Shown: one piece after another, positions 1 through 64,000 of the stretch
How positions within the stretch are numbered: position 1 is the stretch's first letter
How the letters are laid out: each line of letters opens with the position of its first letter
Source of the DNA: Oxalobacteraceae bacterium
GTDB lineage: Bacteria > Pseudomonadota > Gammaproteobacteria > Burkholderiales > Burkholderiaceae_D
DNA: 64,000 nt
Direction: 5' to 3'
NCBI GenBank assembly: GCA_010024875.1
Contig: RGFZ01000001.1
Location: forward strand, 1 to 64,000
The notes under the pieces: generated by a model
Told to the model about the DNA's origin: nothing
The model's input: only the letters and a program-made list of their open reading frames with translations
Database searches by the model: none
Position numbers and translations under genes: made by a program

Positions 1-885
1 CCTAAAGATTGGATGCCCGACGGGTATCGCAAAACGCTGATTCGTCAGATTTCCCAGCATGCGCATTCCGAGATCGTCGGCCAGCTCCCCGAGGGCAACT
101 GGGTGACGCGCGCACCCACGTTGAAACGGAAGACGATTCTGCTGGCAAAGATTCAGGATGAGGCAGGGCACGGTCTTTATTTGTACAGTGCGGCGGAAAC
201 CCTGGGTGTGTCACGCGACCAGATGACCGAGGATCTGCTCTTTGGCAAGGCCAAGTACTCCAGCATTTTCAATTATCCGACGCTCAGCTGGGCCGATGTC
301 GGCATGATCGGCTGGCTGGTCGATGGTGCGGCGATCATCAACCAGATTCCCTTGTGTCGCTGCTCGTATGGCCCGTACGCCAGAGCGATGGTGCGCGTCT
401 GCAAGGAAGAGGCTTTTCATGCACGGCAGGGTTTTGATTTGCTGATGTCGCTCTGCAAAGGCACGCCCGAGCAAAAGCAGATGGCGCAGGAGGCACTAAA
501 CCGCTGGTGGTGGCCGATGCTGATGATGTTCGGTCCACCGGATGTTGAATCGGTCAATAGCCAGCAATCGATGCAGTGGAAGATCAAACTCTTTTCGAAT
601 GATGAACTCCGACAGCGCATGGTCGATCAGACTGTGCCGCAGGCCGAGTACCTCGGGCTGACGATTCCTGATCCTGATCTCAAGTGGAATGAGGCGCGGG
701 GTCATTACGACTATGGCGCAATTGACTGGTCGGAGTTTTATAACGTTGTCAAGGGCAACGGCCCCTGCAACCGCGATCGTCTGGAAACCCGACGCAAGGC
801 CTGGGATGACGGCGCTTGGTTCCGCGAGGGTCTGCAGGCAAACGCCGACAAGCGTGCTGCTTGCCGCGCGCGCGAGGCGGCTTGA
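1..885 (+). CDS. paaA: PaaA, phenylacetyl-CoA 1,2-epoxidase catalytic subunit (5' end outside window)
   Basis: Catalytic di-iron subunit of the multicomponent monooxygenase that converts phenylacetyl-CoA to its ring 1,2-epoxide in the cytoplasm. The frame is open to base 1: codons before the first ATG at 13 read Pro-Lys-Asp-Trp, which matches the family just upstream of MPDGYRK, so the true start lies before the window and roughly 40 residues are missing. Di-iron ligand motifs are visible as DEAGHG and CKEEAFH. It is the first gene of a tightly packed paaABCDE run. The assignment rests on near-continuous family similarity and on the operon. Confidence 0.97.
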
Positions 886-895
886 GGAGAACATC

Positions 896-1180
896 GTGAG
901 CAAAGAATGGCCGTTGTGGGAAATTTTCATACGCAGCCAGCATGGTCTCGCTCACAAGCATGTGGGCAGCCTGCATGCGCCGGATGCGGAGATGGCGATC
1001 AATAATGCGCGAGATGTCTACACTCGTCGGAATGAGGGCGTATCGATATGGGTCGTGCCGGCGAGCGAGATCGTCGCCAGCAGCCCCGGCGAGCGCGGCG
1101 AATTGTTCGAACCGTCGAACAGCAAGGTCTATCGTCATCCAACCTTTTTCAAGATACCGCCGGAAGTGGGTCACCTGTGA
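896..1180 (+). CDS. paaB: PaaB, phenylacetyl-CoA epoxidase subunit
   Basis: Small structural subunit (94 residues, the usual size) of the phenylacetyl-CoA epoxidase, thought to bridge or organise the PaaAC heterodimers. I chose the GTG at 896 because it is preceded by GAGGAG at 884-889 overlapping the paaA stop, and because the product then begins MSKEWPLWEIFIR as in the family. The stop codon shares one base with the paaC start, which suggests translational coupling. Confidence 0.95.
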   Translation: MSKEWPLWEIFIRSQHGLAHKHVGSLHAPDAEMAINNARDVYTRRNEGVSIWVVPASEIVASSPGERGELFEPSNSKVYRHPTFFKIPPEVGHL

Positions 1181-1935
1181 TGGATGCGGATAAATTCAAC
1201 TGGCTGCTGAGAGCGGGCGATAACGCGCTCGTGCTGTCGCAGCGGCTCTCCGAGTGGTGCGGCAAGGGGCCTGTGCTGGAAGAGGACATGGCGCTAACCA
1301 ATATCTCGCTCGATCTGATCGGGCAGGCGACGCTGTGGCTGTCACTGGCGGGTAAGGTGGAGGGCAAAGGGCGTGACGAGGATGCGCTAGCCTTCTTGCG
1401 CGACGTGCACGATTTTCATAATCTGCTGCTGGTCGAGCAGCCGAACGGTGATTACGCCAACACCCTCATGCGCCAGCTGTATTTCGATCTCTGGCACTGT
1501 CTGTGGCTGGAATCCTTGCAGCAGTCCGGCGACACCGAGATCACACAGATCGCCGAAAAATCCATCAAGGAAGTCGTCTATCACTTGCGGCGCAGCACGG
1601 ATCTGGTGATCCGCCTCGGCGATGGCAGCGATGAAAGTCATGCGCGGATGCAGCGGGCAGCGGACACCCTGTGGATGTTTGCCGGCGAAGCTTTCATGAA
1701 TGATGAGCTCGATCATCGCATTGCCTCGCGCGGTATCGCGCCTTTGCCGGGCAGCTTGCGCGAACGCTGGCTAACTCAGATGACACAGATTTTCAGCGAG
1801 GCGACGCTGACCATGCCCTCTGCCGATGCATGGATGCAAACCGGTGGCAAGCAGGGGCGTCATACCGAGCATCTCGGTTATCTGCTGGCTGAGATGCAGT
1901 TCCTGCAACGGGCCTATCCCGGCGCGCAATGGTAG
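1180..1935 (+). CDS. paaC: PaaC, phenylacetyl-CoA epoxidase structural subunit
   Basis: Non-catalytic ferritin-like partner of PaaA, 251 residues, expected to form the PaaAC core of the epoxidase. The ATG at 1180 overlaps the paaB stop (TGATG) and gives the family start MDADKFNWLLRAGDNALVLSQ. A longer in-frame extension upstream is only paaB sequence read in another frame. The 3' end overlaps paaD by seven bases, in keeping with a single polycistronic message. Confidence 0.95.
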   Translation: MDADKFNWLLRAGDNALVLSQRLSEWCGKGPVLEEDMALTNISLDLIGQATLWLSLAGKVEGKGRDEDALAFLRDVHDFHNLLLVEQPNGDYANTLMRQLYFDLWHCLWLESLQQSGDTEITQIAEKSIKEVVYHLRRSTDLVIRLGDGSDESHARMQRAADTLWMFAGEAFMNDELDHRIASRGIAPLPGSLRERWLTQMTQIFSEATLTMPSADAWMQTGGKQGRHTEHLGYLLAEMQFLQRAYPGAQW

Positions 1936-2444
1936 GCCTGTCAGACAAAGCGCTCTGGGAATGCCTCTCGCAGGTCAGCGATCCTGAGATACCGGCGATC
2001 TCCATTGTCGATCTCGGTATCGTGCGCTCGGTGAGGCCTTGTGCTGATGGTGGTTGCGAGATCGTGATCACGCCGACTTACTCGGGCTGTCCAGCGATGC
2101 ACGTGATCGAGGAAAACATCCGGCAGGTACTCCAAGCCGGGGGCATGGAAAACATCCAGGTGCACACCCAGCTGTCGCCTGCCTGGACCACGGATTGGAT
2201 CACCGAGGCTGGCAAGGAAAAGCTGCGCGCTTTCGGTATCGCGCCGCCGGCACAGCGCGCGATGCGTACAAGCGGCACGATCGATATATCCGCGCTGTCC
2301 GTGATTGACGATGTAGAGATCGCCTGTCCGCAATGTGGATCGATCAAGACCCGACTGATCAGCCAGTTTGGCTCGACAGCCTGCAAGGCCTTGTACCGCT
2401 GCGGCGATTGTCTGGAACCTTTCGATTATTTCAAGCCCCACTGA
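1929..2444 (+). CDS. paaD: PaaD, epoxidase maturation factor (DUF59 plus zinc-ribbon)
   Basis: Probable iron-sulfur or di-iron maturation protein for the epoxidase; the family is required for activity but is not part of the purified core. The product of 171 residues has an N-terminal MIP18/DUF59-type domain (DPEIPAISIVDLGIVR, then TYSGCPAM) and a C-terminal cysteine ribbon with CPQCGS near residue 134 and CGDC near 160. It overlaps paaC at the 5' end and the paaE start at the 3' end. Confidence 0.94.
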   Translation: MVGLSDKALWECLSQVSDPEIPAISIVDLGIVRSVRPCADGGCEIVITPTYSGCPAMHVIEENIRQVLQAGGMENIQVHTQLSPAWTTDWITEAGKEKLRAFGIAPPAQRAMRTSGTIDISALSVIDDVEIACPQCGSIKTRLISQFGSTACKALYRCGDCLEPFDYFKPH

Positions 2445-3514
2445 TGGCCCATTTTCATTCACTGAAGATCAGAAGCCTCGTGCGGGACACGCGGGATGCG
2501 ATCGTGGTCAGCTTCGACGTCCCGGCTGAGTTGCGACCGATTTTTCACTATCAACCCGGGCAGCACCTGACGCTGCGCGCGACGATTGATGGCGAAGAGC
2601 AGCGACGTTCGTATTCGATCTGCTCCGCAGTGCAAGATGACGAGCTGAAAATCGCCATCAAAAAAGTGTCGGGGGGTGTGTTCTCCAGCTGGGCGCATGA
2701 GAATTTTTCGACCGGCATGGCGCTCGAGGTGATGCCGCCGAACGGTAGCTTTCATCTGCCGCTGTCGCCGGCGCATCATCGCCACTATCTGGCGTTTGCA
2801 GCGGGTAGCGGCATTACACCGGTATTCTCGATCATCAAGAGCACCCTGCTGGCTGAGCCACAGAGCCGCTTCACACTGGTATACGGTAACCGTGCCTCGT
2901 CCACCGTGATGATGCGCGATCCGCTGGCCGACCTGAAAGACCAGTTTCTCGACCGGCTCTCCGTCATTCACATCATGAGCCGCGAGAAGCAGGATATCGA
3001 ATTGTTCAACGGCCGTATCGATGCAGATAAATGCCGTGCGTTATTCGAGCAATGGATATGGCTGGGCGATATCGATCATGTGTTCATCTGCGGACCGCAG
3101 CACATGATGGAACAGGTATCTGCAACGCTATTCTCGCTGGGCTTGGATAAATCGCGCATACACGCAGAACTGTTCGGCGTCGCCACCCCTGCGACTCGGC
3201 CGCGTGCAGTTGCAGCGGCGACCGATGCCCAGTGCGACGTCACGCTGGTGATCGACGGTCGTCATTACGAGTTCTCGATGCCGCGGGATGCGATGCCGGT
3301 ACTGGAAGCCGGGCTGGCGCAGGGCATTGAGATACCCTACGCGTGCAAGGGTGGGATTTGCGCCACTTGCCGCTGCAAGATCACCGAAGGCAAAGCTGAC
3401 ATGGATGCCAACCATGCGCTGGAAGATTATGAAGTGGCCAGTGGTTTTGTGCTCAGTTGTCAGGCCTTTCCAGCGACAGACAAGCTGGTGCTGGATTTTG
3501 ATCAGGATGCTTAA
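2444..3514 (+). CDS. paaE: PaaE, phenylacetyl-CoA epoxidase reductase
   Basis: NAD(P)H-dependent reductase that feeds electrons to PaaA. The ATG at 2444 overlaps the paaD stop and gives 356 residues. Order of domains: FAD-binding ferredoxin-reductase barrel (RRSYSICSA near residue 55), NAD-binding domain (GSGITPVFSIIKS near 120), and a plant-type 2Fe-2S domain at the C-terminus with the cysteine spacing CKGGICATC followed by a fourth cysteine in LSCQAF. All cofactor motifs are present. Confidence 0.96.
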   Translation: MAHFHSLKIRSLVRDTRDAIVVSFDVPAELRPIFHYQPGQHLTLRATIDGEEQRRSYSICSAVQDDELKIAIKKVSGGVFSSWAHENFSTGMALEVMPPNGSFHLPLSPAHHRHYLAFAAGSGITPVFSIIKSTLLAEPQSRFTLVYGNRASSTVMMRDPLADLKDQFLDRLSVIHIMSREKQDIELFNGRIDADKCRALFEQWIWLGDIDHVFICGPQHMMEQVSATLFSLGLDKSRIHAELFGVATPATRPRAVAAATDAQCDVTLVIDGRHYEFSMPRDAMPVLEAGLAQGIEIPYACKGGICATCRCKITEGKADMDANHALEDYEVASGFVLSCQAFPATDKLVLDFDQDA

Positions 3515-3523
3515 GGACTTATC

Positions 3524-3964
3524 ATGAGCGCTCAAACTCATCAAGACGCTGCTGCGCTGGCGCGTGCCGCTGGCGAACACATGTATGCGCGCGACCGGGC
3601 GACCCAGGGTTTGGGCATCGAGCTACTGGAAGTGCGGCCAGGCTATGCTCGCATGGAGATGAAGGTGCGCAATGACATGCTGAACGGCCACGCGATGTGC
3701 CATGGGGGCTTCATTTTCACGCTGGCCGATTCCACGTTCGCATTTGCCTGTAACAGCTATAACGTGCAGACCGTAGCAGCCGGCTGCACTATTGAGTTCC
3801 TGACCCCGGCTTTCGAAGGCGAGCGCTTGCAGGCCGAGGCCATCGAGCAATCTCGCGGTGGCAAGACAGGTATCTACGATGTCGTCGTCACTAATCCGGA
3901 GGGACGCAAGATCGCGCTGATGCGAGGAAAATCGCATCAGCTGAAAGGTGCTGTTGTCGAGTAA
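3524..3964 (+). CDS. paaI: PaaI, hydroxyphenylacetyl-CoA thioesterase
   Basis: Hotdog-fold acyl-CoA thioesterase of 146 residues that hydrolyses stalled ring-hydroxylated or epoxidised CoA intermediates and so protects the CoA pool. The signature GHAMCHGGFIFTLADSTFAFACN is visible around residues 50-70; HGG and the LAD aspartate are the active-site region of PaaI-type enzymes. It starts nine bases after paaE and clearly belongs to the same transcript. Confidence 0.93.
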   Translation: MSAQTHQDAAALARAAGEHMYARDRATQGLGIELLEVRPGYARMEMKVRNDMLNGHAMCHGGFIFTLADSTFAFACNSYNVQTVAAGCTIEFLTPAFEGERLQAEAIEQSRGGKTGIYDVVVTNPEGRKIALMRGKSHQLKGAVVE

Positions 3965-4069
3965 CCTTGTCGCCATCAATAAGACGCATCATCAATTAGA
4001 CGCTAACATCATGACCGGAAAAAATAATAAGGTACTGCCGGTCGTGACACCTACTGCAGGAGACTACCC

Positions 4070-5374
4070 ATGGCCACACCGCACGCGAGGCCTGCTGATC
4101 TTGAGCCCATAGAGACCGCCAGTCAGGATGAGTTGCGCGCGCTGCAGCTGCAGCGTTTGCAGGCAACTATGCGTCACGCCTACGAGCAAGTGCCGCACTA
4201 TCGCGAGCGTTTCGATGACAAGGGTGTGCACCCGGACGACCTGAAGTCCTTGTCCGACCTGCCGAAATTTCCGTTCACCACCAAGGAGGATCTGCGCCAG
4301 AACTACCCGTTCGGCATGTTTGCGGTGCCACGCGAGCAAGTCGTTCGAGTGCATGCGTCCTCGGGCACGACGGGCAAGCCAACCGTTGTCGGCTATACCC
4401 GCAACGACATTGATACCTGGTCGCAGCTGGTGGCGCGTTCGATCCGCGCGGCGGGTGGTCGTGCCGGCGATATCGTGCATGTCGCTTATGGCTATGGCCT
4501 GTTCACCGGCGGACTTGGCGCGCACTATGGTGCGGAGCGACTGGGCTGCACGGTGATTCCGATGTCGGGCGGTCAGACCGAGAAACAGGTGCAGCTGATC
4601 AATGACTTCAGGCCGGACATCATCATGGTCACGCCGTCCTACATGCTGAACCTGATTGAAGAATTCGAGCGGCAGGGGCTGGATCCGGCAGCTTCTTCGC
4701 TTCGCATAGGCATCTTCGGCGCAGAACCCTGGACAGAATCCATGCGCGAAGAGATCGAGCGTCGTGCTGGGCTGGATGCGGTCGATATTTATGGCCTATC
4801 GGAAGTCATGGGCCCGGGCGTGGCGAACGAGTGCATTGAGACGAAGGATGGCCCGGTGATCTGGGAAGATCATTTTTATCCCGAGATCATTCACCCGGTG
4901 ACCGGCGAGGTCATGTCCGATGGCGAGGCTGGCGAACTTGTATTCACCTCGCTGACAAAAGAGGCGATGCCAGTGATTCGCTACCGCACGCGTGACCTTA
5001 CGCGATTGCTGCCACCGACCGCGCGTAGCATGCGCCGCATGGATAAGATCGTTGGTCGCTCGGACGACATGCTGATCATCCGTGGTGTGAATGTGTTCCC
5101 TTCGCAGATAGAAGAGCTGCTGCTGGCTCAGCCATCACTGGCGCCACATTATCAGCTGGTGTTGACTCGCGACATGCATCTCGATCAGCTTGAGGTGCTG
5201 GTCGAGACGCGAGAGGATGTGCGCCATGGCGAGGGTCTGCGCGGCGGAACGGCGTTGGAGCAGATGATCAAATCTCTCATTGGCATCTCCTGCACCGTGA
5301 CTGTGCTGCCGCCGAATGGCGTCGAGCGCACTCAGACGGGCAAGGCGAAACGGATAGTCGACCGGCGCCGATAA
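4070..5374 (+). CDS. paaK: PaaK, phenylacetate-CoA ligase
   Basis: AMP-forming ligase that activates phenylacetate to phenylacetyl-CoA, the substrate of PaaABCDE. The product has 434 residues, standard for PaaK. The AMP-binding P-loop SSGTTGKPTVVGYT lies near residue 96, the adenylate motif YGLSE near 241, and the C-terminal hinge RSDDMLIIRGVNVFPSQIEELL near 325. An AGGAGA ribosome site at 4058-4063 supports the ATG. About 105 bases separate it from paaI; they contain a GACCGG...CCGGTC inverted pair (4013-4040) of unknown meaning. Confidence 0.96.
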   Translation: MATPHARPADLEPIETASQDELRALQLQRLQATMRHAYEQVPHYRERFDDKGVHPDDLKSLSDLPKFPFTTKEDLRQNYPFGMFAVPREQVVRVHASSGTTGKPTVVGYTRNDIDTWSQLVARSIRAAGGRAGDIVHVAYGYGLFTGGLGAHYGAERLGCTVIPMSGGQTEKQVQLINDFRPDIIMVTPSYMLNLIEEFERQGLDPAASSLRIGIFGAEPWTESMREEIERRAGLDAVDIYGLSEVMGPGVANECIETKDGPVIWEDHFYPEIIHPVTGEVMSDGEAGELVFTSLTKEAMPVIRYRTRDLTRLLPPTARSMRRMDKIVGRSDDMLIIRGVNVFPSQIEELLLAQPSLAPHYQLVLTRDMHLDQLEVLVETREDVRHGEGLRGGTALEQMIKSLIGISCTVTVLPPNGVERTQTGKAKRIVDRRR

Positions 5375-5402
5375 GCGCAACAAACATAGCCAGCAATATC
5401 CC

Positions 5403-5473
5403 TGGCAGGGGAGCATGGATTCGAACCACGCCGGCCGGCTTGGACACCGGTCTGTCCCCCTGGACACTCCCCT
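5403..5473 (-). tRNA. tRNA-Trp-like gene with shortened D arm and anticodon loop (possible pseudo-tRNA)
   Basis: On the minus strand a 71-base element has a perfect 7-bp acceptor stem (AGGGGAG with CTCCCCT), discriminator G and an encoded CCA, and a good T arm (CGTGG-TTCGAAT-CCATG, one G-T pair). The anticodon region reads CCGGTGTCCAAGCCGG. If U33 is the T before CCA, the anticodon is CCA (Trp) but the loop is one base short. The D arm is reduced to GTCC-AGGG-GGAC and the variable region to about two bases. A1-U72, G2-C71, G3-C70 and G73 are the known TrpRS identity elements. It may be a decayed tRNA-Trp or a functional unusual tRNA; the sequence alone does not decide. Confidence 0.5.
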
Positions 5474-5644
5474 TTGAATGGCAGCCGGTGGCGAGAGCTC
5501 TGGCTGACCGTGACGCTATTTTCCTTGTAAGGCAGGCGACGAGCTTGAGGCGACTCAGCGAGCGAGGGATCGCGCTTGGCGAAGCTCAAGCGATACGTGA
5601 TCTACAGCGCTGAGAATGTCCGCTCCACCTCTGAGGACAATCAC

Positions 5645-6817
5645 ATGGCGCGGTACTCCGGATCATCGCTCACAGCGCTGGAATCGCCGGCAGAGAAGGT
5701 CCCATCTGCACGGGTCGATGATTCGCATGCTGTCATTGTTGGTCAGATCGTCGAGCATCATGTGCCACCGCATGCGATTGATGGACTCGATCGTCTTTAC
5801 GGCAGCCTGTACGCCTGCTGGCGTTTCTTGCGGCTGTGCGATCCTGTGCTCCCACATACCTGGATCGCGTATCAGCGTGGCGAGATAGTGGGTGTGCTGC
5901 TATTCAGGATCAATGCCGGGCGAGTTCGCGTACTGACAGAAATGTTCATGCTTGACGAGGCCATCGCCACTGCATTCGCTCGCGATGTATTCAGTCGCTA
6001 CCGGGATGCTGGAGAGATCGATTTCAATGCGATCGGCTTGAATTCTCCATTTACGCGTGTGGCCTGCCAGCATTTCGCATTTTCTGAGAATTATTTGCTG
6101 ACGCTGCCTGCTTCCGTAGAGAGCTATCAGCGGGCACTGGGCAAATCCACCCGCAAGACGCTTCGGGGTTACGGCAACCGGCTACTGCGAGATCATCCGG
6201 GTTTCGAGTGGCGATGCAGTCTTGCTGATACGCTGCCGCGCCATGTGCAGCGCGCAGTTGTGCAGCAGCTGCAGGAATTCAAGCGCGCCAGCATGGCCGC
6301 GCGGGGCAAGCAGGCACAGATCGATGCTCACGAGACCGCTCAGCTACTGCAGATGGCAGCTGATTGCGGGATGTTCGGTCTGGGAACAGTCGACGGAAAA
6401 CTCTGCGCTGGTTCACTCGCATTGAAAATTGGCGATAGCTACGTGATGATGCTGTGCGCCGCCGATCCCGCGTTTTCCAGTCACCGGCTCGGGTTGCTTG
6501 CCTGTTACTGGTCGCTCTGCGACTGCATCACGCAGGGCGCGCGCCAGTGCCATTTGCTCTGGGGACGCTATCGCTACAAAGAACAATTGCTTGCAGTGCC
6601 AATCTCATTGCACCGCCTGAGGATGTATCGTTCTCGTTGGCATATGTTGTTTCGCCCGATGGGCATCGCTTGCATGACCGCTCAAGGATTGTCACAGCGT
6701 TGTCGTGCATGGCTGCGAAGCGAAGTGCCAAACCACCAAAGCCGCGTAGTGCGTGACTTCCTCGGTGTGATCAAGCGACTTGGCTCAACCCATGAAGCGA
6801 CTTTACTGCAGAAATAG
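5645..6817 (+). CDS. GNAT-superfamily protein of the FemAB/CelD-like type
   Basis: The product of 390 residues looks like the Acetyltransf_6 (CelD/BcsL, FemAB-like) branch of the GNAT fold: a degenerate first half, then SYQRALGKSTRKTLRGYGNRL-type helix near residue 160 and a second GNAT core with CAGSLALKIGDSYVMML and the RLGLLACYW helix. Members act on polysaccharide or lipid-linked substrates, or use aminoacyl-tRNA in the FemAB branch; substrate here is unknown. I prefer the ATG at 5645 (GAGGA upstream) over an upstream in-frame TTG at 5576. It stands alone next to a tRNA-like gene and ends at a bidirectional terminator. Confidence 0.7.
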   Translation: MARYSGSSLTALESPAEKVPSARVDDSHAVIVGQIVEHHVPPHAIDGLDRLYGSLYACWRFLRLCDPVLPHTWIAYQRGEIVGVLLFRINAGRVRVLTEMFMLDEAIATAFARDVFSRYRDAGEIDFNAIGLNSPFTRVACQHFAFSENYLLTLPASVESYQRALGKSTRKTLRGYGNRLLRDHPGFEWRCSLADTLPRHVQRAVVQQLQEFKRASMAARGKQAQIDAHETAQLLQMAADCGMFGLGTVDGKLCAGSLALKIGDSYVMMLCAADPAFSSHRLGLLACYWSLCDCITQGARQCHLLWGRYRYKEQLLAVPISLHRLRMYRSRWHMLFRPMGIACMTAQGLSQRCRAWLRSEVPNHQSRVVRDFLGVIKRLGSTHEATLLQK

Positions 6818-6867
6818 ATCATCCGATTGGATAGTGAATCCCGTCGATTTCTGAGCTGTCGAAAAAA

Positions 6868-6898
6868 GCCGCTCCCGAAGGAGCGGCAAGCTTTTTTT
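6868..6898. terminator. Bidirectional intrinsic terminator
   Basis: Stem GCCGCTCC, loop CGAA, stem GGAGCGGC (6868-6887), followed on the plus strand by a run of seven T (6892-6898) and preceded by A residues that give a U run on the minus strand. It lies between the convergent GNAT-like and CHRD genes. Confidence 0.85.
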
Positions 6899-6947
6899 AG
6901 CGACGCCGAAAGGCATGAAGCCCCTGCAACTAGATCCCGAGGTACGT

Positions 6948-8333
6948 TCATGAGGCGGGCGAGCTGATGACGCCAGTGGTACCCGGCGTCATCGTTCCCA
7001 CGCCGGACAGCGTAGTGATCGGCGTGACGGTCGTCGTCGGCGTCGCGGTGCCCGTCGTCGCCCCCGCCGTACCTGCGGTGCTCATGGTGTCGGTTGTGAT
7101 TCCAGTCGCTGTACCTGTCGTGCCACCGGTGGTAGCGCCGCTCGTAGTACCGCTGGTAGGACCACTCGTAGGTCCGGTCGTCGATGCAGAGGCATTGCCA
7201 CCAGTGAGCGCTGTACCCTGCGCGCTGGTCAGTGTGGTGCGCGCAATCCATATGCCCGAACCCTGCGTGGTCTCGCGCAGACTGTTGACCACCGGGCCAA
7301 CGGTGCCAGCTGCGCCCTGTCTCAGGCTGGCACCCGTCCCGGTAATGCCTGAAGAGACAATCACTGAGGTGAGCACACGATCACGCGGTCGGTAGACCGT
7401 GATCGTCGTCGCGGTCGCTGCGCTGGATGTGGGGGGCACGGCAAGTGCTCCGGTCATCACATTGGTGAAAAATAGCGGACGAGTCGCGGCGGCGGTGATA
7501 GCGGCCGTGCTGGCGATACCGCTGCCGGTGCTAGTAACGCCGCTGGTGCTGCCGCTGGTGGTGCTAGAGGTGCCTGATGCAATCGAATTATTGTTGATTG
7601 CGCTGCTGCTCATGGTGCCAGTGTTGACGCTTTTTGCCGTATTGCTCGATGTGGTGGCATTACTTGTCGTCGTGTCGGCTGTCCCACTGGCGACTATACC
7701 TCCGGTACTTGCTCCCCCGCTGGTGGTGACGGTGCCGGTACCGGCAGTAGCGCCGTTTGTTGTGCCCGAGGTGCTGATGGTCGTGCTGGTACCGCTGGCG
7801 GGAATCGCTGATCCGCTCTTGGGCAGCTGAACCAGGATCTGGCCGCGAATTTCACCATCAGGGAAAGCCGCGCTGTGGACGTTGAAGTAATAGCTGCCCG
7901 CGCGCAGCATATTCAACTGCTCCACACTCAGCACGGTGCTGACGGTCCAGATGCCGCTGCCACTGCTGCTCTCAGTGAGTTGCAATGCCACAGGTCCGGA
8001 GACGCCGCGCGGCGCGGCATGAATGTGTGCCGCTGTGCCCGCGATATCCGCGGTGACGACAGTGGCCTTCATCTGACGTGTCTCAGGGTCGACCACGACC
8101 ACCCCAGTGGCAGTGGCGGCTGTGTTCACCAGCGGCACTTCTTCAGCGCCAGTCAGGGTGGCCGAAAAAACATTGTTCGGTACCGTGCTGTTGGCAGAGT
8201 TCACTTGATTGCTATTCGATCGGGTGGCGGTCGGGTTGATGGGGTTGCTGTCGCTGCCGCAGCCTGTCAGCACCAGCAGCAGTAATGCAGAGATCCACCC
8301 GGAAGTGAATCGCGTCAATGAAAAAGCTTTCAT
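6948..8333 (-). CDS. Lipoprotein with two CHRD domains and a Ser/Thr/Gly-rich linker
   Basis: The product of 461 residues starts with a lipoprotein signal (hydrophobic stretch, then LLLVLTGCGSDS with the lipobox cysteine near residue 25), so it should be anchored in a membrane facing the periplasm or the surface. Residues about 55-175 form a clear CHRD domain (FSATLTGAEEVP, AHIHAAPRG, YYFNVHSAAFPDGEIRGQI). A long low-complexity Thr/Ser/Gly/Ala linker follows, then a degenerate second CHRD-like unit near 285-375 and a second Thr/Gly-rich tail. CHRD proteins have no known enzymatic role. Monocistronic; its long antisense frames are a by-product of Thr/Ser codon bias. Confidence 0.8.
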   Translation of the reverse strand: MKAFSLTRFTSGWISALLLLVLTGCGSDSNPINPTATRSNSNQVNSANSTVPNNVFSATLTGAEEVPLVNTAATATGVVVVDPETRQMKATVVTADIAGTAAHIHAAPRGVSGPVALQLTESSSGSGIWTVSTVLSVEQLNMLRAGSYYFNVHSAAFPDGEIRGQILVQLPKSGSAIPASGTSTTISTSGTTNGATAGTGTVTTSGGASTGGIVASGTADTTTSNATTSSNTAKSVNTGTMSSSAINNNSIASGTSSTTSGSTSGVTSTGSGIASTAAITAAATRPLFFTNVMTGALAVPPTSSAATATTITVYRPRDRVLTSVIVSSGITGTGASLRQGAAGTVGPVVNSLRETTQGSGIWIARTTLTSAQGTALTGGNASASTTGPTSGPTSGTTSGATTGGTTGTATGITTDTMSTAGTAGATTGTATPTTTVTPITTLSGVGTMTPGTTGVISSPAS

Positions 8334-8621
8334 GAGTCGTCCTCTGGTTGAGAAATACTCCCTGGAAAAATGAGCGCTGCGTTAACGGCCGGGCTGGCCT
8401 TGCCGCACCGGATGTGAGTCGCAGTCTGAGGAATGTCCGTACAGGCGCGTTGCTCGTCTAAGCAGTGAGCGTGCCCACCGGGCGTGGCTTGCTCGGGCTA
8501 TGGATGGGCAACGCTGGATCAGTGCGCATCGTAAGAATTACCGGTGCGTCTGAAAAAATTCGGCAGGTGTGGCTGCATGGCTGGGTTACCATTCGGATTC
8601 ACCATCGGAATCGCAACCCTC

Positions 8622-9452
8622 ATGTCAGAGACAGACTTACGTCCAGGACAATCGATCGAGCTGCTCAAGGCGCTGCATATCCTGACCCGCGATGGCAAGA
8701 TGAATCAGGACAGTCGCCGCAAGCTCAAGCAGGTCTATCATCTTTTCCAGTTCATCGAACCTTTGCTTCAGCAGCTGGCATCTAAGGGAAGGCCGATCAC
8801 GCTGGTGGATCATGGCGCAGGAAAATCTTACCTGGGCTTCATTCTGTACGATCTTTTTTTCAAGGATCGTGATGACGGTTCGCATATCTACAGCATCGAG
8901 TCGCGTGCCGAGCTGGTAGACAAGGCGCGCGAGCTTGCCGATCGTGCGGGTTTTGGTCGCATGTCATTTCTTCCGCTCTCGGTGGCCGAATCTACCGAGT
9001 CGCCCTTATTACCTGAAACAGTGGACATCGTCACCGCGCTGCATGCCTGCGATACCGCCACAGATGATGCGATCAGCTTCGCTCTCAAAAAGCAGTCGCG
9101 TTTCATCGTGCTGGTGCCTTGCTGTCAGGCCGAAGTCGCCGCAACCTTGCGGCGCCTGAAGGGAAAATCGCTCACGCGTGATGTGCTCACCGAGATCTGG
9201 CGCCATCCTATTCATACTCGCGAGTTTGGCAGTCACCTGACGAATGTGCTGCGATGTCTGCAACTCGAAGCGCACGGTTATCAGGTAAACGTGACGGAAC
9301 TGGTCGGTTGGGAGCATTCAATGAAGAATGAACTGATCATCGCCAGTCAGCATCGTGACGTACCGCGACAGCGCGCTGCAAAACGTCTGCAGCAGGTACT
9401 GGTCGATATTGGGCTGGAGGAGATGTCGGAACGCTTCTGGGTGCCGGCCTGA
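8622..9452 (+). CDS. SAM-dependent methyltransferase, Methyltransf_32/GSTCD-like
   Basis: Class I methyltransferase fold of 276 residues from the ATG at 8622. Motif I appears as LVDHGAGKSYLGFIL near residue 60, the acidic end of strand 2 as YSIESRAEL, and the diagnostic later motifs as TALHACDTATD and VLVPCCQAE. HACDTATD and PCCQ are typical of the Methyltransf_32 (GSTCD C-terminal) group, whose substrate is unsettled. Starts at 8544 or 8577 would add an unlikely hydrophobic lead. It is convergent with the DUF2721 gene, 44 bases away. Confidence 0.75.
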   Translation: MSETDLRPGQSIELLKALHILTRDGKMNQDSRRKLKQVYHLFQFIEPLLQQLASKGRPITLVDHGAGKSYLGFILYDLFFKDRDDGSHIYSIESRAELVDKARELADRAGFGRMSFLPLSVAESTESPLLPETVDIVTALHACDTATDDAISFALKKQSRFIVLVPCCQAEVAATLRRLKGKSLTRDVLTEIWRHPIHTREFGSHLTNVLRCLQLEAHGYQVNVTELVGWEHSMKNELIIASQHRDVPRQRAAKRLQQVLVDIGLEEMSERFWVPA

Positions 9453-9496
9453 TGACCTAACGGCTCAGGCTGTCTCAGGCGGTCTCAGACAGACGC

Positions 9497-9961
9497 TTAC
9501 TGGCTGGGTTGACCCTGCGTTGGCGGACGCAACAGTGTGGTTGCTGGCAGCGAGTGGCTGGCAACAAAGATTTCATGCAGCAGCAGACTGAAGCTTCCAA
9601 CCAGCATTGCCATCGTGGCGACGAACATGAAGGCAATCAGCGAATCAAGTTTCAGGTTCAGCGAGTCGTCGATGAACAGCACCACGACCACCATGCACAC
9701 CAGGATCATGCAGCAGGCAGACAAACCGACTGCGCGATGAATAGCTGTTGCCCGGCGGCGCAGCACCGAGAGTTCGTGCACCAGCACCGGTCGCAGTCCG
9801 AGGCCGCCGGAGAGTTTTTCTTCTAGCGTTTCTTGGCGGTCGCTGATCCTCTCCAGTCGGTTGGTCAGCACGCGCATCTGAATCATTACGCCAAGCATCA
9901 GCAGTGCGGGTGTGATCGCCACACTGATCAGGTTGCCGATATCGCCAAACAGGGATTTCAT
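9497..9961 (-). CDS. DUF2721 family membrane protein
   Basis: A 154-residue product with one N-terminal hydrophobic helix (NLISVAITPALLMLGVMI), a charged segment (RLERISDRQETLEEKL) likely to be helical, and two further hydrophobic helices toward the C-terminus. This matches the DUF2721 family of small integral membrane proteins of unknown function. I start it at the Met codon at 9961; an in-frame extension to 10057 has no family-like sequence. No ribosome site is obvious, so the start is uncertain. Confidence 0.7.
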   Translation of the reverse strand: MKSLFGDIGNLISVAITPALLMLGVMIQMRVLTNRLERISDRQETLEEKLSGGLGLRPVLVHELSVLRRRATAIHRAVGLSACCMILVCMVVVVLFIDDSLNLKLDSLIAFMFVATMAMLVGSFSLLLHEIFVASHSLPATTLLRPPTQGQPSQ

Positions 9962-10498
9962 CTCGGGTCGGTGGGAAGGTATTGACGTTTTCCATTGTAA
10001 CTGCTTCCGGCAGTCGCGTTGGATCGGCGCTGAGCTAATCTTTCTGCGAGGCGGCACGCAAGCGTGGCCTTGGGCAATCGGCGCAGCGGAGGCAGCGTCT
10101 CTCGGTTGACGCCGGCAGAGTGCGCCCGGGCCCGGGCTTGGTGCTTCGCAAAGTCTGCCTGCACTCCCTGGACTATGCTCGGTAGCCCGGTTTCAGCGGC
10201 TGATTCGGTTGCTGCAATGCGATCAGTGAAGAATTTATTTTGTATTTTTGCAGAAATAGAATAAGTTCTCGGATCGGTGCGAGGGCCAGTGTGTTGCACG
10301 GACCATCGACAAACATATTAGTAAAAAAATAAAAAATCTCGGAGACAGGCAGGATGGAACCCACTTTACTGGCTGAGCAGATCTCGGCACCGCATACCCA
10401 CCGGGGTGCCAGCATCCCGGCGCAAGGCAGCACTGATGCCCGGCCGGGCAAGCGCTGAACAATTCTCCGGCCCCTCGTCAAGACCTCAAGGAGCAACC
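9962..10498. other. Gene-free spacer, probable promoter region of the first liv operon
   Basis: No frame here resembles a protein. The stretch 10200-10345 is markedly A/T-rich compared with its surroundings and includes several TATAAA-like and TTTTTGC-like words, fitting a promoter for livG at 10499, but I cannot single out one -35/-10 pair. A ribosome site AAGGAG sits at 10488-10493. No periplasmic binding-protein gene is present. Confidence 0.5.
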
Positions 10499-11177
10499 AT
10501 GTCGGACATCATCCTGGAGACCCGGGATCTGACGCGCGAGTTCAAAGGATTCGTCGCCGTCAATCAGGTGAACCTGAAGGTGCAGCGCGGCCATATCCAC
10601 GCGCTCATCGGCCCCAACGGCGCAGGCAAGACCACCTGTTTCAATCTGCTGACAAAGTTTCTTGCGCCGTCATCGGGACAGATACTGTTCAATGGCCGCG
10701 ACATCACGATGCAACAGCCCGCGCAGATCGCGCGCATGGGCATCATCCGTTCATTTCAGATTTCGGCGGTCTTCCCTCACCTGACTGTGCTGGAGAATGT
10801 ACGCATCGGCTTGCAGCGCAATCTGGGCACCTCCTTTCATTTCTGGAAGAGCGAAACCACGCTGAACCAGCTGAATGATCGCGCGATGCAGTTGCTGGGC
10901 GATGGAACCCGAATTGATGCTTCTCGATGAACCCACGCAGGGCATGGGCCATGAAGACGTCAAGCGCGTTACCGACCTGATCAAGAAGGTGTCGAAGGGC
11001 CGAACCATCCTGATGGTCGAGCACAACATGAGTGTGGTGTCCGGTATCAGCGATCGCATCTCGGTCCTGCAGCGCGGCGCGATACTGGCCGAGGGCGACT
11101 ATCAGACCGTGTCGCAGAATCCGCAGGTACTGGAAGCCTACATGGGCAGTGCCACGGTGCTGGAAGGAGCGCACTGA
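10499..11177 (+). pseudogene. livG: LivG-type ABC ATPase, frame broken by an internal deletion
   Basis: ATPase subunit of a branched-chain amino-acid-type (HAAT) ABC transporter. Walker A (GPNGAGKTTCF) and the Q-loop (IIRSFQISAVFPHL) are in one frame, which runs to a stop at 10930. From about 10905 the family similarity continues in the next frame (MEPELMLLDEPTQGMGHEDV, then TILMVEHNMSVVSG) to 11177. The roughly 28-30 residues that should join these, including the ABC signature motif, are absent. So an out-of-frame deletion of about 85-90 bases appears to lie near 10903-10910. The gene is non-functional as read, unless this is an assembly error. Confidence 0.85.
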
Positions 11178-11878
11178 TGAGCAAGGCACTCGAGATCAAG
11201 AATCTGCAGGCCTGGTATGGTGAATCGCACATACTGCATGATGTGAATTTCTCTGTCGAGCAGGGTGAGGTCGTCACGCTGCTCGGTCGTAATGGCGCGG
11301 GTCGCACGACCACACTACGCGCGATGATGGGCCTGACCGGACGTCGTGAAGGTTCGGTGAAGATCAATGGTGTGGAATCGATCGCAATGCCCACGCATCG
11401 CATCGCTCACCTTGGCGTGGGTTACTGCCCCGAAGAGCGGGCGATTTTTTCATCGTTATCAGCAGAAGAAAACCTGATGCTGCCACCGACACTGCTGCCG
11501 GGCGGGATGTCGGTGGATGAGATTTATCAGATGTTCCCTAATCTGGCTGAGCGCCGTCACAGCCAGGGTACGCGACTGTCGGGCGGCGAGCAGCAGATGC
11601 TGGCGGTGGCGCGCATTTTGCGAACAGGTGCCAAGCTTTTGCTTCTCGATGAAATCTCCGAAGGCCTCGCGCCTGTGATTGTGCAGGCATTGGCGCGCAT
11701 GATCACGACCCTGAAAAGCCAGGGTTACACCATCGTGATGGTCGAGCAGAACTTCCGCTTCGCTGCGCCGCTTGCCGATCGTTTCTACGTGATGGAGCAT
11801 GGTCAGATTGTCGAACAGTTCGCTTCGGGTGAGCTGGAGGCCAAGACCTCTGTGCTGAACGAATTGCTGGGAGTCTGA
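11177..11878 (+). CDS. livF: LivF-type ABC ATPase with Lys-to-Arg in Walker A
   Basis: Second ATPase of the HAAT-type transporter, 233 residues. The signature LSGGEQQMLAVARIL, Walker B LLLLDEISEGLAP and the switch histidine region (MVEQNFRFAAP) are present. Walker A reads GRNGAGRTTT, with Arg where the nucleotide-binding Lys is expected (codon CGC). Some Burkholderiales LivF-like proteins may share this, from memory only. The ATG overlaps the livG stop (TGATGA), so translation is normally coupled to livG. Confidence 0.88.
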   Translation: MSKALEIKNLQAWYGESHILHDVNFSVEQGEVVTLLGRNGAGRTTTLRAMMGLTGRREGSVKINGVESIAMPTHRIAHLGVGYCPEERAIFSSLSAEENLMLPPTLLPGGMSVDEIYQMFPNLAERRHSQGTRLSGGEQQMLAVARILRTGAKLLLLDEISEGLAPVIVQALARMITTLKSQGYTIVMVEQNFRFAAPLADRFYVMEHGQIVEQFASGELEAKTSVLNELLGV

Positions 11879-11879
11879 G

Positions 11880-12764
11880 ATGGAACTATTTGGTATCCCC
11901 ATGGCTGCCTTGATGGGACAGCTGCTACTGGGGCTGGTGAACGGCTCGTTCTACGCAATGCTCTCTTTGGGGCTGGCGGTGATTTTTGGTCTGCTCAATG
12001 TGATCAATTTTGCGCACGGCGCGCTGTACATGATGGGTGCCTTCCTGGCGTGGATGGGCCTGAATTATTTTGGTATCAATTACTGGGTGATGCTGGTAGC
12101 GGCACCTGTGCTCGTTGCGATCTTCGGCATCGTGATCGAGAAAACCATGCTGCGCTGGCTGTACAAGCTGGATCACCTGTACGGATTGCTGCTGACCTTT
12201 GGCATCACACTGATGATCGAAGGTGTGTTCCGCTCTTTCTATGGCGTGTCCGGGCAGCCCTACTCGGTACCCTCGCAACTCACGGGTGCGACTGACCTCG
12301 GCTTCATGATGCTGCCTAACTATCGCGCCTGGGTGGTGTTCGCATCGCTAGTGGTCTGTCTCGCGACCTGGTTCGTCATCGAGAAGACACGCCTTGGCGC
12401 ATATCTGCGCGCAGGCACGGAAAATCCCAAGATGGTGGAAGCTTTCGGCATCAACGTACCGCTGATGGTCACGCTGACGTATGGATTTGGCGTTGCGCTC
12501 GCTGGGTTCGCCGGCGTGCTCGCGGCGCCTGTGCTCCAAGTGTCACCGCTGATGGGATCGAACCTGATCGTCGTTGTCTTCGCCGTGGTCGTGATCGGCG
12601 GTATGGGTTCCATCCTTGGCTCGATTGTCACTGGCCTCGGGCTGGGTGTGCTCGAAGGTCTGACCAAAGTGTTTTATCCGGAGCTGTCGGCGACTGTCGT
12701 GTTCATCATCATGGCAATCGTATTGCTGATTCGCCCCGCTGGCCTGTTCGGTCGTGAGAAATAA
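11880..12764 (+). CDS. livH: LivH-type permease
   Basis: Inner-membrane permease of the HAAT ABC family, 294 residues with about eight hydrophobic segments. The family start region LGLVNGSFYAMLSLGLAVIFGLLNVINFAHG and the C-terminal PAGLFGR ending are both present, as is the cytoplasmic coupling loop near GAYLRAGTENPKMVEAFGI. It begins two bases after livF. The transported solute cannot be read from the sequence; context (aromatic and glutaryl-CoA degradation) suggests an amino acid or organic acid. Confidence 0.93.
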   Translation: MELFGIPMAALMGQLLLGLVNGSFYAMLSLGLAVIFGLLNVINFAHGALYMMGAFLAWMGLNYFGINYWVMLVAAPVLVAIFGIVIEKTMLRWLYKLDHLYGLLLTFGITLMIEGVFRSFYGVSGQPYSVPSQLTGATDLGFMMLPNYRAWVVFASLVVCLATWFVIEKTRLGAYLRAGTENPKMVEAFGINVPLMVTLTYGFGVALAGFAGVLAAPVLQVSPLMGSNLIVVVFAVVVIGGMGSILGSIVTGLGLGVLEGLTKVFYPELSATVVFIIMAIVLLIRPAGLFGREK

Positions 12765-12776
12765 GGAGTCGCTGCG

Positions 12777-13733
12777 ATGCTGAGAAAACTGGGTTATGCC
12801 GCCGTTCTGATCGGCGCTCTCGCCGCACCGTTCTTTCTATATCCGGTGCTGCTGATGAAGATCATGTGCTTCGCACTGTTTGCCTGTGCATTCAATCTGC
12901 TGATCGGCTTCACTGGCCTGCTGTCGTTTGGTCATGCAGCGTTTTTCGGGGGTTCCGCCTACATCGCCGGTCATGCACTGAAAGTCTGGGGCCTGCCGAC
13001 CGAAATCGGTCTTGTGCTGGGAGTGCTCTATGCGGCCATCATGGGTTTTGTGATCGGCAAGCTGGCGATACGCCGGCAGGGTATTTACTTCACGATGATC
13101 ACGATGGCACTGTCGCAGATGGTGTTCTTCGTATTCCTGCAGGCGCCGTTCACTGGTGGTGAAGATGGCTTGCAGTCGATACCGCGCGGGACGCTACTGG
13201 GCAGTATCGACCTGAAGAACGATCTCACCATGTACTACGTGGTACTCGGCATCGTGGTGCTGTCCTTCCTGCTAGTGGTGCGGATCATTCATTCACCGTT
13301 TGGACAGGTACTCAAGGCCGTGCGCGAGAACGAACCACGCGCGATCTCGCTCGGTTACGACACCGATCGTTACAAGCTACTGGCGTTCGTGCTGTCGGCC
13401 GCGCTGGCTGGGCTGGCCGGTTCGACCAAGGCCGTCGTGCTGGGTTTTGGCACGCTCACGGATGTGCACTGGTCGATGTCAGGCTTGGTGGTACTGATGA
13501 CGCTGGTCGGCGGCATGGGCACGTTATTTGGCCCTGTGCTGGGCGCGATCATCATTATCGCGCTGGAAAACAAGCTCGGCGATCTGGGCACCTGGATGGC
13601 AAAAATCTCCCATGTGGAGTGGTTCAATACGATCGGAGAATCGGTCACCATGGTAACTGGCTTGATTTTTGTGATCTGCGTGCTTGCTTTTCGGCGTGGC
13701 ATCATCGGCGAACTTGCGGCCCGCCTGCGTTAA
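12777..13733 (+). CDS. livM: LivM-type permease
   Basis: Second inner-membrane permease of the same transporter, 318 residues. Typical LivM features are FNLLIGFTGLLSFGHAAFFGGSAYIAG near residue 40 and the coupling loop FGQVLKAVRENEPRAISLGYD near 180. RBS AAGGAG lies 12 bases before the ATG. It is followed 22 bases later by gcdH, so the transporter and the glutaryl-CoA enzymes may share a transcript. Confidence 0.93.
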   Translation: MLRKLGYAAVLIGALAAPFFLYPVLLMKIMCFALFACAFNLLIGFTGLLSFGHAAFFGGSAYIAGHALKVWGLPTEIGLVLGVLYAAIMGFVIGKLAIRRQGIYFTMITMALSQMVFFVFLQAPFTGGEDGLQSIPRGTLLGSIDLKNDLTMYYVVLGIVVLSFLLVVRIIHSPFGQVLKAVRENEPRAISLGYDTDRYKLLAFVLSAALAGLAGSTKAVVLGFGTLTDVHWSMSGLVVLMTLVGGMGTLFGPVLGAIIIIALENKLGDLGTWMAKISHVEWFNTIGESVTMVTGLIFVICVLAFRRGIIGELAARLR

Positions 13734-13755
13734 GAATCGTTCTGGAGAGTAAGTG

Positions 13756-14934
13756 ATGAGTGCCGCCAAGTTCCATTGGGAAGACCCGCTGTTGTTGGAT
13801 CAACAGCTGACCGCAGAAGAGCGCATGGTGCGCGATGCCGCGCGCGCCTACGCGCAGGACAGGCTGATGCCGCGCGTGCTGGAAGCTTTTCGTCATGAAA
13901 AGACCGATCCGGCGATATTCCGCGAGATGGGCGAGCTGGGCCTGATGGGCCCGACCATTCCAGCGGAGTACGGCGGCGCTGGCTTGAACTATGTGAGCTA
14001 TGGCCTGATCGCGCGTGAGATCGAGCGCGTGGACTCTGGTTTCCGCTCGATGATGAGTGTGCAGAGCTCACTTGTGATGTTGCCGATCTATGAATTCGGC
14101 ACTGAGGACCAGCGAAAAAAATATCTGCCAAAGCTGGCGAAGGGTGAGTGGATAGGCTGCTTTGGTCTTACGGAGCCCAATCATGGCTCCGACCCCGGTG
14201 GTATGGAGACCCGCGCGAAAAAAGTCGACGGTGGCTACAGCCTGAGTGGCTCGAAAATGTGGATCAGTAACAGCCCGATCGCTGAGATTTTTGTGGTGTG
14301 GGCCAAGGATGATGAAGGCAAGATCCGAGGGTTCATTCTCGAAAAAGGCTGGAAGGGTTTATCTGCCCCAGCCGTTCACGGCAAGATGGGCTTGCGTGCA
14401 TCAACTACGGGCGAGATCGTGATGGACCAGGTGTTCGTGCCGGAGGAGAACGCCTTCCCCGAGGTGCGCGGGCTCAAAGGCCCGTTCACCTGCCTCGATT
14501 CAGCGCGTTTCGGCATCTCGTGGGGATCGCTCGGTGCAGCAGAATTTTGCTGGCATACCGCGCGTCAGTACACGCTGGATCGCAAGCAGTTTGGCAAGCC
14601 ATTGGCATCGAATCAGCTGATCCAGAAAAAACTCGCCGACATGCAGACCGAGATCACGCTGGCACTGCAAGGCTGCCTGCGCCTTGGCCGCATGCGTGAC
14701 GAAGGCACGGCCGCGGTTGAGATCACCTCGATCATGAAGCGCAATTCCTGTGGCAAGGCGCTGGAGATCGCGCGTATGGCCCGTGACATGTTGGGTGGCA
14801 ATGGCATCAGCGATGAATACGGTGTCGTACGCCACATGCTGAACCTGGAAGTGGTAAACACTTATGAGGGTACGCATGATATCCACGCGCTGATCCTCGG
14901 TCGCGCGCAGACTGGCATACAAGCTTTTTTCTAA
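13756..14934 (+). CDS. gcdH: Glutaryl-CoA dehydrogenase
   Basis: FAD-dependent acyl-CoA dehydrogenase that oxidises and decarboxylates glutaryl-CoA to crotonyl-CoA in lysine, tryptophan and benzoyl-type catabolism. The 392-residue product carries [20 protein letters not shown] near residue 135 and the catalytic glutamate in [20 protein letters not shown] near 370, the GcdH-specific C-terminus. I chose the ATG at 13756 (GGAG at 13744) over the adjacent GTG at 13753. The next gene is a CaiB-type CoA transferase, the usual Burkholderiales partner. Confidence 0.95.
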
Positions 14935-14941
14935 GGTCATT

Positions 14942-16159
14942 ATGGCCTCGGCGCTCGCAGGCATCCGGGTCGTCGACCTCTCTCGAGTGTTGGCCGGGCC
15001 ATGGTCCACACAGAACCTCGCCGATCTTGGCGCCGAGGTGATCAAGATCGAACGTCCTGGCACGGGCGATGATACTCGCAGCTGGGGTCCGCCTTTCGTC
15101 GATCGCGTCGATACGGAAGGACGCGATGCGGCGTATTTCTTTTGCGCGAACCGTAACAAGCGTTCACTGACGCTAGACTTCACGCTGCCTGAAGGCCGTG
15201 ACATCCTGATCAGGTTGATCAAACAAGCCGATGTGCTGGTCGAGAATTACAAGGTCGGCGGGCTAAAAAAATATGGTCTCGACTATGCTTCCGTCGCATT
15301 AATCAATCCCCGGCTGGTTTACTGCTCGATCACTGGCTTTGGTCAAGATGGCCCGTATGCCAAGCGTCCCGGCTATGATGCGCTGATTCAGGCCATGGGT
15401 GGTTTGATGAGCATTACCGGTGAGCCGGATGAGGTGCCCGGCGGCGGCCCACAGAAAGTCGGCGTCGCGGTGGTGGACTTGCTGACCGGCCTGTACGCGA
15501 CGAATGCGATACTCGCCGCATTGTTTCATCGTGAAAGAACGGGTGAGGGGCAGCAGATCGATATTGCCTTGCTGGATGTGCAGGTGGCAACACTGGCAAA
15601 CCAGGCGGGCAATTATCTGTTGAGTGGCGCGGTGCCGAAGCGCATGGGTAGTGCGCATCCCTCCATCGTGCCGTATCAGCCTGTCGCTTGCAAAGATGGT
15701 TATCTGATGCTTGCGATTGGCAATGACACGCAGTTCGCCGGTCTGTGCCGCGCAGCAGGGGAGCCGGATGTCGCCAGCGATGAACGCTTCGCGAGCAATG
15801 AGGCGCGGGTGCATCATCGTCAGGCCTTGCGCGACTGGCTATCCCAAGTCATGCAGACGAAAACTATCGATGAATGGTGTGCGCTGGCAAAGCGCGAGAA
15901 TTTTCCCTGCGGTCCAATCAATACCATCGATCGAGTATTCCGTGATCCTCAGGTTCAGGCACGCGGCATGCAGTTTCGGCTGCACTCAGCAGCACACGGT
16001 GATCTGGATCTGGTTGCATCGCCGATCAGGATGTCGAAAACGCCAGTCAGTTATCGCAGAGCGCCGCCCGGGCTTGGACAAGATAATGCAGACCTCTTGC
16101 GCGAGCTGGGGTATGTCGATGAAGAGCTTGATCGCTTGAGGAAAAAGCAGGTGATCTGA
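14942..16159 (+). CDS. CaiB/BaiF family CoA transferase (probable glutarate CoA transferase)
   Basis: Class III CoA transferase of 405 residues. Family motifs include GIRVVDLSRVLAGPWSTQNLADLGAEVIKIE at the N-terminus and the catalytic aspartate region RPGYDALIQAMGGLMSITGE near residue 140. Placed seven bases after gcdH, it is best explained as the succinyl-CoA:glutarate transferase that makes glutaryl-CoA for GcdH; that specificity is inferred from the neighbour, not from residues. Confidence 0.88.
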   Translation: MASALAGIRVVDLSRVLAGPWSTQNLADLGAEVIKIERPGTGDDTRSWGPPFVDRVDTEGRDAAYFFCANRNKRSLTLDFTLPEGRDILIRLIKQADVLVENYKVGGLKKYGLDYASVALINPRLVYCSITGFGQDGPYAKRPGYDALIQAMGGLMSITGEPDEVPGGGPQKVGVAVVDLLTGLYATNAILAALFHRERTGEGQQIDIALLDVQVATLANQAGNYLLSGAVPKRMGSAHPSIVPYQPVACKDGYLMLAIGNDTQFAGLCRAAGEPDVASDERFASNEARVHHRQALRDWLSQVMQTKTIDEWCALAKRENFPCGPINTIDRVFRDPQVQARGMQFRLHSAAHGDLDLVASPIRMSKTPVSYRRAPPGLGQDNADLLRELGYVDEELDRLRKKQVI

Positions 16160-16184
16160 GACGCCTTGAGAAGTGCGTCGGTGA

Positions 16185-17891
16185 TCAGCCAGCCGAGCAC
16201 GCCAGAAAGGCTTGATGCGTGCTCAGATAGATACGGTCTTTCATCTGTTCACCCAGTGGTGTATTGCGCAGACGATCCAGCACGGGCCCTTTGATTTCCG
16301 CGAAATGCAGCCGGATATGTCGTTCGGCGAGATCGCGCTCAAGCTCAGTCAGCATCACCAGCGCCGTGGTGTCGAGCTGATTGACTGCTGACAGAATCAG
16401 CAGCAGGTCGCGCGTCCCGGGTTGTTGCTGAAGCAGGCTTTCAATTTTTTCTTCCAGCACTTGCGCATTCGCAAAATAAAGGCTTTCATCGATGCGCAGC
16501 GCAATCAGGCCGGGCAGTGTCTCGACCTGATGCCGTTCGATATTTCGAAAATGCTCCGTGCCCGGAACCCGGCCAACAACGGCCATGTGCGGATGACTGC
16601 TGCGCCAGACCAGAACGGCTAGTGACAGTGCAACGCCGATGACGATGCCTTCTTCGACACCGAAGACGATCACGCCAAAGAAAGTCAGCAGCAGGGCGGT
16701 CGCATCGGCTTTGTCGTAGTGCCAGGCGTCTTTGAGTGTTTGCATGTCGATCAGCCCTAGCACCGCAACGATGATGGTGGCAGACAGCACGGTATGCGGC
16801 AGATAGTGGAACCAGGAGGTCAGTCCGATCAGTACCACGCCCATCATCAGTGCCGAGATCACGCTAGCCACGGGTGTGTTTGCGCCTGCCGAAAAATTCA
16901 CCACTGAGCGCGCGAAGCCGCCAGTGACCGGGAAGCCGCCAGATAATGCGCTGGCGATATTTGCTGCGCCAATGCCGAGCAATTCGCGATCAGGCTGGAT
17001 GCGTTGTGCGCGTTTCATCGCCAGCGATTGTGCTACCGAGACGCTTTCGACGAAACCAACCAGTGAAATCAGCATGGCAGGTACCCACAGTGCATGCAGC
17101 GCATCCCAGCTGGGCAGTGACATAGCGAGTACGGGAAGGCCTGCAGGGACGTTGCCCACGATAGAGACCTGCGCAGTTTCAGCCAGATCTAGGCTAGCAA
17201 CGACAGCGGTCGAGAGGATCACCGCGGTTATCGGCGCGAGTTTGCTGACCATCTCAGCGACTTTGGCAGGAACGCCGATTCGTCTCAGCAGCAACGCGAG
17301 GTGAGAGCGTGCGAAGAACAGGAAGACTAGCGCCGTGATGCCGATGCCTGAGGTGACCACATTTGTTTCGGGCAGGTGCTTGATCAAGCCTGCGAGCGTC
17401 GAGAGCACGCCGGCTGAGGAAAATGTTATGCCGAGCAGGTATTTGACCTGTCCTATCGCGATCAGCACCGCCGAGCCCGAGATGAAGCCGCTGATGACAG
17501 GATGACTGAGGAACCAGGCGAGAAAGCCCAGACGCAGCAAGCCGGCACCGATAAGCATCAGGCCCGACAGCAGCGCCAGAAGGATCGCCATCGCCAGATA
17601 CTCGGGCGTACCTTGCGCCGCCAGTGGAGCAAGCGAACTGGCGGTCATCAGCGATGCGACCGCCACCGGACCCACGGCGAGGGTCATGCTGCTGCCCAGC
17701 AGCGCATAAGCGATCAAGGGCAGGATGCTGGCGTACAGCCCGACTTCTGGAGGCAAGCCCGCGAGCATTGCATACGCGAGGCTTTGCGGTATCAGCATGA
17801 CCGTCACGATCAGGCCGGCGAGCACATCACCGCTCAGCCAGTCTCGCTGGTAATGCCTGAGCCATGCCGGCATCCACGCCTGAATCCGCAT
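16185..17891 (-). CDS. SulP family anion permease with STAS domain
   Basis: Inner-membrane SLC26/SulP transporter, 568 residues. The N-terminal signature DVLAGLIVTVMLIPQSLAYAMLAGLPPEVGLYAS is clear, about a dozen hydrophobic segments follow, and a cytoplasmic STAS domain covers roughly residues 435-560 (ALRIDESLYFANAQVLEE, LILSAVNQLDTTALVML). Substrate is probably sulfate or another oxyanion. The start lies three bases after the stop of the SQR fusion gene, so the two are co-transcribed; this could export or exchange the sulfate formed by sulfide oxidation (inference). Confidence 0.88.
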   Translation of the reverse strand: MRIQAWMPAWLRHYQRDWLSGDVLAGLIVTVMLIPQSLAYAMLAGLPPEVGLYASILPLIAYALLGSSMTLAVGPVAVASLMTASSLAPLAAQGTPEYLAMAILLALLSGLMLIGAGLLRLGFLAWFLSHPVISGFISGSAVLIAIGQVKYLLGITFSSAGVLSTLAGLIKHLPETNVVTSGIGITALVFLFFARSHLALLLRRIGVPAKVAEMVSKLAPITAVILSTAVVASLDLAETAQVSIVGNVPAGLPVLAMSLPSWDALHALWVPAMLISLVGFVESVSVAQSLAMKRAQRIQPDRELLGIGAANIASALSGGFPVTGGFARSVVNFSAGANTPVASVISALMMGVVLIGLTSWFHYLPHTVLSATIIVAVLGLIDMQTLKDAWHYDKADATALLLTFFGVIVFGVEEGIVIGVALSLAVLVWRSSHPHMAVVGRVPGTEHFRNIERHQVETLPGLIALRIDESLYFANAQVLEEKIESLLQQQPGTRDLLLILSAVNQLDTTALVMLTELERDLAERHIRLHFAEIKGPVLDRLRNTPLGEQMKDRIYLSTHQAFLACSAG

Positions 17892-17894
17892 TGC

Positions 17895-19502
17895 TCAGCT
17901 GCCCTCTGGTCTTGCCAGCCACTCATGACCCTTGAGCATCAGGTTCCAGTACACCCCGGGAAGAATATTTTTCTTTAGTATCCACGCCGACGAACGAGGG
18001 ACGGTAGGATCCAGCGGAAAGGTGGGCAGCAGCTTGCCGCCAAAGCCGAATTCAGCAAGCACGATCTTGCCTTTCTCGACGGTCAGCGGGCAGGAACCAT
18101 AGCCATCGTACTTGGTCGGCAGCTCACGTCCGCTGCGCAGGGCGAGCAGATTCTCTGCAACCACGACAATCTGCTTGCGCGCTGCAGCGGCAGTCTTTGC
18201 ATTCGGTGATGACGAGGCATCACCGAGGCTGAAGATATTCGGATAGCGATTGTGCTGAAGCGTTACCTGATTCACGTCGACCCAGCCCTCGGCGTTTGCC
18301 AGCGGGCTTTCTTTCACGAAGTCAGGGGCGGTCTGTGGCGGCGTGACGTGAATGAAATCGAAGCTCTTTTCAATTTGTACGGTATCGCCGCTCGCATCTT
18401 TTTCTTCGAACCATGCGCGTTTCGCTGGACCATCGATGGCCACCAGTTTCGAATTGAAATGCAGATGGGCGTTGTAGCGCTTCACATACTCCATCAGCGG
18501 CGGCACGAAATCCGCGACGCCAAACAGCACCGCACCCGCGTTATGGAACTCGACCTGAATATTTTTCAGCACGCCCTGACGCTCCCACTCGGAACAGGAC
18601 AAATACATGGCCTTCTGCGGCGCGCCCGCGCACTTGATTGGCATCGGGGGCTGCGTGAAGATCGCCCTGCCGGATTTCATCTTGCGTACTAATTCCCAAG
18701 TGTAAGGCGCGAGGTCGAACCGGTAATTCGAGGTTACGCCATTCTTGCCCAGCGTTTCTTCCAGGCCGGGGACACCTTTCCAGTTCAGTTTCAGGCCAGG
18801 TGCAACGATGAGGTTTTGATAGCTGACTGTACTGCCGTTATCCAGCATTACCTGTCGGTTGTCGGGATCAAAGCCAGTCGCTGCGGCGCGTATCCAGGTG
18901 ACGCCGGCGGGCATCACCTCGGCCATGTCGCGCACACTGTCGCGCGCATCAAACTCGCCGGCGCCGACCAAGGTCCATGACGGCTGATAGTAGTGCTTGT
19001 CGCTGGGCTCGATGATGGCAATCTGCAGATTGGGCTGGCGTTTCTTCAGGCTGGCAGCCAGTCCGATACCGGCACTGCCGCCGCCGACAATCAGGATGTC
19101 TTGACTGTCGCTCCAGTTGCAGGCGACTGCGGCCGCGCCACCCGACATCGTGGCCGGCGATGATTGACCATTGGCCAAGCGATACAGATTTTGCGATCGG
19201 GCGCCGCTACGGCAGAATGCCAGCACCGGGCCGGGACGGATGGCCAACAGCTCAGCGAATTTTCTGGCCTGCGGCTCGGTGATCTGCCCACTGATCACGG
19301 GCAGGTAGTCGTAATTCAGGCCTGCTGCCTTGGCGGCCGCTTCGAGCTCAGCACTGCTCGGCTGGTCTGCGCCACCTTCGCCATCGGGCCGGTTGTTGAT
19401 CACGGTTTTGAAGCCCATCGCAGCAATTTCGGGCAGGTCCGACGGGCTGACCTGCGGTGCTGTGCTGAATTTGTCGGTATGCCGGGTGACGTTCGCTGAC
19501 AT
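17895..19502 (-). CDS. Fusion of DUF442 phosphatase-like/sulfurtransferase domain with sulfide:quinone reductase-like flavoprotein
   Basis: The product of 535 residues has two parts. Residues 1-112 are a DUF442 (TIGR01244, beta-lactamase-hydrolase-like) domain with the Cys loop AFCRSGARSQ near residue 95, as in Blh-type persulfide enzymes. Residues from about 130 on form an FAD/NAD(P) oxidoreductase (ILIVGGGSAGIGLAASLKKR) of the sulfide:quinone oxidoreductase group, with the conserved cysteine in PIKCAGAPQKAMYL. It should oxidise sulfide at the membrane face. AGGAGA precedes the ATG. It is divergent from the persulfide-dioxygenase-like gene across a shared palindromic promoter. Confidence 0.87.
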   Translation of the reverse strand: MSANVTRHTDKFSTAPQVSPSDLPEIAAMGFKTVINNRPDGEGGADQPSSAELEAAAKAAGLNYDYLPVISGQITEPQARKFAELLAIRPGPVLAFCRSGARSQNLYRLANGQSSPATMSGGAAAVACNWSDSQDILIVGGGSAGIGLAASLKKRQPNLQIAIIEPSDKHYYQPSWTLVGAGEFDARDSVRDMAEVMPAGVTWIRAAATGFDPDNRQVMLDNGSTVSYQNLIVAPGLKLNWKGVPGLEETLGKNGVTSNYRFDLAPYTWELVRKMKSGRAIFTQPPMPIKCAGAPQKAMYLSCSEWERQGVLKNIQVEFHNAGAVLFGVADFVPPLMEYVKRYNAHLHFNSKLVAIDGPAKRAWFEEKDASGDTVQIEKSFDFIHVTPPQTAPDFVKESPLANAEGWVDVNQVTLQHNRYPNIFSLGDASSSPNAKTAAAARKQIVVVAENLLALRSGRELPTKYDGYGSCPLTVEKGKIVLAEFGFGGKLLPTFPLDPTVPRSSAWILKKNILPGVYWNLMLKGHEWLARPEGS

Positions 19503-19570
19503 GCTGATCTCCTCTGGTGGCGGCTGGTGGTGCAGCTTGGGTGCGGGTGCCGCGGTGTCTCGATTTCAAC

Positions 19571-19617
19571 AATTACATTATATTGACAAATAAATTGTCT
19601 GTCAATATAATGTAATT
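19571..19617. promoter_or_regulatory. Perfectly symmetric divergent promoter/operator of the sulfur cassette
   Basis: An 18-base perfect inverted repeat (AATTACATTATATTGACA at 19571-19588, mirrored at 19600-19617) with an 11-base spacer. On the plus strand it contains consensus TTGACA (19583-19588), a 17-base spacer and TATAAT (19606-19611). By symmetry the minus strand has TTGACA (19605-19600), 17 bases and TATAAT (19582-19577). Each -35 therefore abuts the -10 of the opposite promoter. Plus-strand transcription leads to the MBL gene, minus-strand to the SQR fusion. ArsR-type BigR/SqrR repressors bind AT-rich palindromes in such loci; none is encoded in this window. Confidence 0.9.
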
Positions 19618-19643
19618 ACGTTAAATAATAGCGGAGCCCCGCC

Positions 19644-20516
19644 ATGACTGATTCACTGAAGCCCCAAGTTCACGGAATCTTCGATCCCGTCACTTGGACG
19701 GTCACCTATGTAGTCTATGAAAAAGAGGGCACGGCTTGCGCAATTATCGACTCTGTACTGGACTATGACCCGAAATCCGGCCGCACTCGCACCGATTCCG
19801 CTGACAAGGTGATCGAGTTTGTCAAACAGAAGAACCTGAAGGTTGAATGGATACTGGAGACGCATGCACACGCGGACCATTTCACGGCAGCGCCTTATCT
19901 GAAGCAGAAACTCGGCGGCAAGACCGCTATCGGCGATCACATCACGACTGTGCAGCAGGTATTCAAGGGTATTTTCAATCTGGAGCCGGGCTTTGCGACC
20001 AATGGTTCGCAGTTCGATCATCTGCTGAAAGACGGCGAAGAATTTCGTTTCGGTGCGCTGTCGGGATCGACGTTGTACGTGCCTGGACATACGCCGGCTT
20101 GCGTCGCTTTCCATATTGGCGATACGGTGTTCGTCGGTGACACGATGTTCATGCCGGACGTGGGCACGGCACGCTGCGATTTCCCCGGCGGCGATGCAAA
20201 GACACTATATGCTTCAGTGAGGAAAATCCTCAGTCTTCCCGACGCGACACGGTTGTTCATGTGCCACGACTACCCGCCGAATGACAGACCGGTCGCGTTC
20301 GAGACGACCGTCGGCGAGCAGCGGCGCATGAACATTCATGTGCATGACGGTATCAGCGAGGCGCAGTTTGTAGAAATGCGCACTCGGCGCGATGCCACGT
20401 TGGAGATGCCAGTGCTGATTTTGCCAGCGGTCCAAGTCAATATTCGTGCTGGCGAGATGCCGCCACGAGATAGCAATGGTGTCGCTTATCTGAAGATACC
20501 GGTTAACGCACTCTGA
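19644..20516 (+). CDS. Metallo-beta-lactamase-fold persulfide dioxygenase-like enzyme (ETHE1/Blh type)
   Basis: The 290-residue product has the metal site THAHADH near residue 72, PGHTPACVAFHIGDTVFVGDT near 150 and the Blh-type block FMPDVGTARCDFPGGDAKTLYAS near 172, then a late histidine in FMCHDYPP. ETHE1/Blh enzymes oxidise glutathione or protein persulfide to sulfite. GGAG at 19633-19636 supports the ATG. It is divergent from the SQR fusion, which would make the persulfide substrate. A strong terminator follows. Confidence 0.9.
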   Translation: MTDSLKPQVHGIFDPVTWTVTYVVYEKEGTACAIIDSVLDYDPKSGRTRTDSADKVIEFVKQKNLKVEWILETHAHADHFTAAPYLKQKLGGKTAIGDHITTVQQVFKGIFNLEPGFATNGSQFDHLLKDGEEFRFGALSGSTLYVPGHTPACVAFHIGDTVFVGDTMFMPDVGTARCDFPGGDAKTLYASVRKILSLPDATRLFMCHDYPPNDRPVAFETTVGEQRRMNIHVHDGISEAQFVEMRTRRDATLEMPVLILPAVQVNIRAGEMPPRDSNGVAYLKIPVNAL

Positions 20517-20540
20517 GTGTCCCCGCCAGCAAGCATGAAA

Positions 20541-20566
20541 AAGCCCGCGCATCGCGCGGGCTTTGG
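20541..20566 (+). terminator. Intrinsic terminator after the persulfide dioxygenase-like gene
   Basis: Stem AAGCCCGCGC, loop ATC, stem GCGCGGGCTT (20541-20563), followed by T-rich sequence, with A residues upstream so that it can also serve the convergent PuuD-like gene. Confidence 0.8.
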
Positions 20567-20583
20567 TTCAAACTTTACTCAGC

Positions 20584-21177
20584 TTACAAGCCAGCGTTCT
20601 GCTGTGCCACCATCATGTAAAGCATGGGGATGGATAGCATGGTGTTGAAGCGGGAAGTCAGCATGGCCAGGCGGGCCGCTGCGGCTTTCTCCTCCGCTTC
20701 GACGGTAACGATACCCAGCGCTTTTTTCTGGTTCGGCCAGATGATGAACCAGACATTGAATGCCATCACCAGCGCAAGCCACATGCCGATGCCGATGGCG
20801 TGCACGGGTTGCTGCAGGCCCAGTGCGGGGACGAGATAGCCGTTCATCCATGCGACCAGCAAACCAGTAACGACTGTTGACAGCGCCGCGTACCGGAACC
20901 AGAACAACGCGGTTGGCGCGATCACTTTGCCGATCGCCGGTTTTTGCTCGTCGGGGATTTTTGGCATCGAAGGAATCTGTACGAAGTTGAAGTACCAGAG
21001 CAGACCGATCCACATTACGCCCGAAACTACATGCAACCATCGCATGAAGAATGCGCCCCACGCATGACCAAATTGCGGGCCCACGCCAGAGACGCCCGCA
21101 GAGATCAGCACCAGCAGAATCAATATGATCACGCCGGCGATGATGGTACGTCCCAAAGATTGCAGAACTGCAGCCAT
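20584..21177 (-). CDS. PuuD-like (urate hydroxylase N-terminal domain) membrane protein
   Basis: A 197-residue integral membrane protein with about five hydrophobic helices. The family feature is the FFMRWLHVVSGVMWIGLLWYFNFVQIP block near residue 43 with a histidine that could bind heme, and later NVWFIIWPNQKKALGI. This is the PuuD/DUF989 domain that forms the membrane half of some bacterial urate hydroxylases; the C-terminal cytochrome c part of those enzymes is absent here, so the activity is uncertain. GGAGG precedes the ATG. Monocistronic. Confidence 0.8.
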   Translation of the reverse strand: MAAVLQSLGRTIIAGVIILILLVLISAGVSGVGPQFGHAWGAFFMRWLHVVSGVMWIGLLWYFNFVQIPSMPKIPDEQKPAIGKVIAPTALFWFRYAALSTVVTGLLVAWMNGYLVPALGLQQPVHAIGIGMWLALVMAFNVWFIIWPNQKKALGIVTVEAEEKAAAARLAMLTSRFNTMLSIPMLYMMVAQQNAGL

Positions 21178-21343
21178 AAAACCTCCCTGAAATGAACTTC
21201 ACCTGTTTTTATTGGGGCGGAGAATATCGCTGCAGCCCATCACTTGTCGCAGCGTGCCGAAATGCCCCTTATGTAAATACGCGCCGAAGTATAGCCCAAG
21301 CCGGCATTTTCGATCGGCTGCTGCCTTGCCTGACTGCGGGCAC

Positions 21344-22699
21344 TCAATCCTCGGGCATGGCGGCACTGATGTCGATCGCGGTTTTCCCCCCAGCGAGTGT
21401 CAGCGTGAGTCGTTGCGGGGCGAGAATCTCGGAGGGGCGCCGCAGAATCTTGCCCGCACCATCGGACACGATGGCGTAGCCGCGCTCCAGCGTACGCTGC
21501 GGCGCCAGCAGTTCAAGCTGTTCGCGCGCAGAGGCCAGCGCGTGCTGACGAGAAACTTCTCTCTGGCTGAATGCCGTATGCAAGCGCGTCGCCTGCGCTG
21601 TTACGCGCGCGCGGGCCATTCGGGTATCCGGTATCGCATGACGCAAGCGGTTGGTGATGTGATCCAGACGAAAGCGCGCTGCTGTTACTGGGCTTGATGT
21701 CGCATGACTGAGACGTATCGCGAGCCCGCTCAGTTTCAGTTTATGGTGGTTGATCGCAGTGGACGGACTTTGCAGCCGGTGCGCCAGCCAGTCCAGCGTC
21801 TGCTCGCGCTCGTCCATCTGCCGGCGCAGTTGATGACTCAGGCCGTGAGCGAGGTCTTCCAGCTCGGCCAGCCAGTCATCCGTCGGTGCGGCGGCCAGCT
21901 CTGCAGCGGCCGTCGGCGTTGGTGCGCGCAAATCAGCGACGAAATCTGCGATGGTGACGTCGGTCTCGTGACCCACGCCGGAAATGACCGGCACACGACA
22001 AGCCGCGATAGCGCGTGCGACTTGTTCATCATTAAAAGACCACAAGTCTTCCAGGCTTCCACCGCCCCGGCAGACGATGAGCAGATCGCACTCTGCGCGA
22101 CGCGATGCACTATGGATCGCCTCGGCGATTTTGTCTGCCGAGCCTTCGCCTTGCACTGCGGTCGGATACAGCACTAGTGCAATATGCGGCGCACGCCGCC
22201 GGAATGTAGTGAGTACATCGCGCAAAGCTGCCGCCTGCGGACTGGTGACGATGCCAATGGTGCGCGGAAAGTCGGGCAGCTCGCGCTTGCGCGCGTCGTC
22301 AAACAAACCTTCGGCCGCGAGCTTTGCTTTCAGGCGCAAGAAGGCTTCATACAGATTGCCCACGCCGGCCTTGCGCATGGCCTCGACATTCAGCTGGAAG
22401 TCGCCGCGTGCAGCATACAGGCTGACCGTTGCTCTGACTTCAACCTTGTCACCCTCGCGCGGATTGAAATCGACATACTGGGAGCGACCACGGAACATTA
22501 CCGAGCGTACTTGGGCAGTGGCATCCTTGAGCGTGAAGTACCAGTGGCCTGAAGCCGCCCGGGTGAAGTTGGAGATTTCGCCGCTGACCCAGGCCAGCGC
22601 AAAGCTTTTCTCCAGCAGCCGACCCACGGCCTGATTCAGCTGGCTGACGGTCAGGATCTGAGTGCCGGCGTTGCTGGGAGTCTGGTTGTCTTCGAACAT
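21344..22699 (-). CDS. xseA: Exodeoxyribonuclease VII large subunit
   Basis: Catalytic subunit of the single-strand exonuclease used in repair, 451 residues from the Met codon at 22699 ([10 protein letters not shown]). An N-terminal OB-fold ([25 protein letters not shown]) is followed by the catalytic domain ([76 protein letters not shown]) and a long coiled-coil region. An extension to 22762 is not supported. The small subunit gene is not in the window. Confidence 0.95.
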
Positions 22700-23042
22700 C
22701 AGATTCGGTCCGTGAGAACTGCGGTGAGCCGCATTGTCGCTTGTTCGCTGCCGCCCGTGCATCGACGGGGAATCCGTGAAGCCGTGGCGGCCGTGGTGCG
22801 CGGCGGGCGGGCAGTGCCGGAATTTCCTGATAAATCATGGGCTTCCGCGGTTTCCACGGCGCTTGCACACACGCTTGTCCACAGAGCCTGTGAACAAGAT
22901 TTTGTCACGAAATATAGAAAAATATAGGGAATAAAGCTGCAGTGAGTGCACGCAAACTGGAGTGGTCAACGCCTGGCTTGCCGGGGGGTGCTGAAGCGGT
23001 TACAGTCAGCGTCCATTATTTCCCCTATGCAGGAGTAGCGAC
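22700..23042. other. Intergenic region between divergent xseA and exbB
   Basis: This 343-base stretch holds no recognisable protein-coding frame. It should contain the divergent promoters of xseA (minus) and the exbB operon (plus). An A/T-rich patch at 22900-22935 (TTGTCA ... TATAGG) is a possible weak plus-strand promoter, but its spacing of 15 is not ideal. A ribosome site AGGAG at 23031-23035 serves exbB. Confidence 0.4.
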
Positions 23043-23654
23043 TTGCTTGCGATTATTCACGCCGCAGGATGGCCGATCTGGTTCTTGCTGGCCGCATCCG
23101 TCATCGCCATGACCATCATCATCGAGAGGCTGATGTATCTGCGAGCCGCGCGCATTCTTCCGGACGCGCTCCTGCCTGATGTGATTGCTTTGGCCCGCAC
23201 GGGCAGCGTCGATGCCGAGACGCTTAGCCAACTGGAGCAGAATTCGCCACTGGGCAGGGTGTTGGCCGCTGGTGTGCGTAATCTCGACGCATCGCGCGAG
23301 GCGATGAAAGAAGCGATCGAAGAAGCGGGCCGAGCGGCTGCTCATCAGCTCGAGCGCTACCTGACCACGCTGGGCACGGTGGCGACGCTGGCGCCGCTGA
23401 TGGGTTTGTTCGGTACCGTGATCGGGATGATCGAGTTGTTCGGCGCGACCGGCGGTGTGGGAGCGGATCCCCTGCAGGTCGCCCACGGGATTTCTGTAGC
23501 ACTTTACAACACGGGTTTCGGACTCGCCGTGGCGATGCCTGCGCTGGTGTTCCATCGGCACTTTCATGCGCTGGTCGATAGCTTCGTGATCGACATGGAG
23601 CAGCAGGCGGTGCGTTTCGTCGACACCATGACTAGCCAGCGGAACAGCGGATGA
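23043..23654 (+). CDS. exbB: ExbB/MotA/TolQ family proton-channel protein
   Basis: Inner-membrane energising component, 203 residues. An N-terminal hydrophobic helix (GWPIWFLLAASVIAMTIIIERL) and the conserved paired helices GTVATLAPLMGLFGTVIGMIELF and ISVALYNTGFGLAVAMPALVFHR are present. The start is a TTG at 23043 with AGGAG eight bases upstream and gives the usual N-terminus. It overlaps exbD by ATGA. No TonB is encoded nearby, so whether it works with TonB, Tol or another partner is open. Confidence 0.9.
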   Translation: MLAIIHAAGWPIWFLLAASVIAMTIIIERLMYLRAARILPDALLPDVIALARTGSVDAETLSQLEQNSPLGRVLAAGVRNLDASREAMKEAIEEAGRAAAHQLERYLTTLGTVATLAPLMGLFGTVIGMIELFGATGGVGADPLQVAHGISVALYNTGFGLAVAMPALVFHRHFHALVDSFVIDMEQQAVRFVDTMTSQRNSG

Positions 23655-24070
23655 ATTTTCGCAAGGGTCAGCGTCGCGCGGCGCCCGAGATTAACCTGAT
23701 CGCCTTCATTGATGTGTTGCTGGTGATACTGATCTTTCTAATGGTCAGCACCACCTTCAGCCGATACACCAGCTTGCAGGTCAGCCTGCCCTCGGCGAGT
23801 GGCGACACCTCGGCATTGCCGAAATCGCTCACCGTCGCCATCGATTCTCAGGGGCGCTATGCAGTCCAGCAACAGCGCATCTCGGCAGGTGATCCGGCGG
23901 CGCTATCTGCGGCGCTACGCGACGCGGCGCAGGGTAATCCGGATATCACGGTCGAGATTCACGCCGATGCAATGGCCAGCCATCAATCAGTGGTGCAACT
24001 GATGGAGGCTGCGCGCAATGCCGGTCTCGCGCGGCTGGTGTTTGCCGCTCACTCTGCGCCTTCGCGCTAG
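23651..24070 (+). CDS. exbD: ExbD/TolR family protein
   Basis: Partner of ExbB, 139 residues: short cytoplasmic basic N-terminus, one membrane helix beginning INLIAFIDVLLVILIFLMV with the conserved membrane aspartate, then a periplasmic domain. The start overlaps the exbB stop (ATGA) and the downstream lpxK start follows within eight bases, giving the Burkholderiales order exbB-exbD-lpxK. Confidence 0.92.
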   Translation: MNFRKGQRRAAPEINLIAFIDVLLVILIFLMVSTTFSRYTSLQVSLPSASGDTSALPKSLTVAIDSQGRYAVQQQRISAGDPAALSAALRDAAQGNPDITVEIHADAMASHQSVVQLMEAARNAGLARLVFAAHSAPSR

Positions 24071-24077
24071 CGCGAGC

Positions 24078-25100
24078 ATGATACCGCGCGCTTTTCTGGA
24101 AACGCTATTGTCGCGCGAGTGGCAGCGCCGCGGCTGGCTCGCCTGGTTGTTGCTGCCGCTGTCGCTGCTGTTCGGTGTGGCGACGGGCTGCCGGCGCTGG
24201 CTCTACCGTATGGGTCTGTTCAGTTCGCACGCAATCGCCGTTCCCGTGATCGTAGTCGGCAATATTTATATTGGCGGTACCGGCAAGACGCCGCTGGTGA
24301 TCTGGCTGGTGCAGCAATTGCGGGACTATGGTTTTGTGCCCGGCGTGATTTCGCGCGGTCATGGCACGAATGCCGATCAGGTGCGGCAGGTGAGGGAAGA
24401 TACACCGGTTGAAATCGCTGGTGACGAGCCATTGTTGATCTGTCAGCGCAGCGGCGCGCCGGTGTTTGTCGGGCGACGTCGTGTAGCGGCAGCAGAAGCG
24501 CTGCTTGCCGCTTACCCGAACGTGGATGTGCTGATTGCTGATGATGGTCTGCAGCATTATGCGCTGCGCCGCGATATCGAGATCCTGTTGTCCGATGAGC
24601 GCGGCGTTGGCAACGGCTGGCTACTGCCAGCTGGGCCGCTGCGCGAGCCAGTATCGCGCCGTTTCGATTTTCATCTGGTCAATGGCGGTGCAGCGGCTGT
24701 CGGCGAGCAAACGTTTGCCATGCATTTGCGGGGTAGCGAAGCGCGAGGCCTAAGTGCTCCCCACAGTACCTTGCCACTGCACGACCTTCCGGATACTGTG
24801 CGCATTGCCGCTGCCGCTGGCATCGGTCACCCCGAGCGGTTCTTTTTGATGTTGAGAAAGCTGGGCGTGAACTTGTCGCACACACTGCCGCTGCCCGACC
24901 ATTTTGATTTTTCCACCAATCCGTTTGCGGATCTTGATGCCGACATCATCCTGATCACGGAAAAGGATGCAGTAAAATGTGTTCACAACGAGGCGATCGC
25001 CTCCGACTCGCGTGTATGGGTCGTTCCCGTGCAGGCGGCCATTGATGGCCCGCTGTCAAAACACCTAGTGGAGAAATTGCGTGGATACCCGACTGCTTGA
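24078..25100 (+). CDS. lpxK: Tetraacyldisaccharide 4'-kinase
   Basis: Phosphorylates the 4' position of the lipid A precursor at the cytoplasmic face of the inner membrane. 340 residues from the ATG at 24078; a hydrophobic N-terminal anchor ([18 protein letters not shown]) is followed by the P-loop [19 protein letters not shown] near residue 60 and the [16 protein letters not shown] motif near 155. An earlier in-frame start lies inside exbD. The 3' end overlaps the Trm112 gene by 20 bases. Confidence 0.95.
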
Positions 25101-25278
25101 CATCCTTGTCTGCCCCTTGTGCAAGGGGCCGCTGAAGTACGACAAGCAGGCGCAGGAGTTGATTTGCAATCCTGATCATCTGGCGTATCCGATACGCGAT
25201 GGCATCCCTATCCTGTGGGCGGAGGAGGCGCGCGATCTCGCTGCGGCGCCCGGCGACGGTACCGAGTCGGCGCAGTGA
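25081..25278 (+). CDS. Trm112/YcaR family protein
   Basis: A 65-residue protein of the Trm112 family: [17 protein letters not shown] near the start and [12 protein letters not shown] later. Only the first CxxC pair is present, as in most YcaR-type proteins. Starts with GTG inside the lpxK 3' end. It is conserved between lpxK and kdsB in many Proteobacteria, suggesting a role near lipopolysaccharide synthesis or methyltransferase partnering, but no activity is established. Confidence 0.88.
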
Positions 25279-25312
25279 TGAGGGGTCTCGTATCGTGTCG
25301 CGGTGTTCGGGC

Positions 25313-26080
25313 ATGAGTTACACCATCATCATTCCCGCGCGGCTGGCATCGACGCGTTTGCCCAACAAGCCGCTCGCCGATCTTGGCGGCAAGCCGATGG
25401 TCGTTCGCGTCGCAGAGCGTGCCGCCTTGTCCGGTGCGGGCCGCGTCGTGGTGGCAACGGATCACCCGGATATTCAGTTGGCATGTCAGCAGCATCAGGT
25501 CGACGTTCGGATGACGCGTGCTGATCATCCCTCAGGGACTGATCGCATCGCTGAAGTGGCCGAGGCGCTTGATCTACCTGACGATGCGGTGATCGTTAAT
25601 GTACAAGGAGATGAACCGCTGATCGATCCCGCGTTGATCGATGCCTGTGCAGCGTTGATCTCGCCCGAGGTGCCGATGGCGACCGCTGCGCATCCGATTG
25701 ATTCGGTGTCGGATGTCGTCAATCCGAATGTGGTCAAGGTCGTGCTCGATGCGTCTGATTGTGCGCTTCTATTTTCGCGCGCACCGATACCCTGGCACCG
25801 CGACGTTTTCGGCAGCATCAAGCAGCTTGAAGATCTGAAAGAACTACCTGCTGGATATCAGCCGCTCAGACATATTGGCTTGTACGCGTATCGTTGCGAT
25901 TTTTTGCGGCAGTACCCTGCGCTGCCGGTGTCGCCAGTCGAAAATATCGAGGCGCTCGAGCAATTGCGCGCGCTGTGGAATGGCTTTCGTATTGCGGTGC
26001 ACCGTGTCGCTCGAGCCCCGCATGCTGGCGTCGATACGTCGGAGGATCTTGAGCGAGTGCGCTCTTATTTTGCTCTTTGA
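25313..26080 (+). CDS. kdsB: CMP-Kdo synthetase (3-deoxy-manno-octulosonate cytidylyltransferase)
   Basis: Activates Kdo with CTP for transfer to lipid A. 255 residues from the ATG at 25313, beginning [21 protein letters not shown], the nucleotide-binding signature of the family; [11 protein letters not shown] near residue 95 is the metal/CTP site. A longer upstream frame is not supported. It is part of the exbBD-lpxK-trm112-kdsB run. Confidence 0.95.
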
Positions 26081-26163
26081 GCAAGCTTTTCACCCGCCCT
26101 TGTCGTCGTGACCCTGCGAATCTGTGGTAAGTTTCGGGCAAGCTATTCAAGAGACAATGCTGA

Positions 26164-26874
<711 letters not shown>

Positions 26875-26881
26875 TCACAGA

Positions 26882-26920
26882 CCATGAAAAAAGCGGACCG
26901 CCGGTCCGCTTTTTTCATGG
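26882..26920. terminator. Bidirectional intrinsic terminator after adk
   Basis: Perfect 18-base arms (26882-26899 and 26903-26920) around a three-base loop; the GC-rich core GCGGACC/GGTCCGC is flanked by A6 and T6 runs, so it can stop transcription in either direction. Confidence 0.9.
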
Positions 26921-27110
26921 TCCAAACAAGCGTTACCGTAGCGATTTTCGATGTCTGAAATGTGGAGCCGCTGGCGCATTGGCCGGCAGTTTCCGAGACC
27001 GGCGGCGCTTTGCAGGTGTCACGCGGATTTTGCAGCAAATCGCAGCACTGTTCCATAGAGGGCGGGCTGCAGAGGAAGTTAACCACTGTAGGAACTTTTG
27101 GAGGAGAGAT

Positions 27111-29174
27111 ATGGCAACACAGGGCTTGTGGTTTGCCGTGGTGTGCGGCTTGATCGCTGTCATCTACGGTTTGGTCTCCCGAAGCTGGATTCTCGGCCAG
27201 GATGCGGGTAATGCCCGCATGCAGGAAATTGCCGCAGCAATCCAGGCCGGCGCAGCCGCTTACCTCGCTCGTCAGTACCGGACGATTGCGATTGTGGGTG
27301 TCGTGCTGGCGATCCTGATCGGAGTTTTCCTTGATGGGCTCACCGCGATCGGTTTTGTGGTCGGTGCGGTGCTCTCTGGTGCGTGCGGCTTCATCGGCAT
27401 GAATGTGTCGGTGCGAGCCAATGTGCGTACCGCGCAGGCTGCCACGCATGGCATCGGTCCTGCGCTGGATGTGGCTTTCCGTGGCGGCGCGATCACCGGC
27501 ATGCTAGTCGTCGGCTTGGGCCTGATCGGCGTGTCGCTCTTCTATTACTTCATTGGTGGACTGGAGCATCCGGATTCGGCGACGCTCAAGCCTCTGCTGG
27601 GTCTGGCTTTTGGCTCCTCGCTGATCTCGATCTTTGCGCGTCTGGGCGGCGGTATCTTCACCAAAGGTGCGGACGTTGGCGCTGATCTCGTCGGCAAGGT
27701 CGAGGCCGGTATTCCCGAAGACGATCCTCGCAATCCCGCCGTGATCGCTGACAACGTTGGTGACAACGTCGGTGACTGTGCGGGTATGGCCGCTGACTTG
27801 TTCGAGACCTATGCCGTGACACTCATCGCCACGATGGCGTTGGGTGCGCTGATGGTGGTGTCGGCGCCGGGAGCTGCCGTTATTTACCCGCTGATTCTTG
27901 GTGGCGTATCGATCATTGCATCGATCATTGGCGTGATGTTCGTGAAGGCCAAACCGGATATGCGTAACGTGATGCCCGCACTGTATCGCGGACTGATTGT
28001 GTCCGGCGTGCTATCGCTGATCGCGTTCTATTTTGTGACCATCACGCTGTTCCCCGAGCCGGTGGTAATGTCAGGTGAGCGCACCGCGAGCGCCATGGCC
28101 TTGTTTGGCTCTTGCGTGGTCGGTCTCGTGCTGACGGCTGCCATGGTGTGGATCACCGAGTACTACACTGGTACGGATTTCCATCCGGTGAAGCACATCG
28201 CACAGGCGTCGACGACGGGGCATGCAACGAACATCATCGCTGGCATCGGCATCTCGATGAAATCGACCGCCTGGCCGGTGTTGTTCGTCTGCGCGGGCAT
28301 TGTGGTGTCGTACGCTCTGGCCGGTTTGTACGGCATTGCAGTCGCCGCGACGGCGATGCTCTCAATGGCAGGCATCATCGTCGCACTGGATGCCTATGGT
28401 CCGATTACTGACAACGCCGGTGGCATCGCCGAGATGGCTGAATTACCTGACAGCGTGCGTGACATCACTGATCCGCTGGATGCGGTGGGTAACACCACCA
28501 AGGCGGTGACCAAAGGCTACGCGATCGGTTCTGCGGGTCTGGCGGCGTTGGTGCTGTTCGCCGATTACACGCATGCGCTGCATGCGCGCGGCATCGAGGT
28601 CAATTTCGATCTGTCCGATCCGATGGTGATCATTGGCCTCTTCATTGGTGGTCTGATTCCTTACCTGTTCGGCGCCATGGCGATGGAAGCCGTAGGTCGT
28701 GCAGCCGGTTCGGTAGTGGAAGAGGTACGTCGCCAGTTCCGCGAGATCCCCGGCATCATGCAGGGCACGGCAAAGCCTGAGTACGGCAGAGCAGTCGACA
28801 TGCTGACTGCGGCAGCGATCAAGGAAATGATGATCCCCTCGCTGCTGCCCGTGGTGGTTCCCATCGTCGTGGGTCTCGTGCTGGGTCCGAAGGCGCTCGG
28901 TGGTCTGCTGATGGGCACCATCGTGACCGGGCTCTTCGTGGCAATCTCGATGTGTACCGGCGGCGGTGCATGGGACAACGCGAAGAAATACATTGAAGAT
29001 GGTCATCATGGCGGGAAGGGTAGCGAAGCCCATAAAGCCGCGGTGACCGGCGACACCGTCGGTGATCCCTACAAGGACACCGCCGGCCCTGCGGTCAATC
29101 CGTTGATCAAGATCATCAACATCGTCGCGCTGCTGATCGTTCCTCTGCTGGGTTCGTCCGGCATGATCGGTTAA
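27111..29174 (+). CDS. hppA: Membrane proton-pumping inorganic pyrophosphatase, K+-independent type
   Basis: Couples hydrolysis of pyrophosphate to proton translocation across the inner membrane. 687 residues with many hydrophobic helices. Substrate loops are visible: [23 protein letters not shown] and [19 protein letters not shown] near residue 190-225, and the late [21 protein letters not shown] block. [18 protein letters not shown] near residue 463 has Lys and Thr where K+-dependent enzymes have Ala and Gly/Ala, pointing to the K+-independent class. GAGGAGAG lies just before the ATG at 27111; the extended upstream frame is not coding. Confidence 0.95.
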
Positions 29175-29188
29175 GCACAAACGATATC

Positions 29189-29238
29189 GCAAAGCCCGGC
29201 TTTGCGAACCGATAAAGGCAGCTTCGGCTGCCTTTATC
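29189..29238 (+). terminator. Tandem hairpins after hppA
   Basis: First hairpin GCAAAGC-CCG-GCTTTGC (29189-29205). The second has perfect 12-base arms GATAAAGGCAGC / GCTGCCTTTATC (29211-29222, 29227-29238) closed by a UUCG tetraloop. It most likely ends the hppA transcript, although the T run is only three bases. Confidence 0.7.
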
Positions 29239-29333
29239 GTTAGCGGCGGTATCATTACAACTTTGCTTCTCGCGGCAACCCAAGTTGCGGCCGAACGCAT
29301 TATTATTTTTCTACTCTCGACTCTGGAGCAAGC

Positions 29334-30092
29334 ATGGAATTCAAGAACAATGTCTTCATCATCACTGGCGGCGCCTCGGGCCTGGGTGCTGCAACTGCGC
29401 ACATGATCGTCGATAACGGTGGCAAGGTGGTGCTGGCGGACGTGCAGGTGGAGGCGGGTGAAAAGCTTGCCGCAGAGCTGAAAGGCAAGTTCGTCAAATG
29501 CGACGTGACCTCCGAAGCTGACGGCCTGGCTGTTGTCGCTGCAGCCGAATCGATGGGCAAGCTGGTCGGGTTGATTAACTGCGCCGGTGTGGCGCCTGCA
29601 GTCAAGACGGTGGGCAAGGATGGCGCACATCCGCTGGATGTTTTTCAGCGCGTGGTCAACATCAATCTCGTAGGTACCTTCAACATGTCGCGTCTCGCCG
29701 CCGCTGCGATGAGCAATCAGGAACCGAACGCCGCTGGCGAGCGCGGCGTGATCATCAATACGGCATCGGTCGCCGCCTTCGATGGTCAAATTGGTCAGGC
29801 GGCGTATGGCGCATCCAAAGCCGGTGTGGTCGGCCTGACCCTGCCGATGGCGCGCGACCTGTCGCGCAATGGCATACGCGTGATGACTATTGCCCCAGGC
29901 ATTTTCGAAACGCCGATGCTCTTGGGCATGCCGCAGGAAGTTCAGGATGCGCTCGGTCGCATGGTGCCCTTCCCCCCGCGTCTGGGTAAGCCAGCCGAGT
30001 ATGCCCATCTGGCCAAGACCATCATTGAAAACACGATGATGAATGGCGAGACCATTCGTCTTGATGGCGCGATACGCATGCAGCCGAAGTAA
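29334..30092 (+). CDS. Short-chain dehydrogenase, 3-hydroxyacyl-CoA (HSD17B10-like) type
   Basis: NAD-dependent SDR of 252 residues. The cofactor motif [12 protein letters not shown] near residue 11, NCAG near 82 and the catalytic YGASKAG near 160 are intact. The C-terminus ([20 protein letters not shown]) is that of the HSD17B10/3-hydroxy-2-methylbutyryl-CoA dehydrogenase group acting in fatty-acid or isoleucine breakdown. Substrate is inferred from family resemblance only. Confidence 0.87.
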
Positions 30093-30211
30093 GACTTCGC
30101 TGTATGTCGCTGCCCGCCACGCATGGCGGGTGCGGCAAGGGACTGTGGCAGGGATGCCATAGTAGCGAGCGAGACTGTTCCCGGAAGCGATTCCGGGTTT
30201 ACTCTGCGGCC

Positions 30212-31423
30212 ATGTCTCAGTCGCCAAAAGTAGCCTTGTTCCTAGCCGGTGGTGGCGCGCGCGCAGCCTACCAGGTCGGCGTGTTGCAGGCGATTTTTTC
30301 GCTGCTCAGCGAGACTGGGTGGCCGGCCGCTGAGCTGCCCTTCAAGATAATCTGTGGTACTTCGGCGGGCGCGCTCAATGCGGCAGCGCTCGCAAGTCGT
30401 GCGGATGATTTTGAAGAGAGCATCACAGTATTGCTTCGAATCTGGCGCGAACTAGATGTCGAACAAGTTTATCGCGCGGATTCGATAGGCGTGATTCGAT
30501 CCGGGGCGCGCTGGCTATCCTTGTTGTCTTTTGGCTGGCTGCTGCGGAAATGGCGCACTCAGCCTCCAAATTCTCTGCTGGACAATTCCCCGCTGGTCGG
30601 TTTGCTTCATCGCATGCTGGACCTACCTCGGCTGGATCACGTAATTGGTCGCGGCGTGCTGGATGCGCTGGCAGTATCTGCGTCTTCCTACACCGCTGGA
30701 CGGCACGTCATTTTTTATCAGTCCAGAGAGCCGATTGCGCCCTGGAGCCGCGCGCTTCGTTCCTCAGTGCCGCAGCAGATCGGTGTCGATCACTTGCTGG
30801 CGTCGGCTGCGATACCGCTGATCTTTCCCGCAGTACCTTTGTATTGCAACGAACGCTGTGAATACTTCGGTGATGGCTCGATGCGGGATGTCGCACCCAT
30901 TTCGCCGGCGATTCATCTGGGTGCGAGCAAGGTGTTGGTGATAGGGGCCGGTAACATGGGCGGTCCGCAGCGCGAGTTTTCGCAATTTGCCGGTTATCCC
31001 AGTCTCGCGCAAATCGCAGGTCATGCGATGTCGAGCATTTTTCTGGATGGCTTGTCTTCGGACATCGAAAGACTTAACCGTATCAATGCGACGCTATCAT
31101 TGCTGACGCCCGAACAGCGCAAGCAAACCTCGCTGCGCCCGGTGGAGATGCTGGCGATGACCCCGTCGCAGCCGCTCGATTCAATTGCCAGCCGTCACGT
31201 CGGTAGCCTGCCTTTGCCGATTCGTGCCCTGCTCTCCGCAATTGGTGCTACGGAGCGACGCGGTGCCGCGCTCGCTTCCTATCTTTTGTTTGAGTCTGCT
31301 TACACTCGCTCCCTGATCGAACTGGGCCAGATCGATACTTTCCTGCGAAGAGACGAGATATTGCATTTTTTCGAAGTTTCTGAGTTCGAGAAAAGTTATC
31401 AGAAAAAGAAATATCTGACCTAA
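30212..31423 (+). CDS. Patatin-like phospholipase
   Basis: Patatin-fold lipid acyl hydrolase of 403 residues. The oxyanion loop FLAGGGARAAYQ is near residue 11, the serine elbow GTSAG near 49 and the dyad aspartate in GDGSMRDVAP near 225. No signal peptide is obvious. I start it at the ATG at 30212. A CCCGGAA-GCGA-TTCCGGG hairpin (30180-30197) lies just before the start and might affect translation. Confidence 0.85.
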   Translation: MSQSPKVALFLAGGGARAAYQVGVLQAIFSLLSETGWPAAELPFKIICGTSAGALNAAALASRADDFEESITVLLRIWRELDVEQVYRADSIGVIRSGARWLSLLSFGWLLRKWRTQPPNSLLDNSPLVGLLHRMLDLPRLDHVIGRGVLDALAVSASSYTAGRHVIFYQSREPIAPWSRALRSSVPQQIGVDHLLASAAIPLIFPAVPLYCNERCEYFGDGSMRDVAPISPAIHLGASKVLVIGAGNMGGPQREFSQFAGYPSLAQIAGHAMSSIFLDGLSSDIERLNRINATLSLLTPEQRKQTSLRPVEMLAMTPSQPLDSIASRHVGSLPLPIRALLSAIGATERRGAALASYLLFESAYTRSLIELGQIDTFLRRDEILHFFEVSEFEKSYQKKKYLT

Positions 31424-31740
31424 GCAGCGCGCAGTCGCGTGGATTGAACAAATTTTACCTAGGATCGACTAAGTGTCTTCATCGAAGATGATTTGGCGGA
31501 GATGCGCGCAATAGCAGGGTTTTTCGTATTTTTATTAATAAATTATTATCATATTCTCCATCCTAATATCCGGCCGGGGGTTTTTCCGGAACCAAAGGGC
31601 GGGTATCATCTGTAATTGCCGACGAACAAGCCGCTGACGCGGTTTGTTTTTGCTGAACGAGAACCCGAGCACGGTCGCAGTCGTTGCAAATTTGAAAATA
31701 CTCTGATACTGCGTCCGTCATTTGATGTTTCAACATTACT
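31424..31740. other. Intergenic region after the patatin gene
   Basis: A 317-base stretch without a coding frame. It holds an unusually A/T-rich segment (31525-31565) and a hairpin ACAAGCCG / CGGTTTGT (31626-31633 and 31640-31647, one G-T pair) followed by T4, a likely intrinsic terminator for the upstream gene. The promoter of the barstar-like gene should lie downstream of this. Confidence 0.5.
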
Positions 31741-32208
31741 GTGAATATTTACATGCTCAGCGCGCCGCTGCTACAGCGCGAGGAAGAGAGCCAGGAATTT
31801 GCCCCGGCCAGCAGTCTGCTTCGTGCCGTACCTGCCAATGTCGTACAGTCCATCCGTGCGTTTCGGGTCACTGAACTGCAGGAGGAAACCGTTCGCCTTG
31901 GCCAGCATTTTCTTTACGCGCACTGTGCGCATGCGCTGACGCGACAGCAGGTGCTGGGCGCCATCGCCGAATCATTCTATCTCCCCAAACAATTCGCAAA
32001 GAATTATGACGCGCTGACTGAATGCCTGACCAAGGTGTTTCATGAAGCGGGCGAGCAGCCGGGATTCCTTGTTGTGCTTGAGCAATTGCCGAGCACGCAG
32101 AAATTCGACAAGGAAGCGCGCGAAAATCTGCTCGACGTCTTCCGCGATGCCGCGGACTTCTGGAGCGAGAGAAAAGTCCCGTTCCGCGTCTTCTTCTCTT
32201 TTCAGTAA
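31741..32208 (+). CDS. Barstar family protein
   Basis: A 155-residue product whose second half matches the barstar (barnase inhibitor) fold: LGAIAESFYLPKQFAKNYDALTECLTKV near residue 78, with the N-x-D-AL-x-x-C-L pattern of the inhibitor helix. The first 60 residues are a less conserved extension. The listed GTG start has no good ribosome site; the ATG at 31753 is an alternative. No ribonuclease partner is encoded nearby, and the relatives in Burkholderiales are often chromosomal singletons. Confidence 0.75.
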   Translation: MNIYMLSAPLLQREEESQEFAPASSLLRAVPANVVQSIRAFRVTELQEETVRLGQHFLYAHCAHALTRQQVLGAIAESFYLPKQFAKNYDALTECLTKVFHEAGEQPGFLVVLEQLPSTQKFDKEARENLLDVFRDAADFWSERKVPFRVFFSFQ

Positions 32209-32284
32209 TTTCACTCAGGCTTCTGTTTCCCTAGGAGGTGCTGCGGCATTTTCGGAGTCCTGCTGCACTGTTAAAATCCGATTG

Positions 32285-32896
32285 ATGAAACGCATCGTCA
32301 TTTTGATCTCCGGGCGCGGTAGCAACATGGAATCCATGATGACCACTGCTGCAGCTGAACGTTGGTCTGCACAGATCGCTGCCGTCATCAGTAACAAGCC
32401 TGATGCCGCAGGCCTGGGAATCGCGCGCGACGCGGGCATTCCTACGGCCGTTGTCAACCACCGCGACTATCTGGACAGGATGCAATTCGATGCGGCGCTG
32501 GCTGCCGCGATCGACCAATACCAGCCAGATCTGGTGGTCCTTGCGGGTTTCATGCGCATACTCACGGAAAATTTCGTCAATCACTTTGCTGGGCGCCTGA
32601 TCAATATTCACCCTTCCTTGCTGCCCAGTTTCACCGGTTTGGATACGCATCAGCGCGCGATTGATGCCGGCGTCAAATTTCACGGTGCTACCGTGCATTT
32701 CGTGACGTCCGAACTGGACCACGGCCCCATCATTGCGCAGGCGGTGGTGCCAGTGCACGAGAATGACGACGCAGAGGCACTCGCGGCCCGGGTGCTCGAG
32801 AAAGAGCACCAGATTTATCCTCGCGCCGTTCGCGATCTACTTGAGGGTCGGTTGGTACTCAAAGGTGGGCGTGTGGTCAGCACGGAAGTTCACTGA
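32285..32896 (+). CDS. purN: Phosphoribosylglycinamide formyltransferase
   Basis: Third step of purine synthesis, formyl-tetrahydrofolate dependent. 203 residues beginning MKRIVILISGRGSNMESM; the active-site segment INIHPSLLPSFTGLDTHQRAIDAG near residue 105 with N-x-H and LDHGPIIAQ near 143 supplies the catalytic Asn, His and Asp. The longer frame upstream runs through the barstar-like gene and is ignored. Confidence 0.95.
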   Translation: MKRIVILISGRGSNMESMMTTAAAERWSAQIAAVISNKPDAAGLGIARDAGIPTAVVNHRDYLDRMQFDAALAAAIDQYQPDLVVLAGFMRILTENFVNHFAGRLINIHPSLLPSFTGLDTHQRAIDAGVKFHGATVHFVTSELDHGPIIAQAVVPVHENDDAEALAARVLEKEHQIYPRAVRDLLEGRLVLKGGRVVSTEVH

Positions 32897-32965
32897 ACCT
32901 AGCCACTGAACTCAGCAATAGCTGACGCGGCCACTAAACCAAGAATTTTTTCCAGAAAGCAGATC

Positions 32966-34222
32966 ATGCGATTGTCACCCGCGATCATTGCTAGTACTGA
33001 GGAAGCACTGCGAGAAGTGCTTCGCTTTGCTGGTCCAGCCGATGTCGTGCTGTCGCGGTATTTTCGCGATCATCCTCGGCTGGGTGGACGTGAACGCGGC
33101 ATGATTGCCGAAGCGACCTATGCGCTGTTACGTCGTCGTCATCTGTACAACCACCTTTCCGAATCGGGCAGCGGGCCTCAGATGCGAAAACTCGCGCTGC
33201 TCGGTCTGTCCGAGGCGGCGGGTATTGATGCGCTGTCTGGTCTCACCGAGGCCGAGCGCGCATGGCTGGACAATGTGATGGCGATTGACCGCAGCAGGTT
33301 GCCAGTCGCGCTGCGTGCCAACATGCCCGATTGGATCATGAGTCGGCTAATCCAGCAGTTTGGCGAGGACGAAGCGATGCAGCTGACCGATACGCTGAAT
33401 CAGCCGGCGCCGCTGGACCTTCGGGTCAATACCATCAAATCCGATCGCGAGACTGCCGAGGCGGCGCTCACGTATGCCGGTATCGTATGTATGCCAACAC
33501 CGTTTTCTTCGCTGGGCCTGCGCATGCACAAGAAGCCCGCGTTGCAGAATATGACGATCTTCAAAGATGGTCATCTGGAAGTACAGGATGAGGGCAGTCA
33601 GTTGCTGGCGCAGATACTAGGCGCAAAGCGCGGCGAGATGGTCGCTGATTTCTGCGCCGGAGCGGGCGGTAAGACGCTTGCGCTAGGCGCATGGATGCGA
33701 AACACGGGGCGTTTGTATGCGTTCGATGTCTCCGAAAAACGCTTGGCAAAGCTGAAGCCTCGCCTAGCCCGCAGTGGTCTGTCAAATGTACATCCTGTGC
33801 TGATCGCTCACGAGAACGATGCCAAGGTAAAGCGACTTGCGGGCAAGATCGATCGTGTGCTGGTCGATGCGCCTTGCAGCGGCCTAGGTACCTTGCGTCG
33901 CAATCCAGACATGAAATGGCGGCAGCACGAGCAAGACCTTGCCGAGCTGAATGCGAAGCAGCGATCGATTCTGGCCAGCGCTGCCCGACTGGTGAAGCCG
34001 GGTGGGCGGCTGGTCTATGCGACATGTAGCTTACTAGAAGAAGAAAATCAGTCCGTAGTCAATGGTTTCATCGCCGAGCATCCCGAATTCAGTCTGCGGC
34101 CCATGGGCGAGCTCATGGCAGAGCAAAAGCTGTCGCTGCCCATGGGCGATTTTCTTCAGTTGCTGCCGCATCGTCATCAGACGGATGGTTTTTTCGCTGC
34201 TGTGCTCGAGAGGCAGTGCTGA
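32966..34222 (+). CDS. rsmB: 16S rRNA m5C967 methyltransferase (RsmB/NOP2 family)
   Basis: RNA cytosine-5 methyltransferase, 418 residues. The N-terminal NusB-like region is followed by the SAM domain: DFCAGAGGKTLALGAWM near residue 228, the first catalytic motif DAPCSGLGTLRRNPDMKWR near 300 and the TCS motif YATCSLLEEEN near 350. It is followed three bases later by the PLD-like gene. Confidence 0.9.
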   Translation: MRLSPAIIASTEEALREVLRFAGPADVVLSRYFRDHPRLGGRERGMIAEATYALLRRRHLYNHLSESGSGPQMRKLALLGLSEAAGIDALSGLTEAERAWLDNVMAIDRSRLPVALRANMPDWIMSRLIQQFGEDEAMQLTDTLNQPAPLDLRVNTIKSDRETAEAALTYAGIVCMPTPFSSLGLRMHKKPALQNMTIFKDGHLEVQDEGSQLLAQILGAKRGEMVADFCAGAGGKTLALGAWMRNTGRLYAFDVSEKRLAKLKPRLARSGLSNVHPVLIAHENDAKVKRLAGKIDRVLVDAPCSGLGTLRRNPDMKWRQHEQDLAELNAKQRSILASAARLVKPGGRLVYATCSLLEEENQSVVNGFIAEHPEFSLRPMGELMAEQKLSLPMGDFLQLLPHRHQTDGFFAAVLERQC

Positions 34223-34225
34223 ATC

Positions 34226-34837
34226 ATGGGCGTCGGCCTTCGAATTCTGGCCTTACTCGCATTCATTGGTTCGCCCCAGCCCGCGACGGCCGGAGAGAGA
34301 CCCGACTCAGAGCACAAGGTCTCTGGCCGCATGGGTATCGAGGTTGCGTTTGCGCCGTGGGACGATGCGGAGTCTCTGTTGAATAAAACCATAGCTGGCG
34401 CCCGTCGCCAGGTACTTGTTCAGGCTTTTTTGTTGACCAGCCAAACTTTTGCATTTAGCCTCATCGACGCCAGATCGCGCGGCGTGGAGGTGCTGGTGTT
34501 GGCAGATGGTCGTCAGCACGCGGATACGCCAGCATCTCTGCTGGAGCTGCTGCAACAGCATGGAATAACCGTCTGGCTCGAGACGAGATATCGGCATGCT
34601 CACAACAAGATCGTGGTGATCGATGCCGATCAGCGGAGTGGCGTATCTGGTGCGAGGCCCGTGGTCATTAGTGGTAGCTACAACTTCACCTGGAGTGCGC
34701 AGCACCTGAATGCAGAAAACCTGATCGTGATTCGGGATCGGGCAGCGCTGGCCCGCCGCTTTGCCAGGAACTGGTGGCGTCATCAGCAACAGGCAACGCC
34801 GCTTCAATTACTACCGCGGAGCGATCTTGAACACTGA
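34226..34837 (+). CDS. Secreted single-HKD phospholipase D-like nuclease
   Basis: A 203-residue product with a signal peptide (MGVGLRILALLAFIGSPQPATA) and one HKD motif, HNKIVVIDAD near residue 128, followed by SGSYNFTWSA. Single-HKD proteins of the Nuc type dimerise to form an active nuclease or phosphodiesterase in the periplasm. It begins three bases after rsmB and overlaps the MscS gene, so the three are probably co-transcribed. Confidence 0.82.
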   Translation: MGVGLRILALLAFIGSPQPATAGERPDSEHKVSGRMGIEVAFAPWDDAESLLNKTIAGARRQVLVQAFLLTSQTFAFSLIDARSRGVEVLVLADGRQHADTPASLLELLQQHGITVWLETRYRHAHNKIVVIDADQRSGVSGARPVVISGSYNFTWSAQHLNAENLIVIRDRAALARRFARNWWRHQQQATPLQLLPRSDLEH

Positions 34838-36083
34838 CTCTACGTACATTTTCTTGCCCGGTCTGATGGCAGAGCTTCAGAGTCCCGGATTGCTGTCTCA
34901 ACTGCTGCTGCTGGCAGGCTGTCTTCTCGCTGGCTGGTGGTTGTCTCGTTGGCTGGTCACGCGCGTTGCGACGCCGGAGTCCTGGGCTGGCGGCAACGCG
35001 CCGGTCGACAGTTTTCATCGCGTGTTGGCACCGTTGTTTGCAGTGATGCTGGTCGCGGTATCCGTGGCCGGGCTGAGCCGCTGGCAGGGCGTCGGCACGT
35101 TACGGCTTGTATTGCCGTTGATGCTGGCGTTCCTGCTGATTCGCGTGTTGTTCTTCATGCTCCGCAAAGCCTTCGTGAAAGAGGGTCGCGTCGGACGTGT
35201 GCTGCAGTTGGTTGAGCAAATCATTGCGGTGATCGTCTGGTTGGGTCTCGGGTTGTATGTCACCGGCCTTTGGCCGGAACTGGTGCTCTTGCTCGAGCAG
35301 ACGACCTTACCCATGGGTCGGCATCGAGAATCATTGCTGGTGATCCTGCAGGCGCTGATATCCGTCGCTGTCACCGTAGTGATCGCGCTGTGGGCATCGG
35401 CAGTACTCGAGCAGCGATTGATGAAGTTCGACGCAGTGCATTCATCCATACGCGTCGTACTGGCGCGCTCTGGTCGCGCGTTGTTCCTGCTGCTGGCTGT
35501 GCTGATCAGTTTGTCGCTGGTGGGCATTGACTTGACGGTGCTGTCGGTATTTGGCGGTGCGCTCGGCGTCGGCCTAGGCCTGGGTCTGCAAAAGCTGGTC
35601 AGTAGTTATGTTTCTGGCATGGTGATCCTGCTGGAGCGTAGTCTCGCGCTGGGCGATATCGTTAGCGTGGACAAATATCGCGGCGAGGTGGTGCAGATCA
35701 ATGCGCGCTGCACGATACTGCGCGCCAGCGACGGCTCCGAGGCGGTGATTCCCAATGAAATGATGGTGTCGTCACCTGTTCAGAATTTTTCATTGTCGGA
35801 CCGGCAGGTGCGGTTGAGCACCCAGCTGGTCGTTGGTTATCAGACGAATATTGATGAATTTGCAACGGCCGCCCGACGTGCAATTCAGGAATTGCCCAGA
35901 GTGCTTAACGAACCTGCGTCAGAGGTGCTGATCAGCCGGCTGGCGCAGGAAGGTTTGGTGCTTGAGGTCTCGTTTTGGATCGCCGATCCCGAGGAGGGCA
36001 GTGGGGTGCTGCTCTCGGAGGTGAATCGCCGGCTCCTCGATTTGATACGAAGGCTGAATGTGTTGATCCCTCCTAGTCAGTGA
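34827..36083 (+). CDS. MscS family mechanosensitive channel
   Basis: Integral membrane protein of 418 residues with about five to six N-terminal helices, then the pore helix and beta domain: SVFGGALGVGLGLGLQKLVSSYVSGMVILLERSLALGD near residue 245, followed by GEVVQINARCTILRASDGSEAVIPNEMM. The TTG at 34827 with GGAG nine bases upstream is my preferred start, overlapping the previous gene; the ATG at 34866 is an alternative. Likely role: release of solutes under osmotic downshock. Confidence 0.83.
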   Translation: MNTDSTYIFLPGLMAELQSPGLLSQLLLLAGCLLAGWWLSRWLVTRVATPESWAGGNAPVDSFHRVLAPLFAVMLVAVSVAGLSRWQGVGTLRLVLPLMLAFLLIRVLFFMLRKAFVKEGRVGRVLQLVEQIIAVIVWLGLGLYVTGLWPELVLLLEQTTLPMGRHRESLLVILQALISVAVTVVIALWASAVLEQRLMKFDAVHSSIRVVLARSGRALFLLLAVLISLSLVGIDLTVLSVFGGALGVGLGLGLQKLVSSYVSGMVILLERSLALGDIVSVDKYRGEVVQINARCTILRASDGSEAVIPNEMMVSSPVQNFSLSDRQVRLSTQLVVGYQTNIDEFATAARRAIQELPRVLNEPASEVLISRLAQEGLVLEVSFWIADPEEGSGVLLSEVNRRLLDLIRRLNVLIPPSQ

Positions 36084-36278
36084 AATGGATTCATTAGTTT
36101 CGGTAAAAACTGACAAGTCTATGATTCATAAGCCTTCTTTGTATGATTTACCTGAATAAGTTGCTCTTGAATAAGCCCGATTCCCGCTAAAAACACGTAC
36201 AATCCCGGTGTCTGCGCGCGGATACCATTCCATAAAAGAAATCCTGGACGCGGCTTTGTTTCACCCTTTGGAGAAAAA

Positions 36279-37487
36279 ATGAGTCTGACCTCTGGTCTCG
36301 ATCCTGCGCTGGACTTCCTGCTAAACGGTTTCACCAACGCCTCGGGCTGGCAGATCCTGGCCTACACGCTGGCCGTCACCCACATCACCATCGCTGCTGT
36401 GACGATTTTCCTGCACCGTTGCCAGGCGCATCGCGCGCTGGACCTGCATGCGATACCCAGCCATTTCTTCCGTCTCTGGCTGTGGATGACCACCGGCATG
36501 GTGACCAAGGAGTGGGCAGCGATTCATCGCAAGCATCACGCCAAATGCGAGACTGAAGAAGATCCGCACAGCCCGATCACCCGCGGCATCGAGACAGTGG
36601 TGTTCGAAGGTGCGGAACTGTACCGGGTGGAGGCTCGCAATCGCGAGACCATAGAAAAATACGGCCATGGGACGCCCGATGACTGGATCGAGCGAAATGT
36701 CTATGCCAAGCACTCGGCGCTGGGCGTGTCGCTCATGCTGATCATCAATGTGTTGCTGTTCGGTGTGCTCGGGCTGACGGTCTGGGCGATCCAGATGATG
36801 TGGATCCCCGTCACCGCCGCTGGCGTGATCAATGGTATCGGCCACTATTGGGGTTACCGCAACTTCGACTGCAAAGATGCGTCAACCAATATTCTCCCGT
36901 GGGGGATCATCATCGGCGGCGAAGAACTGCACAACAATCACCACACCTATGGCACGTCGGCCAAGCTGTCATCGAAGTGGTACGAGTTCGACATTGGCTG
37001 GATGTATATCTCCATCTTGTCGTTCTTCGGACTAGCCAAGGTCAAGAAGATTGCCCCGGCGCCTCGCTTCGATCGCGAGAAGCTGGTGGCCGATCTGGAC
37101 ACACTGCACTCCGTGGTCGCCAACCGCTATGACGTGATGGCGAAGTATGCGCGTTCGTTGCGTCAGGCTTGGGCGGAAGAGATCGCCCACATTCGCGAAA
37201 AATCCTCGCTTGAAGCGAGCATGCTGAGATCGTCCAAGCAGCTATTGCAACGCGAGCCAGCCAGCTTGCAGACCTCGCAGGTTCAGCAGTTGTCCGAAAT
37301 TTTCAAGCACAGCGCAGCGCTCAAGACCATGCATGAGATGCGTGTCGAGTTGGCGGCTATCTGGGAGCGTTCGCATCACAGCAGCGACCAGTTGCTGGCC
37401 CAGCTGCGTGACTGGTGTGCACGTGCGGAAGCATCCGGCATCAGCGCGCTGCAGCAGTTTTCTCTGCGTCTAAGAAGCTATGCCTGA
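36279..37487 (+). CDS. Acyl-CoA/acyl-lipid fatty acid desaturase with C-terminal helical extension
   Basis: Membrane di-iron desaturase, 402 residues. Three histidine boxes are intact: HRCQAHRALD near residue 46, HRKHHAKCETEEDPHSP near 83 and EELHNNHHTYGTSAK near 217. Membrane segments lie between them. The last 140 residues are hydrophilic and probably helical with no box of their own. GGAGA precedes the ATG. It probably introduces a cis double bond in a saturated acyl chain; position not determinable. A shared terminator follows. Confidence 0.87.
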   Translation: MSLTSGLDPALDFLLNGFTNASGWQILAYTLAVTHITIAAVTIFLHRCQAHRALDLHAIPSHFFRLWLWMTTGMVTKEWAAIHRKHHAKCETEEDPHSPITRGIETVVFEGAELYRVEARNRETIEKYGHGTPDDWIERNVYAKHSALGVSLMLIINVLLFGVLGLTVWAIQMMWIPVTAAGVINGIGHYWGYRNFDCKDASTNILPWGIIIGGEELHNNHHTYGTSAKLSSKWYEFDIGWMYISILSFFGLAKVKKIAPAPRFDREKLVADLDTLHSVVANRYDVMAKYARSLRQAWAEEIAHIREKSSLEASMLRSSKQLLQREPASLQTSQVQQLSEIFKHSAALKTMHEMRVELAAIWERSHHSSDQLLAQLRDWCARAEASGISALQQFSLRLRSYA

Positions 37488-37587
37488 TCGCTTGCGGTGC
37501 TGCCGGTCGACGCTGGCAGGCCTGAGTGAGCGCAGGGTGCGGAACATCCTTCGGAAACGCTGAGCTAACCCACAGAGCAATGACACA

Positions 37588-37616
37588 AAAAAGCCCGCGA
37601 ACTTCGCGGGCTTTTT
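37588..37616. terminator. Bidirectional intrinsic terminator between desaturase and rpmG
   Basis: Perfect 13-base arms AAAAAGCCCGCGA / TCGCGGGCTTTTT (37588-37600 and 37604-37616) around a three-base loop, usable from both convergent genes. Confidence 0.9.
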
Positions 37617-37635
37617 ACTGTGCAGCGACCGAAGA

Positions 37636-37806
37636 TTATTTGATCTTCGTTTCCTTGTAGATCACATGCTTGCGTGCCTTGGGATCGAATTTCATGATCT
37701 CCATTTTTTCGGGCATCGTGCGCTTGTTCTTGGAAGTCGTATAGAAGTGACCGGTACCTGCGGTCGACTCCAGCTTGATCTTGTCCCGGCCTTTGGAAGT
37801 AGCCAT
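37636..37806 (-). CDS. rpmG: 50S ribosomal protein L33
   Basis: 56-residue basic protein starting [20 protein letters not shown] and ending YKETKIK, typical of L33. It has no cysteine, so it is the zinc-free form. It lies downstream of rpmB on the same strand, the standard rpmB-rpmG pair, and ends at a strong terminator. Confidence 0.95.
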
Positions 37807-37843
37807 AGTAAGTTTTCCTCTTTAGGTGGAGTTGTCGGGTCGG

Positions 37844-38080
37844 TCAGACTTTCTGGCCGCGAGCGCGCATGTCAGCCAGTACGGCATCGATGCCCAGCTT
37901 GTCGATCAGGCGCTGACCCGCTGTCGAGATGCGCAGACGCACCCAGCGGTTCTCGGACTCGACCCAGTAGCGACGGTTTTGCAGGTTGGGCAGGAAGCGA
38001 CGCTTGGTCTTGTTGTTTGCGTGGGAAACATTGTTGCCGACCATCGGCTTCTTCCCGGTTACTTGGCATTCACGTGCCAC
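37844..38080 (-). CDS. rpmB: 50S ribosomal protein L28
   Basis: 78-residue product with [27 protein letters not shown] at the N-terminus, the L28 signature, and [22 protein letters not shown] at the end. It precedes rpmG by 37 bases on the minus strand. The upstream stretch 38090-38200 is A/T-rich and should hold its promoter. Confidence 0.96.
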
Positions 38081-38274
38081 GGCAGGCTCCTTGTAGTTCC
38101 GAAATCTTGGAAAAAGCGAGATTATACAGAAAAAATCAGGAGATTCAATGACTTGCAGAAAAAAACTGTGTCTTGAATATTGTGTCTATATTTAACATTT
38201 TCTCGCGCAGGCAGTGGATTTTGCCAGCACCGGCCTGTGTCGGTGGGTCTAGCGGGGGTCGGGTGCGGCGGGGA

Positions 38275-38949
38275 TCAGCAGAGTCCGTGCTCGTGAAATG
38301 ACCAGCAGCGGTTTCCGGCGACGATCAGGTGATCCAACACCTTGACCTCCAGCCCGTCCAGCACTTTCTTCAGTTCGCTGGTGAGTTTCTTGTCATTGAG
38401 GCTGGGACTAGCCTTACCGTCGGGATGGTTATGCGCAAAAATCACCCCAGCAGCATTGTGCGCTAGCGCGCGTCGCGCTACTTCTCGCGGGTAGACCGCC
38501 GTGCGCGTCAGGGTCCCTTGGAACAAGGTTTCGCTGGCAATCAGACGGTGCCCGACATCGAGAAATAGTGCGATGAAGCGCTCATTGCTCTGCCCGGCAA
38601 ACTGCGTCAGAAGAAAATGTTTGAGTGACTGCGGTGATTCAAATACCGGTTGATCCTCCAGCGCGCTCGCGTAGCTTCGCCGGGCCAGTTCGAGCACGGC
38701 CAGCATCTGGGAACGCTTTGCAGGACCTAAGCCTTTGATGCCTTCGAGTGCGCCAGCGGGTGCGCTCATCAGACGGGCCAACGAGCCATAACGATCGATG
38801 ATGCTTTGCGCAAGCTCGATTGCACTTAAGCCCGTGGTGCCAGTGTGCAGCAGTATCGCCAGCAGCTCAGCATCGGTCAGTGACGCAACGCCGTGGGCGA
38901 GCAGGCGCTCGCGGGGTCTTGCAGCAGCGGGCATGTCCGTGATTTTCAT
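38275..38949 (-). CDS. radC: RadC family JAMM-domain protein
   Basis: A 224-residue product with an N-terminal helix-hairpin-helix-like part (PRERLLAHGVASLTDAELLAILLHTGT) and a JAB1/MPN-type metalloprotease-like core: GVIFAHNHPDGKASPSLNDKKLT near residue 170, carrying the H-x-H and D metal ligands. Biological role of RadC is unclear; it is no longer held to be a simple repair protein. The Met codon at 38949 has AAGGA upstream. Confidence 0.9.
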   Translation of the reverse strand: MKITDMPAAARPRERLLAHGVASLTDAELLAILLHTGTTGLSAIELAQSIIDRYGSLARLMSAPAGALEGIKGLGPAKRSQMLAVLELARRSYASALEDQPVFESPQSLKHFLLTQFAGQSNERFIALFLDVGHRLIASETLFQGTLTRTAVYPREVARRALAHNAAGVIFAHNHPDGKASPSLNDKKLTSELKKVLDGLEVKVLDHLIVAGNRCWSFHEHGLC

Positions 38950-39069
38950 CGATTCCTTCACCGATTGGCTGTTCGTGATCAGCCTAACCGGTAGTCGTGG
39001 CAACCATCAGAAATCGCCTACTTGGTACTGACATACAATAGGGGCAATCTCATCAATGTCCCTGTTTTT

Positions 39070-39525
39070 ATGCCTGCGACGCCACAGCCTGTTGTCACTG
39101 AAGGCTCTTTCCTGACTTTGCATTACCGTTTGTCTACTGCTGATGGCAAGGATATTGTCAGCACGTTCGGTGACAGCCCGGCTACCTTACAGATGGGCGC
39201 GGGCCAGCTGGCGCCATTTCTTGAGCAGTGCCTGCTCGGCATGGTCGAGGGCGCCCACCAGATTTTTGAGCTGACGCCGGAACAGGCATTTGGTCCGCGC
39301 AATGCTGATCTCTTGCAGCGGGTATCCCTAGCAACACTGCGCGAGAATTCGGCTGCCGAGACTGACTACTGCGTTGGGGATCTGGTTGATTTCAATGCGC
39401 CTGGTGGCGGAAGTTTCGCTGGCGTGTTGCTTCAGCTTGAAGAACAGGACGCGCTGTTCGATTTCAATCACCCTCTGGCCGGACAACACGTAAAATTCGA
39501 GGTGAGTCTCATCGGAGTGCTCTGA
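39070..39525 (+). CDS. fkpB: FKBP-type peptidyl-prolyl isomerase, SlpA/FkpB type
   Basis: SlyD-like FKBP of 151 residues with the characteristic order FKBP-insert-FKBP: LHYRLSTADGKDIVSTFG near residue 15, MGAGQLAPFLEQCLLGMVEGA near 40 and FELTPEQAFGPRNADLLQ near 66. Adjacency to ispH (fkpB-ispH) matches the arrangement in E. coli and many Proteobacteria. ATG at 39070 chosen; upstream in-frame extension has no family sequence. Confidence 0.87.
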   Translation: MPATPQPVVTEGSFLTLHYRLSTADGKDIVSTFGDSPATLQMGAGQLAPFLEQCLLGMVEGAHQIFELTPEQAFGPRNADLLQRVSLATLRENSAAETDYCVGDLVDFNAPGGGSFAGVLLQLEEQDALFDFNHPLAGQHVKFEVSLIGVL

Positions 39526-39614
39526 TCACCGTCAAGTTGGCGGTTGTGAGCATGCTGCCGAATTGGCAATACTGCGCAGTGCCCGAACAGTGCCGTTGAG
39601 CCCAGGAGAAAACC

Positions 39615-40559
39615 ATGGACAATGAAATTTTGCTGGCCCAGCCTCGAGGCTTCTGCGCTGGCGTGGATCGAGCAATCGAAATCGTCGAGCGGGCGTTGGC
39701 GCAATTCGGCGCGCCAGTTTATGTTCGTCACGAGATCGTGCATAACGCCTATGTCGTGAATGATTTGCGGGAGAAGGGTGCGATCTTCATTGAGGATCTC
39801 GCCGATGTACCGGCGGGAAGCCACCTGGTGTTTTCCGCTCATGGAGTGTCACGCGCGATCAAGGCCGAGGCCGAGTCACGCGGCCTGAAAGTGTTCGATG
39901 CCACCTGCCCGCTGGTCACCAAGGTTCATGTCGAAGTCGCAAAAATGCGTGATGAGGGTCGCGAGATCATCATGATTGGCCATCAGGGCCACCCTGAGGT
40001 CGAGGGTACGATGGGCCAGAGCGAGGGCGGCATGTACTTGGTCGAGACCGTGACCGACGTTCAGACGCTGCAAGTCGGTCACCCTGACCGCTTGGCGTAT
40101 GTAACGCAGACCACGCTGTCGATCGATGACACGGAAGACATCATTGCAGCGCTCAAAGCGCGTTTCCCTGCCATTGCTGAGCCCAAGAAAGGCGATATCT
40201 GCTACGCGACGACCAATCGTCAGCATGCGGTTAAATTCATGGCGCCCCAGGTCGATCTGGTGATCGTGGTCGGCAGCCCCAGCAGTTCGAACTCTTCCCG
40301 TTTGCGAGAAGTCGCGCAGAAGAACGGCGTGATGTCTCACATGGTCGATCATGCCGAACAGATAGATCCGCATTGGCTTGAAGGCAAGCGCCGCATCGGT
40401 GTGACTGCGGGCGCATCGGCGCCCGAGATACTCGTCGAACAAGTGGTCGCTCGGCTCAAGTCACTGGGCGCCTACAGTGTTCGCGAGCTTGATGGCGTTG
40501 AAGAGCATGTCACCTTTCCTTTGCCCAAAGGACTCAATCCTCGTCCGGCTGCCGCATGA
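39615..40559 (+). CDS. ispH: 4-hydroxy-3-methylbut-2-enyl diphosphate reductase
   Basis: Last enzyme of the MEP isoprenoid pathway, an iron-sulfur protein of 314 residues. Cluster cysteines are visible in [12 protein letters not shown] near residue 14 and [12 protein letters not shown] near 98, with the third in [11 protein letters not shown] near 195. The substrate motif [15 protein letters not shown] follows. AGGAG lies upstream of the ATG. Confidence 0.95.
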
Positions 40560-40615
40560 ATTCCAGAATTCATGAATCCCTGATGTCACCGTTCGAACAA
40601 GAATAACAAGACCCC

Positions 40616-41545
40616 ATGGAGATACTGGTACAGCAGCTGCTGAATGGTCTCGTACTGGGCAGCATGTATTCGTTGATCGCGCTGGGTTACACCATGGTGT
40701 ACGGTGTGCTTAACCTGATCAATTTTGCCCATGGCGATGTGCTGATGATCGGGGCGATGGTCGCATGGACACTGCTGCAAATCATCGCAAAACTCGCGCC
40801 CGATATGCCCGGCATGCTTCAGCTGGCGATCGCGATTGCCGGTGCGGTACCCGTCTGTGCGGGTATCAGCATCGTGATCGAGCGTATCGCCTATCGTCGC
40901 TTGCGCAACGCGCCGCGTCTTGCGCCGCTGATCACCGCGATCGGCGTATCCATCCTTTTGCAGACGCTGGCAATGATGGTCTGGGGGCGCAACCCGCTGC
41001 CTTTTCCGCAGGTGCTCTCGGCAGAGCCCATGCACGTATTCGGCGCACTGATCACCTCGACCCAAGTTCTGCTCTTGTTGCTGGCTGTGCTATCCATGGT
41101 CTTGCTGGTGCTGTTGGTCGAGCGGACACGGATGGGTCGGGCGATGCGCGCGGTCGCAGAAAATCCTCGCGTGGCCGCGCTGATGGGCGTGGATGCCAAT
41201 CGCGTGATCGTATTTACCTTTGCGATCGGCGCCGCGCTGGCTGCGGTCGCGGGCGTGATGTGGGGTGCGAATTACGCTTCAGTGCAATTCGCGATGGGAT
41301 TCACCCCCGGCCTCAAGGCGTTTTCCGCTGCGGTACTGGGCGGCATCGGCAATATTTATGGCGCAATGATCGGCGGCATATTGCTGGGTCTGATCGAAAG
41401 TCTTGGTGCCGGCTATATCGGTGATCTGACCGCAGGCGTGCTGGGCAGTCATTACCAAGATATCTTCGCTTTCGTTGTGCTGATCCTCGTGCTCACGGTT
41501 CGTCCGTCGGGAATCATGGGCGAGCGCGTCGCGGACCGTTCATAG
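40616..41545 (+). CDS. livH: LivH-type permease (second transporter)
   Basis: Inner-membrane permease of 309 residues with the LivH start region LVLGSMYSLIALGYTMVYGVLNLINFAHGDVLM and coupling loop RMGRAMRAVAENPRVAALMGVD near residue 165. It is the first gene of an intact livHMGF set with overlapping or near-overlapping genes and is unlike the first set in sequence detail. No solute-binding gene accompanies it in the window. Confidence 0.93.
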   Translation: MEILVQQLLNGLVLGSMYSLIALGYTMVYGVLNLINFAHGDVLMIGAMVAWTLLQIIAKLAPDMPGMLQLAIAIAGAVPVCAGISIVIERIAYRRLRNAPRLAPLITAIGVSILLQTLAMMVWGRNPLPFPQVLSAEPMHVFGALITSTQVLLLLLAVLSMVLLVLLVERTRMGRAMRAVAENPRVAALMGVDANRVIVFTFAIGAALAAVAGVMWGANYASVQFAMGFTPGLKAFSAAVLGGIGNIYGAMIGGILLGLIESLGAGYIGDLTAGVLGSHYQDIFAFVVLILVLTVRPSGIMGERVADRS

Positions 41546-41553
41546 GGAGTGTC

Positions 41554-42756
41554 GTGGAGAGTTCAATGATTTCGACCGCGCGAGCTTTCAGCCCGAATGA
41601 CTCTCGCCTGATGCGGTTAGTACTTGTGGCTCTGTTGATCGCGTTTCCTTTCGTTGCTTCGCAATTCGGCAATTCATGGGTACGCATCATTGATGTGGCT
41701 TTGCTGTACATCATGCTGGCGCTGGGACTGAATATTGTTGTCGGTTTTGCCGGCCTCCTTGATCTGGGCTACATCGCTTTTTTTGCCATCGGCGCTTATC
41801 TCGCCGGATTGCTTGCTTCGCCTCAGTTTGTCATCGTGCTCGAGTCGCTGCAGATGGAATTTCCCGCAGCTGCTGATTATCTGATCAGTTCGCTGCCGCC
41901 CGATGTGGTCACTCAAGGACTGCACCTGTCAGTCTGGCTGATTGTGCCTCTGGCAGCATTGGTCGCGGGTATTGCCGGGGCCGTGCTGGGTGCGCCAACG
42001 CTGAAATTACGTGGCGACTATCTTGCTATCGTGACGCTCGGTTTTGGCGAAATCATCCGTATTTTCATGAATAACCTCAACGGCCCGGTCAATATTACTA
42101 ACGGGCCGCAGGGTATCAATCTGATCGATCCTGTGCGGATAGGCTCTGTATCCTTTGCAGGTCAGTCGGGCGTGGTGTCCTTCGGCGGCTTTTCGATGCC
42201 ATCGGTGAATGCCTATTATTTTCTGTTTCTGCTGTTGTGTGTGCTGACCGTATTCATCGCTCAGCGATTGCAGCATTCGCGACTTGGGCGTGCGTGGATC
42301 GCGATACGCGAAGACGAAATCGCCGCCAAGGCCATGGGTATCAATGTGCGTAACGTCAAATTACTGGCGTTTGCGATGGGTGCGTCATTTGGTGGTGTCG
42401 CAGGTGCGATGTTCGGCGCGTTTCAGGGATTCATTTCACCGGAGTCATTCACGCTGACCGAATCCATCGCTGTGCTCGCCATGGTGGTGTTGGGAGGCAT
42501 TGGTCATGTCCCGGGTGTGATACTCGGTGCCGTGCTGCTGGCTGCGCTCCCCGAAATTCTCAGACATACCGTGGAACCGGTGCAGATGGTGCTGTTCGGT
42601 CACGTCTGGATAGAGGCCGAAGTACTCAGACAATTGTTGTACGGTCTTGCACTCGTATTGATCATGCTGATCCGGCCTTCGGGTTTGTGGCCCTCGCCGC
42701 GTCATGAAGACCGGATGCTGCCGGAAGGCGATACGCAGTCAGGGGGGGCATCGTGA
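41554..42756 (+). CDS. livM: LivM-type permease (second transporter)
   Basis: 400-residue permease with the LivM region LGLNIVVGFAGLLDLGYIAFFAIGAYLAG near residue 55 and coupling loop RLGRAWIAIREDEIAAKAMGIN near 245. A GTG at 41554 follows GGAG at 41546; an ATG at 41566 is possible. It is longer than the first LivM because of an N-terminal extension and a periplasmic insert near residue 100. The stop overlaps the livG start by four bases. Confidence 0.92.
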   Translation: MESSMISTARAFSPNDSRLMRLVLVALLIAFPFVASQFGNSWVRIIDVALLYIMLALGLNIVVGFAGLLDLGYIAFFAIGAYLAGLLASPQFVIVLESLQMEFPAAADYLISSLPPDVVTQGLHLSVWLIVPLAALVAGIAGAVLGAPTLKLRGDYLAIVTLGFGEIIRIFMNNLNGPVNITNGPQGINLIDPVRIGSVSFAGQSGVVSFGGFSMPSVNAYYFLFLLLCVLTVFIAQRLQHSRLGRAWIAIREDEIAAKAMGINVRNVKLLAFAMGASFGGVAGAMFGAFQGFISPESFTLTESIAVLAMVVLGGIGHVPGVILGAVLLAALPEILRHTVEPVQMVLFGHVWIEAEVLRQLLYGLALVLIMLIRPSGLWPSPRHEDRMLPEGDTQSGGAS

Positions 42757-43523
42757 CACGGCCTTTGCTGAGGATCTCAGGTGCATCGAAACGCTTCGGT
42801 GGCCTGCAAGCCCTGCACGAGGTGAACTTGAGCATAGCGCGTGGGCAGATCTATGGGCTGATCGGGCCCAATGGTGCTGGCAAAACCACGATGTTCAACG
42901 TGAGCACCGGCCTATATCAGGCGGACACGGGAAGCTTCGAACTCGACGGTAAACCCTATGCGCATGGCGCTCCGCATGAAGTCGCCCGTGCCGGTATCGC
43001 GCGCACGTTCCAGAATATCCGCTTGTTCGCTGACATGAGCGCGGCCGAAAATGTAATGGTCGGTCGACACATGCGCACGCATCAGGGGGTGCTAGGCGCT
43101 ATATTGCGCCATCGCGCGGCGCGCGAGGAAGAAGCGGAGATTGCCAAGCGCGCGATGGAGCTGCTGGAATTCGTGGGCATAGCTCATCTTTCAGCGCGTA
43201 CGGCGCGACACTTGTCCTACGGTGATCAGCGTCGCGTCGAGATTGCGCGCGCGCTGGCGACCGAGCCCTTGTTGCTGGCGCTGGACGAGCCTGCGGCCGG
43301 CATGAATGCGACTGAAAAATCCGCACTGCGCGATCTGTTGCTGAAGATACGCGCTCAGGGCATCACCATTCTTCTGATCGAGCATGACGTGAAGCTGATG
43401 ATGGGATTGTGCGATCGTCTGACCGTGCTTGATTATGGCAAGGTGATTGCCGAGGGAACACCCGCCGAGGTACAGAAAGATCCGGCAGTGATTGCCGCTT
43501 ATCTCGGAGGTGAGGCTGCATGA
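42753..43523 (+). CDS. livG: LivG-type ABC ATPase (second transporter)
   Basis: 256-residue ATPase with all motifs: Walker A GPNGAGKTTMFN near residue 37, Q-loop ARTFQNIRLFADM, signature LSYGDQRRVEIARAL near 160 and Walker B LLALDEPAAGMN. GTG start overlapping livM (GTGA). It is a useful internal comparison for the broken livG at 10.5 kb, which lacks the signature block. Confidence 0.94.
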   Translation: MTRPLLRISGASKRFGGLQALHEVNLSIARGQIYGLIGPNGAGKTTMFNVSTGLYQADTGSFELDGKPYAHGAPHEVARAGIARTFQNIRLFADMSAAENVMVGRHMRTHQGVLGAILRHRAAREEEAEIAKRAMELLEFVGIAHLSARTARHLSYGDQRRVEIARALATEPLLLALDEPAAGMNATEKSALRDLLLKIRAQGITILLIEHDVKLMMGLCDRLTVLDYGKVIAEGTPAEVQKDPAVIAAYLGGEAA

Positions 43524-44251
43524 TGGCGCCGGAAAACAGCTTGTTGAGTCTGCGAGGACTCTCGGTATCCTTCGGCGGGATTGAAGCCGTGAAGCTCATC
43601 GACCTCGATGTCAATTCAGGTGAACTGGTCACTCTGGTCGGTGCCAATGGCGCCGGGAAAACGACGACCCTGAAAGCGATTACCGGCACCTTGCCATCCG
43701 CTCGTACGTCGGGTCAGATCAGTTATCAGGGCAAGCGCATTGACCATCAGCCAGCGCATGAGCTGCTGCCGCAAGGGCTGGCCATGGTTCCCGAGGGCAG
43801 GGGCGTATTCAGCCGGATGACGATACGCGAAAACCTGCTGATGGGATCTTACGTCCGTGACGATCAAGAGGCGATCGAAGCGGATATTGAGCACTGGTTC
43901 GGCGTTTTTCCTCGCCTGAGAGAGCGCGCATCCCAGCTTGCCGGCACTCTCTCGGGTGGCGAACAGCAAATGCTGGCTATTGCCCGTGCGCTGATGTCCA
44001 AGCCCAGATTGTTACTTCTAGATGAGCCATCGATGGGGCTCGCACCTATCATGGTCCAAAAGATCTTTGAAGTGATTCAGCAGATAGCGTCAGAGGGCGT
44101 GACGATCCTGCTCGTAGAACAAAATGTCAGGCAAGCTTTATCAGTGGCGACGCGCGCTTATGTGATGGAAAGCGGCCGTATCGTGTTAAGCGATACGGCC
44201 GCCAATCTGATGCAGGATGCGCGGGTGACGGAGGCTTATCTCGGCGGTTGA
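43520..44251 (+). CDS. livF: LivF-type ABC ATPase (second transporter)
   Basis: 243-residue ATPase with normal Walker A GANGAGKTTTLKAI near residue 38, signature LSGGEQQMLAIARAL near 150 and Walker B LLLLDEPSMGLAP. It overlaps livG by ATGA. Its last 16 bases overlap the convergent OTU-like gene on the other strand. Confidence 0.94.
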   Translation: MMAPENSLLSLRGLSVSFGGIEAVKLIDLDVNSGELVTLVGANGAGKTTTLKAITGTLPSARTSGQISYQGKRIDHQPAHELLPQGLAMVPEGRGVFSRMTIRENLLMGSYVRDDQEAIEADIEHWFGVFPRLRERASQLAGTLSGGEQQMLAIARALMSKPRLLLLDEPSMGLAPIMVQKIFEVIQQIASEGVTILLVEQNVRQALSVATRAYVMESGRIVLSDTAANLMQDARVTEAYLGG

Positions 44252-44997
44252 GATGGGGTCTGACTGGCGGCTGCGATCTCTTTGGGTATCACGGCCTCAT
44301 AGTGGCCGCCCTGATCGAAAATGATCGCCATCCGGGGGCCATCGCCAACTTTTCTCCACGCTGGCTGACCTGCGAGATCAGCGGTCGCGATCCAGAATGT
44401 CAATTTCCTCTGTTGGTTGAGGATAGAATCGTTGATCTCTTTGACCAGATGATTCATGAATTTTCCATCGCTGAATAACGAATAGTCATTCATTGAGGCT
44501 GTATTCGGGTGAGTCTTTTTGGTGTAATCTTTTGCCATTTTCCTGAGCGAGCTAACTTGGTCAAAATGCTCGGTATCATAATTTTCAGCGGCATGCTGTG
44601 CCATGGAAATCAGTAGACAATTCTCATCTTTTCCAGAGTTGTGAACGACTTGAAATCCGTGATGGTCGAACCAAGAAGCTAATTGCTGATTGATTTGTCG
44701 GCTGGCTTCGTAGTGACTTTCGCTCGGCGTGATGGTGGTTGAAGCAAGCCCCTCGCTGCCGACGTCCGTACTTTCCTGCCATGATGAATCAGCAGGGGAA
44801 AGATCGGAGTTCGCAGCGCGTGCCCGACCCGCTCGGCTTTCTTCAGCCAGGCTGGCGAGTATGGCTTCCGCGAGCGCGCGGTCATCCGCTTGTTGCAAAC
44901 TTTTTTCATCCTCGGTCAGCAAGGCTTGGTGCTGTTCCTTGGTAATAAAGTCTGCCATGTTCTTGTTAATAAACCAGTTGGCTGATTGCGGACGCAT
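44236..44997 (-). CDS. Putative OTU-like cysteine protease with ubiquitin-interacting-motif-like helix
   Basis: No firm family match from memory; what follows is pattern reading. The 253-residue product has near residues 38-52 the segment DDRALAEAILASLAE, which fits the UIM consensus (acidic, Leu-xx-Ala-xxx-Ser-xx-acidic). A Ser-rich linker leads to GKDENCLLISMAQHAA (Asp124, Cys127), resembling the OTU D-G-N-C catalytic loop. Near the end GGHYEAVIP (His232-Tyr233) resembles the OTU histidine. GAGGA lies before the ATG at 44997. G+C is about 41% over 44461-44640 (73 of 180 counted), well below its neighbours, hinting at transfer. A host-directed deubiquitinase effector is the leading idea. Confidence 0.6.
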   Translation of the reverse strand: MRPQSANWFINKNMADFITKEQHQALLTEDEKSLQQADDRALAEAILASLAEESRAGRARAANSDLSPADSSWQESTDVGSEGLASTTITPSESHYEASRQINQQLASWFDHHGFQVVHNSGKDENCLLISMAQHAAENYDTEHFDQVSSLRKMAKDYTKKTHPNTASMNDYSLFSDGKFMNHLVKEINDSILNQQRKLTFWIATADLAGQPAWRKVGDGPRMAIIFDQGGHYEAVIPKEIAAASQTPSQPPR

Positions 44998-45185
44998 AAT
45001 TTCCTCGTATAAAGTAAATGACTGAACTTAGGTCTCCAGCCATCCATGAGGGTTCCTGCGCCGTTCAATTTTTTTTCATGGATCAGCTAGTGCGCTAACT
45101 GAACCGGTGTTGGGAGAGGGACTCGGGCAGGGTGCTGCCGGACAGTGAATTGCGTATCCGGCAGCGGCTCAGCCAAGAGGAGGTC

Positions 45186-46040
45186 TTATTTCGCCTTTTT
45201 GTAACGCAAGACTTTCTGATGCTGTTCACCCAGCCCCTGAATACCGAGAGCGATTTCATCACCTGGCGCCAGGAAGCGCTGAGGCTTCATGCCCATGCCC
45301 ACGCCGGGAGGAGTACCGGTGGCGATCACATCGCCTGGCATCAGGGTCATGAAACGGCTCAGGTAGCTGACAATTTTGGCCACTGAGAAAATCATGGTCT
45401 TGGTATTGCCAGTTTGCATGCGCTCGCCATTGATGTTCAGCCACATGTCGAGCTTTTGTACGTTCGGAATCTCATCGCGAGTGACCAGCCATGGGCCGAC
45501 CGGGCCGAAGGTATCGCAGCCCTTGCCCTTGTCCCATTGCGGGCCGCGCTCCAGTTGGAATTCCCGTTCCGACAAATCATTGACCACCGCATAACCGGCG
45601 ACATAATCGAGTGCCTGGCGCTCGCTCACGTACTGCGCCTTGCTGCCGATGATGATTCCCAACTCCACCTCCCAATCTGATTTGACCGAGTCTTTGGGCA
45701 GCATCACGTCGTCGTTCGGGCCATTCAATGCGGTGATGGCTTTCATGAACACGATGGGTTCTGCAGGTATCGGCATGTTCGACTCTGCGGCATGATCCGA
45801 GTAGTTCAGACCGATACAGATGAATTTGCCAATACCAGTGATCGGCACGCCAAAACGCGGTTTCCCGCGCACCAGTGGTAGACGATCCGCTTTGATTTTT
45901 GACAGCTTGGTCAGAAACTTTGGAGACAATTCATGCGGTCCGATGTCTTCCACGACGCCGGACAAGTCGCGCAGCTTGCCCTCGGCATCGATCATTCCGG
46001 GTTTTTCGTGGCCAAGGCGGCCATAACGTACCAGCTTCAT
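45186..46040 (-). CDS. Fumarylacetoacetate hydrolase family protein
   Basis: 284-residue FAH-family hydrolase or isomerase with N-terminal MKLVRYGRLGHEKPGMID and the catalytic core FICIGLNYSDHAAESNMP near residue 72, the metal ligands in SDWEVELGIIIG near 118 and GDVIATGTPPGVGMGMKPQRFL near 235. Members include 2,4-diketo-3-deoxy-fuconate hydrolase, ureidoglycolate lyase and hydroxyheptadiene-dioate isomerase; specificity is not decidable. AAGGA precedes the Met codon at 46040; the longer frame is not supported. Confidence 0.88.
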   Translation of the reverse strand: MKLVRYGRLGHEKPGMIDAEGKLRDLSGVVEDIGPHELSPKFLTKLSKIKADRLPLVRGKPRFGVPITGIGKFICIGLNYSDHAAESNMPIPAEPIVFMKAITALNGPNDDVMLPKDSVKSDWEVELGIIIGSKAQYVSERQALDYVAGYAVVNDLSEREFQLERGPQWDKGKGCDTFGPVGPWLVTRDEIPNVQKLDMWLNINGERMQTGNTKTMIFSVAKIVSYLSRFMTLMPGDVIATGTPPGVGMGMKPQRFLAPGDEIALGIQGLGEQHQKVLRYKKAK

Positions 46041-46242
46041 ATTTTTCCTTTTTTGTTGGTATTCCGGTCGGCAAAGTTGTGTCGCAGTGGTTTGTATTGC
46101 AGTAACGCTAGGCCGAATTATGCCTTGCTTCGGCGTAAAGCCGGGATGCCGTGTAGCGGTGTCCCGGACGACGATCTTGGGCGCCATGAAATATGATATG
46201 TTGTCGTAAAGAAATTTCTCCCAACCCACCAAGAGGTCAGTT

Positions 46243-46734
46243 ATGTTGGTTAAGCCCCGTTTTGTCATGCCCGCACTGGGTTTAGCCGCCATGCTGGCGG
46301 TGGCGCCTAGCTTGTCCGCTCAGAGTGACAAAGATTTTCAGATCACCCTTCCCGAGAACATTGTCTGGAAAGAGGCCGGTCATGGCGTGAAGATCGCCGT
46401 GGTGTACGGTGACCCGTCGAAACCCGGGCAATATGTGATTCGCGCGCACTTCCCGCCAGGCGTCATGAGCTCGCCACATTTTCATGGCGAAGACCGCCAC
46501 GTAACGGTGATTCAGGGCACGTGGAATGCAGGCAAGGATGACAGTTGGGATCCCGCTGCCACGGTACCGCTGAAGACAGGTAGCTACATGTTCCATCCGG
46601 CGGGAGGCGTTCATTACGATGGATCGGCAGGTGCTGAAGGTGCGATCGTGCAGATCGTTGGCATGGGTCCTAGCAAGACGACCTTCCTTTATCCGAAGGA
46701 AGGCGACTTTGGCAAGCCGAGGAAGCTGAACTGA
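46243..46734 (+). CDS. Secreted cupin domain protein
   Basis: 163-residue protein with a signal peptide (LGLAAMLAVAPSLSAQ) and a single cupin: PPGVMSSPHFHGEDRHVTVIQGTW near residue 72 with two metal-type histidines and a third in MFHPAGGVHYDG near 125. Periplasmic location expected; function unknown. It overlaps the next gene by one base (TGATG), so the pair is translated together. Confidence 0.85.
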   Translation: MLVKPRFVMPALGLAAMLAVAPSLSAQSDKDFQITLPENIVWKEAGHGVKIAVVYGDPSKPGQYVIRAHFPPGVMSSPHFHGEDRHVTVIQGTWNAGKDDSWDPAATVPLKTGSYMFHPAGGVHYDGSAGAEGAIVQIVGMGPSKTTFLYPKEGDFGKPRKLN

Positions 46735-47117
46735 TGAGAAAGCTGCTTATCGCATGGGTCTCGCTGACATTCTGCCTGCCAGCGTTTGCTGATTGGGTGT
46801 CTTATCAGCGCAATGCCAATAGTGAAGAGCTCTACGATAACCAGTTCCTCAGCCGTCAAGGTGGCCTGGTCAAGCTATGGACTTTGACAGAGTACACCCA
46901 ACCGATTACTAGCTTGGAAGGTCAGGAATTGCTATCCGAAAAATTTTTGACCGCGATAGATTGCGCTGCGCGAAAGATCGGTTCGGAAAAAGTGATGAAA
47001 TATGCTGAGCGCCGCGCCGAGGGCAAGCTGATCAGCACGATGGACACCATGCTGAGAATGACCTCGGTGCGTAAGGGTAGCTCTGACGAGGTTTTAATCG
47101 ATCGCGTGTGCCAGTGA
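46734..47117 (+). CDS. Small secreted protein resembling surface-adhesin E domain
   Basis: 127 residues with a signal peptide (LLIAWVSLTFCLPAFA) followed by DWVSYQRNANSEELYDNQFLS, VKLWTLTEYTQP, a serine in LLSEKF and DCAARKIG. This order (aromatic start, LYD, lysine-valine-tryptophan, late DC) is that of the Adhesin_E-like periplasmic family of unknown role. Coupled to the preceding cupin gene. The family call is moderate. Confidence 0.65.
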   Translation: MRKLLIAWVSLTFCLPAFADWVSYQRNANSEELYDNQFLSRQGGLVKLWTLTEYTQPITSLEGQELLSEKFLTAIDCAARKIGSEKVMKYAERRAEGKLISTMDTMLRMTSVRKGSSDEVLIDRVCQ

Positions 47118-47241
47118 AGGCCGGCCGTTGTGCTGAATAGGGTACGAGCTCGGGAAGCGTCGTCGGCACGTCATCTAAACGAGTATCACAACGCGGCGCA
47201 AGTGATATCAATGGCGGATGCCAGCCCGTAGCCGCCGCGCA

Positions 47242-47316
47242 TGGTCCCGCCGACAGGAATCGAACCTGTATCTAGCGCTTAGGAGGCACTCGTTCTATCC
47301 ATTGAACTACGGCGAG
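47242..47316 (-). tRNA. tRNA-Arg (anticodon CCT)
   Basis: Canonical 75-base cloverleaf with encoded CCA: acceptor CTCGCCG/CGGCGGG (one T-G pair), D arm GTTC/GAAC, anticodon stem AGTGC/GCGCT with loop CTCCTAA (anticodon CCT, U33 and A37 correct), T arm ACAGG-TTCGATT-CCTGT, discriminator A. Confidence 0.95.
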
Positions 47317-47481
47317 ACGTGCTCGTAACTGAAGGCTACGCTACAACGCGGAGATTATAGCGTAGACACTCTGCTCCCCTTCGCGGGCTCCTGGTGCAGT
47401 GGTATCGCTACAATAGGGTCATTGCGCTCAACAATCCCCATAGCCGCGCCTGTCGGTATATTGTTTTTTCAGACCTGTCTC

Positions 47482-49425
47482 ATGTCCGTCATCTCTCTCA
47501 GTAATGCTCAGCTCGCCTACGGTCATGTAGCGCTGCTCGACCACGCCGATTTCTCGCTTGAAGCCGGAGAGCGGGTCGGCCTCATCGGGCGTAACGGTAC
47601 TGGCAAGTCATCTTTGCTGAAAGTGATTGCAGGGTCAGGCAAACTCGATGACGGACTGCTGACCTTACAACAAGGCTTGCGAATCGCATATGTCGAGCAA
47701 GAGCCGGTGTTCCAACCCGATATCACGGTCTTTGCTGCGGTGGCGGAGGGGCTTGCAGACGTTCGCGACCTGATCAGTGAATACGATCAAGTTACTGACA
47801 GGCTGGGTTCCGCTGATGATGCCGAACTGCTGGAGCGGATGCAGCACTTGCAGTCGCGCATCGATGTGGTCGATGGATGGAACCTCGATAACCGAGTCGC
47901 GACGACACTGCAAAGGCTGGGTTTGGATCGCGAGCGCCCACTCGGCACGCTCTCGGGCGGCATGAAAAAACGCGTGGCGCTGGCACGAGCGCTGGTGCGC
48001 TCGCCTGATGTGCTGATACTCGACGAACCGACTAACCATCTCGATTTTATGTCCATCTTGTGGCTGGAGAATCTGCTGCGCGAATTTCGAGGCAGCCTCC
48101 TCTTCATTACGCATGATCGGCGTTTTCTCGACCATGTCGCCACACGTATCGTCGAGCTGGATCGCGGCAAGCTGCAGTCCTATCTCGGCAATTTCTCCGC
48201 GTATCAGGTGCGCAAGGCAGAACAGCTGGCGGTGGAAGAAATCGAGCACGCGAAATTCGACAAGCTGCTCGCGCAGGAAGAGGTATGGATTCGCAAGGGT
48301 ATTGAGGCGCGACGTACCCGTAATGAGGGGCGTGTTCGAAGATTGGAAGCCTTGCGAGTGGAGCGTGCCCGGCGCCGCGATCAGCAAGGACAGGTGAAGA
48401 TGGAGCTTGCCTCGGGCGAGCGCTCAGGAAAGATCGTCGCCGAGCTGACCGATGTCGACAAATCTTATGACGGAAAAGCCGTGGTCAGGCGATTCAGCGC
48501 GATTGTTCAGCGTGGTGACAAGATCGGTCTGATTGGCGTGAATGGCGCTGGCAAGACAACGTTATTACGCTTGATACTGGGCGAAGAAAAACCTGACGCC
48601 GGAGTGGTGCGCCAGGGCAGCCGTATACAGGTGGCTTATTTCGACCAGATGCGTGAGCAGCTGAATGAAGACGCAAGCCTGGCAGATACGATTTCACCGG
48701 GTAGTGACTGGGTGGAGATCAATGGGCAGCGCAAGCATGTAATGACTTATCTTGGTGATTTCCTGTTTCCGCCAGAACGCGCGCGTTCGCCAGTCAAGAC
48801 CTTATCCGGTGGCGAGCGAAACAGACTGCTGCTGGCGCGCTTATTTGCCAAGCCGGCGAATGTGCTGGTACTCGACGAGCCGACCAATGATTTGGATATC
48901 GATACGCTCGAGCTGCTGGAGCAATTGCTGGAAGATTATCAAGGCACAGTTTTTCTGGTGAGTCATGACCGCACCTTTCTCGACAACGTCGCCACGCAGG
49001 TCCTGGTTGCTGAGGGCGACGGCCTATGGAAAGAATATATCGGCGGGTATGAAGACTGGGAGCGCGTGAGAAAGCCTCAGGCCGAGGCCATACCGAAAGA
49101 AACGAAAGATTCGAAAGACCTGGTCAAGCCCCCGGCGGTGACGGCGGCTGTCAAAGCCAAAGAGCAGACCAGCGATGTTGCGACGAGCAAGCCGAAAAAG
49201 CTCAGCTTCAAGGAGCAGCGTGAGCTCGAGCAACTTCCTGTGCAAATCGCCGATCTCGAAGCGGAGCAGGCGAGCATCTCCGAACGGCTCGCTGACCCCG
49301 AGCTGTACCGAAAACAGCCCGAGGACGTGCAAAAACTGAATCAGCGCTTTGCCGAGATTGATCAGTTGCTGATGGAAAGTCTGGAGCGCTGGGAGGCGAT
49401 TGAGTCGCGTGTACGCGGCGTGTGA
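47482..49425 (+). CDS. uup: ABC-F ATPase, Uup type
   Basis: Soluble ribosome-associated ABC-F protein of 647 residues with two ATPase domains. First: Walker A GRNGTGKSS near residue 35, signature LSGGMKKRVALARAL, LDEPTNHLD. Second: GVNGAGKTT near 350, LSGGERNRLLLARL, LDEPTNDLD. A charged C-terminal tail from about 545 (KEQRELEQLPVQIADLEAEQ) is the Uup coiled-coil domain that contacts DNA or the ribosome. The ATG at 47482 gives the usual start MSVISLSNAQLAYG; the longer frame is unsupported. Confidence 0.92.
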   Translation: MSVISLSNAQLAYGHVALLDHADFSLEAGERVGLIGRNGTGKSSLLKVIAGSGKLDDGLLTLQQGLRIAYVEQEPVFQPDITVFAAVAEGLADVRDLISEYDQVTDRLGSADDAELLERMQHLQSRIDVVDGWNLDNRVATTLQRLGLDRERPLGTLSGGMKKRVALARALVRSPDVLILDEPTNHLDFMSILWLENLLREFRGSLLFITHDRRFLDHVATRIVELDRGKLQSYLGNFSAYQVRKAEQLAVEEIEHAKFDKLLAQEEVWIRKGIEARRTRNEGRVRRLEALRVERARRRDQQGQVKMELASGERSGKIVAELTDVDKSYDGKAVVRRFSAIVQRGDKIGLIGVNGAGKTTLLRLILGEEKPDAGVVRQGSRIQVAYFDQMREQLNEDASLADTISPGSDWVEINGQRKHVMTYLGDFLFPPERARSPVKTLSGGERNRLLLARLFAKPANVLVLDEPTNDLDIDTLELLEQLLEDYQGTVFLVSHDRTFLDNVATQVLVAEGDGLWKEYIGGYEDWERVRKPQAEAIPKETKDSKDLVKPPAVTAAVKAKEQTSDVATSKPKKLSFKEQRELEQLPVQIADLEAEQASISERLADPELYRKQPEDVQKLNQRFAEIDQLLMESLERWEAIESRVRGV

Positions 49426-49479
49426 GCCATCGCTTGCAATCGGGTACAAGCTGCGATCACGCAGTAAGCATTAGTCGAT

Positions 49480-50331
49480 TCAATTGAGCTTGCGCGTAGC
49501 CGCCCTGAGTCCGGGCAAGCGCTTGCGCAACAGATCGGCATCCGAGGCTTGCGGACACTCTGCCAGATAAGCTTCGATATCCGATAGCGCCGCCTGTGGA
49601 CAATCGAGATTCGCATACGCTAGCCCGCGATCGCGTCGCTCGATGATTTCGTCGGGAAGCAAAATCACTAACCTTTGCTGAACATTCAAAAATTGCCGCC
49701 AGTGCGGATGTTCAGCGAACAAGGCTTTCAGATTGCGTAGCATCCTGATCAAGATGGTACGCGGTGTTGCGTCGGCCAGATAGCTCGACAGCGGTGGATC
49801 GTTCGGGCTGCGTCGGTTCAGGAAATAGGGTTCGAGTCTTTCTTCGAGTTCTTCGCGTGAGAGGCTGGTGCCATTGAATGGGTCAAGAATGATGTCGCCG
49901 CTTTTTACTGATAATTTCATCAGAAAATGGCCGGGGAAGGAGATGCCCTTCACATCGAGCCCGATCTGGCCCGCGAGCTCCATATAGATCACGGCCAGCG
50001 AGATCGGAATGCCGCGTCGGGTAGCCAGTACTTTGTGCAGGTAGCTATTGTCGGGATTGTAGTAATCATTCAGATTACCTGCGAAGCCCAGCTCTTGGTA
50101 GAAAAAATTATTTAGTAGCCGAAGCTTGGGTATTTGAGCGATATCAGCAGGCATGCGACGCTTGAGGCGTGCAGCGAATTTGTCTATCTCAAGAACGCAG
50201 TGACTCATGTCCATGGCAGGATCATCGTCCTGCGCAATGCTCAGCGCCGCCTCGAATAGCGGTATCTGTTCCTCGTCTTGCACTAGCGAGGTGAAATAGT
50301 CGAGCGGCTTGAGCATGGTGTATTGGGCCAT
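49480..50331 (-). CDS. SirB1 family transglutaminase-like/TPR protein
   Basis: 283-residue protein with the SirB1 core (NDYYNPDNSYLHKVLATRRGIPISLAVIYMELAGQIGL near residue 88, GISFPGHFLMKL near 130) and a C-terminal TPR-like helical region (RDRGLAYANLDCPQAALSDIEAYL). It lies 12 bases downstream of murJ on the same strand. Catalytic activity is not established for this family. Confidence 0.87.
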   Translation of the reverse strand: MAQYTMLKPLDYFTSLVQDEEQIPLFEAALSIAQDDDPAMDMSHCVLEIDKFAARLKRRMPADIAQIPKLRLLNNFFYQELGFAGNLNDYYNPDNSYLHKVLATRRGIPISLAVIYMELAGQIGLDVKGISFPGHFLMKLSVKSGDIILDPFNGTSLSREELEERLEPYFLNRRSPNDPPLSSYLADATPRTILIRMLRNLKALFAEHPHWRQFLNVQQRLVILLPDEIIERRDRGLAYANLDCPQAALSDIEAYLAECPQASDADLLRKRLPGLRAATRKLN

Positions 50332-50343
50332 TGGCAGATCGCT

Positions 50344-51894
50344 TCAGTTCGACTCTCGCTTGAAATCCGCAAAGCGGAAACCCATCGCAAGCAGGGCGGC
50401 GAAGTAGCATGCGGCGCAGGCCACCACAATGAGCGACAAGGCCAGTATGCGCGTCCAAGGCGTTCCGCGCAGCGCGATCCAATCCAACTGAGCGCCTAGC
50501 CACAGCCCAATACCCGCCAGCAGACACAGCGCGCCGCTCAGTTGCACGAAGAAGCGCGGCCAGCCCGGCTCGGGTTGGTAAATGCCATTTTTTCTCAACA
50601 AGATGAACAGCAGACCTGCGTTGACGGTAGCTCCTAGTCCGATGGATAGTGCCAGACCGGCATGAGCGAACCAGGGCACGAACACCAGATTCATCAACTG
50701 GGTGGCAACCAGCACGCCAATGCCGATCTTGACTGGCGTTCGGATATCCTGCTTTGCGTAAAACCCTGGCGCCAGGATTTTTATCATGATCAATCCCATT
50801 AATCCTATGCCATAAGCGATCAGAGCCTGTGCAGTCATATTGACAGATACCGCATCGAACCGGCCATAGTGGAAGAGCGTGCTGGTGATAGGAGTTGCGA
50901 GCACGATCAGTGCCACCGCGGCCGGCATCGCCAGAAGAAAGGTCATCCGCATTCCCCAATCCAGCAAGGACGAATACTCGCGCTGGTCGCCACTGGCGTG
51001 AGCCTTCGACAGGTTGGGCAGCAGAATAGTGCCTAGCGCAACGCCCAGAAGACCGGTGGGCAATTCCATCAGACGATCCGCATACGAAAGCCAGGACACG
51101 CTGCCATCGGCGAGATGAGAAGCAATGTTGGTATTGATGATCAAACTGATCTGCGCCGCAGAAACAGCAAACGTCGCGGGCAGCATTTGCTTGAGCACAC
51201 GTCGCACTCCCTCATCCGAGAGCGCAATGAGAGGATTCATGCTTATGCGCGGCAGCATGCCGATCTTGCGCAACGCCGGCAACTGGAACGCCAGTTGCAG
51301 CACACCCCCAATCAACACGGCGATGGCCAGCGCATACACTGGCTGAGACATCAGCGGCGCAAGCAGCAGCGCTGCGGCGATAAACGATAGGTTCAGCAGC
51401 ACCGGAGTGAAAGCGGGTACACGGAATTCTCGCCAGGTATTGAGGATGCCGCCGGCCAATGCGACCAGCGACATGAAAAGAATGTAAGGGAACATGATGC
51501 GTGTCATCGCGACCGACAGCGACATGGCTTGGGCATTCGACGAGAACCCGCTGGCCATCAGCAGCACCAGCGCAGGCGCGGCCACCACACCGATGACCGA
51601 GGTGAATAACAGCGCCCAGAACATCACCGTTGCCACATGGTCCGTCAAAACGCGCGTCGCCCGATTGCCTCGCTGGTTCTTGTATTCCGCCAGTATCGGA
51701 ACAAAGGCCTGAGAGAAGGCACCCTCGGCAAACAGACGGCGGAGCAGGTTCGGAATGCGGAAGGCGACGAAGAACGCGTCAGTGTAGACCGAGGCACCGA
51801 AGGTCCGGGCTATGAGGAACTCGCGTATCAGTCCGGTGACGCGTGACAGCATTGTCAGGCCAGACACGGTGGCTAGCGTTTTGTGCAAGTTCAT
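50344..51894 (-). CDS. murJ: Lipid II flippase MurJ
   Basis: MOP-superfamily membrane protein of 516 residues with about 14 hydrophobic helices, beginning [30 protein letters not shown]; the arginine in this first helix is a conserved MurJ feature. [37 protein letters not shown] follows. It moves lipid II across the inner membrane. The opposite-strand neighbour is rpsT, a common arrangement in Burkholderiales. Confidence 0.95.
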
Positions 51895-52000
51895 GGCGAG
51901 CCATTATAGCGGCAGCCCCGACAAGGAATTTTTGCGCAGTTCCCGATTTGATAATGCACCGAGATCGCTGTACCCCCGCCCAGGCCCAGTGTTGGCAAGT

Positions 52001-52029
52001 TTGCCCGACCGACAAAAAACCGATATAAT
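52001..52029 (+). promoter_or_regulatory. Promoter of rpsT
   Basis: TTGCCC (52001-52006), a 17-base spacer and perfect TATAAT (52024-52029), about 60 bases before the rpsT start codon. It sits in the divergent murJ-rpsT gap. Confidence 0.75.
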
Positions 52030-52090
52030 GCTCGCTTTTCGAATTTCCGCCCGGGGCCAGACCTCGAGCCCCCAGACAGGAAGAGAAGTC

Positions 52091-52354
52091 ATGGCAAATA
52101 CCGCACAGGCACGCAAGCGCGCCCGACAGGCCGTCAAGCTGAATGCGCACAATTCCAGCCAGCGCTCGACGCTGCGCACGGCAATCAAGGCTGTTCGCAA
52201 GGCGATTTTGGCCGGCGACAAAGCGGCCGCGGCTCAGGTGTTCCAGTCATCGGTGTCGGTTATCGACCGTATCGCTGACAAGAAAATCATCCACAAAAAC
52301 AAAGCTGCCCGTCACAAGAGCCGCTTGTCCGCAGCGATCAAGGCACTCGCCTGA
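52091..52354 (+). CDS. rpsT: 30S ribosomal protein S20
   Basis: 87-residue basic protein ([20 protein letters not shown] at the start, then [20 protein letters not shown]) typical of S20. AAGAGAAG precedes the ATG. It is monocistronic with its own promoter and terminator. Confidence 0.97.
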
Positions 52355-52394
52355 TCACCGCCTGGCTTAGCCAGGCAGTCATGCAGAACACACG

Positions 52395-52428
52395 AAACCC
52401 GTCCGGCTTTTGTCGGGCGGGTTTTTAT
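52395..52428. terminator. Terminator after rpsT
   Basis: Stem AAACCCGTCCG with CGGGCGGGTTT (one T-G pair), loop GCTTTTGT, followed by TTTATTTT. It overlaps the end of the convergent DUF192 gene. Confidence 0.75.
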
Positions 52429-52859
52429 TTTGGCAATCCGTCGATTTTCGCGCCGGACTTTACATTCTTCTGCCGGAACCATCCCTGGTTCATTTCCAGC
52501 GCGTACCTAGCCGGCCGCTTCGCGCAATGCGCGTCTTGGGTCTGGGGCTGCATGTCCTCGATATTGATAATCTTCCCCGCTTCGTCGATGAAGGCTACCG
52601 ACAACGGGACCAACGTATTCTTCATCCACATGCAGACCGGACGATTGTCCGGGAAGCGGAACACCATGCCTTCGTTCGCACCCAGTTGCTCGCGGAACAT
52701 CAGGCCCTGCGCGCGCTCTTCGTCGCGTAATGCGACCTCGGCCTGTATCAGGTGAACGCCAACATTGAGCGTCGTTACCGGAAAGCGTTGTTGTGCAAGC
52801 GACGTTTCAGCAATGTACGTCGACAAGCCAATGGCAAGCGCGGGCAGCAGTTTTTTCAT
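52425..52859 (-). CDS. DUF192 family secreted protein
   Basis: 144 residues with an N-terminal signal peptide (LLPALAIGLSTYIAETSLA) and the DUF192 core: AEVALRDEERAQGLMFREQLGANEGMVFRF near residue 40 and CMWMKNTLVPLSVAFIDEAGKI near 75. Function unknown; the family is periplasmic or extracytoplasmic. Confidence 0.9.
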   Translation of the reverse strand: MKKLLPALAIGLSTYIAETSLAQQRFPVTTLNVGVHLIQAEVALRDEERAQGLMFREQLGANEGMVFRFPDNRPVCMWMKNTLVPLSVAFIDEAGKIINIEDMQPQTQDAHCAKRPARYALEMNQGWFRQKNVKSGAKIDGLPK

Positions 52860-52944
52860 GGCGTGTCAGTTCATGTTTGTTGTTGACGCGGTGGAGCGGG
52901 CACGATTGTAATCGCAGACGAGCACGCAGGTCGTCATCAATTGC

Positions 52945-53520
52945 TCAGCGCTGATCCGTAGGTTGCCACCATGCTTGTTCGCTCACGGCCCGCCACTCGC
53001 CCGGCAGCAAGGGATGTGAGCTCAACGAGAAAGGACCTATCGCGCTGCGCACGAGTCGCAGGGTCGGCAGACCGGCGGCGGCTGTCATGCGCCGCACCTG
53101 CCGGTTCTTGCCCTCCGAGAGGGTGATCGCTAGCCAGGAGGTCGGTATCTGCCGGCGCTGACGCACAGGCGGATCTCTGGGCCATAACCAGGCCGGCGGC
53201 GCTATGCGCACCGTGTGGCTGCCCCGGGTGATGAAGTCGCCCAAATCCATGGGCTGCCGTAAATTTTCTAGTTGTCCGGGATGGGGTAAGCCCTCCACTT
53301 GCACCAGATAAGTTTTCAGCTTGCCGTGATCAGGATGGCTGATCTGGTGCTGCAAATGACCATCGTCGGTCATTAGCATCAACCCTTCGCTCTCCGCATC
53401 CAGCCGCCCGGCAGGGTAAATGCCCGGCAGACTGATATAGCGTGCCAGCGTCGCCCTAGTCGGGTGATTGGAGAACTGACTCATCACGCCGAAAGGTTTG
53501 TTAAACAATATCAATGACAT
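52945..53520 (-). CDS. rluE: Pseudouridine synthase, RluE/RsuA type (23S U2457)
   Basis: 191-residue family member without an S4 domain, the RluE arrangement. The catalytic aspartate is in [15 protein letters not shown] near residue 40; [11 protein letters not shown] and [21 protein letters not shown] follow. It is divergent from icd and its start codon overlaps the far upstream icd leader. Confidence 0.88.
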
Positions 53521-53613
53521 GCGGGATCAGGGGCGAAGTTGAGGTAGGGATGACTCAGGAAACCCCGGTTTTTATGGCAGAGCGCGAAATTCTAGTGCAT
53601 AATATAAAACGTG

Positions 53614-53634
53614 GTCTTATGTCTTATATAAGAC
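53614..53634 (+). promoter_or_regulatory. Palindromic operator upstream of icd
   Basis: A perfect 14-base palindrome GTCTTATATAAGAC at 53621-53634, directly preceded by an extra half-site GTCTTAT (53614-53620). It lies about 110 bases before icd, next to A/T-rich CATAATATAAAA (53599-53610) that may hold the -10. The motif resembles operators of GntR-type regulators of TCA-cycle genes in beta-proteobacteria (recollection, not verified). Confidence 0.6.
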
Positions 53635-53744
53635 TTGGTCTCGAGCCGGACGACAAGCTCGAACGCAGCTCCTCAAAGGACTATGCCGTTCACAAGACGC
53701 CAACTACAATTTCCTTTATCCGCCAATCTTCGGAGATAACAACG

Positions 53745-54998
<1,254 letters not shown>

Positions 54999-55012
54999 TT
55001 TTTCGGTAATGC

Positions 55013-55048
55013 AAACAACAAGGGCCGGTTATCCGGCCCTTGTTGTTT
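55013..55048. terminator. Terminator after icd
   Basis: Perfect 16-base arms (55013-55028 and 55033-55048) around a TTAT loop, GC core AAGGGCCGG/CCGGCCCTT with an A/T flank. Confidence 0.88.
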
Positions 55049-55170
55049 GAAAAAAGTTTTTCACATATTTAATATTTATTAATAAAAACTTTAAGGCTGG
55101 CTGTGAATCTCCGGCTATCAGCGCAGTCAATGATTATTCGGACATAGCGACGGGCATGTTCCAGAAACAA

Positions 55171-55198
55171 AAAACCCCCGGACTATGCCGGGGGTTTT
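55171..55198 (-). terminator. Terminator of cspA
   Basis: AAAACCCCCGG / CCGGGGGTTTT (55171-55181 and 55188-55198) with six-base loop, flanked by A-rich sequence that gives a U run on the minus strand, 21 bases after the cspA stop. Confidence 0.85.
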
Positions 55199-55218
55199 AA
55201 GCGAACACTGACGAATAA

Positions 55219-55422
55219 TCAGCCATTCATTATGTTGGAAGCTTGCTTGCCTTTGGGGCCTTGCGTTACTTCAAACGAGACTTTTTGCCCTTCTTTGAGG
55301 GTTTTGAAGCCGTCCATCTTGATGGCCGAAAAGTGCGCGAACAGATCTTCGCCACCGTCGTCCGGAGTGATAAAACCGAAGCCTTTGGCATCGTTAAACC
55401 ACTTGACAGTACCAGTTGCCAT
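55219..55422 (-). CDS. cspA: Cold-shock protein CspA family
   Basis: 67-residue single cold-shock domain, an RNA chaperone. RNP-1 KGFGFITPD and RNP-2-like DLFAHFSAI are present, with [15 protein letters not shown] at the N-terminus. It has a long untranslated leader. Confidence 0.95.
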
Positions 55423-55763
55423 AAAAACGTCTTTCCCTTTTTAACGAATCACACGAGCCCTAGAAGCAAGAAGCCTCGCGTAACGCTGCCCCCTCTTATA
55501 TTGCTCCTCCAAAATCAATCAGTGCCAACCCGCACATATTGATCGTTTGCATTGTTCGTGTAAAAAACTCAAAAGTCAAGTTAATTGCCAAAAGTGCTAT
55601 ATTTCGTCGGATTATCAGAAAATTCCTATAAAACAACCCTAGTCTGAAACGGACAAAGTCTGGTGTCTGCGCCCATTCGGGAAACGGCGTAATATCAAAA
55701 CAGATGCAGAATATTGGTGATTTCCCCGGTTACGGCGGAAGTTGGAGGCATTAGAATAGAAGC
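55423..55763. other. Divergent leader/promoter region between cspA and clpS
   Basis: A 341-base region without coding frames, carrying the long 5' leader of cspA on one side and the clpS promoter on the other. On the minus strand TTGACT (55579-55574), a 17-base spacer and AACAAT (55556-55551) form a plausible cspA promoter, giving a leader of roughly 120 bases, the size seen in cold-shock genes. Confidence 0.5.
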
Positions 55764-56078
55764 ATGGCAACTAACGAAGAGAATGACACGGTCCTCGTAC
55801 GAAAAGAGCAGAAGGAGGCGGTGAAGCCGCCCCCGATGTTCCAGGTTTTGTTGCTCAATGATGATTACACACCCATGGAGTTCGTCGTTGCCATCATTCA
55901 GGAATACTTCAACAAGGATCGTGAGACAGCCACGCAAATCATGCTGAAAGTGCATCGCGATGGCAAAGGAATGTGCGGTGTCTATCCGAAAGACATCGCG
56001 AGCACTAAAGTAGAACTCGTATTAACCCACGCCCGCAAAGCGGGACACCCGTTGCAGTGCGTGATGGAGGAAGCATGA
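55764..56078 (+). CDS. clpS: ATP-dependent Clp protease adaptor ClpS
   Basis: 104-residue adaptor that brings N-degron substrates to Clp[28 protein letters not shown] near residue 30 is the ClpS signature; the N-terminal 25 residues are the flexible charged extension that enters ClpA. Its 3' end overlaps the clpA start by four bases. Confidence 0.95.
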
Positions 56079-58226
56079 TTGCCCAGGAACTAGAAGTCAG
56101 TTTGCACATGGCCTTTGTTGAAGCCCGACAGGCGCGCCATGAATTCATCACCGTCGAGCACTTGTTGCTGGCACTGCTGGACAATCCGTCCGCGGCCGAA
56201 GTGCTGCGGGCCTGTGCGGTCAATATCGATGATCTGCGCAAGACGCTGACCAACTTCATTACCGACAACACGCCCACGGTGCCGGGCACCAGCGAAGTCG
56301 ACACGCAGCCGACACTCGGTTTCCAGCGCGTGATACAGCGCGCAATCATGCATGTACAGTCCGCCTCGAATGGCAAGAAGGAAGTGACTGGTGCGAATGT
56401 GCTAGTGGCAATCTTCGGCGAGAAAGACTCGCATGCGGTGTACTACCTGCATCAGCAGGGCGTCACACGTCTGGACGTAGTGAACTTCATCTCGCATGGT
56501 GTGCGCAAAGATCAGCAGTCAGAGCCACAAAAGGCTTCTGAGGGCGTGGAAGAAAGCCAGTCCGAAGGTCAGCAAAAAGAAAGCGCGCTGGACCAGTTCA
56601 CTCAGAACCTGAACAAGCTGGCAGCGGAAGGCAAGATCGATCCGCTGATCGGCCGTGAGTCGGAAGTCGAGCGGGTGATCCAGACACTTTGCCGCCGCCG
56701 CAAGAACAATCCGCTGCTGGTCGGCGAAGCGGGTGTGGGCAAGACCGCGATCGCTGAAGGCCTTGCATGGCGCGTAACGCAAGGCGATGTGCCTGAGATT
56801 CTCCAAAACGCTGTCGTGTATTCACTCGACATGGGCGCGCTGCTCGCGGGTACCAAGTACCGTGGCGATTTCGAGCAGCGGTTGAAAGCCGTACTCAAAC
56901 AGATGAAGGCTAATCCGAACGGTATTCTCTTTATCGATGAGATTCACACTATCATCGGTGCAGGCTCGGCATCGGGCGGTACGCTGGATGCGTCCAATCT
57001 ACTCAAGCCCGCGCTATCCAGTGGCCAGCTCAAATGCATTGGAGCGACTACCTTCACCGAGTTCCGTGGCGTATTCGAGAAAGACCATGCGCTATCCCGC
57101 CGCTTCCAGAAGATTGATGTCAACGAGCCGACGGTCGAGCAGACCATTCAGATCCTGCGCGGCTTGAAGTCCCGCTTTGAAGAGCACCACGGAGTCAAAT
57201 ATTCGGCGCTGGCGCTGACGACTGCGGCTGAGCTGTCCGCACGCTTCATCAATGATCGTCACCTGCCAGACAAGGCAATCGACGTAATCGATGAGGCAGG
57301 CGCGGCGCAGCGCATACTGCCTAAGTCCAAGCAAAAGAAAACTATCGGCAAGCCCGAAATCGAAGACATCGTATCGAAGATCGCGCGCATTCCTCCGGCA
57401 TCGGTCAATCAGGATGATCGTAGCAAGCTGCAAACTATCGATCGCGATCTGAAGAACGTTGTGTTCGGTCAGGATCCGGCCATTGAGGCACTGGCCTCGG
57501 CAATCAAGATGGCGCGTGCTGGTCTGGGCAAGACCGACAAGCCCATAGGATCCTTCCTGTTTTCCGGCCCGACCGGTGTCGGCAAGACCGAAGTCGCCAA
57601 GCAGCTTGCGTTCATACTCGGTATTGAGCTGATCCGCTTCGACATGTCCGAGTACATGGAGCGTCATGCGGTCAGCCGTCTGATGCACGCTGACGGACAA
57701 CAACGGTCGCAAGGCCGATTTCCGTAACGTGATCATCATCATGACCACCAACGCGGGTGCGGAAAGCCTGCAGAAACGCACGATGGGCTTCATGGACACC
57801 AAGCAGGCCGGTGATGAAATGGCCGACATCAAGCGCATGTTCACGCCGGAGTTCCGCAATCGTCTGGATGCGATTATCAGCTTCAAGGCGCTCGATGAGG
57901 AGATTATCCTGCGCGTGGTTGACAAGTTCCTGATGCAGCTGGAAGAGCAGCTGCATGAGAAGAAGGTCGAGGCAATCTTCAGTGATGGTCTGCGCAAGTT
58001 CCTTGGCGAGAAGGGTTTCGATCCTCTGATGGGTGCGCGTCCGATGTCGCGCCTGATTCAAGACATGATCCGCAAGGCACTGGCCGACGAACTGCTGTTC
58101 GGCAAACTGGTGTCCGGTGGCCGTGTCACCGTGGATCTCGACGACGACGACAATATCAAGCTCGAATTTGTCGAAGATGATACGCCGCCGCCGGCAGCGC
58201 CGCAGGAAACGGCGGAAGTTGAGTAA
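56075..58226 (+). pseudogene. clpA: ClpA, ATP-dependent Clp protease ATPase subunit, frame broken in the second AAA domain
   Basis: The N domain ([23 protein letters not shown]) and first AAA domain ([26 protein letters not shown]) are intact, as is the second Walker A (GPTGVGKTEVAKQLA). After YMERHAVSRL near 57680 the frame shifts and stops at 57727. Family sequence resumes one frame over at TLTDNNGRKADFRNV and continues to 58226. Roughly 49-50 residues are missing, including the pore loop (GYVG) and second Walker B (LLLDEIEKAH). So this is an out-of-frame deletion of about 148 bases. Biological loss or assembly error cannot be told apart here. Confidence 0.88.
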
Positions 58227-58249
58227 TCGCTTTGCAGCAGGTCAATAAC

Positions 58250-58277
58250 AAAACCCCTGTCCTCTGACAGGGGTTTT
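58250..58277 (+). terminator. Terminator after clpA
   Basis: AAAACCCCTGTC / GACAGGGGTTTT (58250-58261 and 58266-58277) with loop CTCT, followed by TGTTTTTC. Confidence 0.85.
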
Positions 58278-58298
58278 TGTTTTTCAGGAGGTTTTTTT

Positions 58299-58523
58299 CA
58301 AAGGGACACTCACTTAGTACAAAGTTTTTCAAAGGGACACTCACTTAGTACAAAGGGATAGTACAAAGAGTACAAAGGAGTACAAAGGGACACTAGTACA
58401 AAGGGACACTCACTTTGATTAAGTACAAAGGGACACTCACTTTGATTACATAGTGACTTGGCAAAAGAAAGTGAGTGTCCCTTTGTAAGGATGACTTGGT
58501 AGAGGAAAGTGAGTGTCCCTTTG
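58299..58523. repeat. Cluster of REP-like repeats (core CAAAGGGACACTCACTT)
   Basis: Full forward copies of the core at 58299-58315, 58330-58346, 58399-58415 and 58426-58442, and a truncated forward copy at 58383-58394. Inverted copies lie at 58468-58485 and 58506-58523. The pair 58426-58443 and 58468-58485 are 18-base exact reverse complements with a 24-base gap. A shorter unit, GTACAAAG, recurs between the cores, suggesting stepwise duplication and truncation. No REP transposase (RAYT) is in the window. The cluster ends eight bases before the stop of the M48-like gene. Confidence 0.85.
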
Positions 58524-58531
58524 TAAGAGGG

Positions 58532-59629
58532 TCAAGGAACGAGTGGTTTTTTCGCGGCCTGTTTTTGACGAATGTCTTTCACCGCAGTTTGCGCCAGGCC
58601 GCGTCGCTCTTCGGTCCACGGGTGCAGCGCGCTATAGCCGTTGCTCTGGTTTACCGGAGCGATCTCTGATAATTTTTGCGACATTTTCGATAAGTTCGAC
58701 GGGTCGTAACCAGCGCGTGCGAGCATGAATATCGCTAGCCTGTCGGCTTCCTGATCCATCTTGTCGGGCAGGGGTTTGATCCCACCGCTTCCGGCATAGC
58801 TGGCTGGTTCAGGCTTCAGAGCCAACAGGCTATCGATGACACCAGCGACCGTGGCTGCCTGCTGCAATTGCCGAGCATGCTGCAGCACATTATGCGCAAG
58901 CTCACGAGCGATGATCACCGCCACATCGTCATCAGCGGGTAATGCATCGAGCAGTCCGCGTGTGAGCATGATGCGCCGGCCATCCGCGTAGGCATTCACA
59001 TTCGGTGAATTGCCGATATCGATCGCGAAAGCGCAAGCCAGCGTCAGCGGGATCTGAAGGTCGACCGCTTGCCCGCGACGCAGTACCCGGACTCGAATAT
59101 CCGTGAGGTTCTTCAGCACGGGTGCCAGCAGTCTCGCTGTTTCGTTCTCGGCCTGCGGACCTTCGGGTATCGGGATGTCTTGTATCGTCTGCAGAATATC
59201 GCCACGCAACATGCCGGCCTTTTGAGCGCCGCTGCCTTCCAGCACCTGCATTACTTGCAGTCGCTCGTCGAGGGCCAGCGACTTGCGCGCGGAACCGGAC
59301 AGTTCTGACGGATACGAGTGCACATTTTTTGCAGTGAAGCCCAGTAGTGGCCTGGCCTGAGTCCGGCACAGCACTGCGTTTTTGGTAATTAAAGGTGCTG
59401 CTATGCGATAAACGCGCGCCTGTCGCATCATCAGTGCCTCCAGCGCGGAATCCCGTGCGGGGGTCACTTGGGCGGGAGTATGCGAGGCTGCGGTGGTTGA
59501 GGAGGGGGTGTGTGAGGCGGAGGGCGTTGAGCTTGTAACGGATGGGGAGCTTGAGGAGAGAGGTGGTGTGCTGCAGGCGCTCAGTAGTAGCGCCGCAAGC
59601 GGAGTTAGGATCAAGAACGCGCGACACAT
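58532..59629 (-). CDS. M48-like lipoprotein with PDZ-like insert and altered zinc motif
   Basis: 365 residues from the Met codon at 59629, with a lipobox (LAALLLSACSTPP) and a Ser/Thr/Pro-rich stretch. Residues near 125-185 look PDZ-like (VMQVLEGSGAQKAGMLRGDILQTI). The M48-type metalloprotease region follows. Where HExxH is expected it reads ARELAHNVLQHA: Arg replaces the first zinc-binding His (codon CGT). The later DQEADRLAIFMLARAGYD still carries the third-ligand glutamate. So it may be catalytically impaired or have chaperone-like use. Placed ten bases after dut. Confidence 0.78.
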   Translation of the reverse strand: MCRAFLILTPLAALLLSACSTPPLSSSSPSVTSSTPSASHTPSSTTAASHTPAQVTPARDSALEALMMRQARVYRIAAPLITKNAVLCRTQARPLLGFTAKNVHSYPSELSGSARKSLALDERLQVMQVLEGSGAQKAGMLRGDILQTIQDIPIPEGPQAENETARLLAPVLKNLTDIRVRVLRRGQAVDLQIPLTLACAFAIDIGNSPNVNAYADGRRIMLTRGLLDALPADDDVAVIIARELAHNVLQHARQLQQAATVAGVIDSLLALKPEPASYAGSGGIKPLPDKMDQEADRLAIFMLARAGYDPSNLSKMSQKLSEIAPVNQSNGYSALHPWTEERRGLAQTAVKDIRQKQAAKKPLVP

Positions 59630-59639
59630 TTTGCTTGGG

Positions 59640-60089
59640 TTATTTTTTGCCCGTGCTCCCGAAACCGCCTTCACCACGCTCGCTATCCTCGAATGAGTCA
59701 ACCACTCGGAATCCTACCTGTAACACGGGCACGATGACCAGCTGCGCGAGGCGCTCCATCGGATTCAGCACAAAGCTGGTGCTGCCGCGGTTCCAGGTAG
59801 ACACCATCAGCTCGCCCTGATAGTCCGAGTCTATCAATCCGACCAAGTTACCGAGCACGATGCCGTGCTTATGGCCCAAGCCGCTGCGTGGCAGGATCAT
59901 CGCCGCATAAGCGGGATCGGCGATGTGTATCGCAAGACCCGTGCGAATCAAGTGTGTACTGCCGGGCTGTAGCGTCAGCGGCGCATCAATACAGGCACGC
60001 AGATCCAGTCCGGCGCTGCCGGAGGTCGCATAGGTGGGCAATTGCTCCTGCATGCGCGGGTCGAGTATTTTTACGTCGATGGTTTTCAT
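59640..60089 (-). CDS. dut: Deoxyuridine 5'-triphosphate nucleotidohydrolase
   Basis: dUTPase of 149 residues with all five motifs: [45 protein letters not shown] and [12 protein letters not shown] at the C-terminus. Removes dUTP and supplies dUMP for thymidylate. The start overlaps the coaBC stop by ATGA, the usual pair. Confidence 0.96.
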
Positions 60090-61291
60090 GCTGATGGTTT
60101 TCGGTATATTCGTTGTGCAATTTCTTTGATCAGAGTCTGCGCAAGCGCGTCTTTGCTAGCGCGCGGCAGTCGGTGATGGCCCTGCTCGTCGAACAGCACC
60201 AACTCGTTATCATCCTTGCCGAAGGTCTGGTGGCCGATGTTACCGACCAGTAGAGGAATATGTTTTTTCTCTCGCTTTGCGGCGCCATGCGCGAGCAAGT
60301 CTTCGGATTCAGCTGCGAAGCCGACGCAGTAAGGTGGCGAGGGTAGTGCGGCCACCGCCGCCAGAATGTCGGGGTTCTGTTCGAACTGCAATGAAGGTAT
60401 CTGGCCTTCCTGCTTCTTGATTTTTTGGCCGCTGACCGAGGCTACGCGCCAGTCGGCCACGGCAGCGACCGCGATGAACAGATCTTGCGCAGCGATCTGA
60501 GACATCACGGCATCATGCATCTCTCGCGCTGTTGTCACGGGTAGTAGCGTGACACTCGAAGGTCGGGGTAATGCGGTGGGGCCAGACACTAGCGTCACCT
60601 CGGCGCCCGCAGCTCGCGCGGCGCGCGCGATCGCAAAGCCCATCTTGCCCGATGAAAGATTGGTAATACCCCGAACCGGATCAATCGGCTCAAACGTCGG
60701 GCCGGCGGTGATCATGACTTTTTTACCCGCCAGCAGTTTCGGATGAAAGAAAGCGGACAAGTCTTCGAGCAGCTGCTCGGGTTCCATCATGCGGCCCAGC
60801 CCCGTCTCGCCACAGGCCTGATCGCCGGCCACCGGACCGAGCAGGCTCACGCCATCTTTGCGCAGCTGTTCGGCGTTACGCTGAGTGGCCGGGTTCTCCC
60901 ACATCTCGACATTCATCGCGGGAGCTACGAGCAAAGGCACAGTGGCGGGTCGTGCGAGACACAAGGTCGAGAGCAAATCATCTGCTGCACCATGCACTAG
61001 CTTACGCATGAAGTCGGCCGAGCAGGGTGCGATCAGAATCGCATCTGCGTCGCGCGACAGATCGATGTGCGCCATGTTGTTGGAGATGCGACTGTCCCAC
61101 TGGTCAGTATAGACCGGCTTGCCCGACAAGGCTTGCATCGTCACTGGGGTGATGAAGTGCCGGGATGCCTCGGTCATTACGACCTGCACGCTGGCGCCGG
61201 CTTTCACCAATCCACGCGCAAGCTCGGCGGCCTTGTAGCAGGCAATGCCACCAGTCAGCCCCAGCACAATTTTTTTGCCAGCGAGGTTCAT
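60086..61291 (-). CDS. coaBC: Bifunctional phosphopantothenoylcysteine decarboxylase/synthetase
   Basis: 401-residue enzyme for coenzyme A synthesis. The N-terminal flavin decarboxylase half has [16 protein letters not shown] and [17 protein letters not shown]; the synthetase half starts with [29 protein letters not shown] near residue 190. It precedes dut and follows lspA by 35 bases on the same strand. Confidence 0.95.
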
Positions 61292-61326
61292 GTTGTCCTT
61301 ATGTCCGGCGCGCGCAAAGCGAAGCC

Positions 61327-61806
61327 TCAGCGATTGACGCGACGAAATTCATCCAGCACAAACAGCAGTGCACCGACGGTGATCGCGCTGTCCGCCACGT
61401 TGAACGCTGGCCAGTGCCAGCCTGCGAGGTGGAAGTCCAGAAAATCGATCACATGGCCATAGGCTACACGATCAATCAGATTGCCGAGCGCACCCCCCAG
61501 AATCAGCGCCAGCGCCCAGCAAAACAGGCGCTGTCCGGGATGTCGTTTCAGCATCCACAGGATGAACAGTGAAGCAAGGACCGAGATACCGGTAAAGAAG
61601 TAGCGTTGCCATCCGGGTTGGTCGGAGAGGAAGCTGAACGCCGCCCCCTTGTTGTAGACCATGACCAGGTTGAAGAACGAGGTCACGGGATCCGATTGCC
61701 CATAAGCCAGCAAGCGCATCATGGTGATCTTGGTTAGCTGGTCTAGCAGCATCACAATGATCGCGATGCCGACCCAGATCATCATGCCGCCGAATTTTTT
61801 CGCCAT
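61327..61806 (-). CDS. lspA: Lipoprotein signal peptidase
   Basis: 159-residue inner-membrane aspartyl peptidase that cleaves prolipoproteins. Four hydrophobic helices; catalytic aspartates in [11 protein letters not shown] and FNVADSAIT. It lies 20 bases after ileS, the classic ileS-lspA pair. Confidence 0.96.
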
Positions 61807-61826
61807 AGTTTCTTTTGTCTCGTGCT

Positions 61827-64000
61827 TCAGGCGACGCGGCGCTGTTCGCCGCTGCCAAACAGGTTGGACGTACAGCGACCGCAGAGACCGGGATGATCAG
61901 CGTGCGAACCGACATCGGCGCGATAATGCCAGCAGCGCTCGCACTTTTTGTGCGCAGAGGCTCTGACCATCACTTTGTCGGCGGCAGCAGTCGCCGCTGG
62001 CACAACCGTCGCAGCTGAGGTGATCAGCACGAATTTCAGATCGTCCCCCAGACTTTGCAGTAGCGCGAGTTTGTCGCCACTTGCGTGGATTTCAACTTCG
62101 GCCTGCAGCGAAGAGCCGATCGCGCCGGACACGCGCACTTCCTCCAATTGTTTGAGTACCTCGGCGCGGATCGCCTGCAGCTGCTCGTATTTCGCCAGCA
62201 GCAGGTCGGCATCGCTGACCTCGGGCAGTGTATAGAAAGTCTGGGTGAAGATGGTCTCGCCCGAGGCTTGGTAGGCGTCTTCGTCGGTGAAGATCGCCCA
62301 GGCTTCCTCAACGGTGAACGACAGCACCGGTGCCATCAGCCGCAATAGCGACTGCGTGATATGCCAGATCGCGGTCTGAGCCGAGCGTCTAGCCTTTGAC
62401 TGAACACCGCTGGTATACAGCCGATCTTTCAGGATATCGAGATAAAAGCCTCCAAGGTCTTCCGAGCAGTACATCTGCAGCTTGGCGACCACCGGATGGA
62501 ATTCATACTCATTGAAATGCGCGCGGATCTCTGCTTGCAGCTGGTTCATGCGGGCGATCGCGTGGCGATCAATTTCCAGCAGTTCGCCGATGGCGACCGC
62601 ATCTTTGGAGGGATCGAAGTCTGAGGTGTTCGCCAGCAGGAAGCGCAGCGTGTTGCGAATACGACGATAGCTCTCCACCACACGCTTCAGAATCTCATCC
62701 GAGATCGACAGCTCGCCCGAGTAATCGGTGGCCGCGACCCACAGTCGCAGAATCTCCGCACCCAATGTATCTGATATTTTTTGTGGTGCGACCACATTGC
62801 CCTTGGACTTGGACATTTTCTTGCCTTCGCCATCGACAACGAAGCCATGAGTGAGCAGCGCTTTGTAAGGCGCGCAGCCATTGAGCATCGCTGAGGTCAG
62901 CAGCGATGAATGGAACCAGCCGCGATGTTGATCCGAGCCCTCGAGATACAGATCGGCAGGAAATTGCGATTCGGCCGCATGAGAACCGCGAAGTACGGTC
63001 TGGTGCGTTGTGCCGGAGTCGAACCACACATCTAGCGTGTCGCGGTTCTTCTCATAATGCGCGGCGTCAGCACCGAGGAAGCTGTTGATGTCGAGTGTGT
63101 GCCAGGCCTCAATACCGTGCTGCTCCACCAGTTTCGCTACCCTTTCGAGCAGTACCGGCGTATCGGGATGCAGCTCGCCGGTTTCCTTGTGCACGAAGAA
63201 GGCCATTGGCACCCCCCACTGACGCTGGCGCGACAGCGTCCAGTCCGGGCGGTTCGCGATCATGCCATGCAGTCGCGCCTTGCCCCAGTTCGGGAAGAAC
63301 CGCGTGGCTTCCACTGCGGCCAGTGCAGTCTCACGCAGCGATGCACCGCCGCTCTTCGGTGTCTTGTCCATGCTGGCGAACCATTGCGAGGTTGCGCGAT
63401 AGACGATCGGCGTTTTATGACGCCAGCAATGCATGTAGCTGTGGTCAAACATCACCAGCTTGAACAGGTGGCCGGCAGATTCCAGCGCCGCGCAGATAGG
63501 TTTGGATGCTTCCCAGATCGTCATCCCGCCAAACAGCGGCAGCGTTGATGCATAGCGACCATCACCCATCACCGGATTCAGGATTTCATCATCTTTCATG
63601 CCATGCGCCTTGCACGACGCGTAGTCATCCACGCCATACGCAGGCGAAGAATGCACGATACCGGTACCGGCATCAGTGGTCACATACTCGCCGAGAAAAA
63701 CGGGCGAGAAACGATCATAGCCGGAATCGGTTGCATGCAATGGGTGATGAAATTTCACCAGCGACAAGGCCTCGCCGTGACAAGTGGCAATGATCTTGCC
63801 CTGCATGCCGTAGCGCTGCAGGCAGCTCTCGACCAGATCTCTTGCGAGGATCAGCAGAACCGGTTCGCCATTGCGCTCGGTCTGTACCAGCGCATAGGTG
63901 ACCTCGGGATGCATGTTCAGTGCCTGGTTGGCAGGAATCGTCCAAGGCGTGGTGGTCCAGATCACCACATAGCCGTCGCCCGCAGGCAGCGCAGACAGGC
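61827..64000 (-). CDS. ileS: Isoleucyl-tRNA synthetase (5' end outside window)
   Basis: The C-terminal 724 residues of a roughly 950-residue class I synthetase; the frame is open to base 64000, so the HIGH region is off the edge. [14 protein letters not shown] (editing-domain entry), [15 protein letters not shown] and the C-terminal zinc cysteines [12 protein letters not shown] / [10 protein letters not shown] are visible. It is first of the ileS-lspA-coaBC-dut run. Confidence 0.97.

Follow-up and report, generated by a model that had tools for sequence, protein, structure and literature searches.

The window, i.e., the entire 64,000-nucleotide stretch of Oxalobacteraceae bacterium DNA that was analyzed here, carries on its minus strand a conserved gene whose product combines a UIM signature with a Cys/His/Glu pattern. 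With a probability of roughly 0.7, this product is a ubiquitin-cleaving OTU-type cysteine protease which is equipped with a UIM and acts on the proteins of a eukaryotic partner. According to the proposed mechanism, a papain-like, OTU-type cysteine protease domain with the triad C127, H232 and E234 would, upon export from the cell, remove or trim ubiquitin on the proteins of that partner, and the N-terminal UIM helix (one in this protein, two strict copies in five relatives) would grip a ubiquitin unit at its Ile44 face. UIMs bind this face of ubiquitin, and because of such a grip the enzyme would be expected to prefer, and to stay on, ubiquitylated proteins or chains. The features of the locus are as follows:

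44236..44997, minus strand: gene of the UIM and OTU-like protein (open reading frame of 253 aa with ATG start)
45003..45006, minus strand: Shine-Dalgarno-like GAGG, 5 bases 5' of the ATG
43520..44251, plus strand: livF-type ABC ATPase gene, the convergent neighbor (open reading frame and Pfam ABC_tran)
45186..46292, minus strand: fumarylacetoacetate-hydrolase-family gene on the other flank (Pfam PF01557)
44842..44886, minus strand: UIM core, residues 38-52 with D38, D39, L42, A45, S49 and E52 (conservation; Pfam UIM in relatives)
44275..44721, minus strand: OTU-like catalytic domain, residues about 93-241 (extent from the match of a low-confidence model to OTU structures; alignment A3)
44617..44619, minus strand: Cys127, likely nucleophile (12/12 genus members, 4/5 distant relatives)
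44302..44304, minus strand: His232, likely general base (12/12 genus members, 3/5 distant relatives)
44296..44298, minus strand: Glu234, likely third triad member (11/12 genus members, 3/5 distant relatives)

The open reading frame at 44236-44997 is a real gene, on the basis of its occurrence in 12 of 21 genus genomes, its fixed livF neighbor and its dN/dS. As originally predicted, it is a minus-strand frame of 253 aa, and it shares 16 bases with the 3' end of livF (43520-44251), a gene name taken from the original prediction and the gene order. In 11 members the bases ahead of the aligned ATG were inspected by eye; a GGAG/GAGG/GGGG-type element stands there in 10 of them, among these the window copy. 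G014 is without a Shine-Dalgarno-type element. Scans for promoters (2 versus 1.0, sd 0.9) and terminators (0 versus 1.5) gave numbers similar to those of shuffled sequences. The low G+C content of about 41% that had been claimed for the gene was not borne out, as the measured value is 50.5% (GC3 54.3%); livF has 56.6%, the hydrolase gene 53.7% and the window as a whole 57.1%. Low G+C is confined to codons 101-200 (39-42%). The copy in G010 (L011, 1246-1926) has a G+C content of 36.7% versus 45-54% in the other copies.

A profile search of the 21 genus genomes identified 12 carriers, the window genome counted; one of them, L021, is the record Oxalobacteraceae bacterium AM_0228. When 194 related genomes were searched with the protein, clear matches (E <= 4.9e-21) were obtained in 11 further genus genomes, and 36 of the 194 genomes had any match at E <= 1, most of those beyond the clear ones being weak. 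In an order-wide sample of 399 genomes the family profile matched only the window genome and G014 at E <= 0.001, and in a family-wide sample of 392 genomes the profile returned, at E <= 0.01, the 12 carriers and nine others. Seven of these nine were inspected, of which five were taken as relatives and added to the alignment A3 of 17 rows (G729, G648, G618, G502 and G096). G659 and G773 were dropped as relatives, since their N-terminal matches lie in very long proteins and look like repeats. In two loci of the genus g40 (L075:3495-10784 and L076:1660-9639), proteins of about 2,400-2,700 aa are built with repeat units of the TTxQIxAL type, through which they weakly resemble the N-terminal block of the family.

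The gene occupies a common site within the genus. The livF-type ABC ATPase gene adjoins it in all 11 carriers whose contig extends that far, the contig of G010 ending before. On the opposite flank, nine carriers have a gene that, judged from its start, we take to be maleylacetoacetate-isomerase/GST-like, two (the window genome and G019) directly have the hydrolase gene, and G014 has neither. A livF match at E <= 1e-80 was present in eight of the nine non-carriers; in these eight, a GST-like or hydrolase gene comes after livF, and the stretch following livF (266 to 1,500 bases) contained no convincing match to the family profile. In a livF tree of 18 genomes, comprising 10 of the 12 carriers and eight of the nine non-carriers, four changes in gene presence are needed, with four of the 15 inner branches being well supported. 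Because of this tree and the fixed site, the history reads best as one old gain followed by several losses. For 10 of the 12 carriers, protein distances track livF distances (Mantel r 0.87, p 0.0001; Spearman 0.49). The dN/dS of the gene was 0.15-0.33 in eight pairs, silent sites being near saturation in the pair of the window genome and G019, and that of livF was 0.04-0.16 in six of the same eight pairs. On these values, the protein is constrained but fast-evolving. Within the genus the gene is of long standing, and low G+C as the mark of a recent transfer was rejected in view of the overall content of 50.5%, the common locus and a divergence that follows livF. Other origins were rejected as well: there was no phage match at E <= 1 and none was confirmed in viral contigs, and plasmid searches yielded four Streptomyces plasmid records at E 2-8 for the protein and none at E <= 1 for the domain of a distant relative. 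An assignment to a defence system was discarded after PADLOC, run on 6 proteins, gave two weak matches (E 0.022 and 0.034).

The UIM pattern predicted for residues 38-52 is present (DDRALAEAILASLAE). It occurred in 9 of 20,000 shuffled versions of the protein, the pattern having been written to fit the sequence, and a less strict core, with 2 acids among 4 residues followed by [LIVM]xxAxxxS, occurred in 920 of 20,000 shuffles and in one of the 62 other open reading frames of the window that were scanned. Conservation supports the motif: L42, A45 and S49 are kept in 11 of the 11 genus members covering the site, and in the genus alignment A2 the short UIM block stands out from an N-terminal part that otherwise varies. 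At least one copy of the strict core is found in 10 of the 12 genus rows and two copies in five; at least two of four acids precede the core in any copy in 10 of 12 rows, with too few in L021 and L011. In the low-confidence model, residues 31-63 around the motif form a helix. In profile searches, Pfam UIM (PF02809) matched eight of the 12 members at E <= 1, with a best value of 1e-5, but no such match was listed for the window's own copy. Across the 21 genomes, a search with the UIM profile at E <= 0.1 identified six places in five genomes, the window genome not among them; two of the six were over the cut-off, and one control genome, that of Thermotoga maritima, gave a match below it as well. 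By their coordinates, all six places fall inside this family, a result that chance would hardly produce. A search of the PDB with the genus profile gave two UIM-bearing proteins, Vps27 and AN1-type zinc finger protein 2B, as its only matches (weak, at E 2.3 and 2.8), but searches with the wider profile or the consensus gave unrelated chains. In the G013 copy (L008, about 1380-2205), an in-frame stop separates the two UIMs, dividing the copy into an N-terminal UIM piece and a piece with UIM plus protease domain.

With respect to the catalytic site, DENC at residues 124-127 and GGHYEAV at residues 230-236 were confirmed, C127 and H232 being 105 residues apart. C127 and H232 are present in 12 of 12 genus members, whereas Asp124, which had been named as a site residue, is an Asp in only one of 12 and otherwise Ser, Asn, Glu or Gln, and was therefore rejected as a member of the triad; the homologs thus conserve the Cys and His (and L42, A45 and S49 of the UIM) but not the proposed Asp. 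In OTU proteases, the catalytic Cys has an Asn before it and a hydrophobic residue after it (N-C-[LF]), and in the motif D-G-N-C an Asp stands three residues before the Cys. The family shows this Cys context, with N126 kept by 11 of the 12 genus members and a hydrophobic residue after C127, but lacks the Asp (D124 in 1/12). Passages of PMC7396840 give the order of the OTU triad as C ... H-aromatic-D/N/E, with the acid two residues past the His. The same order is present here, and H232-[YF]233-E234 is found in 11 of 12 genus members, G014 having a Val in place of E234. E234 is therefore the likelier triad acid, since it is conserved in an H-Y-E context that matches the OTU order and D124 is not conserved. 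According to the available text of PMC10643670, the acid of an OTU may also be absent, as in SnOTU.

The sole Pfam match of the window protein at E <= 10 is OTU (PF02338; E 0.16), with a score of 12.9 bits that is below the curated cut-off of 23.3; among 17 members, PF02338 was listed for none of the others and also not for the family consensus, and in the genome search two control genomes likewise matched below the cut-off. Because of this score we use the name "OTU-like". Matches to NCBIfam were weak and all far under the cut-off (best E 0.013), those to PHROGs were weak too (best E 0.006 for a relative and 0.033 for the window protein), and sequence searches of the PDB gave nothing significant. 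In the fold comparison, all 50 PDB entries among the matches listed are OTU domains, but the model behind it is of low confidence (pLDDT 44.7); Otu2, OTUD5 and OTUD1 (7pl7, 3pfy and 4bop) share 7-11% identity with the window protein. An OTU fold is thereby favored for the catalytic domain with low confidence, and membership of the OTU family is likely. The sequence gives good support to the view that the protein would work as OTU deubiquitinases do. In sum, the originally proposed pairing of a UIM helix with an OTU-like Cys/His site holds up in conservation, in the UIM-profile search and in the comparison of the low-confidence model, and has lost Asp124 and the low G+C.

Among the five distant relatives, three have Cys, His and Glu all intact, and the architectures of these three differ from that of the window protein. 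G729 and G648 (genus g32; L071:2921-7786 and L072:8045-12904) are proteins of about 1,620 aa with an intact Cys, His and Glu in a domain near the C-terminus and with no significant Pfam or NCBIfam domain; G618 has 524 aa. The active site is lost in the two relatives of genus g15, G502 (252 aa; L073:6950-7708) and G096 (273 aa; L059:8436-9257). G502 has kept the Cys and the UIM-like block, but has a Ser in place of the His and no Glu, and G096 has none of the three residues, suggesting that these two may be ubiquitin-binding pseudo-enzymes. The three site-intact and two site-lost relatives in other genera represent a natural series for separating the roles of UIM and protease.

The g15 proteins also raise the question of whether the window protein is a ubiquitin-binding decoy or adaptor whose protease domain cuts little or no longer. 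The lost site in relatives of another genus (Ser for His with the Cys and the UIM-like block kept in G502, Cys and His both absent in G096) and the Val at E234 in G014 speak for such a role, which we nevertheless regard as rather unlikely because C127 and H232 are kept together in 12/12 genus members and in three of the five distant relatives with their other architectures. We also weighed whether the protein is a papain-like deubiquitinase outside the OTU class, akin to USP or Josephin enzymes, because CLLISLLQ, the Cys block, and GHYxA are similar to USP boxes. Ataxin-3 likewise combines a papain-like domain with UIMs, all 12 genus members have the Gln at C+7, and G014 has GHYVAY. On the other hand, the Pfam matches listed at E <= 10 include neither family, no acid is conserved past residue 235, after the His box, and both classes are absent from the 50 fold entries among the matches listed, an absence that is compatible with either, leaving this assignment with a small probability.

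The same small probability is given to a cysteine protease, transferase or deamidase that works within the bacterium on a target other than ubiquitin, the UIM being some other helix contact. This would agree with the absence of the three injection markers described below from the window genome and from five of the 12 carriers; however, the UIM-specific Leu, Ala and Ser are the conserved residues in an otherwise variable N-terminal part, and the matches to defence systems are weak (best E 0.022, 6 proteins). Finally, an ordinary small protein might resemble both motifs by chance, as the weak Pfam score and the weak NCBIfam matches of the window protein would allow. This is scarcely credible: the motif residues are kept across genus members that are only 28-53% identical to the window protein, six of six UIM-profile places in 21 genomes fall in the family, and the genus alignment, the UIM-profile search and the fold comparison together strongly disfavor chance. 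A UIM-bearing, OTU-type deubiquitinase directed at a eukaryotic partner remains the preferred reading.

OTUD1 carries its UIM C-terminal to the catalytic domain, whereas the UIM of the window protein precedes it, and PtpB, a further UIM-related case, is mycobacterial. The motif shares with the UIM family PF02809 the acidic lead and the Leu-x-x-Ala-x-x-x-Ser core, but here belongs to a bacterial protein and scores too low in the window copy to be listed. Bacterial OTU deubiquitinases include BurkOTU, wMelOTU, ChlaOTU, ceg7 and ceg23 (PMC7396840, in its available parts); the window protein differs from these in being under the Pfam OTU cut-off and in having N-terminal UIMs, and the word UIM is absent from the main text of that article. 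In SnOTU of Simkania negevensis (8cmr), the domain is followed by a predicted membrane segment, and a Leu replaces the acid (PMC10643670); in contrast, the window family has a conserved E234 and UIMs before the domain. PtpB is a bacterial protein too, and is described as binding host ubiquitin through a UIM-like region, but it differs as a phosphatase that is activated by ubiquitin and is no ubiquitin-cleaving enzyme (PMC13199130). As this UIM-like region has been described, the mere presence of a UIM in a bacterium is no novelty. OtDUB, a deubiquitylase of the bacterium Orientia, also comes with a ubiquitin-binding region of its own, but is a CE-clan (Ulp1-like) protease with another ubiquitin-binding domain (PMC7214410). 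No bacterial OTU with a UIM was described in the literature found, which was judged mostly by titles and the beginnings of abstracts, so the combination may perhaps be novel; a search for Oxalobacteraceae together with deubiquitinase found no literature. As the family lies under the Pfam OTU cut-off, profile-based annotation would miss it. Many of the described bacterial OTUs belong to intracellular parasites and symbionts (available parts of PMC7396840, and partly general knowledge). If our reading is true, a genus related to Oxalobacteraceae has dealings with the ubiquitin of eukaryotes, of which protists, fungi or other hosts may be examples.

As to a eukaryotic partner, ubiquitin itself (Pfam PF00240, the only family searched for this purpose) was absent from all 21 genus genomes at E <= 0.01; the substrate therefore probably comes from outside, which suggests that the protein acts on the proteins of another organism. 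Tentatively, and with clearly less confidence than for the enzyme as such, one may picture a UIM-guided OTU-like family which has long been selected at one site and reaches eukaryotic ubiquitin by an unrecognised route, its wider circle including ubiquitin-binding pseudo-enzymes and the proteins of about 1,620 residues. Injection systems were surveyed with one marker each (T3SS secretin, VirB4 and the T6SS sheath gene VipB), and draft genomes can miss genes. The draft window genome contained a T3SS secretin profile match below the cut-off only, no VirB4, which was also absent from all 21 genus genomes, and no VipB. A secretin over the cut-off, VirB4 and the sheath gene are all absent in five of the 12 carriers (G000, G010, G014, G015 and G019). 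As to an association with secretion systems, the T6SS was present in seven of 12 carriers versus two of nine non-carriers, which is not significant (Fisher p 0.18); for a T3SS secretin over the cut-off the numbers were two of 12 versus two of nine (Fisher p 1.0). In general, injection systems vary within the genus: nine of 21 genomes have the T6SS sheath gene, and four of 21 (G002, G007, G008 and G016) have a T3SS secretin that scores above the curated cut-off.
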